Positions 1 through 40,460 of a stretch of DNA of 40,460 nucleotides are shown here, one piece after another; the stretch's first letter is position 1; each line of letters opens with the position of its first letter. A program made the position numbers and the translations under genes. The DNA is from Magnetococcales bacterium DCbin4 (GTDB lineage: Bacteria; Pseudomonadota; Magnetococcia; Magnetococcales; UBA8363): positions 1 through 40,460 of the forward strand of contig PEAN01000033.1 in assembly GCA_002753735.1 (NCBI GenBank), read 5' to 3'. The notes beneath the pieces are model-generated. The model was not told the origin of the DNA. It did not search any database and was given only the letters and a program-made list of their open reading frames with translations.

Positions 1-161
1 CAGGGGACGCAGGTTGAGGCCGATTGCATGAAGATTCCTCTGCCCATCGGGATTTGGATCGGCTTTGAAGGGGGGGGTGAGATCCCCCCCGGGCGACCGG
101 CGGCTCCATCCCGCCGTTTCGCCCGCGTCCCGCAGGGGTGCCCGATGGTTGTTCTGCCCGT
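1..161. other. Left edge, no gene seen
   Basis: No convincing coding region was seen on either strand. The stretch is downstream of the oxygenase stop codon and contains a G-run/C-run hairpin at 70-90, listed separately. The end of a gene lying outside the window cannot be excluded. Confidence 0.5.
70..90 (-). terminator. G7/C7 hairpin downstream of the oxygenase gene
   Basis: A run of at least seven G (71-77) is followed by TGAGAT and seven C (84-90), giving a very stable short hairpin about 70 bases beyond the minus-strand stop codon at 162. There is no clear U tract after it, so intrinsic termination is only possible. It could also belong to the family of G/C-rich palindromes seen elsewhere in the window, but it lacks their flanking sequences. 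Confidence 0.35.
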
Positions 162-806
162 TCATCGAATGGGAAGATCTTTTTCGCTGGTTCCCGGACG
201 GTAAAAATGAACGGTGATGGTGTTGCGCGAGTCCGGGGCGACGCGGCTGATCGGTGTAATGTTGTGCCAGGAGTTGTCCGCCCGGCCAATCAGCACCGAT
301 ACCCCAAGCCGTGGAACGATCTCGAAGGCCACATCATCATCGTCCTGGCTGGCGAGAATTTGCAGCACGCCTCCGTTGCGCTTGTTCCACCCATGGTTGA
401 GATAGAGCACATGGGTCAGCAGCTTTTGCGCCTGATCGTCGTGCATGGCAAACACGGTGCTGGAGTCCGACCGCCACAGGGCAGCCTCCATGGGGGCGTC
501 TCCAAGGTTGATGCCGGTGACCTTGGACAACGTTTCACGATAGGCGGAACTGGTGAGGACTTCGCCGAGTTCATTATAGGAATCGGGAAGTTCATCGTTG
601 CGAAAGGTGGTTTTCGCGGCCAGTTGGATCAAGGGGCGGCGCAAGTACCGTCCGTTGAGGAAACGGCGGTAACGAAAGGAATCAACGGGAAAATCATCAC
701 ACATCTGAATCGATTTCGGTTCCGTGGGCAGAATTCCGTTGGCGATTCCCCATTGAAAGGGGAAATCGAACATTTTGGCATTCCGCAGGGCATCCAGGTT
801 GAGCAT
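162..806 (-). CDS. 2-oxoglutarate/Fe(II)-dependent oxygenase
   Basis: This 214-residue soluble protein has the core of the prolyl-4-hydroxylase-like Fe(II)/2-oxoglutarate oxygenases. The visible metal-binding set is H122-x-D124 in the MHDDQ segment and H181 in SWHNITPI. R194 in RNTITVHFYRPG would bind the 2-oxoglutarate carboxylate. Between them lie typical double-stranded beta-helix strands (HVLYLNHGW, GGVLQIL). The substrate could be a protein side chain or a small molecule and cannot be read from the sequence. The ATG at 806 has an upstream CAGGAGT at good spacing. The gene appears monocistronic: TruD lies upstream on the same strand but about 130 bases away, with a separate promoter at 854-882 between them. 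Confidence 0.8.
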   Translation of the reverse strand: MLNLDALRNAKMFDFPFQWGIANGILPTEPKSIQMCDDFPVDSFRYRRFLNGRYLRRPLIQLAAKTTFRNDELPDSYNELGEVLTSSAYRETLSKVTGINLGDAPMEAALWRSDSSTVFAMHDDQAQKLLTHVLYLNHGWNKRNGGVLQILASQDDDDVAFEIVPRLGVSVLIGRADNSWHNITPISRVAPDSRNTITVHFYRPGTSEKDLPIR

Positions 807-853
807 GTTACAGACTCCTGTTCATTAAAATTAATATATTCGTCGTACGCAAC

Positions 854-882
854 ACCATAAATAATCAACAGCAGCGTGTCAA
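854..882 (-). promoter_or_regulatory. Sigma-70-type promoter for the oxygenase gene
   Basis: Read on the minus strand there is a consensus -35 TTGACA (877-882), a 17-base spacer and a -10 TATGGT (854-859). The predicted start of transcription is near 847, giving a leader of about 40 bases before the ATG at 806. The surrounding 807-936 stretch is strongly AT-rich. Confidence 0.6.
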
Positions 883-936
883 GACGAATTATACAATTTT
901 TTATGATGTTTATACGATTATTTTAGAGTATAATCA

Positions 937-2031
937 TCATGAGTCGAGGTGGGAGGCATTCCTGCCATCATCAACCTGCATGGGGATCCCGAAACGGATG
1001 AGGAGTTGACGCATCAACATGGTGGCATATCCACCAGAGGGCAGCAGAAAGGAGACCGATAACGCCATTTGTCCCGGGTGCAAGGGATCCTGCACGGGAG
1101 GGTCGGTAAAAATACGGGTGGTGATGACCGATTGCCTGCTACGCCGGAGGGTCTGGGTCGTGGTTTCCGGTCGCCATTGATGGCTTTCGTATTCCAGTAC
1201 CGGTTCCACGGCGCATCGGGAAAGGTCATGTGGGAGCCAAAGATCGAACATGCCTCCGAGTTGAAAATGCGTACCCTTGGGCGCCGCTTCCTGAAATCGT
1301 TCCGAGGCCAGGGTGTTCCACTGCATGCTGTTGAAGGCGTCAACGTAAAAACGCAAAATTTTTGGATGATGCGCTTCCAACCATTCCAAAACATCATGTT
1401 CCGGAGGGATGTCATGTTCTCCGGCCTCTTTGATCAACCGCCGTGCCAGCTTCCGATCCTGCCGTACCAGGCTTTCGCCGATGAGGTGGTTGGTGGGGGG
1501 ATTGCCGGGGAGTCCGAAGCGTTGGAGATCGTAGTAATTGGCCATGGCGAAATGGAATCCGTTCTTCAGGGAATCCCACATCCATTCAGCGGTTGCGGCG
1601 CTCAGGTTGCGCACGACGATACCAAACCGATTGCCAAACAGGCTGCGTGGACGAATCGGGTATGCCGCATATCCCTCAATGGAACGCAGGCGAAGGAAGG
1701 GGATGGAACTCCCCTGGTAACATGCGTTGAACGCATTGAGATCCGTGTTCGTCAGGTGCCGATGTACGGAACACAGCTGAGTGGTGATGCCATCCTCATC
1801 CTTGAGTCCGGCGCTGCCGACCTCCTGCACTGGAAGATCGAAAAACGTTCCAATGGCCCTTTCGGCGTCGAAGGTGGTCCATCCCCCTTTGTCGAGCCAG
1901 ACATGGGTATATTCCCCATCGTCGGCGTGCCAGGGTGCGATCAATGGAACCTCGACCACACGGAAATCGGAATGGAGGCGTTTGAGAATCGCGGGTTGCG
2001 CGGGGGTTCGATTGTGATCCGGAATAACCAT
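937..2031 (-). CDS. truD: tRNA pseudouridine synthase TruD family
   Basis: TruD isomerises uridine 13 of certain tRNAs (for example tRNA-Glu) to pseudouridine. The product is 364 residues from the ATG at 2031, close to the usual family length. It contains the TruD catalytic segment SAGLKDEDGITTQLCSV, in which the Asp of GLKD is the expected nucleophile, and the NYYDLQRFG segment matching the conserved NYFGxQRFG. The reading frame stays open upstream to a TTG at 2109. I chose the ATG at 2031 because AAGGGA lies about five bases before it and homology begins soon after. The gene stands alone, divergent from the large kinase that starts at 2377. Confidence 0.88.
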   Translation of the reverse strand: MVIPDHNRTPAQPAILKRLHSDFRVVEVPLIAPWHADDGEYTHVWLDKGGWTTFDAERAIGTFFDLPVQEVGSAGLKDEDGITTQLCSVHRHLTNTDLNAFNACYQGSSIPFLRLRSIEGYAAYPIRPRSLFGNRFGIVVRNLSAATAEWMWDSLKNGFHFAMANYYDLQRFGLPGNPPTNHLIGESLVRQDRKLARRLIKEAGEHDIPPEHDVLEWLEAHHPKILRFYVDAFNSMQWNTLASERFQEAAPKGTHFQLGGMFDLWLPHDLSRCAVEPVLEYESHQWRPETTTQTLRRSRQSVITTRIFTDPPVQDPLHPGQMALSVSFLLPSGGYATMLMRQLLIRFGIPMQVDDGRNASHLDS

Positions 2032-2376
2032 GACTGTCCCTTGAGAATCTGATGATTTTTGAATTTTCAATGATTTTGGTGGAAAGATGAAGAATCTCAC
2101 CAAAACCAATGGATATTTATAATTCTGAAAGATATAAAATTATATTCCATTTGGAAATCAAAATCAAAGCAGGAATCATGGTTTCATGGTGGACTTTGGT
2201 CAGCCCATCATCCCAATTGATTCGGCAGAACTGGACATGGTGAGGTATCACCAGATAGAATTATATGAGTTGTGATCATGGCATGTGATGTAGAATATAT
2301 GTATCTATTTCATATAATTATTTTTTTATGGAATAGGTGATACATGACATACACCAGGGGATCGGGAGCATGAGGT
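2032..2376. other. AT-rich divergent intergenic region
   Basis: This gap of 345 bases separates truD (minus) from the hybrid kinase (plus). It is much more AT-rich than its surroundings and presumably holds both promoters. A TATAAT at 2313-2318 points towards the kinase, but its -35 region is poor. No gene and no extended inverted repeat were recognised. Confidence 0.5.
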
Positions 2377-5300
2377 GTGGGGCTGGATGAGCGATATGAG
2401 ATGATCGGATGTTTATACGAGAGCCGGGATTCTCGTATTTTCCGGGCGATTGAATCGGGGGGAGAACGTCGTCAAGTCATCCTCAAGATCATCAATGGTC
2501 AATATCCATCGAAAAAGTCTCTGGCCCGCTTTCGGCTGGAATACGAAATAACACAATCTTTAGACATTTCTGGAGTCATCGAGGTCTACCGGTTTGAACG
2601 CCATGGGAACCAGCCGGTCATCGTCATGGAGGATTTCGGTGGTCTTTCATTGGATCGTCACCTGAAGGAAGGGCCACTTGAGATCGGCGAATTTTTCGAT
2701 CTTGCCGTGGCGTTGACCGCCACTCTGGGGGGCATCCACAAACGCAAGGTGATCCACAAAGACATCAACCCCACCAATATTGTCTGGAATCGCAGCAACG
2801 ACCTGATCCGAATCATCGATTTCGGCATCGCCACCACCCTGGAACACGAACCGACCGAGCCGCTGGCCCCTGATCGTCTCGCAGGGACGCTCCCCTATTT
2901 GTCGCCCGAACAAACGGGCCGCACCAACCGCCCGGTCGATGCCCGGAGCGATTGGTACGCCCTGGGGGCAACCTTCTTCGAACTTTTAACCGGACATCCC
3001 CCGTTCACCACCACCGATCCTTTGGAACTGGTCCATTCCCATGTTGCCCGGTTGCCTCCGGATCCAGCGACCGATTCCCTGGCCATTCCATCCATGGTAT
3101 CGCGGATCGTCATGAAATTATTGGAGAAAGATCCAGAGGCCAGATATCAGTCCGCTTCGGGTCTCATTGCCGATCTCAAACGGTGCCGTCAACAATGGGA
3201 ACAGACGGGCCAGATCGAATCTTTTGCGTTGGGAGCGGCAGAGGTACGGGATCGTTTTGCCATACCACAACGTCTGTATGGCCGGGAACGGGAAGTGGCA
3301 GCGCTCCAGTCCGCCTTCGATGATGTGTGCCAGGGATCATCGCGTCTTCTTTTGGTGGCCGGTTATTCTGGTATCGGGAAGTCGGCATTGGTCAAGGAAT
3401 TGTACGGACCGGTCACCATCGGGCAGGGATTGTTCATCTCAGGTAAATTCGACCAATATCAGCGTGATGTCCCCTTTTCAGCGATCATCAGGGCCTTGGG
3501 ACTCCTGATCCGGCAGATCCTGACCGAAACGGAGTCGCGGATTGCCGGGTGGCGCCAACGGATTCTTGAGGTGCTCCATGACAGTGGCCAGGTGATCACC
3601 GCCGTCATCCCCGAACTGGAATGGTTGCTGGGCCCCCAGCCCGCTGCACCCCGACTCAATCCCCAGGAGGAGGAACACCGGTTTTTCTACCTCGTGCAAA
3701 ATTTTTTATCGGTTTTCGCGGGAGCAGGGCATCCTCTGGTGCTGTTCCTTGATGACATGCAGTGGGCCGACATCGCTTCCTTCAAGCTCATTCGGCAAAT
3801 CCTTCAGGGTGGGAAGGTTCGACATCTTTTGATGATATGGGCCTTCCGCGACAACGAGGTCATTTCGGGACATCCGCTTCCGATTCGACTGGGGGAACTG
3901 GTGAAGGACGGGGTGGACATTGAACGATTGACGCTTCTTCCTCTCGGTCGGGATCATCTGGTCCGGTTGTTGGCGGACACCTTGGGCGCCGACCCGCATG
4001 AAGTCGATCCGCTGGCGCAGATCTGTCAGGAAAAATGCGGTGGCAATCCTTTCTATCTGCGTCAATTCCTGACCATGCTGCATGATCAACAATTGATCGC
4101 TTTGCGGGATACGGGATGGCATTGGAATATTGAGGGGATCGGCGACCTTGAACTGACAGAAAACGTTGTCGATCTGATACGGGGCCGGTTGCAACGGTTC
4201 GACAGGGAAACCCGCCACATTCTGGGTCTGGCCTCCTGCATCGGTTCGGTATTTGATCTTGCGACCCTGTCTGCCATTGCGGATCTGGATTTTCAACGAA
4301 CGATGACGGCCCTGTGGCCCGCCCTGGAAGGGGAAATGATTGTGGCGGTAACGCAGGACCACCTGTTGGCAAGGTATCTGGACCAGGGAGAAATTCACTT
4401 TCGTTTCAATCATGATCGTCTCCAGGAGGCGGTTCATGATTCGATGGATGCCCACCTGCGCCGACAGGCCCATCTGGCGGTGGGCCGGACCTTGTGGGCC
4501 GATTGGTCTCCTCCGGGAATCCGGGATGACGAAGTGTTCGACATTGTGACCCACCTGAACCAGGCCATTGATCTGATCGAGGACCCTGAAGAACGCAAAA
4601 ATCTGGCACGAATGAATCTTCTCGCGGGTCAACGTGCGGCCGCCTCTGCGGCGTTCCATTCCGCCCATGAATTTTTCAAGATGGGGATTGTGTTGACCGG
4701 GATTGACGGTTGGAAGGCGGAGCGTGACCTTGTCTGGGATCTGCATCGCGAATTGGTGACCACCACCTCCATGATGCCGGACTACGAGGCCATGGAACGA
4801 TATGTCAACCAGGCGATGGAGCATGCGCATGACAACCTTGAGCGCGGGGCGTTGCTCGAAATCAGGATCCAATCCTATCAGGGGCAGAATCGATTGCACG
4901 AAAGCCTGTCGCTGGGGCTTGAATTACTCGATTCACTGGGGTTTCCCTTTCCCCATGAACCCGACCTCCAAGCGATTGGCCAAAGCCTTGAAGAAGGGAT
5001 GACTTTGGTACGTGGCAAAACGATGGAACAATGGATCGATTTGCCCGAGATGACCGATCGACGATTGCTGATGGTGGTGCGGGTTGTCGCTTTTTTGATT
5101 CCGGTTGTCATATTGACGCGCCCAACATTGCTTCCGATCATGATGGTCCGGACCTTGAAGGAGACGACACCCGCTGGTTTGGCCCCTTCCACGCCAGTGT
5201 TGTATGCTGGAACCGCCGCCTTCCTGTGTGGATTCATGGAGCAGTACGATCTGGCGCATCAGATGGCAAAAACCGCGATCCTTCTGGCGGGCCGTCCCCA

Positions 5301-7545
5301 ATCCCGGTCCCATCGGGCTGAAGCGATGCAATATTCCAACCTGCTCATCCCCTGGAAGGAGCATTTCAGAAACACGCTGTCGACCTTTGACGATGTGTTT
5401 GCCACCGCTTTGGAAACGGGACGCAACAATGCAGCGGGATTTGCATGTGAAGGTTGGTCCATTACCGCCATCTTCCTTGGGGTTTCGTTGGAAGAGGTTG
5501 AACTCAGGATTGCCGATCACATCCGCGTCCTTCAGCGGATGGGTCAATATCAATCGTTGGAGATGATGGGCAACTTTCATCAGATGGTCCTGAATCTTCT
5601 TGGTCGGTCGGAACATCCCCAGGTCATCGACGGTCCCGCGTGCAACGGCGGGGCGGCCTTGAAGCGCCAGCGGGAATGTGAAAACGGACAGGTCCTCTTC
5701 AACCTGCTGTTCAATCAATCCTATCTTTATTATTTGTTCCGCTTCCACGAAGAAGCCCTGGCAACTTCATCCGAGGCGGTCCGTTACAAGGACAGCATGG
5801 CAGGGGTGGCGGTCTTTGGCGTCCATGTCTTCTTCGATTCCCTGATCCGTCTCGCCTGCCTTCCCCGCGTTCCGTCCGACCGGCATCGGGAACTGCTCGA
5901 CCAGGTGACCGCCAATCAACGGTTGATGGAAAACTGGGCCAACCATGCCCCCATGAACTTTCGGCACAAGTTTCACTTGGTCGAGGCGGAAATCTGCCGG
6001 GTCGGTCGGGATCTCCATGCGGCCCTGGGACATTACGACCGGGCCATCGAATTGGCACGTGAGCACGGTTTTCCCTCCGAGGAGGGGTTGGCTCTGGAGC
6101 TTGCGGGCCGGTTTTGTCATGAACAAGGGTGGCATGTCCCGGCGGGGCATTATCTTCGGGATGCGGTCCATGCCTACCATCGATGGGGGGCCGAAGCCAA
6201 GGTGAGGGATGTCAAGGAATCCTTTCCAGGTGATTTCCTTGCTTCCGGGCCGACGAATTCTTCGGCACTCTCATCGATTTCGATCAAACCCGGCACGGTC
6301 GAGGATTCGACTGCGGTGTTGGATCTGGGAAGCATTACCCGTGCCTCCCAGATCATCCTCAGCGGGTCCAACATGCGGGAACTCCTTCCGGACTTGATGA
6401 AGCTGGCCCTGGAAAACGGTGGCGCTCAACGGGGCTGTCTGATCCTGAGGGAAGAAGGATGTTCGACATTCGAAATCGAAATCCGGGCTTGGCCACAACG
6501 GACCGAATCATGGAATTCCTCCCCCCTGGGTGAACATCCCGACACCGAACCTCGTGTCCCCCTGGAAATCATCAATCTGACCCTGCATACCGCCGAACCG
6601 CTCCTGTTGGATGATGCCCTCGGGGATGAACGATTTTCCCGGACTTTCTATGTGACACGGCATCGGACCCGTTCGATCCTTTGCGTCCCTCTGGTCCATT
6701 CGGGATTGGTACTTGGGGTGGTCTATCTGGAAAACAATCTGATTACGGGGGCTTTTTCACCACGGCGCAGTGAAATGATGCGCCTCCTCGGAACCCTGGC
6801 CGCCATTTCCATCGCATCCCTCCGCCATACGAACCGGTTGGTGGCGGCAAGGGAATCCCTGACCCGTTCCAATCAGAAAATCAGGGAATTGGCAGCGTAT
6901 CAGGACGAGGTCCGGGAAAACGAACAACGCCGGATCGCTGGAGAAATTCATGACGAACTGGGTAGTGCCCTGACACGTCTGAGCATGGATCTTTCGTGGT
7001 TGATCGGTCACCCTTCCGGTGATCCGGAAGAACTGGCGCGGCAATTGGAAGAACTCAGGGATCTGACGGGGTCGATCCACACTTCGGTCCGTCGAATTTC
7101 CCATGCCATGAGACCGGCCGTCCTGGATCAGTTCGGGTTGTTGCCCGCCCTTGAATGGTTGGCGGCCCAGACCGGAAACCGGGATCACTTCAAGATACAC
7201 ATTACTGAGGATTCCCGGGAAATCATTCTGGATGATTCACGCCGTACCGCCCTGTTCCGCATCGCCCAGGAGGCGATCACCAATGCCATCCGGCATTCCA
7301 CGGCCCAACATCTGACCATTGCGCTTCATCTGACGCCTGCTGAAGTCCTCATGACCATCGACGATGACGGACAGGGTTTTTCTTACGATCCATTGGCCGA
7401 AGAGGGGGGATTCGGCCTTCGTGGGATGATGGAACGGGCCTCGCGTTTGGGTGGGCAGGTCGAGATCATGGCCATTCCCACGGGAGGAACCCGCGTGCGC
7501 ACCACGCTTCCCCGAATTCCGGAAGACCAGGTGGAAGAACGATGA
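2377..7545 (+). CDS. Hybrid Ser/Thr protein kinase - ATPase - GAF - histidine kinase
   Basis: This cytoplasmic protein of 1722 residues joins two kinase types, like the HstK-type hybrids known from cyanobacteria. Domains in order are: eukaryote-like Ser/Thr kinase (about 7-270; lysine in VILKI, catalytic loop VIHKDINPTN with D129, DFG at D148, SPEQTG activation segment); AAA/PknK-like ATPase (Walker A GYSGIGKS at 329-336, Walker B ending D459-D460); a long TPR-like helical region to about 1300; a GAF domain (about 1340-1480); a HisKA_3 dimerisation helix with phospho-acceptor H1525 in EIHDELGSALTRL; and an HATPase with N box around N1636 and GLRGMMERA near the end. The catalytic loop reads HKD instead of HRD. 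There are no membrane segments. The GTG start is weakly supported (GGGAG and GAGG just upstream). The stop overlaps the next regulator by four bases, so that regulator is the likely phosphotransfer partner. Confidence 0.9.
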   Translation: MGLDERYEMIGCLYESRDSRIFRAIESGGERRQVILKIINGQYPSKKSLARFRLEYEITQSLDISGVIEVYRFERHGNQPVIVMEDFGGLSLDRHLKEGPLEIGEFFDLAVALTATLGGIHKRKVIHKDINPTNIVWNRSNDLIRIIDFGIATTLEHEPTEPLAPDRLAGTLPYLSPEQTGRTNRPVDARSDWYALGATFFELLTGHPPFTTTDPLELVHSHVARLPPDPATDSLAIPSMVSRIVMKLLEKDPEARYQSASGLIADLKRCRQQWEQTGQIESFALGAAEVRDRFAIPQRLYGREREVAALQSAFDDVCQGSSRLLLVAGYSGIGKSALVKELYGPVTIGQGLFISGKFDQYQRDVPFSAIIRALGLLIRQILTETESRIAGWRQRILEVLHDSGQVITAVIPELEWLLGPQPAAPRLNPQEEEHRFFYLVQNFLSVFAGAGHPLVLFLDDMQWADIASFKLIRQILQGGKVRHLLMIWAFRDNEVISGHPLPIRLGELVKDGVDIERLTLLPLGRDHLVRLLADTLGADPHEVDPLAQICQEKCGGNPFYLRQFLTMLHDQQLIALRDTGWHWNIEGIGDLELTENVVDLIRGRLQRFDRETRHILGLASCIGSVFDLATLSAIADLDFQRTMTALWPALEGEMIVAVTQDHLLARYLDQGEIHFRFNHDRLQEAVHDSMDAHLRRQAHLAVGRTLWADWSPPGIRDDEVFDIVTHLNQAIDLIEDPEERKNLARMNLLAGQRAAASAAFHSAHEFFKMGIVLTGIDGWKAERDLVWDLHRELVTTTSMMPDYEAMERYVNQAMEHAHDNLERGALLEIRIQSYQGQNRLHESLSLGLELLDSLGFPFPHEPDLQAIGQSLEEGMTLVRGKTMEQWIDLPEMTDRRLLMVVRVVAFLIPVVILTRPTLLPIMMVRTLKETTPAGLAPSTPVLYAGTAAFLCGFMEQYDLAHQMAKTAILLAGRPQSRSHRAEAMQYSNLLIPWKEHFRNTLSTFDDVFATALETGRNNAAGFACEGWSITAIFLGVSLEEVELRIADHIRVLQRMGQYQSLEMMGNFHQMVLNLLGRSEHPQVIDGPACNGGAALKRQRECENGQVLFNLLFNQSYLYYLFRFHEEALATSSEAVRYKDSMAGVAVFGVHVFFDSLIRLACLPRVPSDRHRELLDQVTANQRLMENWANHAPMNFRHKFHLVEAEICRVGRDLHAALGHYDRAIELAREHGFPSEEGLALELAGRFCHEQGWHVPAGHYLRDAVHAYHRWGAEAKVRDVKESFPGDFLASGPTNSSALSSISIKPGTVEDSTAVLDLGSITRASQIILSGSNMRELLPDLMKLALENGGAQRGCLILREEGCSTFEIEIRAWPQRTESWNSSPLGEHPDTEPRVPLEIINLTLHTAEPLLLDDALGDERFSRTFYVTRHRTRSILCVPLVHSGLVLGVVYLENNLITGAFSPRRSEMMRLLGTLAAISIASLRHTNRLVAARESLTRSNQKIRELAAYQDEVRENEQRRIAGEIHDELGSALTRLSMDLSWLIGHPSGDPEELARQLEELRDLTGSIHTSVRRISHAMRPAVLDQFGLLPALEWLAAQTGNRDHFKIHITEDSREIILDDSRRTALFRIAQEAITNAIRHSTAQHLTIALHLTPAEVLMTIDDDGQGFSYDPLAEEGGFGLRGMMERASRLGGQVEIMAIPTGGTRVRTTLPRIPEDQVEER

Positions 7546-8180
7546 TTCGCATCTTTATTGTCGATGATCATGCCATCATGCGCGACGGCCTCAAACGCAT
7601 CCTTTCCGAAGACCATAACATGGAGGTCGTTGGTGAAGCGGGAGACGGTGACCAAGCCCTGGAATCATTGCGGCAAATACAGTGGGATATCCTGCTGCTG
7701 GATGTTTCCATGCCGGGCATGAGTGGGTTGGAGGTATTGCGTGCCGTGCAGAAGGATCATCCCCGGGGAAAGGTCGTGATCTTGACCCAACACAGTGACC
7801 ACCATCTGGCCAAACGTTATTTCAAGGCGGGTGCGTTGGGGTTCATCACCAAGGTCAAGGCGGCTGAGGTACTGCTCAAGGGAATTCGCAAGGTGGCCTG
7901 GGGCGGACGGTTTTTCAGTTCCGACATCGCTGAACAACTGGTGGGTGAAACGTTGAACGGTGAATCCGATGTCATGCCCCACGAAACCCTGACCGACCGC
8001 GAATACGGAATCATGTGTCGGCTCGTTGCGGGAATCCCCCTGAAACTCATCGCTCATGAACTTTCCATCAGCGTCAGCAGCGTCAGTACCTATCGTAACC
8101 GTATCCTGGCCAAGATCCAGGTGGATAACAATGCAGAGCTTGTTCATTATGCCATAAAAAATGGCATGCTCAACAAGTAG
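7542..8180 (+). CDS. NarL/FixJ-family response regulator
   Basis: This 212-residue transcription factor starts inside the stop of the hybrid kinase (ATGA overlap), so translation is probably coupled. The receiver domain (1-120) has the acidic pair D8-D9, phospho-acceptor D54 in LLLDVSMPGMSG, the T/S position in ILTQH and K in TKVKA. A LuxR-type helix-turn-helix (about 150-205) follows, starting LTDREYGIMCRLVAG, with a recognition helix in SVSSVSTYRNRIL. HisKA_3 kinases normally signal to NarL-type regulators, which matches the neighbour. Target genes are unknown. Confidence 0.93.
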   Translation: MIRIFIVDDHAIMRDGLKRILSEDHNMEVVGEAGDGDQALESLRQIQWDILLLDVSMPGMSGLEVLRAVQKDHPRGKVVILTQHSDHHLAKRYFKAGALGFITKVKAAEVLLKGIRKVAWGGRFFSSDIAEQLVGETLNGESDVMPHETLTDREYGIMCRLVAGIPLKLIAHELSISVSSVSTYRNRILAKIQVDNNAELVHYAIKNGMLNK

Positions 8181-8346
8181 TGGCCTGGAATCACCTCCGA
8201 AAACCCTGCGATCCCCTCCCTGAAATCTCCTCCCTGAAAGCCCGGATATCCCGTGTATTGCGGTTCGTTCCGTGGGCTTGCCTGATGTGTCGAATATTGG
8301 TGACAAGAAGTAGTAATTAATTGACAAGGTTCTGTCCACAAAGAGT
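8181..8346. other. First part of the gap between the two signalling gene pairs
   Basis: With the promoter and hairpin listed next, this belongs to a gene-free gap of about 370 bases (8181-8547). There is a TTGACA at 8321, but no acceptable -10 at the right distance from it. No coding region was recognised. Confidence 0.4.
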
Positions 8347-8375
8347 TCGACATATGCTTTCTGGTAGGGTATAGT
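8347..8375 (+). promoter_or_regulatory. Candidate promoter for the heme-type sensor kinase
   Basis: TCGACA (8347-8352), a 17-base spacer and TATAGT (8370-8375) fit a sigma-70 promoter. Transcription would start near 8382 and pass through the hairpin at 8407-8438 before reaching the ATG at 8548. Confidence 0.4.
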
Positions 8376-8406
8376 TCATCAAACTTTGTCATTTGTTTTT
8401 GGGTTG

Positions 8407-8438
8407 AACCTCAATCCTGATGCAACGGGATTGAGGTT
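8407..8438 (+). terminator. Perfect 11-bp hairpin in the leader of the sensor kinase
   Basis: AACCTCAATCC (8407-8417) and GGATTGAGGTT (8428-8438) form a perfect 11-bp stem with a 10-base loop. TTTT overlaps the end of the stem (8437-8440), and T-rich sequence lies just upstream (ATTTGTTTTTGGG). It can serve as the terminator of the preceding kinase/regulator pair. If the promoter at 8347-8375 is real, it is an attenuator-like element in the leader of the next gene. The open frame that reads through this hairpin upstream of 8548 is therefore unlikely to be coding. Confidence 0.55.
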
Positions 8439-8547
8439 TTCCTGTTCATTCCGTCTTTCCTTTACAGAAAAGCGAGGGAGAGTGCAGAGGCGCTTGGGGG
8501 AAAGGGAAAGACGGATTGTTTTTGGTTCCTGCGAGACAGGCTCGTTC

Positions 8548-11316
8548 ATGAATTCGATTGCACGCAGGTTTTTGATCGCCATTATTGTGCAAACGGTTCC
8601 GGTATTTTTGATCGCGGCGGCGCTGCTGGTTCATCTTGACCGGGGCCAGGCGGACCAACAGTTGCGGGAACATGCCGAAATCATCGCCGGTTTTGCCCAG
8701 GCCACCCGGGAATACGTCAAGGGGACACTGCGTCCCGCTCTTGCCAAACATACCGACGCATTTATCATCGAGGCCCAGTCGAGTACGTTCATCGTCAATC
8801 GTATTTTCGATCTTTTCAATCGGGCGTTTCCTGAATTCACTTATCGGCAATATGCGGAAAATCCCCTGAATCCGGCGAATCGGGCCAGCGGGATTGCGGC
8901 GGAACAGATTCAACGTTTCCGTTCGGACCCGGGTTTGAAACAATCGAGTGGTTATGATCATCTGGGTGGCCAAGATTACTTTTACCTGGCAACGCCCGAA
9001 ATCATGGAAAAGTCCTGTCTCGCCTGTCATGGATCGCCCGTGGTTGCCCCTCTGGAACAAAGACGGATCTACGGTAGTGATCATGGATATGGCTGGCCGG
9101 TTGGAGAAATCGTCAGCGCCACCATGATCCAGGTTCCCGTGCGGTCGATTCTGGAGGCGAGACGAATCCGCGATCTGGTCCTGGGGGGATCCATCCTCTT
9201 CTTCTATGTTTTGTTGACCGCAATTTCTTTCTTTCTGTTTCGCGCCATGGTTGTACGCCGGTTGGATCTGTTCGCCGAGACGATGCGTCGGATGACGCGG
9301 GATCCCATGGCGGGGATCAAACTTCCCGAAACCCAGCCCGATGAGTTCAGTATCATGGCCCAGGCGTTCAATGACATGGCCGATGCCGTTCGGGAAACGA
9401 CCCGGGATCTGGATCGCAAGGTCCGGGAACGGACCCTGGAACTGGAGGGAAAGATTGGGGAACAGGAGCGTTCCAGACAGGCCATCGAACATTCGGGAGG
9501 ACAAAACCGGTTGATCTTCCAGGCAATCAACGATGGGATCTACGGTGTGAATTCCCAGGATGAAGTCACGTTCATCAACGATGCCGGGGCCTCCATGCTT
9601 GGCTGGGAAGGCAAGGAACTGATCGGTAAAAATCCCCACACGTTGATGCACCATACCCGGCTCAATGGTTCGGTCCATGCTTCAGAAGAGTGTCCCGTCT
9701 GCCAGACCAACAGGGATGGACAGACGCGAAGTTGCAGCCATGATCTGTTCTGGCGCAAGGATGGTGCCTCTTTCCCAGTGGAGTTCACGGTGACCTCCAT
9801 TCTTGAAAACAATGAACCCCGAGGGGCGGTGGTGGTCTTCCGGGATATCAGTGATCGCCTGAAGACCGAAAACCTGAATCGACAATTGTTGCTGTTGCAA
9901 CGCGTGGTCAATTCCATTCACAAGATCGCCTATGAACCGTTGCCGCTGGCGCGACAACTGGAACTGGCGCTGGAAGTCATTTTGACCATTCCCTGGTTTT
10001 TCAATCAATCCAAGGGGGCCATGTTTCTTGTCAACAGGGAGGAACAGGTATTGGAGATGGTGGCGCAGAAAGGATTGGATGAACTGCTGTTGATCCGTTG
10101 CGCCCGGGTTCCATTCGGTACGTGCCTCTGTGGTCGCGTCGGGGAGACGGATACCTTTTTGTTCGCCGGGGGGATCGATGACCGGCATGACATCCGTTTT
10201 GATGGGATGAAACCTCATGGCCATTATATCGTTCCCCTTCTCTCAAACCAGGGGGCCATCGGAGTTCTCAACCTGTATCTGGATGCAGGTCATCCTTTCA
10301 ACGAAAACGAACGGGATGCACTGTTCACCATCGGCAATGCCTTGGCCCGACTGATCGAAAAACGACGGGCCGAGGAGAATTTGCGGATCAAGAATGCCGA
10401 ACTGGAAGAAAAGGTTCGGGAACGGACCCTTGAGTTGCAGAACAATGTTCAATCATTGCAGGAATATCAGTTCCAGCTCATCCAGTCGGAACGGATGGCG
10501 GCATTGGGAGGGATGGTGGCGGGGGTCGCCCATGAAATCAACACCCCGATCGGTATTGGCTTTACTTCAGCGACCTACTTGAAAAATCAAACTTCCTTGT
10601 TTCGGCAACGGGTTGATTCAAATGATCTGACTTACGAACATCTGCACGATTATATCGATCTGGCGACCGAATCCTCGGATTTGATCGAGGCCAACCTGCG
10701 GCGGGCGGGGGGACTGATCAACAGTTTCAAGATGGTGGCGGTGGATCAGGCGAGTCAGGAGCTGCGAGCCATCGATCTCGGCAGCTACCTCCACGAAATC
10801 ATCCTCAGTCTGCGACCCAAACTGAAGCATACCCGCCATGTTGTGGACATTGTTTGTCTGGAGCAACAGACCCTGGCGACACGTCCGGGTGCCATTTCCC
10901 AAATCGTGACCAATCTGGTGATGAATTCCCTGATCCATGGTTTTGAAAATCTGGATCGGGGAAACATCAGGATCGAAGCCTCCCTTCAGGGGGATGAGGT
11001 ACTCCTCATCTATCGGGACAACGGCAGGGGAATGAATGCCGATGCCGTCAAGCGTCTGTACGAACCTTTCTACACGACCCGAAGGGGACAAGGGGGGAGC
11101 GGATTGGGAATGCATGTGGTGTATAACCAGGTGACCCAGGTTTTAAAGGGATCGATCACCTGTCAGAGCGCCATTGGTGAGGGGGTATTGTTCGTGATCA
11201 AATTTCCCGGAACACCGCGTGAAACGGGAACGGTCGTCCTTCAGGGGGAGAGGAAGATTGACAAAGACGGGGAAGGTACATCTGCGGCATGGCATGACCA
11301 GGGAAGGAATGGTTGA
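8548..11316 (+). CDS. Membrane histidine kinase with periplasmic CxxCH (DUF3365/Tll0287-like), PAS and GAF domains
   Basis: This sensor kinase has about 922 residues. An N-terminal membrane helix (about 8-28) is followed by a periplasmic DUF3365/Tll0287-like domain to about 212. That domain has a covalent heme c attachment motif, SCLACHG (C157, C160, H161). Then come a second membrane helix (about 213-235), HAMP, a PAS domain (about 310-430), a GAF domain (about 450-610) with C518, C526-L-C528 and RHDI...PHGHY (H547, H557, H559), and a HisKA/HATPase core (phospho-acceptor H662 in VAHEINTPIG; N793; DNGRGM; GGSGLGM). I placed the start at 8548 because the membrane helix begins right there; the longer frame upstream runs through the 8407-8438 hairpin. 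Known relatives of the DUF3365 domain bind heme, so redox, NO or O2 sensing is plausible but not shown. It overlaps the HD-GYP regulator by 8 bases. Confidence 0.9.
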   Translation: MNSIARRFLIAIIVQTVPVFLIAAALLVHLDRGQADQQLREHAEIIAGFAQATREYVKGTLRPALAKHTDAFIIEAQSSTFIVNRIFDLFNRAFPEFTYRQYAENPLNPANRASGIAAEQIQRFRSDPGLKQSSGYDHLGGQDYFYLATPEIMEKSCLACHGSPVVAPLEQRRIYGSDHGYGWPVGEIVSATMIQVPVRSILEARRIRDLVLGGSILFFYVLLTAISFFLFRAMVVRRLDLFAETMRRMTRDPMAGIKLPETQPDEFSIMAQAFNDMADAVRETTRDLDRKVRERTLELEGKIGEQERSRQAIEHSGGQNRLIFQAINDGIYGVNSQDEVTFINDAGASMLGWEGKELIGKNPHTLMHHTRLNGSVHASEECPVCQTNRDGQTRSCSHDLFWRKDGASFPVEFTVTSILENNEPRGAVVVFRDISDRLKTENLNRQLLLLQRVVNSIHKIAYEPLPLARQLELALEVILTIPWFFNQSKGAMFLVNREEQVLEMVAQKGLDELLLIRCARVPFGTCLCGRVGETDTFLFAGGIDDRHDIRFDGMKPHGHYIVPLLSNQGAIGVLNLYLDAGHPFNENERDALFTIGNALARLIEKRRAEENLRIKNAELEEKVRERTLELQNNVQSLQEYQFQLIQSERMAALGGMVAGVAHEINTPIGIGFTSATYLKNQTSLFRQRVDSNDLTYEHLHDYIDLATESSDLIEANLRRAGGLINSFKMVAVDQASQELRAIDLGSYLHEIILSLRPKLKHTRHVVDIVCLEQQTLATRPGAISQIVTNLVMNSLIHGFENLDRGNIRIEASLQGDEVLLIYRDNGRGMNADAVKRLYEPFYTTRRGQGGSGLGMHVVYNQVTQVLKGSITCQSAIGEGVLFVIKFPGTPRETGTVVLQGERKIDKDGEGTSAAWHDQGRNG

Positions 11317-12820
11317 CGAATGGCAAAAACGATCCGGTGTTCCAACATGGAAAGTCATCATTATCGACGATGAACCGGATGTCCATCAGGTGACCCGGTT
11401 GATTCTCCGAAATTTTTCTTTCGAAGGTCAGCGTTTGGAGATGATCAGCGGCTTTTCGGGAGGGGATGCGATGAAGTTGATGCAACAGCATCCCGATGCG
11501 GCGGTTGTTTTATTGGATGTGGTGATGGAGCATGAAGATTCGGGGCTTCGAGTGGTTCGGTGGATCCGTGAAGAGGCGCAAAATCGTTTTGTCCGGATCA
11601 TTCTGCGTACCGGGCAGCCGGGACAGGCCCCCGAAGAACAGGTGACGACCGAATACGACATCAACGACTACCGTGAAAAATCAGGTCTGACCGACACCTC
11701 GCTTGCCACTTCCCTGATTTCCGCCCTGCGGGCCTACCGGGATATCCGGACCCTCGACCGGACCCGGAATGGACTGGAGAAAATCATCAAGGCCACGGGG
11801 AACCTGTTTGATGTTCACTCTCTTGATGAATTGGCGACAGGGATACTCACGCAGTTGACCGCCTTCTTCAATTCGGATGGTAATGCGTGTCCTGCCGGAC
11901 CGGTCGAATGTTTCGTTGCTGCCTGGACCCAGGGAATGTTGTGCATTCATGCCGCCCTGGGCACCCATTCCAATTCCATTGGAAAACCGGTTGAGGAGGT
12001 TGTTTCGCCGACTGTATTGGAATTGATCGAACAAGGGAGGGCATCCCGCAGCAACCAATATCAGGATGGGGCCTATCTTGGTTATTTCCTTTCGCGCAAA
12101 GAGAAAGAACACCTGATCTACCTGCAACTGGAACAACCCCTTTCCAAGGCGGATCGTGACCTGTTGAACATATTTTCGCTCAATATTGCCGCCGCGTTTG
12201 AAAATCTATTTTTGAACAAGGAAATCATCAATACCCAGAAGGATGTCATCTTTGTCCTCGGGGAGGTGATCGAAGCCCGATCAGGGGAAACGGGACATCA
12301 TGTCCGTCGTGTGGCCGAAAGTTCCCGCCTCATGGCCGAATTCCTGGGCCTCGCCCCCCAGGACATCGAATTGTTGTGGCTCTCCTCTCCCATGCATGAT
12401 CTGGGAAAGATCGGCATTTCCGATACGATCCTCAACAAGCAGGAACCTTTGACGGTTGAGGAGTGGAACATCATCCGGAAACATCCCGAAGTCGGTTCCA
12501 TCATCCTTCAGGGACAGGAACGCGAGGTGTTCCAATCGGGAATGACCATCTGTCTACAGCATCATGAAAAGTGGGATGGGTCGGGGTATCCGAAAGGACT
12601 CAAAGGGGAAGAAATCCACCTGTTTGCGCGGATTACCGCCCTGATCGATGTTTTTGATGCGTTGTATCATGAAAGGGCCTATAAACCCGCATGGCCACTG
12701 GACCGGATTCTTCAACTATTGGCGGATGAAAAAGGGCGGCATTTTGAACCCGGGTTGGTCGATCTTTTCATGGACCACCTCGATGACTTCATCGCGATCC
12801 AGGCACGATATACGGGTTGA
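11309..12820 (+). CDS. HD-GYP response regulator, probable cyclic di-GMP phosphodiesterase
   Basis: This 503-residue protein has three parts. The receiver domain has D20/D21 and phospho-acceptor D70 in VVLLDVVMEHEDSGL. The middle domain resembles DUF3369, found in RpfG-like regulators. The HD-GYP domain has H363-D364 in MHDLGKIGIS, H418-H419 in QHHEKWDGSGYP and the GYP triplet at 426-428. All metal-binding residues I can check are present, so hydrolysis of cyclic di-GMP is expected. The ATG at 11309 has AGGGA just upstream and overlaps the kinase stop (11314-11316). Start sites further upstream in the same frame would lie inside the kinase gene and have no better ribosome site. The phosphodonor is most likely the adjoining sensor kinase. 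Confidence 0.92.
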   Translation: MVDEWQKRSGVPTWKVIIIDDEPDVHQVTRLILRNFSFEGQRLEMISGFSGGDAMKLMQQHPDAAVVLLDVVMEHEDSGLRVVRWIREEAQNRFVRIILRTGQPGQAPEEQVTTEYDINDYREKSGLTDTSLATSLISALRAYRDIRTLDRTRNGLEKIIKATGNLFDVHSLDELATGILTQLTAFFNSDGNACPAGPVECFVAAWTQGMLCIHAALGTHSNSIGKPVEEVVSPTVLELIEQGRASRSNQYQDGAYLGYFLSRKEKEHLIYLQLEQPLSKADRDLLNIFSLNIAAAFENLFLNKEIINTQKDVIFVLGEVIEARSGETGHHVRRVAESSRLMAEFLGLAPQDIELLWLSSPMHDLGKIGISDTILNKQEPLTVEEWNIIRKHPEVGSIILQGQEREVFQSGMTICLQHHEKWDGSGYPKGLKGEEIHLFARITALIDVFDALYHERAYKPAWPLDRILQLLADEKGRHFEPGLVDLFMDHLDDFIAIQARYTG

Positions 12821-12868
12821 TGCCGCGATTGCGCGCCGGATCTGGAAAGATGATTTCCCAAAGGAAGG

Positions 12869-12907
12869 CGTGCCATTTTGCATTGCACATGAACCCGAAA
12901 TGGCACG
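12869..12907. terminator. Hairpin between convergent HD-GYP and leuS genes
   Basis: CGTGCCATTT (12869-12878) pairs perfectly with AAATGGCACG (12898-12907) across a 19-base loop. It sits about 50 bases after each convergent stop codon and could serve both strands. It lacks a clear U tract, so it may act as an mRNA 3' end stabiliser instead of an intrinsic terminator. Confidence 0.5.
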
Positions 12908-12960
12908 ACCTGAATGAATTTGGTGGGTTCTACCGCACTTGCTGGTTCACTCCCATGGAA

Positions 12961-15567
12961 TCACCGGACGACGATATTGACCAGACGTCCCGGGACCACG
13001 ATGGTTTTGACCACGGTTTTATCCTGAAGATGGGTGACGATGGCGGGATCATTGCGGGCCGCCGATTCCAGATCGGCCCGGGAACTGTCGGCCGGGACGG
13101 TCATCCGGGCGCGCAGCTTGCCGTTGACCTGAACGATGAGGGTCATCTCTTCCCGGGCCAGGGCGTTGGGATCGGGTTTGGGCCAGGGGTAATCGACCAG
13201 GGGGGTGGCGTGTCCCAGGGTTCGCCACAGTTCCTCGGTGATGTGGGGCACCAGGGGATGGAGCAGGATGACGGCGGTTTCCGCCAGCTCCCGCATGATG
13301 GCACGGGTCGGCGAATCTGAATCTTTCAACGATTGTTCCGCCAGATGACGGGTTCCGACATTGACCAGTTCCATGATGGCGGCAATGGCGGTATTGAATT
13401 GAAACCGTTCCAGATCGCGACCGACCTTGTCGATGGTTTCATGGACCTTGGTTCGTAGCCCCTTGAGTTGGCCCTGAGAAGGGGTTGCGGTTGCCGCTGC
13501 CACGTTGCCAACCTCCGGGGCGATTTCACGCACCATGCGCCACAGACGGTTGAGGAAACGCCATGCACCATCCACCCCGGCATCGCTCCATTCCAAGTCC
13601 TGTTGGGGGGGGGCGGCAAACAACATGAACAGCCGGGCGGTATCGGCGCCATATCCCTGGATCAATTCCGCCGGATCGACGACGTTGTGTTTGCTTTTGG
13701 ACATTTTTTCGTTACGCCCGACCACGATGGTCTGACGACATTCGGCGCATACCTGAGTCGTCCCCTCCATGATGACTTCACCGGGATAACGCCATCCATG
13801 GGTGGGGCAGTGCAGGGTATCCTTGCGTACCATCCCCTGGGTCAGAAGGCGGCGGAACGGTTCGTCGGTTGCGACCATTCCTTCATCGCGCAGCGCCTTG
13901 TGGAAGAAACGGGCATACAACAGATGCAATACCGCATGTTCGATGCCGCCGACATATTGGTCCACCGGCATCCAATGGTTGACACGTACGGGATCCAGGG
14001 GACCTTCCTGGAAGTCGCGGCAGCAGTAGCGCAGGAAATACCACGAGGATTCCATGAAGGTATCCATGGTGTCGGTTTCACGCCGGGCAGGATTGCCACA
14101 TTGGGGGCATGCGACTTCGGTAAAGGTGGCCAGATGATCCAGGGGGTTGCCCTGGACATCAAGGTTGACCTGTTCCGGCAGGCGGACGGGCAGATCCTTT
14201 TCGGGGACCGGTACGATGCCACAATTCCGGCAATGGATCATCGGGATGGGATTGCCCCAGTAGCGTTGACGGGAGATGCCCCAGTCGCGCAGGCGGTAAT
14301 GGGTCCGCCGTTGGCCCAATCCACGTTGTTCAAAGGTTTCGATGACCCTGACCTTTCCCGTTTCATTGTCCAGTCCGTCAAAGGGGGCGGAGTTGACCAT
14401 GATGCCCGGTCCGGTCCATGCCTCCCGGAGGGTGGTGGCGTCAAGGGGGCGGCCCGAAGGTTGAATGACCACCCGGATGGGCAGATGATGCGCCCGGGCG
14501 AATTCAAAGTCCCTCTGATCATGGGCCGGTACCGCCATGACCGCCCCGGTGCCATAGCTCATGAGGACGAAGTTGGCGATGTAGATCGGTATTTTTTCAC
14601 CCGTCAGGGGATGGATGGCCTTGAATCCGGTATCGAACCCTTTCTTTTCCAACCGTTCCAGTGCCTCTTCACTGGTACCCGACTTCTGGCATTCGCGGAT
14701 GAAGGCGACCGCTTCGGGATCGTTTGCCGCGACCCGTTGGGCCAGGGGATGCTCGGCAGCTATGGAACAGAAGGTCACCCCCATGATGGTGTCGGGTCGC
14801 GTGGTGTAAACCGGTAACGTTTCGGAAAGGCCGTCGATGGGAAAGGAAAATTCCAATCCGTGACTGCGCCCGATCCAGTTGGCCTGCATGGTCCGTACGG
14901 TGGCGGGCCAGTCGGGCAGGGACTCCAGACCGTCGAGCAGTTCGTCGGCATAGGCGGTGATCCGTAAAAACCATTGCGCCAGCTCCCGACGTTCCACCAG
15001 GGCGCCACTTCGCCAACCGCGTCCATCAATCACCTGTTCGTTGGCGAGAACCGTCTCATCGACCGGATCCCAGTTGACCAGGGATTCTTTCCGATAGACC
15101 AAACCCCGAGTGTACAACTTGAGAAAGATGACCTGTTCCCACCGGGCATAATCGGTATCGCAGGTCGCCAGTTCCCGGTTCCAATCGTAGGACAACCCCA
15201 TCGATTTCAATTCCTGGCGCATGGTGTCGATGTTGGCATAGGTCCAGGTGGCGGGATGCGAGTTTTGTTTGCGGGCGGCGTTTTCCGCAGGCATGCCAAA
15301 GGCATCCCAGCCCATGGGATTGAGTACGTTTTTGCCCAGCATTCGTTGATGGCGGGCAATGACATCCCCGATGGCATAATTGCGCACATGGCCCATGTGA
15401 ATTCGGCCCGATGGATAGGGGAACATCACCAGGCAATAAAATTTTTCCCGATCACGCCCCTCCAGGGCACGAAACGTCCCTTCCCGCTCCCAGGTTTGTT
15501 GCCACTTGGCTTCGATGGCTTGGGGATTGTACCGTAATTCCTTGTTTTCATTATTGGATGCGTTCAT
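12961..15567 (-). CDS. leuS: Leucyl-tRNA synthetase
   Basis: This class I synthetase charges tRNA-Leu. From the ATG at 15567 the product is 868 residues, the standard bacterial LeuRS length. The HIGH-type motif is HMGH (57-60) in [14 protein letters not shown] and the KMSKS loop is KMSKS at 621-625. The editing domain (CP1, with TTRPDT), zinc-type cysteine pairs (CRNCG, CPQCG, CAEC) and the anticodon/C-terminal domains are all recognisable. The frame extends a further 71 codons upstream to 15780, but those residues do not match LeuRS. The usual [15 protein letters not shown] start follows the chosen methionine. The ribosome site is weak (CAGGCAG). It is divergent from the sdh operon. Confidence 0.97.
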
Positions 15568-15745
15568 GTCTGCCTGCTGGGGTCCGCGGGTTGATCTGCT
15601 TGATGGCGATTCGTGAACAATGCACCTTGTTCCGAATCTGGAAAGAACGTACATTCCACTAATTAACATAAGCGAGCCGGTCAGGCAATTCTGGTAAATA
15701 CCACACCTCTGTGTAAGAAAATGTCGCAAAAGGTAAAAGAGTATT

Positions 15746-15774
15746 TTGACAATCGGAGATCTCATTGCTATAGT
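15746..15774 (+). promoter_or_regulatory. Near-consensus promoter of the succinate dehydrogenase operon
   Basis: TTGACA (15746-15751), a 17-base spacer and TATAGT (15769-15774) form an almost perfect sigma-70 promoter facing sdhA. A TATAAT also occurs at 15790-15795, but without a good -35. The resulting leader is about 240 bases long, which is unusual and leaves room for a short reading frame or RNA structure. The leuS start (minus) lies 179 bases to the left. Confidence 0.65.
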
Positions 15775-15823
15775 CCACAACGATCCCGCTATAATTTAGT
15801 TTTCGGTGGCCTCGGGGGGGGGA

Positions 15824-15970
15824 ATGGCTCCGTTTCCGGTGTCGTTTGCGGCCCGGTTGGTTCAATGGTCATGGGGGGTGATTCGGCTTGAGCGTGACCG
15901 TTGGCATGGGTCTGGCCGTGGAGTGGAAACAAGGCATTTATCGGGTTCGCCTTTGCGAATCCAGAGTTAG
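15824..15970 (+). CDS. Possible 48-residue leader reading frame upstream of sdhA
   Basis: An ATG at 15824, directly preceded by a long G run ending GGGGGA, opens a frame of 48 codons ending TAG at 15968-15970. The product would be basic and tryptophan-containing, with no recognised family. It is the only open frame with a purine-rich start in the sdh leader (15775-16024). The G run may be coincidental, so this is only a candidate. Confidence 0.2.
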   Translation: MAPFPVSFAARLVQWSWGVIRLERDRWHGSGRGVETRHLSGSPLRIQS

Positions 15971-16024
15971 GGTCGGTCTTCGGAGCAATGTGGTACTCTG
16001 CAAGACGCAATGTTGGGAGGAACT

Positions 16025-17725
16025 ATGAATAGCCATGACCTGGTCATTGTCGGGGCCGGATTGTCGGGCATGCGTGCCGCCCTGGAAGGGGCAAAAGCGG
16101 GAATAGACGTGGCGATCATCACGAAGATCCATCCCCTGCGCAGTCACTCCTGTGCCGCTCAGGGTGGGATCAACGCCGCCATCAATCCAGAGGATTCGCG
16201 CGAATCCCACGCATTCGATACGGTCAAAGGGGCGGACTACATCGGTGATGAGGATGCCATTGACCTGATGTGTCAGGAGGCTCCGGAATGCATTCTGGAA
16301 ATGGATGCCATGGGGACTCCGTTTTCCCGGTTCGAGGGGGGAATCATCGCCCAACGTGCCTTTGGTGGCGCCAGCTTCGACCGCACCTGCTACGCTGCCG
16401 ACCGCACGGGCCAGGTGTTGCTGCATACCTTGTGGGAACAGTTGGTCAAGGCGGGGGTGAAGGTGTATGAGGAGGTCAGCATCTTCAAGGTCGTCGCCGA
16501 CAAGGAAGGGCACATCGTCGGCGTGGTCTGCTATGACATGAAAACCGGTGAGGTGTTCCCGGTACGCAGCCGTGGACTTCTGATGGCAACCGGTGGTTAT
16601 GGCCGGGTTTATATTTCCAATACCAACGCCACCACCAATACCGGTGACGGCATGGCGCTGGCCATGCGGGCGGGCGCCCCTCTGGCGGACATGGAATTCG
16701 TTCAGTTCCACCCGACGGGTCTCCTGACGACGGGGGTGCTGGTGACGGAAGGTGCCCGCGGCGAAGGTGGCATTCTCATCAATTCCGAGGGGGAACGCTT
16801 CATGGGACGCTATGCGCCCAAGAAGAAGGAATTGGCCTCCCGGGACGTGGTGGCGCGTGCCGAACAGACTGAAATCATGGAAGGACGTGGCGTCAACGGA
16901 GCCATTCTCCTCGACCTGCGTCACCTGGGTGCGGAAAAAATCATGGACCGGTTGCCGCAGATTCGCGAACTGGCCATGGATCTGGAAGGGGTTGATCCCA
17001 TTCATGCCCCCATTCCCATCCGGCCGACGGTCCACTATTCGATGGGTGGCATTCGCACCGACAAGTGGGGTGAAGCGCCGATCCCCGGGTTGTATTCAGC
17101 GGGTGAGGCTGCGTGCGTTTCGGTTCATGGTGCCAACCGCCTGGGTGGAAACTCCCTGCTGGACACCATCGTGTTCGGCAAGATCACCGGGCACTATGCC
17201 AGTGCCGCGGTCGCCAAGGAAAAAGGCAAAGCGTTCCGCGATTTTCCCATGGATGCCGTCGAAGAAGTCAAGGGTGAGATCGAAGCGTTGAAGAAACGCA
17301 AGAATTCAGGTCTGCGTCCTTCGGAGTTGCACGAGAAGATGGCAACCGCCATGAACCTTCATTGTGCCGTGTTCCGGACCCCGGAATCCCTCAAAGTGAT
17401 CGAATCCTTGATTCCGGAATGGCGCGAAGGGTATGAGAAAGTCCATCTGGACGATAAATCGACCGTCTTCAACGTCGATTTGCTTCGTGCGCGGGAATTG
17501 CGTAATCTCATCGATTTGGCTGAATGTATTGTTCGTGGTGCGGTGGCCCGCACGGAATCGCGGGGTGCGCATTTCCGGACCGATTTCAAGGAACGTGATG
17601 ACGCAAATTGGCGCAAGCACACCATCAGCAAGTGGGATGCTGCCAAGAACAAGGTGGTGTTGAGCTATGAGGATGTTCGCACCGTGGGTAATCCCAAATA
17701 TGAACCCATGGCTCGGACCTACTGA
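16025..17725 (+). CDS. sdhA: Succinate dehydrogenase/fumarate reductase flavoprotein subunit
   Basis: SdhA oxidises succinate to fumarate using covalently bound FAD. The product has 566 residues. It shows the dinucleotide-binding GAGLSG near the N-terminus, the FAD-linking histidine H41 in [14 protein letters not shown], the QFHPTG segment, the catalytic-site segment [11 protein letters not shown] and [15 protein letters not shown]. The start is the ATG at 16025 because GGGAGGA lies five bases upstream; a start at 16010 would place this site inside the gene. There is no Tat signal, so the complex should face the cytoplasm. sdhB and a CCG-domain third subunit follow in the same direction. Confidence 0.95.
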
Positions 17726-17804
17726 TATGGATCAGGGACGTGACGCCCGGGGGGATTGTCGTAGACCGGGGCACGACCTTCCGTAAGACCATTTGGAGTC
17801 GGTT

Positions 17805-18791
17805 ATGGCTGAAAAGACCTATACGTTTCGAGTTCAGCGCAACAAGGTCACTGGTGATGGCAAGGTGGAGTCTCGTTGGCAGGATTACCAATTGGCTGCC
17901 GAACCCACCACCACGGTGTTGATCTGCCTGGAGCAGATCAAGGGCCATCAGGATGGTACCCTGACCTATCGCATGTCCTGCCGGTCGGCGATTTGTGGTT
18001 CTTGCGCCATGAAGATCAGCGGGCGTACTCGGTTGGCCTGCAAAACCCATGTAGAAAAGGTGGCGGATGCCAATGGGGTGATTCGCGTCTCTCCCATGAC
18101 CAACCAGCCCATCCTCAAGGATATGGTGGTGGACATCCGTCCATTCTACAATCATGTCCTCAAGATCAAGCCCTATCTCCAGGAAGGTTCGGAGACGGAT
18201 ACCAATGTGGGTCGGTCTTCTTATGACCAGGTGAACCATGTGACCCAGTGCATCATGTGTGGCAGTTGTTATTCCGACTGCACCATGGCGGAAGTCAGTG
18301 ACAAGTTTGTCGGGCCGGCGGCGCTGGCCAAGGCATTCCGGTTCGTTTCCGACCCGCGGGAAGGGAAGAAGACCGCCAGGTTGCGGGAGCTTTCCGAAGA
18401 AAATCAGATGTGGAGCTGTTGCCGTTGTGCGCAGTGTGTGGAGACCTGTCCCAAGGATGTCAAACCCATGGAAGCCATCGTCAAGTTGCGGGCGCGTGGC
18501 ATGCAGAAGGGTTATGTCGACGGACCGGGTCCCAAACATGCCCTGGCATTCCATGGCGACATTCAGAAAACGGGTGATCTGAATGAATTCACCCTGATGC
18601 AACGTACCATCGGTATCGTGGGAACCCTGGGTGAGTTGGGGATGGCGTTGCATCTGATGAAGAAGGGGAAAATTCCTTCGCCATTCCCGCACAAGGTCGA
18701 AGGTGTGGAAGAACTGGGTAATATCTACAGGATTCTCGAAGAGAACCCCTTGGATGTCGAAACCAAGGCCAAAGAGGTGGCCCCCGAATAG
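17805..18791 (+). CDS. sdhB: Succinate dehydrogenase iron-sulfur subunit, extended, with an extra cluster cysteine
   Basis: This subunit has 328 residues, against about 240 in the classical family. It carries three iron-sulfur clusters that pass electrons from FAD to the third subunit. The [2Fe-2S] cysteines are C59, C64, C67 and C79. The ferredoxin-like half has C149, C152, C155, C159 and then SCCRCAQCVETCPKDVKP (C205, C206, C208, C211, C215). C208 falls where E. coli SdhB has an isoleucine next to its [3Fe-4S] cluster. An added cysteine there is the mark of type E enzymes, in which this cluster is [4Fe-4S]. About 85 extra residues follow. TTGGAG six bases before the ATG at 17805 fixes the start. 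Confidence 0.93.
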   Translation: MAEKTYTFRVQRNKVTGDGKVESRWQDYQLAAEPTTTVLICLEQIKGHQDGTLTYRMSCRSAICGSCAMKISGRTRLACKTHVEKVADANGVIRVSPMTNQPILKDMVVDIRPFYNHVLKIKPYLQEGSETDTNVGRSSYDQVNHVTQCIMCGSCYSDCTMAEVSDKFVGPAALAKAFRFVSDPREGKKTARLRELSEENQMWSCCRCAQCVETCPKDVKPMEAIVKLRARGMQKGYVDGPGPKHALAFHGDIQKTGDLNEFTLMQRTIGIVGTLGELGMALHLMKKGKIPSPFPHKVEGVEELGNIYRILEENPLDVETKAKEVAPE

Positions 18792-18816
18792 GGGCCGGTG
18801 TCTGGGAGAATAAAAC

Positions 18817-19701
18817 ATGTCTTTGGAATTTTCCTTTTATCCTGGTTGCGCCGGCAAGCAGGTTCAAAAAGAGGCCAAGAGTGCGGCGCATGCCGTGGCA
18901 CGCGAGCTGGGGATCACCCTGCATCCGATGCCGAGGGCTTCGTGTTGCGGCGCGGTGAGCTTGCGGGAGTCGAAGCTGGCGTTTTCGCTGGCAGTGGCGG
19001 CCCGTATCCTTTCGGAGGCGGAGGCGGCGGGGCGGAACATCTGCACCATTTGCAACACCTGTCTTCAAACCTTGAGTCACGCCAACTATCGGTTCAAAAG
19101 AGAGCCGGATGTCCTTGAGAAGATCAATGGCGTTTTGAAAAAGGCGGGGGTACGTCCCTATGGGGCGACCATCAAGGTCCAGCATCTGCTGTGGGTGGTG
19201 ACCGATCAGGTGGATCAAAAGCTTTTGAAAAGCAAGATCACTCGTCCTTTGAAGGGACTCAAGGTAGCCCCTTTCTATGGTTGCCACAATTTGCGGCCAT
19301 CGGAAATCTATGAATCCAAGGCGGGCGACGAAGCGGATCATCTGGATCGCCTGATCACGACCCTCGGTGGCAGTCCGGTTTCCTATTCGGGTTCCAGGAA
19401 GTGTTGTGGGTTCCATGTTATGCTTTCCGATCCGACCGAAATGCGTTCCATGGTGGCCAAAAACTGTCTCGATGCCAAGGGTGAAGGGGCTGAATTGATG
19501 ATCAGTCCGTGTACCCTGTGTGACATGTCCTTGAACGCCTACCAGATGCCGGCGGAAAAGGTGGTTGGCAAGAAAATCGACCTGCCGGAGATGAATTTTG
19601 CCCAGTTGTTGGGGGCCTCCATGGGATTGGATGCGGCCGAACTGGGCCTGGAGCGTTTGCATGTCGATCCGCGCCCGGTGCTCAAGAGCAAGGGTGTTTG
19701 A
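18817..19701 (+). CDS. CCG-domain subunit of a type E succinate dehydrogenase (HdrB-like)
   Basis: This 294-residue protein has two cysteine-rich CCG domains like HdrB of heterodisulfide reductase and the E subunit of SdhABE/MfrABE enzymes. First domain: C11, C43-C44, C79-x2-C82. Second domain: C156, C196-C197, C232-x2-C235. The spacings match CX31-39CCX34-36CXXC. In characterised relatives these domains bind unusual iron-sulfur clusters and replace the membrane cytochrome b subunits. Quinone would therefore be reached through a peripheral subunit. No SdhC or SdhD-like membrane gene is present beside it. GGGAGA precedes the ATG, 25 bases after sdhB. The strong hairpin at 19763-19801 closes the operon. 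Confidence 0.9.
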   Translation: MSLEFSFYPGCAGKQVQKEAKSAAHAVARELGITLHPMPRASCCGAVSLRESKLAFSLAVAARILSEAEAAGRNICTICNTCLQTLSHANYRFKREPDVLEKINGVLKKAGVRPYGATIKVQHLLWVVTDQVDQKLLKSKITRPLKGLKVAPFYGCHNLRPSEIYESKAGDEADHLDRLITTLGGSPVSYSGSRKCCGFHVMLSDPTEMRSMVAKNCLDAKGEGAELMISPCTLCDMSLNAYQMPAEKVVGKKIDLPEMNFAQLLGASMGLDAAELGLERLHVDPRPVLKSKGV

Positions 19702-19762
19702 TTGATCGTGGTGTATGGACCGGGAGACTTTTCGTCTTTCCTGGTTGTGAAAGTGATCCATG

Positions 19763-19801
19763 TTCGGCCATCCGGGAGGGAAGACCATCCGGGTGGCCGA
19801 A
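19763..19801 (+). terminator. Terminator of the sdh operon
   Basis: TTCGGCCATCCGG (19763-19775) pairs with CCGGGTGGCCGAA (19789-19801), 13 pairs with one G-T wobble, followed by TTGTTTTGT. This is a convincing intrinsic terminator about 60 bases after the third sdh gene. A second weaker G-rich/C-rich pairing with a T-rich tail lies at about 19827-19864, just before the small protein gene. Confidence 0.75.
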
Positions 19802-19903
19802 TTGTTTTGTGTACAGGTCATCATGAAAAGGAAGGGGTTTCCGACCAAGGGGGAACCTCTCCTTTTTCCTGATTTTTTCTCTTTCCTTCAAGGAGGTCCT
19901 CGC

Positions 19904-20098
19904 ATGTATTGGACCCGAGAAAAGCCCAAGGAACCGGGATGGTATTGGTGGCAACCCATGCCTAATTATACCGAGGCGGTTTTGGTGAAGCAGGGATTCG
20001 CCTATCAGGTGGGTGTGGCGCAGGGGAAACAGGTTGGTTTGATGGCGGGGCACTGGTGGGGTCCGTTGCAGGCTCCGGTGCGTAAACCGGGGGAATGA
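19904..20098 (+). CDS. Tryptophan-rich 64-residue small protein
   Basis: A perfect AAGGAGG lies nine bases before the ATG at 19904. The product starts MYWTREKPKEPGWYWWQP and ends with HWWGPLQAPVRKPGE. It has six tryptophans in 64 residues, concentrated in two clusters (a PGWYWWQP box and a HWWGPL box), with no signal peptide or membrane helix. The pattern resembles small, beta-rich single-domain proteins, but I cannot name a family. It stands alone between the sdh terminator and the inverted pair of repeats. A longer frame opens upstream, but only this start has a ribosome site. It is probably real because of the start signal and the conserved-looking W/P/G boxes. Confidence 0.6.
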   Translation: MYWTREKPKEPGWYWWQPMPNYTEAVLVKQGFAYQVGVAQGKQVGLMAGHWWGPLQAPVRKPGE

Positions 20099-20134
20099 AA
20101 CTGGTATGAACGGATGTCAATTCCATTGATATCT

Positions 20135-20445
20135 ATTGAAAGAAAAAAGGGGTCTGGGGGATTGCCCCCAGGGTGTTGATTTTGATTTTACAGCCCCCAC
20201 AGGGGGTGTGGGGGACGAAGTCCCCCAGGTTTTGGTTTTTGTTTTGATTTTGGTTTCATCTTTTCCCAACAAATCCGGGAAATTGCCTCCAAGGTGCTCG
20301 TTTTGATTCTGATTTCAGGATGAGTCCCTTCGGGGAAAGAAAAAAATAAAACCTGGGGGACTTCGTCCCCCCCCTGTGGGGGCTGTAAAATCAAAGTCAA
20401 AATCAACACCCTGGGGGCAATCCCCCAGACCCTTTTTTTTTCAAT
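20135..20445. repeat. Inverted pair of dispersed G/C-hairpin repeats
   Basis: The left arm (20135-20233) and right arm (20348-20445) are inverted copies of each other, about 95% alike over almost 100 bases, around a 114-base centre. Each arm has the order: A-rich tract, GGGGTCTGGGGGATTGCCCCC hairpin region, a (TTTTGA/CTTTGA)n spacer, a CCCCCACAGGGGG hairpin and a GGGGGACGAAGTCCCCC hairpin. The arms differ by one six-base spacer unit (CTTTGA) and by four bases (TGTG) before the last hairpin. The whole occupies the gap (20099-20485) between the W-rich gene and creA. The right arm ends about 40 bases before the creA start. Confidence 0.85.
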
Positions 20446-20485
20446 AATTTTTTTGAATGTGAACAGTCCCTGGAAGGGGTATGTC

Positions 20486-20953
20486 ATGAACAAGATTTTG
20501 GGTTTGATGGCGGGCATGTGGCTGCTGCCGTTGGCGGCGCAGGCCGAAGAATTGGGCAGCGTCGATACCGTGTTCAAATTTCTGGGTCCTGATGACAAGA
20601 TCGTTCTTGAGGCTTTTGATGATCCCAAGGTTGATGGGGTCTCCTGTCACATGAGTCGGGCCAAGACCGGGGGCATCAAGGGGGGACTGGGGTTGGCGGA
20701 AGATCCTTCCAATGCCTCCATCGCTTGCCGTCAGACGGGACCCATCGAAATCCGGGAACCGATCAAGGATGGGGATGAGGTATTCACTGTCAAAACCTCA
20801 TTGGTCTTCAAGGAACTGCATGTGGTCCGTTTCTTTGACCGCAAACGTAATACTCTGGTTTATCTGGTCTACAGCGACCGCTTGATCGATGGTTCACCGA
20901 AAAATTCCATTTCTTCCGTTCCGATCCGACCGTGGGACAAGCCGGGTTCATGA
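20486..20953 (+). CDS. creA: CreA family periplasmic protein
   Basis: This 155-residue protein has a clear signal peptide ([20 protein letters not shown], cleavage after AQA). The mature part matches E. coli CreA closely in the parts I recall: [61 protein letters not shown]. Two cysteines, one in GVSCHMS and one in ACRQTG, could form a disulfide. The function of CreA is not established. The start at 20486 has GGAAGGGG upstream. The last bases overlap the convergent response regulator in a shared TCATGA, where each strand supplies a stop codon. Confidence 0.93.
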
Positions 20954-21424
20954 ATCTTCGCTCCAGGCAAACAATCCTTTGATCTCTTCCGAGGTCAGGG
21001 TGTTGCGGCTCAATGTGGAGAGGGAATTTTGGTGGGAGGTCAGCATGGCATTGAAAATTTTGATGTTTCTTTCCCATGCACGCAATTTTGCTTCCAGGAT
21101 CGTTTGATTGAAGGGTCTGCTGATCAGATCATCGCCACCGGCGTCGATACAATCGGCAAGGAGTTCATCATCGAACTGGCTGGTCAAGAGGATGATGGGG
21201 ACGAACCGTTCACCGCACTGGGTTTTGAGTTGCCGTACCAGTTGGGTGCCGTTGATATCCGGCATGTGCAGATCCAGCAGCACAAGGTCGGGTCGTTCCA
21301 TATCAAAAATGTTCAATGCGATTTCACCTGACTGAGCCGAACACAGGACATAGCCTAACGGCTCCAGGATGATTTCCAGTAGCTGAGAGATGACAGGCTC
21401 ATCATCGATGGTCATGATCTTCAT
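20948..21424 (-). CDS. Single-domain response regulator with a C-terminal helix
   Basis: This protein of about 158 residues has a receiver domain with D7-D8, phospho-acceptor D51 in [16 protein letters not shown] in ILLTSQF and a conserved RPF in place of the usual KPF. A C-terminal helical tail of about 35 residues follows ([18 protein letters not shown]). There is no DNA-binding or enzyme domain, so it probably acts by protein contact. No kinase adjoins it. The start is uncertain: ATG at 21424 begins [10 protein letters not shown], whereas a TTG five codons earlier (21439) is also possible, and neither has a strong ribosome site. It is divergent from the ROK kinase gene. Confidence 0.85.
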
Positions 21425-21485
21425 GGAAGGCGTCTGCAAATTCGCGCTTGGAAGAAACGAAAGATGGATGGGGTGTCTGGCGATG

Positions 21486-21527
21486 TTAACAAATTATTGT
21501 TAATTTCGTGTTCAGCGCAATGAACAC
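21486..21527. promoter_or_regulatory. Two neighbouring inverted repeats (operator-like) between a response regulator and a ROK kinase
   Basis: First element: TTAACAA (21486-21492), ATTA, TTGTTAA (21497-21503). Second element: GTGTTCA (21508-21514), six bases, TGAACAC (21521-21527). Each has perfect 7-bp arms and they are 4 bases apart. They lie in the divergent region about 60-100 bases upstream of both start codons, a usual place for operators. No regulator for them was identified. Confidence 0.4.
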
Positions 21528-21626
21528 ATTCACCGGACCCTATGACCATACAGCTATATAGCAAAATACGTGCCTTTATTGTAACGCTTTCCGCGACAAA
21601 AATGAACCGAATCTTGGAGAAATACC

Positions 21627-22595
21627 ATGGCAAAACCCATCCTGGGATTGGATTTGGGCGGTACAAAGATTGCGTCCGGGTTGGTCGATCTTGCGTCGGG
21701 CAACCTTTTGGGGGAAGGGGTTCGGATTCGCAAGACGTTTGAATCCGAGAAAAATCAGGATGTTTTTGATTCCATAGTTGCCGCCATTGGGGAAACGTTG
21801 TCGGCCAATGGCATGGACATCAGTTCGATCGGGGGGGTGGGAATGTGTGTACCCAGTCCGGTCGATCCCAAGACGGGATTTTTATACAATCCACCCAATC
21901 TTCGCGGTTGGGGCAATATTCCGTTGCGTGACCGTTTACGGGAGATCTATGACATTGAGGTTGCGGTTGACAATGATGCCAACGCGGCCGCCATGGCGGA
22001 ATCCCGATGGGGGGCGGCACGGGGATTGTCGCGCAGTGTGTTCTATGCCACGGTCAGCACGGGTATTGGGACAGGAATCATCATCAATGGTGCCATTTTG
22101 CATGGGAAGAATGGATTGGCGGGTGAGGGGGGGCATGTCCCGTTGGACGGATTTGGTCATGAACGGTGTGGGTGTGGCAACATCGGGTGTATTGAGGCAT
22201 TGGCTTCAGGGACAGCGATGGTGAAACTGGCGCGGGAAATGTTGCGAAAGAATGGGACGCATTCATTGCTGGTGGAGATGGCGCAAGGTCGGTTGGAGGA
22301 TATTGACATGGTGATGATTGGCGAAGCGGCGCGGCGTCGGGATGCTTTTGCCCAGGAGATTGTTGTTACGCAGGGGATGCGTTTGGGGTTGTGGTTGGGG
22401 GGGATGGTGGCACTTTTCGATCCTGAAATGGTGGTGATTGGCGGTGGTTGTGCGAATTTGGGGGAACCTTTGTTCCAGGCCATGCGTCAGACCATGATTG
22501 CACGCACCATTCATCCCAAGGCACAGGAGATCCCTGTTGTTCCGGCGCAACTGGGCACCGCTTCAGGGGTGATGGGTGCGGCAAGTTTGCTGTAG
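21627..22595 (+). CDS. ROK family sugar kinase (glucokinase-like)
   Basis: This 322-residue cytoplasmic kinase has the ROK ATP-binding start LGLDLGGTKIASGLVD, the sugar-binding and catalytic DNDANAAAMAE segment, the STGIGTGI phosphate loop, GEGGHVPLDG and the zinc motif CGCGNIGC (C181, C183, C188). The length matches single-domain glucokinase, fructokinase or N-acetylglucosamine kinase members. It lacks the N-terminal helix-turn-helix of ROK repressors, so it is an enzyme; glucose is the likeliest substrate but cannot be assigned firmly. TTGGAG precedes the ATG by eight bases. It is followed by a dispersed repeat and the diguanylate cyclase. Confidence 0.88.
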   Translation: MAKPILGLDLGGTKIASGLVDLASGNLLGEGVRIRKTFESEKNQDVFDSIVAAIGETLSANGMDISSIGGVGMCVPSPVDPKTGFLYNPPNLRGWGNIPLRDRLREIYDIEVAVDNDANAAAMAESRWGAARGLSRSVFYATVSTGIGTGIIINGAILHGKNGLAGEGGHVPLDGFGHERCGCGNIGCIEALASGTAMVKLAREMLRKNGTHSLLVEMAQGRLEDIDMVMIGEAARRRDAFAQEIVVTQGMRLGLWLGGMVALFDPEMVVIGGGCANLGEPLFQAMRQTMIARTIHPKAQEIPVVPAQLGTASGVMGAASLL

Positions 22596-22654
22596 ATCGT
22601 AATGAAGTTAAGGTTAAACGTGCCAAGTTGGGGATGCGAAGTTTTGGTCATCAT

Positions 22655-22793
22655 GATTAAGAAAAAAAAGGGGTCTGGGGGATTGCCCCCAGGGTTTTGA
22701 CTTTGATTTTGACTTTGGTTTTGACTTTGATTTTGTTTTTACATCCCCCACAGGGGGTTTGGGGGACGAAGTCCCCCAAGGTTTTGACTTTGG
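22655..22793 (+). repeat. Dispersed G/C-hairpin repeat with an expanded TTTTGA/CTTTGA tract
   Basis: This is a copy of the element at 20135-20233 in the same orientation, lying in the gap of about 380 bases between the ROK kinase and the diguanylate cyclase. The G5/C5 hairpin (CTGGGGG, ATTG, CCCCCAG) is followed by eight consecutive hexamers at 22695-22742 (mostly alternating TTTTGA and CTTTGA). Then come the CCCCCACAGGGGG and GGGGGACGAAGTCCCCC hairpins. A degenerate trace (GGGGGATTTCGTCCTCC) lies at about 22826-22842. The rest of 22596-22977 holds no recognisable gene. The elements could terminate the upstream transcript. Confidence 0.8.
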
Positions 22794-22977
22794 TGATCGA
22801 TCACAATCATAAATAAAGAACATTGGGGGATTTCGTCCTCCATGTCCCTGTTTTTTTTGATCGTTGCCAAAAGCGGGGGGATCTGAATGGTTAAACGACG
22901 CATTAAATCATACTTTGGAGTTGGTCTTCATAGGGTTCAATATTTATTTTAATTGTTTTTCCTGAGGCTCAGAGTTC

Positions 22978-25900
22978 ATGTTTTCTCCGTTTCGCCAATC
23001 TCAACTAGCCCGTCAGGCGTTTCAGCGAATATTGGCTTCTCTTGCACTTGTATTATTGTTATTCGGATTGTCCGCATGGTGGATACAGAATGCAACTTAT
23101 ATCAAGATGGCCAGCATCGAGTCTGCTTTTTTCCGCAAACGTTATCAGGAACAGATCGGTCGCGAAGAACAAAACTGGCAACTTCAGGCCGTCATGTTGC
23201 GCTCGGAGTTGGAATACCTGGATCTGCTGGGAATAGGTGACCGGCAGTGGCAAGGGCTGAAGGAATTTTTGTCGGTGCGTCAGGGTGGGAGTCAGTTTCG
23301 CCATGTGCTTCTGACCGATGACCAAAGGCAAATTTTGTTTCGCTATGGTTCTGGTCCCCTCCTTTCAGAAGCGGTATTTCCAGGCAAAGAATCTTCAGGT
23401 TGGTTTTATTCCACCCAATCGGAGACTCTATTTCGTTTCTATGTTCAGAACATATCGATGGGGGGGGAGGGGCGGGAGGGACATCTGATCCTTTTGAGTC
23501 CCATGGATGGTGAACTGCTGCGTCGGATCTCCTTTTTCGATACCACTCTGGCCTTGCGGTGGCAGGAACGATGGATTGCCTCTTCTCGTGACTCCGCCAA
23601 GGATGATCTTTTTGGGGCCGGGGAAGCGATGCATATGCATGACGACGGAATGGACATCCAGGAAATGATTCCCTGGGGGGAAGTGGGGGGTGGCGTTCCG
23701 ATTCTGGTGATTCACAAAGATGTCGCTCCCTTTTTTACCAAAGGGGAGTTGTTGCTTTCTCTAAGTATCATGTTCCTGGCCAGCATCATATTTTTGTATT
23801 TCTCAGTAGGGTCCTGGTTATTGTTTCAGGCACGGCGGGTGGCACTTTTGGGCAAGTTTTCCCGTGAATATTCGCAAAGCAACCAATTGACCGAAAAATC
23901 GGTGGCGACTTTGGCGGAGGTCCAGAGTTACCAGGATGATGAAATCGCCATGGTGGCCCGTTCTTTGATCGAGATGATCCGGGGGATGGAACAACGGATC
24001 GAGGAGCGTCGGATCCACGAGGAAAAACTGGCGGACAGTGAGTACCGCCTGCGTGAAATCACCTCGACGATTGCCGATGGGGTGTTCGTCATCGACCGTC
24101 ATGACAATCTGACCTTTCTCAATCCGCAGGGGGAGTTGCTGTTGGGATGGCGACAGGAAGAGTTGATTGGGAAGAAAAGTCATGATCTTTTTCATCATCT
24201 CCATCCCGATGGTTCTCCCTTCCCGGTCGCCGCGTGTCTGATTCACCATACCCTGGGGACAGGGAACTGCAATCGGAGCTTTGAGGATTATTTCGTGCGG
24301 CGCGATGGTTCCTTCCTGCCGGTTGCTTTGGCGAGCGTTCCCATTCTGCGCGAGGGGAAGGTCAAGGGGGCGGTTGTCACATTTCAGGACATCAGTGAAC
24401 GTCTTCAGGCGGAAGAGCGTATTCGTGAAAGCCAGGAACGTTTTCATCAATTGTTCAACATTGCCCGTGATGCCACGTTTGTGGTGGCCCTGCATCCAAG
24501 TGGTCGTTTCGGCCATTTTCTTGAGGTCAACGATGCGACCTGTATGCGTTATGGGTATTCCCGTGAGGAGTTGTTGCGTTTGACACCCGCGGTCATCAAT
24601 ACCCCTGAGGGACAGGGGGATCTGGATCAGCTCGCCCAAAGCATCATGGAGCATCATCATGCCACCTTCGAGCGGTGGCATATCACCCGGGATGGCCGCC
24701 GCATTCCGGTGGAGGTCAATTCCCAAATGTTCGAGTTTCAGGGACAGATGGCGGTTCTTTCCCTGGTGCGGGACATTTCCGAGCGCAAACAGGCCGAGGA
24801 GCTGATCCGGGAAAACGAGAATCGTTTTCGTATCCTGACCCATTCCTTGCGCGATGCCATCCTGGTATTCGATACCGAAGGGCGGATCGTTCTGCTGAAC
24901 CGCAGTGGTGAACGGATGTTCGACTACAACCCGGAGGCGTTGGTGGGACAATCGGTGACGGTTCTTTTCCCGCAGCACCAGGGTGGGATTCCTTGGGGGG
25001 ATCAGCTGGAACAGTTCAAGGAACATCCTGTCGAAGGGTGGTCCATGACCCGGGAGGGGACGGCGCGGCGTTCGGGTGGGGAAGAGTTTCCGGTCGAGGT
25101 TTCTCTGACTTCCTGGACCAACCGTGGCGAGCAGTTTTTTTCTGCCGTGGTGCGGGATATTTCGGAACGTCAGATGTTGGAGCGCAGGGATTTGCGTGCC
25201 TACATCAATCGTATCGCCATCAGTGCCCTGTTGGAAGTGGCTCTGGAGCCGCTATCGCTCAAGCGCAAGCTTGAAGTGGCCATGGACATCATTCAAACCG
25301 TCCCCAGATTGGCCATTCAGGCCAAAGGTTCGATCATGCTCGTTACGGAAGAGGGCGATTTGGAGCTGACGGTCGAGCGTAATTTGAGCAAACCTTTGTT
25401 GGAGAAATGCAAACGCATTCCGATGGGGTATTGCCTGTGTGGCCGGGCGGCTGAGACACGGGAGCTGGTTTTTGCCGACGGCATCGATGCGCGGCATGAC
25501 ATCTCTTTTGACGGGATTCAACCCCATGGTCACTATTGTGTCCCCATCCTGTCGCGGGGACAACTGCTTGGCGTGATGAATCTTTATGTCGAGGCGGGAC
25601 ATCACCAGGAACCGGAGGAGGGGGCGTTTTTGATTACCGTCGCCAACACCCTGGCGGGATTGATTGAACGCGGGCGGGTCGAGGAAAAAGTTCAGCACAT
25701 GGCCAGTCATGATGCCCTGACCGGTTTGCCCAACCGGGTTTTGTTCCGGGAGCATCTGGAACATGAGTTGCGGCATGCCATTCGGACCAAGCGACAGTTG
25801 GTGGTGGCTTTTCTGGACCTGGACCGTTTCAAGCAGGTCAACGATACCTTGGGACATGAGGCGGGGGATCTGCTGCTGAAGGCGGTGACGCATCGTCTGC

Positions 25901-26202
25901 GTCTGTGTCTGCGCGAATCCGATACCCTGGCCCGTCTGGGTGGGGATGAATTCACCCTGATCCTTCCTGCCATCGACAGCCCGGTCAACGCGGCCAACGT
26001 GGCGGAAAAAATCATCGGGGTCCTCAGAGAACCCTTTCCCATCATGGGGCATACCTGCCAGATCGGAGTCAGTATCGGGATGAGCTGTTATCCCGAACAC
26101 GGTACCCATGCGGATGAATTGATTCAAAAGGCGGATCAGGCGATGTATGTCGTCAAAAACAGAGGGCGGAATGCGTTTGCATTTTTCCAGGAAAAGAATT
26201 GA
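22978..26202 (+). CDS. Membrane diguanylate cyclase with three PAS domains, GAF and GGDEF
   Basis: This protein of 1074 residues makes cyclic di-GMP. It has a membrane helix at about 17-37, a periplasmic sensor domain of no recognised family, a second membrane helix at about 260-282 and a HAMP-like linker. Three PAS domains (about 360-485, 485-610, 615-740) each end in a DISER-type sequence. The GAF domain has the same unusual motif as the sensor kinase at 8548 (C811, C819-L-C821, H840, PHGHY with H850/H852). A C-terminal GGDEF domain follows. The active-site loop is intact GGDEF (988-992) and the inhibitory RESD (979-982) sits five residues before it, so feedback inhibition by cyclic di-GMP is expected. 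No EAL domain is present. The ATG is preceded by a modest GAGG site. Confidence 0.92.
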   Translation: MFSPFRQSQLARQAFQRILASLALVLLLFGLSAWWIQNATYIKMASIESAFFRKRYQEQIGREEQNWQLQAVMLRSELEYLDLLGIGDRQWQGLKEFLSVRQGGSQFRHVLLTDDQRQILFRYGSGPLLSEAVFPGKESSGWFYSTQSETLFRFYVQNISMGGEGREGHLILLSPMDGELLRRISFFDTTLALRWQERWIASSRDSAKDDLFGAGEAMHMHDDGMDIQEMIPWGEVGGGVPILVIHKDVAPFFTKGELLLSLSIMFLASIIFLYFSVGSWLLFQARRVALLGKFSREYSQSNQLTEKSVATLAEVQSYQDDEIAMVARSLIEMIRGMEQRIEERRIHEEKLADSEYRLREITSTIADGVFVIDRHDNLTFLNPQGELLLGWRQEELIGKKSHDLFHHLHPDGSPFPVAACLIHHTLGTGNCNRSFEDYFVRRDGSFLPVALASVPILREGKVKGAVVTFQDISERLQAEERIRESQERFHQLFNIARDATFVVALHPSGRFGHFLEVNDATCMRYGYSREELLRLTPAVINTPEGQGDLDQLAQSIMEHHHATFERWHITRDGRRIPVEVNSQMFEFQGQMAVLSLVRDISERKQAEELIRENENRFRILTHSLRDAILVFDTEGRIVLLNRSGERMFDYNPEALVGQSVTVLFPQHQGGIPWGDQLEQFKEHPVEGWSMTREGTARRSGGEEFPVEVSLTSWTNRGEQFFSAVVRDISERQMLERRDLRAYINRIAISALLEVALEPLSLKRKLEVAMDIIQTVPRLAIQAKGSIMLVTEEGDLELTVERNLSKPLLEKCKRIPMGYCLCGRAAETRELVFADGIDARHDISFDGIQPHGHYCVPILSRGQLLGVMNLYVEAGHHQEPEEGAFLITVANTLAGLIERGRVEEKVQHMASHDALTGLPNRVLFREHLEHELRHAIRTKRQLVVAFLDLDRFKQVNDTLGHEAGDLLLKAVTHRLRLCLRESDTLARLGGDEFTLILPAIDSPVNAANVAEKIIGVLREPFPIMGHTCQIGVSIGMSCYPEHGTHADELIQKADQAMYVVKNRGRNAFAFFQEKN

Positions 26203-26233
26203 AGTCCCACTCAGAAATCATCTTCGGGAATGG

Positions 26234-26676
26234 TCATACGTTCTTCGTTTCATTCAGTATGCGGTGAATGCCGCTCATGAATACGTTGAAACTGTGTGAA
26301 CGGTTGTGGTGCGGGTCCATCGTCTTGCCCATTTCACGGGATCCGGAGATTGGTTGGTAGGAGGGTGCCAGCCTGCGGAGTTCCTGCTTTGGATTGTCCA
26401 AGGTATCGGGATGACGGTATTGACGTTTGTTTTGCAGGTTGGCGATGCCTTTGGCATGCAGGGCTTGTTCCACGGCAGCCAGATCGCCAAGGTACCACGA
26501 CTCCAATTCCCGGCAGGCAATTCGGATCATGACATCGTTTTTTCCACTGGTTTGACACAGGGACTGTAACCGTGCCAACGAAGTTTCACCTGTTGGGGCA
26601 GGAGTGGCGGTAACAGTTCCTGAAGCAATGCTTTGGCGGAAGCCTCTTCCAAAAATATGACCAATTGCATCATCAT
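26234..26676 (-). pseudogene. Decayed DUF4276-like partner of the AAA ATPase
   Basis: The ATG at 26676 overlaps the ATPase stop as ATGA. It opens with MMQLVIFLEEASAKALLQELLPPLLP, a typical DUF4276 N-terminus, but that frame stops at 26527. The C-terminal half of the family (SLCQTSG...IRIACRELESWYLGDLAAVEQAL...GSREMGKT) continues in a different frame to 26234. As I know the family, a central segment of some 50 residues containing the conserved RDQD-type acidic region should lie between them. It is missing near 26580-26610. I read this as a deletion plus frameshift. An assembly error is the main alternative. Translation from an internal start of the C-terminal frame would yield only part of the domain. 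Confidence 0.65.
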
Positions 26677-27857
26677 GGTTCCACTCCCGGGAAGAGTCCT
26701 TGTTTCCAAAGATAGCCCATCTGGTCGCCATCATTCATGAATGCAACCAGTTGTTCATCATTGCGCGCGCGATGAACCCGGGTATATCCCTGCTTCTTGG
26801 TGAGCCAGAAGACTTCATCGATGGTCGTTGCATTCAGGAAGTCGGGTGAATGGGTGGAAACAAACACCTGGCCTCCCTGTCTGGCATAGGTACGGAATTC
26901 TTCCGCCAATTCCACGAGCAGTGAATGATAAAGCTGATTTTCCGGTTCTTCGACACACAACAGGGGGTGTGGTTTCGGGTCATGTAACAGGATCAGGTAG
27001 GCCAACATTTTGATGGTGCCATCGGATACATGACGGGCAAGGAAGGGGTCCGAAAATGCGGCGTCCTGAAAACTGAGCAATACCCGTCCTTCCTCGGTGG
27101 TTTTGGATTTGACCTGAGAAATCCCGGGTACCCTCTGGGCCAGCTTTGTCAAAATGGTATCGAATATTGGACGGTGCCGGGTGTAGAGGAATTGGACCAC
27201 CAGGGATAGATTCTCTCCCTCCGTGGACAGATGTTCGGCATATCCCGCCTCTTGTATGGGGCGGGCACGATGGATGTGAAAATCGGAGACGTGCCAGCTT
27301 TCGATCAAATTGCCCAACTCTTTGACGACGGGAAAGCGTTCAAACTGCGCCAATCCCTTGATGGCCAGGATGTCAGGCGATTTCAATGTGTGTTCCTCGC
27401 GCTTGAGCAGACGTACATCGGTGACTTGTTCAAGTTCATTGGTTACGGCGTAGCCGGTTCCATTCCGAAAGTCGAGAAAATGCCAGGGTTGGCCATGACG
27501 CCCGCGGCGGTATTTCAAAAGTTCGCGGCTGATGACCGGGTCGCCATGCTGTTCATCGATGGCAAGAAAATAGCTGGCCAGAGGGGCGTCACCCCTGATT
27601 CTGAATTTCAGTTCAATTTCAATGGCTCCTTCTGCATTGCGGCTGCGCACTTCCTGAAATCCACGGCTGCCCCCCATTTTGGCCAAGGCCGTGTGGATGT
27701 TGCTGGAAAAGGCTTCACGCAGGAATCCAAACAGATTGAACAAGGTGGACTTCCCGGTTCCGTTGGCCCCGACGAGGACACAAAAGCGCGGAATGTTCTT
27801 CAGTTCCACATCCTGAAAGCATTTGAAATTTTTCAGTCGTATGGATTCGATCTGCAT
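26673..27857 (-). CDS. AAA family ATPase (AAA_15/AAA_21, RloA/OLD-like)
   Basis: This 394-residue ATPase of the SMC/RecF-like type has Walker A GANGTGKS (30-37) after IRLKNFKCFQDVELKNI. A signature-like SDGTIKMLAYLILL segment precedes Walker B LLCVEEPENQLY (about residues 297-308), and a distal STHSPDFLN closes the core. Such ATPases are commonly paired with a TOPRIM-like or DUF4276 protein and many pairs act in phage defence or DNA repair. No nuclease domain is fused here. The start at 27857 has AGGAG six bases upstream, and the 14 preceding in-frame codons are not needed. The downstream partner is broken although this gene looks intact. Confidence 0.85.
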   Translation of the reverse strand: MQIESIRLKNFKCFQDVELKNIPRFCVLVGANGTGKSTLFNLFGFLREAFSSNIHTALAKMGGSRGFQEVRSRNAEGAIEIELKFRIRGDAPLASYFLAIDEQHGDPVISRELLKYRRGRHGQPWHFLDFRNGTGYAVTNELEQVTDVRLLKREEHTLKSPDILAIKGLAQFERFPVVKELGNLIESWHVSDFHIHRARPIQEAGYAEHLSTEGENLSLVVQFLYTRHRPIFDTILTKLAQRVPGISQVKSKTTEEGRVLLSFQDAAFSDPFLARHVSDGTIKMLAYLILLHDPKPHPLLCVEEPENQLYHSLLVELAEEFRTYARQGGQVFVSTHSPDFLNATTIDEVFWLTKKQGYTRVHRARNDEQLVAFMNDGDQMGYLWKQGLFPGVEP

Positions 27858-28060
27858 GACCGGCTCCTGGGCATTCCGGGATGGACAACGGAGGATCATT
27901 CTGTTGGCATGACGTTACCATTTCACAAGGTCAATTCAATATCAATGACCTTTGGGTGGGCGGAATGATGCCAACTCCTTCTGCATGCATTTTGCATTCA
28001 TGAATGTCATCGTGTGCAATTTTGGCTGAATCGCCATTTTTCCAACGGCAGGAGTGTGCC

Positions 28061-28267
28061 ATGATTCCCCTTCAGATCGTCATCAAGAAAGACAGTTATG
28101 CCATCGCCCGCACGTTTGACGAGCAGGAGTTGGTCTCCGATATTCGACGGATGGAAGATGCATTGAGTATCTTCCATGAATTGACCCACTGTGAAGGACG
28201 CCCGGAAGATCCAGAGATGGACGAAGCGTCGTGGCAGGTCGTGCCGGGATGTTTGAGCCTCCATTGA
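28061..28267 (+). CDS. Small acidic protein of 68 residues, function unknown
   Basis: AGGAG lies about seven bases before the ATG at 28061. The product begins MIPLQIVIKKDSYAIARTFDEQELVSDIRRMEDALSIF and is soluble, rich in acidic residues and predicted to be mostly helical in the middle. No domain was recognised. It is divergent from the AAA ATPase (203 bases apart) and convergent with comEC, whose stop lies nine bases away. A longer frame upstream lacks a ribosome site. Confidence 0.5.
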   Translation: MIPLQIVIKKDSYAIARTFDEQELVSDIRRMEDALSIFHELTHCEGRPEDPEMDEASWQVVPGCLSLH

Positions 28268-28276
28268 TCATCCTGA

Positions 28277-30688
28277 TCAACCGCCACGATCCGGGGGTTG
28301 CATCCACAATTCGTTGCCGTCGGTTTCCCAGATGATCGTCCCCAGATGATCGGTACGCCAAAGCTGGCTTCCAGCCTTGCGCCATCGGTCGAGAACCCGG
28401 GGGTGAGGGATTTTTTTGTTGCGGCTGGCATCGCAACTGAAGACGACGTGCCGGGGTTGAAGGTTGGCGATGAACTCCGGGGTGCTGGAGGTGCTGCTGC
28501 CGTGATGCGGGGCCATGACGACCGAATAACGGGTCTGGGGATGGTGTTCCACAAACCATGCCTCGCCGGGGGCTTCGATGTCCCCTGGAAACAGGAACTG
28601 ATGCCGACCCAGGGTGATGCCCGTCATGACGGAACGGTCATTGATCGAGGTTTTCTCCCAATCCAGTTCGGGCACCATGGCCCACAGGGTCATGGCATCG
28701 GTTCGCAAGGTTTTGTGATCGATCCGTTGGAGATTGACCCCCTGTTCCATGGCCATCTGAATCAACCTTCGATAATAGGGGTTGTTTTTTTCTTCGTCGG
28801 GGAAGGTGCCCAACCAGAGTTCCTTGACGGGAAAGTTGCGTAGCAGGCTGATGGCGCCAACCATGTGATCCTTTTGGGGATGACTGATGACGATGCGTTC
28901 CAGTTCCCGGGCGCCATGATGCCAAAGGTAGGGCGAAATCACCCCTTCGCCAACATTGAACCGGGGTGAATCGACGCCACCGGCATCCACAACCATCCAC
29001 CGTTCATCGGGACTGCGCACGACCATCGCCAATGCCTGGCCGACATCCAGTATGGCAACATGGAGCCGTCCCGGAGCCGGGCCTTCCCGCGGCCAGAACA
29101 GGGCCATGAGTGCCAATCCGGCCACCCAGACCCGGCCCCGTTTCCAGGGCATGATGAAGCTTGCGGCAAACAAGGCCACACTCCATGAAATGCCCCAGAG
29201 TGAAGGTCCGGGCAGACGCTGCCATCCCTGCGGCAAGTGTGACAGCCAGTCGATCCAATGGACGAAAACTTCCAGGCTCCAGCCCATGGCATCCAACAGG
29301 CTGTTGGCAAGGCCGGGGAGAATCCCATGGGCAATCAATGCGGCAAATCCCAGGGGAAGCGAAACAAAACCGATCCAGGGGACACCCACCAGGTTGCCCG
29401 GAAAACCATAAGGGGTGAATCGGTGAAAGTGGTAAGCCACGACAGGGGCGGTGGCCAATCCCATGAACAGGATCATGACAACCGATCGCCAGAATCGGCG
29501 TTGCCGACTGCCGGTGAACGGAGCGACATTGAAAAAAAACAACAATGCGGCCACGGCAACAAAGGTCAAATGGAAACTGGCGCCCAATAATTCTGCCGGC
29601 CAGAAAAACAATAAAATAGTGGCTGAGATGATCAGCATGTTGATGCCGAGGATTCTGCGCCACAAAAACAGCCCCAGTAACAACAGCCCTGTCACCAGGG
29701 TGGCTCGTTGGGTCGAGATCGACCAACCTGCCAACTGACTGTAAATGATCAATGGAATCAATGTCAGGATGGCGGCGAATCGTTTCATGTCCCAGCGCCG
29801 TGATGCCGGGATGAAGAGCACGAGCATCCAGCGCAAAAGGAGAAAACTCCAACCTGCCACCATCGCCAAATGCTGGCCCGAAATGGCCAGCAAATGATAA
29901 GTGCCCGAAATCAGCAAGGCGTCATTGAGCCGTTCGCTGATCAGTCCCCGCTTCCCCACCAACAACCCTTCGGCCAACCCTTCACTGGTGGGTGGCAAGC
30001 GTGACACGATCCAACGCGAAATCTGACTGCGCAGACGGTTCCAATAAGCGGTCTGCGCATATCCGATCGGGATGAGTGATGCATTGCGTGCCAGATAACC
30101 CGTTGCAACATAACCGTGACGTTGGAGCCAGGCGCCATAATCCAGGCTTCCCGGGACCCGGTTGCCTTCAGGGCGACGCAGGCGCACCTTCGCCTCGATC
30201 CGGTCACCCGGTTGCACCATGCCAACCTGTTCATGATGGACGGTCAGCCGGATTTGATCCGAACTGCTCCATCCCTTCTCCGGCCAGTCAAGGTGGCCCA
30301 AGTCCAATAAAACTGAATCGTAACGATCCACTCGATCCATGATGACCCCCTGAAGGCGATGAGGGCGTTCATACGCCTCATTCGGCAATTCCCGGGGCAC
30401 TTCCAAATTGAAGTTGACGGCAATAATCGCCGCCATCATGCCAAACACTGCCGGCCAGAGGGAACTTTTTCTCGAAACCTGAATCCAAACAGCAAAGGAC
30501 AGCAACATCCAGGATGCTGCGACGGGGGGGAGTGCTCCCTCTCCCCTGATGTGGAACAGTGCCAACAGCATGGCGATCATGCCGATTAAAAACAGGGTAC
30601 TGCCCCGGGTGGCCCTCCGGACTGCTTCAACAGGGGCGATTTTGGCGTGGGTGTATACTGCTTGCGTTTCCTCCCCTTGAGTCCACAT
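28277..30688 (-). CDS. comEC: ComEC/Rec2 DNA uptake channel protein
   Basis: This inner-membrane protein of 803 residues is expected to move single-stranded DNA into the cytoplasm during natural transformation. It has an N-terminal membrane pair followed by the OB-like DUF4131 region (to about 200), then the Competence domain with its hallmark HLLAISGQHLAMVAGW and many membrane helices (to about 540). A C-terminal metallo-beta-lactamase domain follows, with ISHPQKDHMVGAISLL and later MAPHHGSSTSSTPEF. The first metal motif reads HPQKDH instead of the usual HxDxDH, so one metal ligand differs. The start at 30688 has no strong ribosome site. Other competence genes are not visible nearby. Confidence 0.93.
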   Translation of the reverse strand: MWTQGEETQAVYTHAKIAPVEAVRRATRGSTLFLIGMIAMLLALFHIRGEGALPPVAASWMLLSFAVWIQVSRKSSLWPAVFGMMAAIIAVNFNLEVPRELPNEAYERPHRLQGVIMDRVDRYDSVLLDLGHLDWPEKGWSSSDQIRLTVHHEQVGMVQPGDRIEAKVRLRRPEGNRVPGSLDYGAWLQRHGYVATGYLARNASLIPIGYAQTAYWNRLRSQISRWIVSRLPPTSEGLAEGLLVGKRGLISERLNDALLISGTYHLLAISGQHLAMVAGWSFLLLRWMLVLFIPASRRWDMKRFAAILTLIPLIIYSQLAGWSISTQRATLVTGLLLLGLFLWRRILGINMLIISATILLFFWPAELLGASFHLTFVAVAALLFFFNVAPFTGSRQRRFWRSVVMILFMGLATAPVVAYHFHRFTPYGFPGNLVGVPWIGFVSLPLGFAALIAHGILPGLANSLLDAMGWSLEVFVHWIDWLSHLPQGWQRLPGPSLWGISWSVALFAASFIMPWKRGRVWVAGLALMALFWPREGPAPGRLHVAILDVGQALAMVVRSPDERWMVVDAGGVDSPRFNVGEGVISPYLWHHGARELERIVISHPQKDHMVGAISLLRNFPVKELWLGTFPDEEKNNPYYRRLIQMAMEQGVNLQRIDHKTLRTDAMTLWAMVPELDWEKTSINDRSVMTGITLGRHQFLFPGDIEAPGEAWFVEHHPQTRYSVVMAPHHGSSTSSTPEFIANLQPRHVVFSCDASRNKKIPHPRVLDRWRKAGSQLWRTDHLGTIIWETDGNELWMQPPDRGG

Positions 30689-30982
30689 GGAATATCAAAA
30701 GATCATGAATCGCTTGAGGAAGGATCCGTATATAGTTTTTCTGATACGCTTACAAAAAAATATGATTGTAAATTGTTCATCTCAATGAGATTTTCCCCCT
30801 TGCGTCAGAAAGGATCCATGTTTAGCATGCAAGTGAAGGATGGATGTCCTTTGGCGGAAGATTCAGAGGGTGCCGGGACATGAAGAACGGACTCTTTCAA
30901 ACATTGTTGCTGAAAGTTGTACGTTCTTGCACAACGTGAACAGCGATTGGTCTTGAAATCATTCTCAATAGGCAGCCCCATC
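30689..30982. other. Divergent gap between comEC and a small membrane protein gene
   Basis: This is an AT-rich region with a short palindrome, ATCTCA-A-TGAGAT (30779-30791), that could be an operator. No gene was recognised in it. Confidence 0.3.
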
Positions 30983-31255
30983 ATGAATCATCAAACCAAA
31001 CCCTTGGTGAAAAGTCGTGTTCTTATTTTCATCGGCGGGCTTTTAATCATCGGAGTGACCCTCCTGGGATTGTCGAGCAATCATGCGGACATCATTCGTG
31101 AAGATGTCCGGATGGGGCCCATGATTGCGGCGCTGCGTATCATCCTGCCCATGTTTGTCTGCATCGGCCTGATTTATTTCCTGGCCAACGTTAAAAAATG
31201 TACCCATTGTGGCAAAATCATGTTCTGGAAACGGCGGACGCCGCCCCACTCATAA
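30983..31255 (+). CDS. Small membrane protein with a C-terminal CxxC motif
   Basis: From the ATG at 30983 the product is 90 residues. Two membrane helices (about 11-30 and 45-65; RVLIFIGGLLIIGVTLLGLS and ALRIILPMFVCIGLIYFLA) are separated by a short loop. The C-terminus is VKKCTHCGKIMFWKRR, a single CxxC half-site as in zinc-ribbon tails. No family was recognised. A frame with a TTG start 22 codons upstream also exists. The start chosen gives the first helix a normal position, though no strong ribosome site is seen. It stands alone. Confidence 0.5.
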   Translation: MNHQTKPLVKSRVLIFIGGLLIIGVTLLGLSSNHADIIREDVRMGPMIAALRIILPMFVCIGLIYFLANVKKCTHCGKIMFWKRRTPPHS

Positions 31256-31339
31256 CGAATACGTCTGCTGCTCCATCAGATGAATCGTCTAGAGTTACGT
31301 CGCTGTCGCTACCGTTCAAAGGTCTTATGGTTTTCCTTT

Positions 31340-31490
31340 GTCACATTCATTAATCAGGAATGATTGACACTCAAAAAATCAATGAAAGAGAAAAGGGGTC
31401 CGGGGGATTGCCCCCAGAGCCTTTTTTCTATCGATATTTTTATACATATCAGTTAATTGCCAGTCATCCTCCCCAATTGATGAATCTGAC
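31340..31490. repeat. Compact palindromic element with imperfect terminal inverted repeats (MITE-like)
   Basis: The left end GTCACATTCATTAA (31340-31353) and the right end TTGATGAATCTGAC (31477-31490) are inverted repeats matching at 12 of 14 positions. The centre carries the family hairpin (CGGGGGATTGCCCCCAG, about 31401-31417) within an AAAAGGGG...CCTTTTTT context. The inverted right flank aligns without gaps for about 70 bases with the element at 40372, with roughly a dozen mismatches. It lies downstream of the PhoB-like gene (stop at 31517) and of the small membrane protein gene. It lacks the hexamer spacer and the second and third hairpins seen at 20 and 22.7 kb. Confidence 0.75.
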
Positions 31491-31516
31491 AAAGTAGAAC
31501 CAGTATTCGATCCTGT

Positions 31517-32251
31517 TCACGGTGCCGCGTTGGCGACGACCTCGGCAGCGCTGGAAAAACGGTATCCGGAACCCCGGACGGTTTCGATGCGGTGGTGGTG
31601 TCCCCACGGTTCCAACGCCTTGCGCAAATGGCGGACATAGACATCCACGGTTCGTCCTCCAACCTTGTCATCTCCTCCCCAGACCTGTTTAAGAACACTG
31701 TCCCGTCCGTGAATGACATCGGGATTGGTCATGAAAAAGGCCAGAATCCGAAAAGCAATCCGTCCCAGGTCGATTTTTGCAGGAGGCATTCCCGCAATGA
31801 CGGTCTGTTCCTTGAGATCCAGAAGCAGATCCGCCATCCGGATCGTGCCGTCCGCACCTGAGGTTCCCTGATTGAGCAATGCCTGAATGCGTGCTACCAG
31901 AACAGGGGGTTTAAACGGTTTGACGATATAGTCGTCAGCCCCGATCTCCAACACCCGCAACCGGTCTTCTTCACTGTCCCGCGCCGTCACCATGATGATG
32001 GGAATCTGGGCGTAGGTGACCTTGGCTTTCAGATAACGCAGCAGTTCCACCCCCGACACCCCCGGCATGACCCAGTCCAGAAGGATGATGTCAGGACGTT
32101 CCTCTTCGATCATGAGGCGGGCCTGCTCGGCGTTGTCGGCCATGATGCATTGATATCCAGCCCGATCCAGGACATCCATCATCAATTCACGAAAATCGGG
32201 AATGTCATCAACAACGAGAATCTTTTTGGTTGGGCGATCCTTGTTTTCCAT
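31517..32251 (-). CDS. OmpR/PhoB-family response regulator
   Basis: This regulator of about 244 residues has a receiver domain with D15-D16, phospho-acceptor D59 in IILLDWVMPGVSG, T in MVTARDS and K in YIVKPF. A winged-helix DNA-binding domain follows (IDLGRIAFRILAFFMTNPDVIHGRDSVLKQVWGG, RTVDVYVRHLRKAL, ETVRGSGYRF). It resembles PhoB/PhoP-like regulators, but no sensor kinase or phosphate genes adjoin it. The ATG at 32251 is preceded by GGAG at long spacing; a TTG start eight codons upstream is possible. It is the last gene of a minus-strand set, with operator-like repeats in its leader (32288-32350). Confidence 0.9.
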   Translation of the reverse strand: MENKDRPTKKILVVDDIPDFRELMMDVLDRAGYQCIMADNAEQARLMIEEERPDIILLDWVMPGVSGVELLRYLKAKVTYAQIPIIMVTARDSEEDRLRVLEIGADDYIVKPFKPPVLVARIQALLNQGTSGADGTIRMADLLLDLKEQTVIAGMPPAKIDLGRIAFRILAFFMTNPDVIHGRDSVLKQVWGGDDKVGGRTVDVYVRHLRKALEPWGHHHRIETVRGSGYRFSSAAEVVANAAP

Positions 32252-32287
32252 GAGGCCACCGTTCTCCAACGACAATGTTTTCCAATA

Positions 32288-32350
32288 CGTTCATGGGATC
32301 CAGGGGATCGATGAACGCACGGGCGAAACAATGGTACCGTTACCATTGTT
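32288..32350 (-). promoter_or_regulatory. Two inverted repeats upstream of the PhoB-like regulator
   Basis: AACAATGGTA (32327-32336), CCGT and TACCATTGTT (32341-32350) form a perfect 10-bp inverted repeat. CGTTCAT (32288-32294) and ATGAACG (32311-32317) form a second, 7-bp one. They fill most of the gap between cobO (stop at 32368) and the regulator start. The tight first palindrome looks like a dimeric repressor site. Neither has a U tract that would mark a terminator. Confidence 0.4.
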
Positions 32351-32367
32351 GCCCAAAAGGGATCGAA

Positions 32368-32904
32368 TCAAAATTCCACACCTTTGCAGGCTTTGATGCC
32401 GGCGTTGAAGGCGTGTTTGATTTCAACCATCTCTGTCACCGTGTCGGCAGCATCCATGATGGCCTTGGGCGCATTGCGTCCGGTCATGATCAGGTGGAGC
32501 GATTTCGGGCGTTCTTCCTGGATGAAGTGAACCACTTCTTCGTCGGTCAGCCAACCAAATCCCAGTGCCATGTTGATTTCATCGAAGACGACCAGATCAA
32601 ATTCACCCGAAAGGGCTTTTTGCCGACAAAAATCCCAGATTTCCCGGCTTTTTTTCCGATCCCCTTCAGGATCCTCGGTTTTCCAGGTAAATCCGTCACC
32701 AAGGGCGTACCATTCCATGTTGTCGAACAATTTGGCTGCTTTTTCCTCACCGGTGGGCCAAGCCCCCTTGATGAATTGAATGACGCAGACCTTCATGCCC
32801 CATCCGGCGGCACGAAACGCCATGCCGAATGCGCTGCTGGATTTCCCCTTGCCATTGCCGGTCAAGACCAGAACCCTGCCCAATCGTTTTTTCTTGTGTT
32901 CCAA
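32368..32904 (-). CDS. cobO: Corrinoid adenosyltransferase CobO/BtuR
   Basis: CobO transfers the adenosyl group of ATP to reduced corrinoids to form adenosylcobalamin precursors. The 178-residue product shows the P-loop GNGKGKS (16-22), the VCVIQFIKG segment, DLVVFDEINMALGFGWL (Walker B) and LIMTGRNAP. All match the CobA/CobO family and its normal length. It starts with TTG at 32904, supported by GAGGT seven bases upstream; no in-frame ATG fits. The upstream hydrolase gene ends 39 bases away, so no cobalamin riboswitch fits between them. No other cobalamin synthesis genes are nearby. Confidence 0.95.
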   Translation of the reverse strand: MEHKKKRLGRVLVLTGNGKGKSSSAFGMAFRAAGWGMKVCVIQFIKGAWPTGEEKAAKLFDNMEWYALGDGFTWKTEDPEGDRKKSREIWDFCRQKALSGEFDLVVFDEINMALGFGWLTDEEVVHFIQEERPKSLHLIMTGRNAPKAIMDAADTVTEMVEIKHAFNAGIKACKGVEF

Positions 32905-32943
32905 AGCACTACCTCATGGGTTACAGAAACGGTACGGGTTTTG

Positions 32944-33657
32944 TCAATAGAACTTACCCGTCTCCAGGAAATGATGCGTCAGTTGCGCAGTTCTGCGGGA
33001 GAGTACCATTCCCAGGTGGATGTGGTCCACTGTTGTATGCTGTGCACCTTCAAGGCAGGTTTCGGCCACCTGTACCGTACCATCGCTGGGACCTTCCATC
33101 CCCAGGACCAGATGACTCAATCCCAGGGGGAGTTTGCCGGCGATGACGCCAATTTCCCGTCCGGGGGGGGCGGAACGGGGGCCTCCCGAATACAACCCCT
33201 GATCCATGCTGCCACCCAGCAAAAGGCTGCCAAACGGCCAGCGGCTCAGGCGCCTGGCGGCCAGACAACCGCGAAACGGAGTTGCCATGGCGACCATTCG
33301 TCCCACGACGGCCTGGGGATGTTGGTAGAGCATGTGCAATGCAACCAATCCTCCCAGGCTGTGGCAGACCAGGTGGACCGGTGGGGCGTTTTTCGCCTGA
33401 ATCATGTCCTTGCCGAACGTGGTTTCCAGGAAACGCCAAAGGCTGTTGGCATTGTCCAACAATCCAGCCCGAACGGTGGGATATCTGAAGAACAACGTAT
33501 GGTAGCCGTGTTTTTCCAGCTTTTTGGCCAATGGTTTGAGTTCCGTCCCGTCCAACCAAAGACCATGCACCATTACGACCGTTGCTTTCTTATCCTTCAT
33601 GTGCGCCATATCGATCACGGTATGGGTTATCGGTGTCCGGGCCTGGGGATTTGACAC
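32944..33657 (-). CDS. Alpha/beta hydrolase (lipase/esterase-like)
   Basis: This soluble hydrolase of up to 237 residues has an oxyanion segment VVMVHGLWLDG and a nucleophile elbow LVCHSLGG (S100) of the G/C-x-S-x-G type. The probable acid is D192 in EGPSDGTV, and the general-base histidine is near 212-214 in VDHIHLGM. The layout resembles bacterial triacylglycerol lipase/PGAP1-like hydrolases, but the substrate is unknown. There is no signal peptide. The start is uncertain: GTG at 33657 or ATG at 33598 (MKDKKATVVMVHG), neither with a strong ribosome site. It is 39 bases from cobO and likely co-transcribed with it. Confidence 0.82.
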   Translation of the reverse strand: MSNPQARTPITHTVIDMAHMKDKKATVVMVHGLWLDGTELKPLAKKLEKHGYHTLFFRYPTVRAGLLDNANSLWRFLETTFGKDMIQAKNAPPVHLVCHSLGGLVALHMLYQHPQAVVGRMVAMATPFRGCLAARRLSRWPFGSLLLGGSMDQGLYSGGPRSAPPGREIGVIAGKLPLGLSHLVLGMEGPSDGTVQVAETCLEGAQHTTVDHIHLGMVLSRRTAQLTHHFLETGKFY

Positions 33658-33785
33658 CAGGATCCGGGGTGGTTATCTTCGCACGCCAATCAAACTGTTT
33701 ATACCAGCATTTATATCTTTTAAAAATGCGGAACGCAAATCTTTGTCGTGCGTTTGGGGTTGGTGTCGTTTGAAACGGTTGGTCG

Positions 33786-34292
33786 TCAGCCGCAGCGGCG
33801 GCGGACCAGAATGGTTTGATAGAGTCGGCCCAGGGCATTGCGCAGGTCGGGGTCGGATACGGAGGCGACCATGCGGGTTGCCTTGTCCGATTCTTCGGGA
33901 AGGGGTGGCGGAAGTTGTTCGGCGGGACGCTGTACGCGGTTGTCGATGGAGGTGCGCAAGGTTCCCTGGATCAGGCGCAGGTCGCGAATGCGACTGTCAG
34001 GACTGCATTTTTGGATGGCTGCAAGCAATCCGGGTTTCATATGGATCATTTGTGTCGCCCAGACGGGCGAATCGACCCGAACGGTCAGAAGGCCGTTGGT
34101 GAGCCGTTCCGGCTGCGAATGTCTGGCCATCTGTTCTCCAACGGCCCGGGACCAGATGGCGCTCAGGAACCGGGCTTTACCCCGTGGCCGTTCCATGAAG
34201 GAGGCGGTCAGTTTGGCAATGACCTGGTCAATGGGGATGAACCCACCCGAAGGGGTTTGGTTTTCTGGTTTTTTTCTCTTTCCGGTATCCAT
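33786..34292 (-). CDS. DciA-like (DUF721) protein
   Basis: This protein of 168 residues has the DUF721 core FLSAIWSRAVGEQMARHSQPERLTNGLLTVRVDSPVWATQM followed by LLAAIQK and IRDLRLIQGTL. DciA proteins recruit or regulate the replicative helicase DnaB in bacteria that lack DnaC. The C-terminal 50 residues are proline-rich, then basic. The ATG at 34292 begins MDTGKRKKPEN; a TTG 12 codons upstream is in frame, and no strong ribosome site was seen for either. It is divergent from the TPR gene, 56 bases apart, so the two probably share a compact promoter region. Confidence 0.75.
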   Translation of the reverse strand: MDTGKRKKPENQTPSGGFIPIDQVIAKLTASFMERPRGKARFLSAIWSRAVGEQMARHSQPERLTNGLLTVRVDSPVWATQMIHMKPGLLAAIQKCSPDSRIRDLRLIQGTLRTSIDNRVQRPAEQLPPPLPEESDKATRMVASVSDPDLRNALGRLYQTILVRRRCG

Positions 34293-34348
34293 GATCGATT
34301 TTATAGCGGTGACTTGCCTTGTCCTCAAGGGAGCGTTACTCTGATGTC

Positions 34349-35776
34349 ATGAATATTCAACACATTCTGGCCTTGAAGAAGGCGCTTGACCATCTTCAGG
34401 GGGGGCGCCCCGTCAAAACCATGGAGATCGCTGCCAGGGTGCTGGAACAGGATCCCGGGAATGCCGAAGCCTGGTTTTTATCGGGTGTCGCCCGCCATCA
34501 GGCGGGACAGGCGCTTGAGGCATTGGCATCCCTGGATCGCGCCTGTCAACTTGTGCCCGATTCCTGGGATTATTTCAACCATCGTGGTTTGGTCCATTAT
34601 CAGCTTGGCCGGTATGAGGAATGCCGCGCCGATTACGAACACAGTCTGGTTCTGCAACCCGATCATCCGGAAACCCTGGCCAATCTGGCGCGTCTGCACA
34701 TGGTGATGAAGCGTCCCGAACTGGCGGAACCCCTTTTTGAACAGGCATTGCTTGGCGATCCCGACAATGCGTCATTGCATGGTGATCTGGGGGTGTGCCG
34801 TGTGGCACGCAAAAATCCCCGGGAGGGGGTGACATGTTATCGAGCCGGGCTGGCACTGGATCCTGAAGATGCTGATATTCATTATAATTTGAGCCGTGCC
34901 TTGTTGATGTTGGGGGAATACGAAGAGGGATGGCGGGAAAATGAATGGCGTTGGCGGTCACGCCATTATCGGGAGGTGACAAAAACCTTGCCCTATCCGC
35001 TCTGGCAGGGGGAGGCGTTACACGGGCGGACGATCCTTGTGATCCAGGAACAGGGATTCGGGGATGCCATCCAGATGATTCGTTATGCGGGGCTGTTGGC
35101 CCGGAAGGGGGGGCGGGTCCGGGTGTTGTGTGATCCCCTTCTGCGTCGGTTGTTCGCCGCCATGCCGTCGGTCGAGGAGGCGGTTGCTTCCGGGACTTCC
35201 TTGCCCCATGCCGACTGTTGTGTCCCCATGATGTCGTTGCCGCATCTTTTCGATACCCGGTTGCACACCATTCCCCGGGAGGTTCCGTACCTGATCCCTC
35301 CGGCAGATGGAGCGGGGACGGGATGGAATCCGCCTCCCTGGCATCCTGCCGTGGGGGTGATCTGGCGTGGGAAGTCGCGTGGACAGTTGACGGCACAGGC
35401 ATTGGAACCTTTGCTTTCGCTGCCGGGCATTTGTTTTCTTTCGTTGCAGAAGGATCTGCATCCCGGGGAACTGGAGGGGCTGCCGGTGGTGGATACCGGG
35501 CCGCTGTTGACCGATTTTGCCGCCACGGCTGCCATCATGGCCGGTCTTGACCTGATCATCAGCATGGAAACCGCTGCGGCCCACCTGGCTGGCGCCATGG
35601 GAAAGCCGGTCTGGGTGATGATCCCTCATGCCTCGGAATGGCGCTGGTTGGCGGAGGGAACCCGGGCCCCCTGGTATCCCAGTGCCCTCCTGTATCGCCA
35701 GACCGATCCCGATTCCTGGGCCCCGGTCATCGCGCACATCGCTCGGGATCTCGCCTGCTGGCGGGACCATCGGTAA
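34349..35776 (+). CDS. TPR protein with a glycosyltransferase family 9-like domain
   Basis: This 475-residue protein has TPR repeats over about the first 210 residues (for example AWFLSGVARHQAGQALEALASLDRA and ADIHYNLSRALLMLGEYEEGW). A domain like ADP-heptose:LPS heptosyltransferases follows: RTILVIQEQGFGDAIQMIRYAGLLA, VGVIWRGKSR and the donor-site region LIISMETAAAHLAGAMGKPVWVMIP. TPR-GT9 fusions of this type are common in proteobacteria and are thought to glycosylate proteins or surface polymers; the acceptor is unknown. The start at 34349 lacks a good ribosome site (AGGGAG lies 15 bases upstream). A hairpin follows five bases after the stop. Confidence 0.85.
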   Translation: MNIQHILALKKALDHLQGGRPVKTMEIAARVLEQDPGNAEAWFLSGVARHQAGQALEALASLDRACQLVPDSWDYFNHRGLVHYQLGRYEECRADYEHSLVLQPDHPETLANLARLHMVMKRPELAEPLFEQALLGDPDNASLHGDLGVCRVARKNPREGVTCYRAGLALDPEDADIHYNLSRALLMLGEYEEGWRENEWRWRSRHYREVTKTLPYPLWQGEALHGRTILVIQEQGFGDAIQMIRYAGLLARKGGRVRVLCDPLLRRLFAAMPSVEEAVASGTSLPHADCCVPMMSLPHLFDTRLHTIPREVPYLIPPADGAGTGWNPPPWHPAVGVIWRGKSRGQLTAQALEPLLSLPGICFLSLQKDLHPGELEGLPVVDTGPLLTDFAATAAIMAGLDLIISMETAAAHLAGAMGKPVWVMIPHASEWRWLAEGTRAPWYPSALLYRQTDPDSWAPVIAHIARDLACWRDHR

Positions 35777-35781
35777 TCCCC

Positions 35782-35814
35782 GGCATGCTTGAAATTTGTT
35801 GTTCCCAGCATGCC
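35782..35814 (+). terminator. Hairpin right after the TPR/GT9 gene
   Basis: GGCATGCT (35782-35789) pairs with AGCATGCC (35807-35814) across a 17-base loop, five bases after the stop codon. There is no U tract, so termination is probable only from position. Confidence 0.45.
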
Positions 35815-35886
35815 CACTCATGACCAGGCGTCGGTGGGAACCCATTCTTCTCCTTGATTGTTCTTTATAGTGGGGGTGGGTTCAAG

Positions 35887-35916
35887 GTGACAAAACCCGT
35901 GTCAATGAAGTATACT
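35887..35916 (+). promoter_or_regulatory. Candidate promoter of the cysQ operon
   Basis: GTGACA (35887-35892), an 18-base spacer and TATACT (35911-35916) fit a sigma-70 promoter. It would give a leader of about 60 bases before the cysQ ATG at 35983. Confidence 0.5.
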
Positions 35917-35982
35917 CGAATTAAAATGTGGTCTATGCCCATCTCAATCAAGGGGAGGGAATGTCTCTGGACACCTGGACGG

Positions 35983-36843
35983 ATGAACGACAACACTCAA
36001 TTACTTTCTGCCATGATTCGGGCCGCCCGGGCTGCGGGTGGGCGGATCATGCATTATTTCCGCCCCGGGGCGGAGGTTTCCGCCGCAGCGGAGATCACCC
36101 AGAAATCTCATGATCATCCCCTGACCCGGGCCGATACCGAAGCCAATGAGGTCATTCAACAGACCTTGATGTCCGAGACTCCCGATTATGGCTGGCTGTC
36201 CGAAGAGACGATTGATTCCGTTGACCGCCTCGCAAAAAAACGCATTTGGATTGTCGACCCCCTTGATGGCACCAAGGAGTTCATCCGGGGCGTCCCTGAA
36301 TTCGCCGTCTCCATCGCCCTGGTCGAGGAGGGCCTGCCCATCCTGGCCTGCCTGTTCAATCCCGCCAAGGATGAACTGTTCACTGCGATTGCCGGCAAGG
36401 GAAGTCGCAAAAACGACATGCCGATCCAAACGACCCGGACCACCCATCTGGCCGGGGCTGCGTGTCTTGCCAGCCGTTCTGAAACCGAACGGGGTGATTG
36501 GGCCTCCTTCAAGGATGAATTCGCCCTGAGAACGACCGGTTCCATTGCCTATAAACTCTCTCTCCTGGCCGAAGGCCGAGCCGATCTCACCTTTACCCTG
36601 ACCCCAAAAAACGAGTGGGATATCGCTGCGGGTGATCTGTTGGTGCGTGAAGCCCATGGCCAGGTCACCGACAAGGATGGGGCACGCCTCGTCTTCAACC
36701 AGACCTTGCCCAGGTTGTCCGCGGTATTGGCAACCAATGGGCAGCTTCATCCGGCCTTGCTGCGGCGGTTGATGGCCATGCCTTTGAATCGTGACCGCTG
36801 CCGGAATCCCGATGTAACACCATGCCAACCTGATGGAAAGTGA
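35983..36843 (+). CDS. cysQ: 3'(2'),5'-bisphosphate nucleotidase CysQ
   Basis: CysQ removes the 3' phosphate from PAP/PAPS, the by-product of sulfate assimilation. The product has 286 residues. It has the inositol-monophosphatase-like metal site WLSEE (E74, E75), WIVDPLDGTKEFIRG (D92, D95, G96, T97) and a distal NEWDIAAGDLLV. DHPLTRADTEAN also fits the family. The ATG at 35983 has no clear ribosome site. The strongest site, AAGGGGAGGGA ending at 35959, serves an ATG at 35960 in another frame. In-frame starts further upstream exist. It is the first gene of a tight four-gene operon. Confidence 0.92.
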   Translation: MNDNTQLLSAMIRAARAAGGRIMHYFRPGAEVSAAAEITQKSHDHPLTRADTEANEVIQQTLMSETPDYGWLSEETIDSVDRLAKKRIWIVDPLDGTKEFIRGVPEFAVSIALVEEGLPILACLFNPAKDELFTAIAGKGSRKNDMPIQTTRTTHLAGAACLASRSETERGDWASFKDEFALRTTGSIAYKLSLLAEGRADLTFTLTPKNEWDIAAGDLLVREAHGQVTDKDGARLVFNQTLPRLSAVLATNGQLHPALLRRLMAMPLNRDRCRNPDVTPCQPDGK

Positions 36844-36848
36844 ATTGC

Positions 36849-37853
36849 ATGAAAATTTATGATGTCTACGGTATCGGTCATGCCCTGGTCGATATCGAGT
36901 GCCATGTGGATGACTCCTTTCTCAAGGAGGTCGGCCTGCAAAAAGGATCCATGACCCTGGTCGATGGCCAGCGGCAGGATCTCCTCCAGGAACGGCTCAA
37001 AAACCAGATGGTTCACCGTTCTTCAGGGGGCTCGTCCGCCAATACCATGATCGGTCTCGCCCAATTGGGGGGCCGTTGTTTTCATTCCTGCAAAACTGCG
37101 GATGATGAACTGGGGCGTTTCTTTATCGCGGACATGCGGGCCAATGGTGTGGAAAATGATGCCAGCCTCTGCGATCCCGCCCAAGGGGTGACGGGTCGCT
37201 GCATGGTGATGATCACTCCTGATGCCGAACGCACCATGTGTACGCACCTGGGGGTTTCTGAAACCTTTTCGGTCGAAAATCTGTCGGAACATGCGTTGCG
37301 GCAGGCAAAATATCTCTATGTCGAAGGGTATCTGGTCTCCGCTGAGGTGACGCGCAGGGCGGCGGTGGAAGCGGCTGCCATGGCCAGATCTCATGGGGTC
37401 AGGACGGCGCTGACCTTTTCCGATGTCTCCATGATCAATTATTTCCGCGAGGGGGTGGATGCCATCGTTTCCGGGGGGATCGACCTGCTGTTCTGCAATG
37501 AAAACGAGGCACTTTGTTATGCCGGTACCGATTCGCTGGAAATTGCCACCCGGCGTCTACGGGAAATCGCCCGTTCTTTTTGTCTGACCTTGGGAGCCCG
37601 CGGTGCCAGGCTTTATCATCAGGGCGAAGAATTGAATCTCCCGGGAATTGAGGTCAAGGCGGTGGATACCAATGGCGCGGGGGATCTTTTTGCCGGTGCT
37701 TTCCTGTATGGTATGACGCAGGGTCGTTCCCTGTATCAGGCGGGCCTTCTGGCCATTCATGCCTCGGCGCAACTGGTGACTCAATATGGGGCCCGGTTGA
37801 AGTCCGGCCAGGCGACTCACATCAAAAAATCCTTGGGGGTGGATCATGAATGA
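36849..37853 (+). CDS. PfkB-family carbohydrate/nucleoside kinase (adenosine kinase-like)
   Basis: This 334-residue kinase has the ribokinase/PfkB fold. Near the N-terminus is VYGIGHALVDIECHVDD, then SSGGSSANTMIGLAQLGG (substrate lid and signature 1), and signature 2, DTNGAGDLFAGAFLYG, with catalytic D279. The overall pattern resembles adenosine kinase-like and sugar kinase members of alphaproteobacteria; the substrate is not assigned. An ATG at 36849 has GGAAAG upstream; a GTG at 36840 that overlaps the cysQ stop (GTGA) is an alternative. Its 3' end overlaps the PilZ gene by eight bases, so these genes are translated in concert. Confidence 0.88.
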   Translation: MKIYDVYGIGHALVDIECHVDDSFLKEVGLQKGSMTLVDGQRQDLLQERLKNQMVHRSSGGSSANTMIGLAQLGGRCFHSCKTADDELGRFFIADMRANGVENDASLCDPAQGVTGRCMVMITPDAERTMCTHLGVSETFSVENLSEHALRQAKYLYVEGYLVSAEVTRRAAVEAAAMARSHGVRTALTFSDVSMINYFREGVDAIVSGGIDLLFCNENEALCYAGTDSLEIATRRLREIARSFCLTLGARGARLYHQGEELNLPGIEVKAVDTNGAGDLFAGAFLYGMTQGRSLYQAGLLAIHASAQLVTQYGARLKSGQATHIKKSLGVDHE

Positions 37854-38214
37854 TCAAGTTCGGGATCATAATGAAAGAAGACATTTTTCCCGGGTCAACT
37901 TTAACCATGACATTCTCCTGACCAATCAGGACAGGCAAAACTTCAAAGGGGCGTTCAGCGACATCAGCCTCAGGGGGATGTTGTTTCAAGGACACCTCCT
38001 GCCACGCATGGGCGATGTCGTTCAGGGGGAATTGAACCTGGGCGACATTCAGATGGAGATCCGGGGCAAGGTTGTGCATTCTTCCGCCAGTCGTGGGGCG
38101 GCCATTCAATTCCAGGACATCGATCTGGAGAGCTTTTCTCATCTGCGACGTCTGGTATCCCTGAATCTGGGTGACTCCGAAACCATCGATCAGGAATTCT
38201 TCAGTGCCTTATGA
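37846..38214 (+). CDS. Single-domain PilZ protein, probable cyclic di-GMP receptor
   Basis: This 122-residue protein is essentially one PilZ domain. Both ligand motifs are intact: RxxxR (R12-HFS-R16) and D/NxSxxG (DISLRG, 39-44). Cyclic di-GMP binding is therefore expected. There is no partner or output domain, so it should act through another protein. It starts inside the end of the kinase gene and its stop overlaps the thiE start (ATGA-type), placing it firmly in a metabolic operon. Confidence 0.9.
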   Translation: MNDQVRDHNERRHFSRVNFNHDILLTNQDRQNFKGAFSDISLRGMLFQGHLLPRMGDVVQGELNLGDIQMEIRGKVVHSSASRGAAIQFQDIDLESFSHLRRLVSLNLGDSETIDQEFFSAL

Positions 38215-38891
38215 CCGGTTCCGATTTGTTTTCCTCGGGGATCTATCCCATTCTTGATGCGGGTTGGTTGCAACGACACCTGCATGAAGAAACCTGGCCT
38301 GCCTCGGAGCGTGTCCGATTGGTCCGCGACATGGAAATCGCCGGTATCCGGCTGGTGCAACTGCGCTGCAAGGATTCCCGGTTGCGTTGTCGGGGGTTTT
38401 TTGAACGTTGGATCGACCTCATGCGGGGGGAAATGGAACAGGTGCGGATCGTCCTCAACGATCATCTGGACCTGGTGACCGAACTGGGGGCCGATGGGGT
38501 CCATGTCGGGCAGGAGGACATGACCGTTGCCGAATGCCGGGCCGTGCTCGGATCCGATCACCTCATCGGCCTGTCCACCCATAATCGGCTCGAAATTGTC
38601 GATTCCTTGGCCATGGCGGTGGATTATGTCGGTTTTGGCCCATTGTTCAAAACCGATTCCAAACCCGATGCCAGGGCGCCCTGTGGTCTCGAAGGTCTGG
38701 CGGCGGCGGTGGTGGAGAGTGGAAAACCGGTGGTGGCCATCGGGGGGATTCAGCCGGAACACCTGGCCGCCATTGCTGCCAGTGGCGCCCGTGCCGCCGC
38801 CATGATCAGTGGTTTGTGGGGAACGGGGGGACGGTTCATGGTGGGCCACTGCATTCGGGAGTTTGCACGGGGCAAAGACGTTGAACCATAG
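38211..38891 (+). CDS. thiE: Thiamine-phosphate synthase family protein
   Basis: ThiE joins the thiazole and pyrimidine halves to make thiamine phosphate. The 226-residue product has the TIM-barrel family hallmarks: GIRLVQLRCKDS, VRIVLNDHLDL, LGADGVHVGQED, LIGLSTHNRLE, DYVGFGPLFKTDSKPDA and PVVAIGGIQPEHL. The start overlaps the PilZ stop by four bases. ThiE-like TenI proteins are shorter and lose several of these residues, so true ThiE is favoured. No other thiamine genes and no TPP riboswitch are present here. Confidence 0.88.
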   Translation: MTGSDLFSSGIYPILDAGWLQRHLHEETWPASERVRLVRDMEIAGIRLVQLRCKDSRLRCRGFFERWIDLMRGEMEQVRIVLNDHLDLVTELGADGVHVGQEDMTVAECRAVLGSDHLIGLSTHNRLEIVDSLAMAVDYVGFGPLFKTDSKPDARAPCGLEGLAAAVVESGKPVVAIGGIQPEHLAAIAASGARAAAMISGLWGTGGRFMVGHCIREFARGKDVEP

Positions 38892-39373
38892 GCCATTGAT
38901 CATCGGTTGTTCCAAAAATTCATTCCACGGAATTCAGGTGCTTTCGAGTATTATTCGTGCCTGTTTCCAGCTTTTATCAATCATGTTTGTTTGAAATAAT
39001 GGCAATTGCAGGTATGAATGAAATGGGTGATCCCCAGGCTTTGCCGGGGGATACTTACTGCGGAATGGGAATATTGAGAATATTCGGTCATCAACGGTTC
39101 AAGCATCCTATGATCCCGAAGAAAAAAATAGTTGTCAAAAATGCTGTAGAACATTTTGGAAACGTGACTGTCTCTGGCGCGGGTGAAGTTTCGGGCGGAC
39201 CCGCTCCTCATTATTCGGTGATGGGCGCTTCCAAATACCTCATGGCAGTGGTTCAAACCGATGGAAATACCCCAAAACTTGCTCTTTGGATGAGAAAGTA
39301 GTTCAATTGTCGATAAATTGTTTGAAGGAATCGCTCTCAAGGCAACGGTACTTAAACCTGGAGTTGACCGATT
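38892..39373. other. Gap of about 480 bases with hairpins and no recognised gene
   Basis: A strong hairpin at 39030-39052 (ATCCCC-A-GGC, TTT loop, GCC-G-GGGGAT) may end the cysQ-thiE transcript, although it has no U tract. A second inverted repeat, GAATATT (39069-39075), GAG, AATATTC (39079-39085), is operator-like. An open frame of about 115 codons on the plus strand (to 39301) has no recognised product and no ribosome site, so I do not call it a gene. The part beyond 39301 presumably carries the promoter of the LemA-like gene. Confidence 0.45.
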
Positions 39374-40252
39374 GTGGCCAAACCTCCCGTTGACTCTATT
39401 GATCCCATGGAAGAGATGGGTCTGGAAGCGTCTCATCTCCGGCGCAGGGCCAACATGCGGCGGTTGTTGCGCCAATGGTTCAAGGAAGAATTTGAATCGA
39501 CACGCATCCACCTCCGCCCCATCAAGGGGAAGATGCTCATTACCATTCTTTCCATCTGTGCAGTGGTCCTGTTCGGGTTTACGGTCATCAATAAATTTAA
39601 CAAGATGGTGGCGATGGAAGAAGAGGTGTTTTCGATGAATGGGCGTGTCATCAACGCCTTGCAACTCAGAACCAATCTTTATGCCAACCTGGTCAACCTG
39701 ACCCTCAATCACGCCGCCCTGGAACAGGAAGTTTTTCGTCATGTTGCGGATGTGCGTTCCTCCATGAGGGTGCGCGATTCGAAGCAGGACCCGGCGTCCC
39801 GGCCGTCGTCTCCTTCCGGTGGCATGGCGTCTCCCGGGAGCGGTGCAGAAAATGTGGCGGCCAATGGTGCGGCATCCATGACCCGTCTGCTTGCCCTGGT
39901 GGAACGCCATCCCGACATCCGGTCCTCGGTGACCTATCAGCAATTGATGGACAAACTGGTGCAAATGGAGGATCGCATCATTACACGCCGGAGCGAATAT
40001 AATAATAAAGTGAGAATCTATAATACGTATATCACAACTTTTCCACAGTATATCCTGGCCGATATCATCGGGTTTGAAATACATCGGTATGCGATTCCCC
40101 ACGAAACGAAAGTGGGCGATGAATTTCAACTTCCCAGCTTGTCCTCCCCCCTGTTTCAACGACTCCTTCCCCAGGGAACGGTTCGTGGAACATCGTCCGA
40201 TTCTTTATTGAATGGCCCCTCCACACCGGTGGAACCGATTGGGAAACCCTGA
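39374..40252 (+). CDS. LemA-family membrane protein with extended N-terminus (possibly MamQ-like)
   Basis: This 292-residue protein has a basic cytoplasmic N-terminal region of about 50 residues (RRRANMRRLLRQWFK), then one membrane helix (about 54-73), then a LemA domain. The LemA domain shows NKFNKMVAMEEEV, NALQLRTNLYANLVNLT, LLALVERHPDIRSSVTYQQL, MEDRIITRRSEYNNKVRIYN and FPQYILADIIGF. Canonical LemA has its helix at the very N-terminus. A longer cytoplasmic lead resembles MamQ, the LemA-family protein of magnetosome gene clusters. A Ser/Pro/Gly-rich insert lies at about 135-170 and a proline-rich tail follows the domain. The GTG start at 39374 is preceded by CTGGAG. No magnetosome gene is visible in the window, so the MamQ link is only a suggestion. 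Confidence 0.75.
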   Translation: MAKPPVDSIDPMEEMGLEASHLRRRANMRRLLRQWFKEEFESTRIHLRPIKGKMLITILSICAVVLFGFTVINKFNKMVAMEEEVFSMNGRVINALQLRTNLYANLVNLTLNHAALEQEVFRHVADVRSSMRVRDSKQDPASRPSSPSGGMASPGSGAENVAANGAASMTRLLALVERHPDIRSSVTYQQLMDKLVQMEDRIITRRSEYNNKVRIYNTYITTFPQYILADIIGFEIHRYAIPHETKVGDEFQLPSLSSPLFQRLLPQGTVRGTSSDSLLNGPSTPVEPIGKP

Positions 40253-40288
40253 GACCTCGGGTTTGCGACCTCGGGGATGGACCTCGGG
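40253..40288 (+). repeat. Three short direct repeats of GACCTCGGG
   Basis: GACCTCGGG occurs at 40253-40261, 40267-40275 and 40280-40288, spaced by 14 and 13 bases, immediately after the stop codon of the LemA-family gene. Function unknown. Confidence 0.6.
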
Positions 40289-40371
40289 ACGGTTTTCGGG
40301 GTAGTGTCATGGCGCGTGGGGTGTTGCCGCCGCACCGAAATAGGCGGATACGGAACAATTACTTCTACTCC

Positions 40372-40460
40372 GTCACATTCATTAACTGGAGAGGATGGCT
40401 GGCAATTGACTGATATACATAGGAATATTGAAAGAAAAAAGGGGTCTGGGGGATTGCCCC
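40372..40460 (+). repeat. Dispersed palindromic repeat, cut by the window end
   Basis: It begins GTCACATTCATTAA, the same terminal sequence as the element at 31340, and runs through AATATTGAAAGAAAAAAGG into GGGGTCTGGGGGATTGCCCC. The first 70 bases align without gaps with the inverted right half of the 31340-31490 element. The rest lies beyond the window. Confidence 0.75.

Follow-up and report, generated by a model that had tools for sequence, protein, structure and literature searches.

The non-coding element at positions 31331-31499 of the window is, in our reading, a MITE that is mobilised in trans by a DDE-type transposase and has a terminator-like palindromic module, here called M, as exchangeable cargo; we give this reading as a whole a probability of about three in four. 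The window is the complete stretch of DNA analysed, 40,460 nucleotides, and forms an entire contig (C1); the draft genome to which it belongs (G000, 4.52 Mb, 148 contigs) is that of a magnetotactic-type bacterium of the order Magnetococcales. The element would be a copy of a non-coding DNA transposon with 23-bp inverted ends, termed T1, on which a DDE-type transposase may act in trans, duplicating a 4-bp NTAN target. The hairpin between these ends, bordered by an A-tract and, on the opposite side, by a T-tract, would be M as cargo, a module probably picked up by MITEs whose ends are of several unrelated kinds (the 31331 type, IS66-like and IS5-like) and seen also without recognised ends. M may further act as a bidirectional intrinsic terminator, and such behaviour would allow its copies to be tolerated or co-opted downstream of genes. 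The observations behind this reading are copy numbers, sharp ends, T1 target duplications and empty sites (mostly from the sister species G005), the presence of the same core within different end types, and a bias in position relative to genes. T1 itself is a new MITE family of a known kind; its unusual feature is the exchangeable palindromic cargo.

M is a genus-specific, high-copy palindrome. The earlier note, made from the window alone, had proposed a search of the full genome, and this search located, with up to 3 mismatches, the core of M, AAGGGGTCYGGGGGATTGCCCCCAG, at 240 places (114 on the forward and 126 on the reverse strand) and the T1 end at 137 places, with none for either reversed-pattern control; contigs of G000 often terminate within M or T1 elements, including the window at 40363-40460, and as these repeats interrupt the assembly, the copy counts are uncertain. 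With up to 2 mismatches, the core occurs in all 8 genomes of the genus, at 14 to 323 copies each, and in 0 of 53 further genomes that were searched from the order and phylum. Among the matches listed from a public genome collection, only Magnetococcales assemblies appear. Five cores described as being of the same kind (near 20.15, 20.42, 22.68, 31.40 and 40.44 kb) are all present, and their similarity is far beyond chance, although they do not represent one element.

The element at 31331-31499 is 169 bp long and lies between convergent genes. Its left terminal inverted repeat (TTTTCCTTTGTCACATTCATTAA, 31331-31353, plus strand) and right terminal inverted repeat (TTCTACTTTGTCAGATTCATCAA, 31477-31499, minus strand) are both of the T1 type, TTCTACTTTGTCACATTCATTAA, as defined by the alignment of 75 distinct ends, and differ from each other at 4 of 23 positions. 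Imperfect 14-base terminal repeats had been noted at 31340-31490; the inverted repeats are real, but they are 23 bp long and extend further out on both sides. Just inside the ends lie two subterminal parts that recur at the same place in many T1 copies, one belonging to a T1b end (TCAGGAATGATTGACACTCAAAAAATCAA, 31354-31382, plus strand) and the other to a T1a end (inner sequence TTGGGGAGGATGACTGGCAATTAACTGATATG.., 31433-31476, minus strand), and these enclose a short form of M at 31383-31432. A second T1-type element at 40363-40460 (plus strand) consists of a T1a end and the left arm of M and is ended by the end of the contig; it corresponds, in inverted orientation, to the right half of 31331-31499, in agreement with the inverted alignment first seen from 40372. 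A Pfam scan of the main open reading frames of the window revealed no transposase, as had been stated before.

T1 ends were counted at 138 places in G005, 64 in G002 and 44 in G001; where G005 and G001 could be aligned, their identity is about 91-95%. The copy at 31331-31499 has no visible target duplication (flanks ATGG/CCAG), which counts against our reading. Among seven complete T1-M elements in G000, six match at 3 or 4 of the 4 flanking bases: three have perfect TTAA on both sides (L255, L256, L257) and three agree at 3 of 4 (L169, L244, L254). At the site orthologous to 31331-31499, six sister species retain both flanking genes with a shorter gap and no element, the gap sequence being too diverged for base-by-base alignment, and in the seventh the site is broken across contigs. 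The orthologous stretch in G007 (L195, between 9697 and 9947) holds a hairpin of another sequence, GGGGGCGAAGCCCCC; next to it comes AGGGTTTTGATTTTTG, similar to the inner side of M.

The T1 ends of G005 bound a homogeneous 153-bp element with many near-identical copies (L284-L303; e.g., L286:501-653), which looks recently active. Exact 4-bp NTAN duplications (TTAA, TTAT, TTAG, CTAT, CTAA, ATAA, ATAG, GTAG and GTAT were seen) flank 19 of the 25 T1-ended elements read in this genome, and a further three match at 3 of 4 bases. For two elements, the flanks joined without one duplication align gaplessly to uninterrupted repeats (L287 against L298, 62 bp at 97%; L284 against L275, 62 bp at 95%). 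Inverted ends with NTAN duplications, together with joined flanks that recreate uninterrupted DNA, identify T1 as a MITE. The small non-autonomous element proposed from the window, as opposed to mere terminator-like sequence, is therefore borne out by sharp ends, by 137 places in G000, by the 4-bp NTAN duplications that flank complete copies and by gapless empty sites; common sharp boundaries and shared flanks were found for T1 ends when copies were aligned.

In the place of M, the interior of the 153-bp element in G005 holds two inverted CGTCATCCCCGCGAAAGCGGGGATCCA-type hairpins. Matched by eye to the published description (PMC3733652), these appear CGTC-1-like; a CGTC-1 REP has a CGTC tag, an 8-9-bp stem, a 4-base loop and a CCA tail, and forms head-to-head dimers (PMC3733652). 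One end type thus carries different palindromes in different species, CGTC-like hairpins in G005 and M in G000, and M in turn occurs in several end types. A further end type (TAAACCGCAGC.. / ..GCGGTTTA) with CGTC-like hairpins inside was seen nested in T1 elements of G005 (L298, L299).

M has a defined architecture. In the loci first read, all 34 pairs of cores less than 800 nt apart are inverted and converging, with starts 72-426 nt apart, which argues that the full unit is a palindrome with one core hairpin in each arm (long form). An alignment anchored on the core, with 78 copies from G000 and 124 from relatives, gave the core consensus AAAAAAGGGGTCTGGGGGATTGCCCCCAGGGT, which has neither a GTAG nor a CGTC tag, and set the edge of M at AAATTATTRAAAGAAAAAAG, about 20 nt outside the core, where conservation drops to background. 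The short form, as at 31383-31432 (no strand assigned), consists of an A-tract, a GC hairpin and a T-tract, folds at -25.6 and -24.1 kcal/mol (z -3.5 and -3.8), and would be the remnant expected if both arms joined at CCCCCAG. The long form at 20130-20447 (no strand assigned) is a palindrome of about 318 bp with 283 nt between the outer edges of its two inverted core hairpins; four repeat pairs and its fold (z -21.5) support it, and it contains nested interior hairpins (GGGGGACGAAGTCCCCC). The cores near 20.15 and 20.42 kb, previously counted as separate copies, are its two arms. In Rfam this palindrome (20.2-20.4 kb) attracted only microRNA-precursor matches far below the cut-offs, which we take as palindrome artefacts. 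The second GC hairpin, GGGGGACGAAGTCCCCC, recurs as a module in the interior of long forms and is seen in the window at 20176-20241 and 22727-22792; other interiors hold runs of the hexamer TTTTGACTTTG or an ACGCGCC hairpin.

The surroundings of the window copies differ. The ends described earlier, of the T1 type, are found on the 31.40- and 40.44-kb copies only. Neither edge of the long form at 20130-20447 has a T1 end; by its right edge lies a weak IS5-type (T3-like) end, GGGACTGTTCACATTCA (20454-20470, minus strand), which clustered with typed flanks and is of low confidence. In the 22.68-kb copy (22650-22875, plus strand) the left core is intact and the right arm degenerate, and at the right edge of this copy a pattern match identifies an IS66-type (T4) end, TTAACCATTCAGATCCCCC (22876-22894, minus strand). 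The five cores therefore have module M in common, but they do not belong to a single element with a single pair of ends.

The same picture was obtained across the genomes. On about half of the copies, recurrent end types, each with a sharp outer edge, follow beyond the edge of M: T1, T2 (CAGGGCAATCGCATTTGAAAT), T3 ((TA)GGGCGTGTTGACATTC), T4 (GTAACCGTTCAGACCCCCC) and T5 (GGCTCTTCTAGCGTTAAATGTGGG). Of the copies in G000, 63 of 126 have a typed end in the 130 nt upstream of the core, as do 84 of 145 in relatives; the counts in a control stretch further out are 0 of 123 and 8 of 144, respectively. M is found between at least three unrelated end types, namely IS66-like, IS5-like and the 31331 type. 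The T4 ends resemble the 25-bp inverted ends, GTACCCGTTCAGACTCCCC, that lie 1.8 kb apart around an IS66-transposase gene in G000 (L220, C146), an element with no target duplication seen. T3 ends bound a 425-bp relic (L151), seen in a different family of the order, that contains the beginning of an IS4/5-family transposase (PF13340, E 1.6e-14). The family with terminal inverted repeats that had been proposed from the window exists, then, in the shape of T1, but its hairpin core is a palindromic module shared among several end types and found also without them. Somewhat short of an even bet, in our estimate, is the broader proposition that palindromic hairpin repeats with no transposase of their own ride inside MITEs of unrelated transposase families and are exchanged between them.

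A source of transposase for T1 was sought in the draft genomes. The search of these drafts, in which multicopy insertion sequences collapse, yielded no autonomous element with T1 ends, and this also counts against our reading. The unpartnered T1 ends at L056, L098, L174 and L178 revealed no recognisable transposase when their open reading frames were read. Two candidates were rejected: loci of an IS701-type transposase have no T1 ends, and the element of an ISAzo13-type transposase has other ends, TAAGGAGCC.. G007 has what looks like a complete ISAzo13-type element (L307, C237), with ends of 31 bp around TAAGGAGCC, and relics of its transposase were seen in G000, G001, G002 and G005. No owners of the T2 and T5 ends were identified in the genomes examined; ISL3, considered for the T5 ends (GGCTCTTCTAGCG..), is absent from the five genomes searched for it.

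A rival reading makes M an independently mobile hairpin unit, similar to a REPIN, that prefers to insert in the middle of MITEs, the typed ends being those of old MITEs that received it. We consider this rather doubtful. The untyped half of the copies keeps the same sharp edge at -20, which argues for independent mobility of M, unless unrecognised ends hide among them; bare T3 palindromes of about 45 bp exist without M, T2, T3 and M are nested in this order in L113, and two inverted hairpins with a variable spacer are the arrangement known from REPINs (PMC3116915). Yet target duplications at the edges of M are no more frequent than in shuffled pairs (56 elements), and sites with and without M in G003 and G004 differ by replaced stretches of 47 and about 97 nt, with no clean insertion, two results that speak against independent movement and also weigh against our own reading. 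Nor is any transposase linked to M. The mixed ends of some copies, another difficulty for cargo carried by MITEs, could have arisen with mixed interiors by recombination between the M palindromes of different MITEs, so that end-swapping would outweigh movement of M itself. Among 23 pairs of ends within 600 nt, same-type pairs dominate (T3-T3 8, T2-T2 3, T4-T4 3, T1-T1 1) and 8 are mixed, although M is absent from two T3-T3 pairs, those of L178 and of the L151 relic, and a few pairs may be due to chance. Other sites compared between G003 and G004 have M in both or M with different flanks, and the differing flanks at one gene pair would suit such recombination. Nested insertion followed by deletion could give the same pattern, however, and nesting was seen repeatedly (besides L113, T5 in T1 in L190 and T4 in T1 in L256); we regard predominant end-swapping as unlikely.

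Two further explanations dispense with MITE cargo altogether. The earlier note had pointed to IS200/IS605-type or RAYT transposases, and a REP/BIME system moved by a RAYT would account for high copy number, extragenic position and inverted doublets; full-length Y1_Tnp genes do occur in G003, G004 and G006. We find it very improbable. G000, with its 240 core places, has a single degenerate Y1_Tnp fragment, and G002, with 69, has no such gene in a genome that is 74% complete. The Y1_Tnp loci inspected in G000, G003, G004, G005 and G006 have no core in their vicinity (about 1.5 kb or more on each side where the contig allows), the core has neither a GTAG nor a CGTC tag, and T1 ends, in contrast to IS200/IS605, come with target duplications. 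The fragment in G000 (L031, C26) is RAYT-like and lies downstream of an apparent group II intron reverse-transcriptase fragment, with no M nearby. Ordinary intrinsic terminators with a shared sequence, homogenised by gene conversion and involving no mobile unit, would fit the terminator-like folds, the position near the 3' ends of genes and one site at which M is present in both G000 and G004, without IS66-type ends in the former and with them in the latter. This explanation is extremely unlikely: flanks are shared beyond the hairpin up to sharp outer edges, orthologous sites without any M exist, the repeat is restricted to one genus, and for the T1 copies the target duplications and empty sites contradict it.

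Our preferred reading, MITEs with M as cargo, also assigns a terminator function to M, and this part deserves separate consideration. Gene context was analysed in 0.74 Mb (16% of the genome), a sample partly chosen for holding cores, with a simple ORF-based gene caller and for gaps of at least 100 bp. M occurs in 47 of 235 such intergenic gaps and four cores lie inside called genes; occupancy is 17 of 40 for convergent, 27 of 137 for tandem and 3 of 58 for divergent gaps (convergent versus divergent, p = 1.4e-5). In tandem gaps, M is closer to the upstream stop than to the downstream start in 17 of 27 cases, which is not significant (p = 0.25). Between 19900 and 23000 of the window there are 13 terminator-like sites, against 4.4 expected from shuffles, and both strands of M are matched; the short M at 31.4 kb is terminator-like on both strands by folding, and on the minus strand alone by the consensus scan. 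Judged by sequence, folding and position, M fits a two-way intrinsic terminator. Against this part of the reading, the position bias also fits selection against insertion upstream of genes, as such bias was interpreted for pneumococcal repeats (PMC3049150). A mobile element with its own two-way stop signal would be a plausible low-harm insertion next to genes and could seed new terminators.

The findings in G005 bear on a wider question. CGTC-tagged REPs are widespread and were reported without a dedicated transposase, and their movement by a broad range of transposases was left open (PMC3733652). If hairpin repeats do ride as cargo, this would show concretely how CGTC REPs could spread; CGTC-1-like dimers lie here inside a MITE with exact target duplications and, if this is general, the movement of REP cargo by ordinary transposases becomes a testable question.

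T1 resembles the bacterial MITEs RUP, NEMIS/Correia and MITEAba12 (PMC10969869, PMC2229807) in being short, non-coding and intergenic, with inverted ends, a target duplication and high copy number, and in being apparently moved in trans. Unlike in those families, one palindromic core is common to unrelated ends, and one end type holds different palindromes according to species. BOX elements of S. pneumoniae (PMC3049150) are likewise modular repeats with variable middle modules, but, compared by description, the outer modules here are IS-type ends. With REP/REPIN sequences (PMC3116915) and GTAG/CGTC repeats (PMC3733652), M shares the character of high-copy extragenic hairpins forming inverted doublets with variable spacers, and some REP dimers sit within palindromes, the CGTC-1 dimers of Halothiobacillus neapolitanus being reported within one of 41 bp (PMC3733652); its core differs in having neither a GTAG/CGTC tag nor a linked RAYT, whereas the T1 ends of G005 do hold CGTC-1-like dimers. 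The nearest functional analogue of M is SPRITE. The terminator-like dispersed repeat with which M was compared, by description, is similarly enriched between convergent genes, placed near gene ends and nested with other repeats, whereas M is symmetric, with an A-tract and a T-tract, forms short and long palindromes and resides inside defined IS-type ends.
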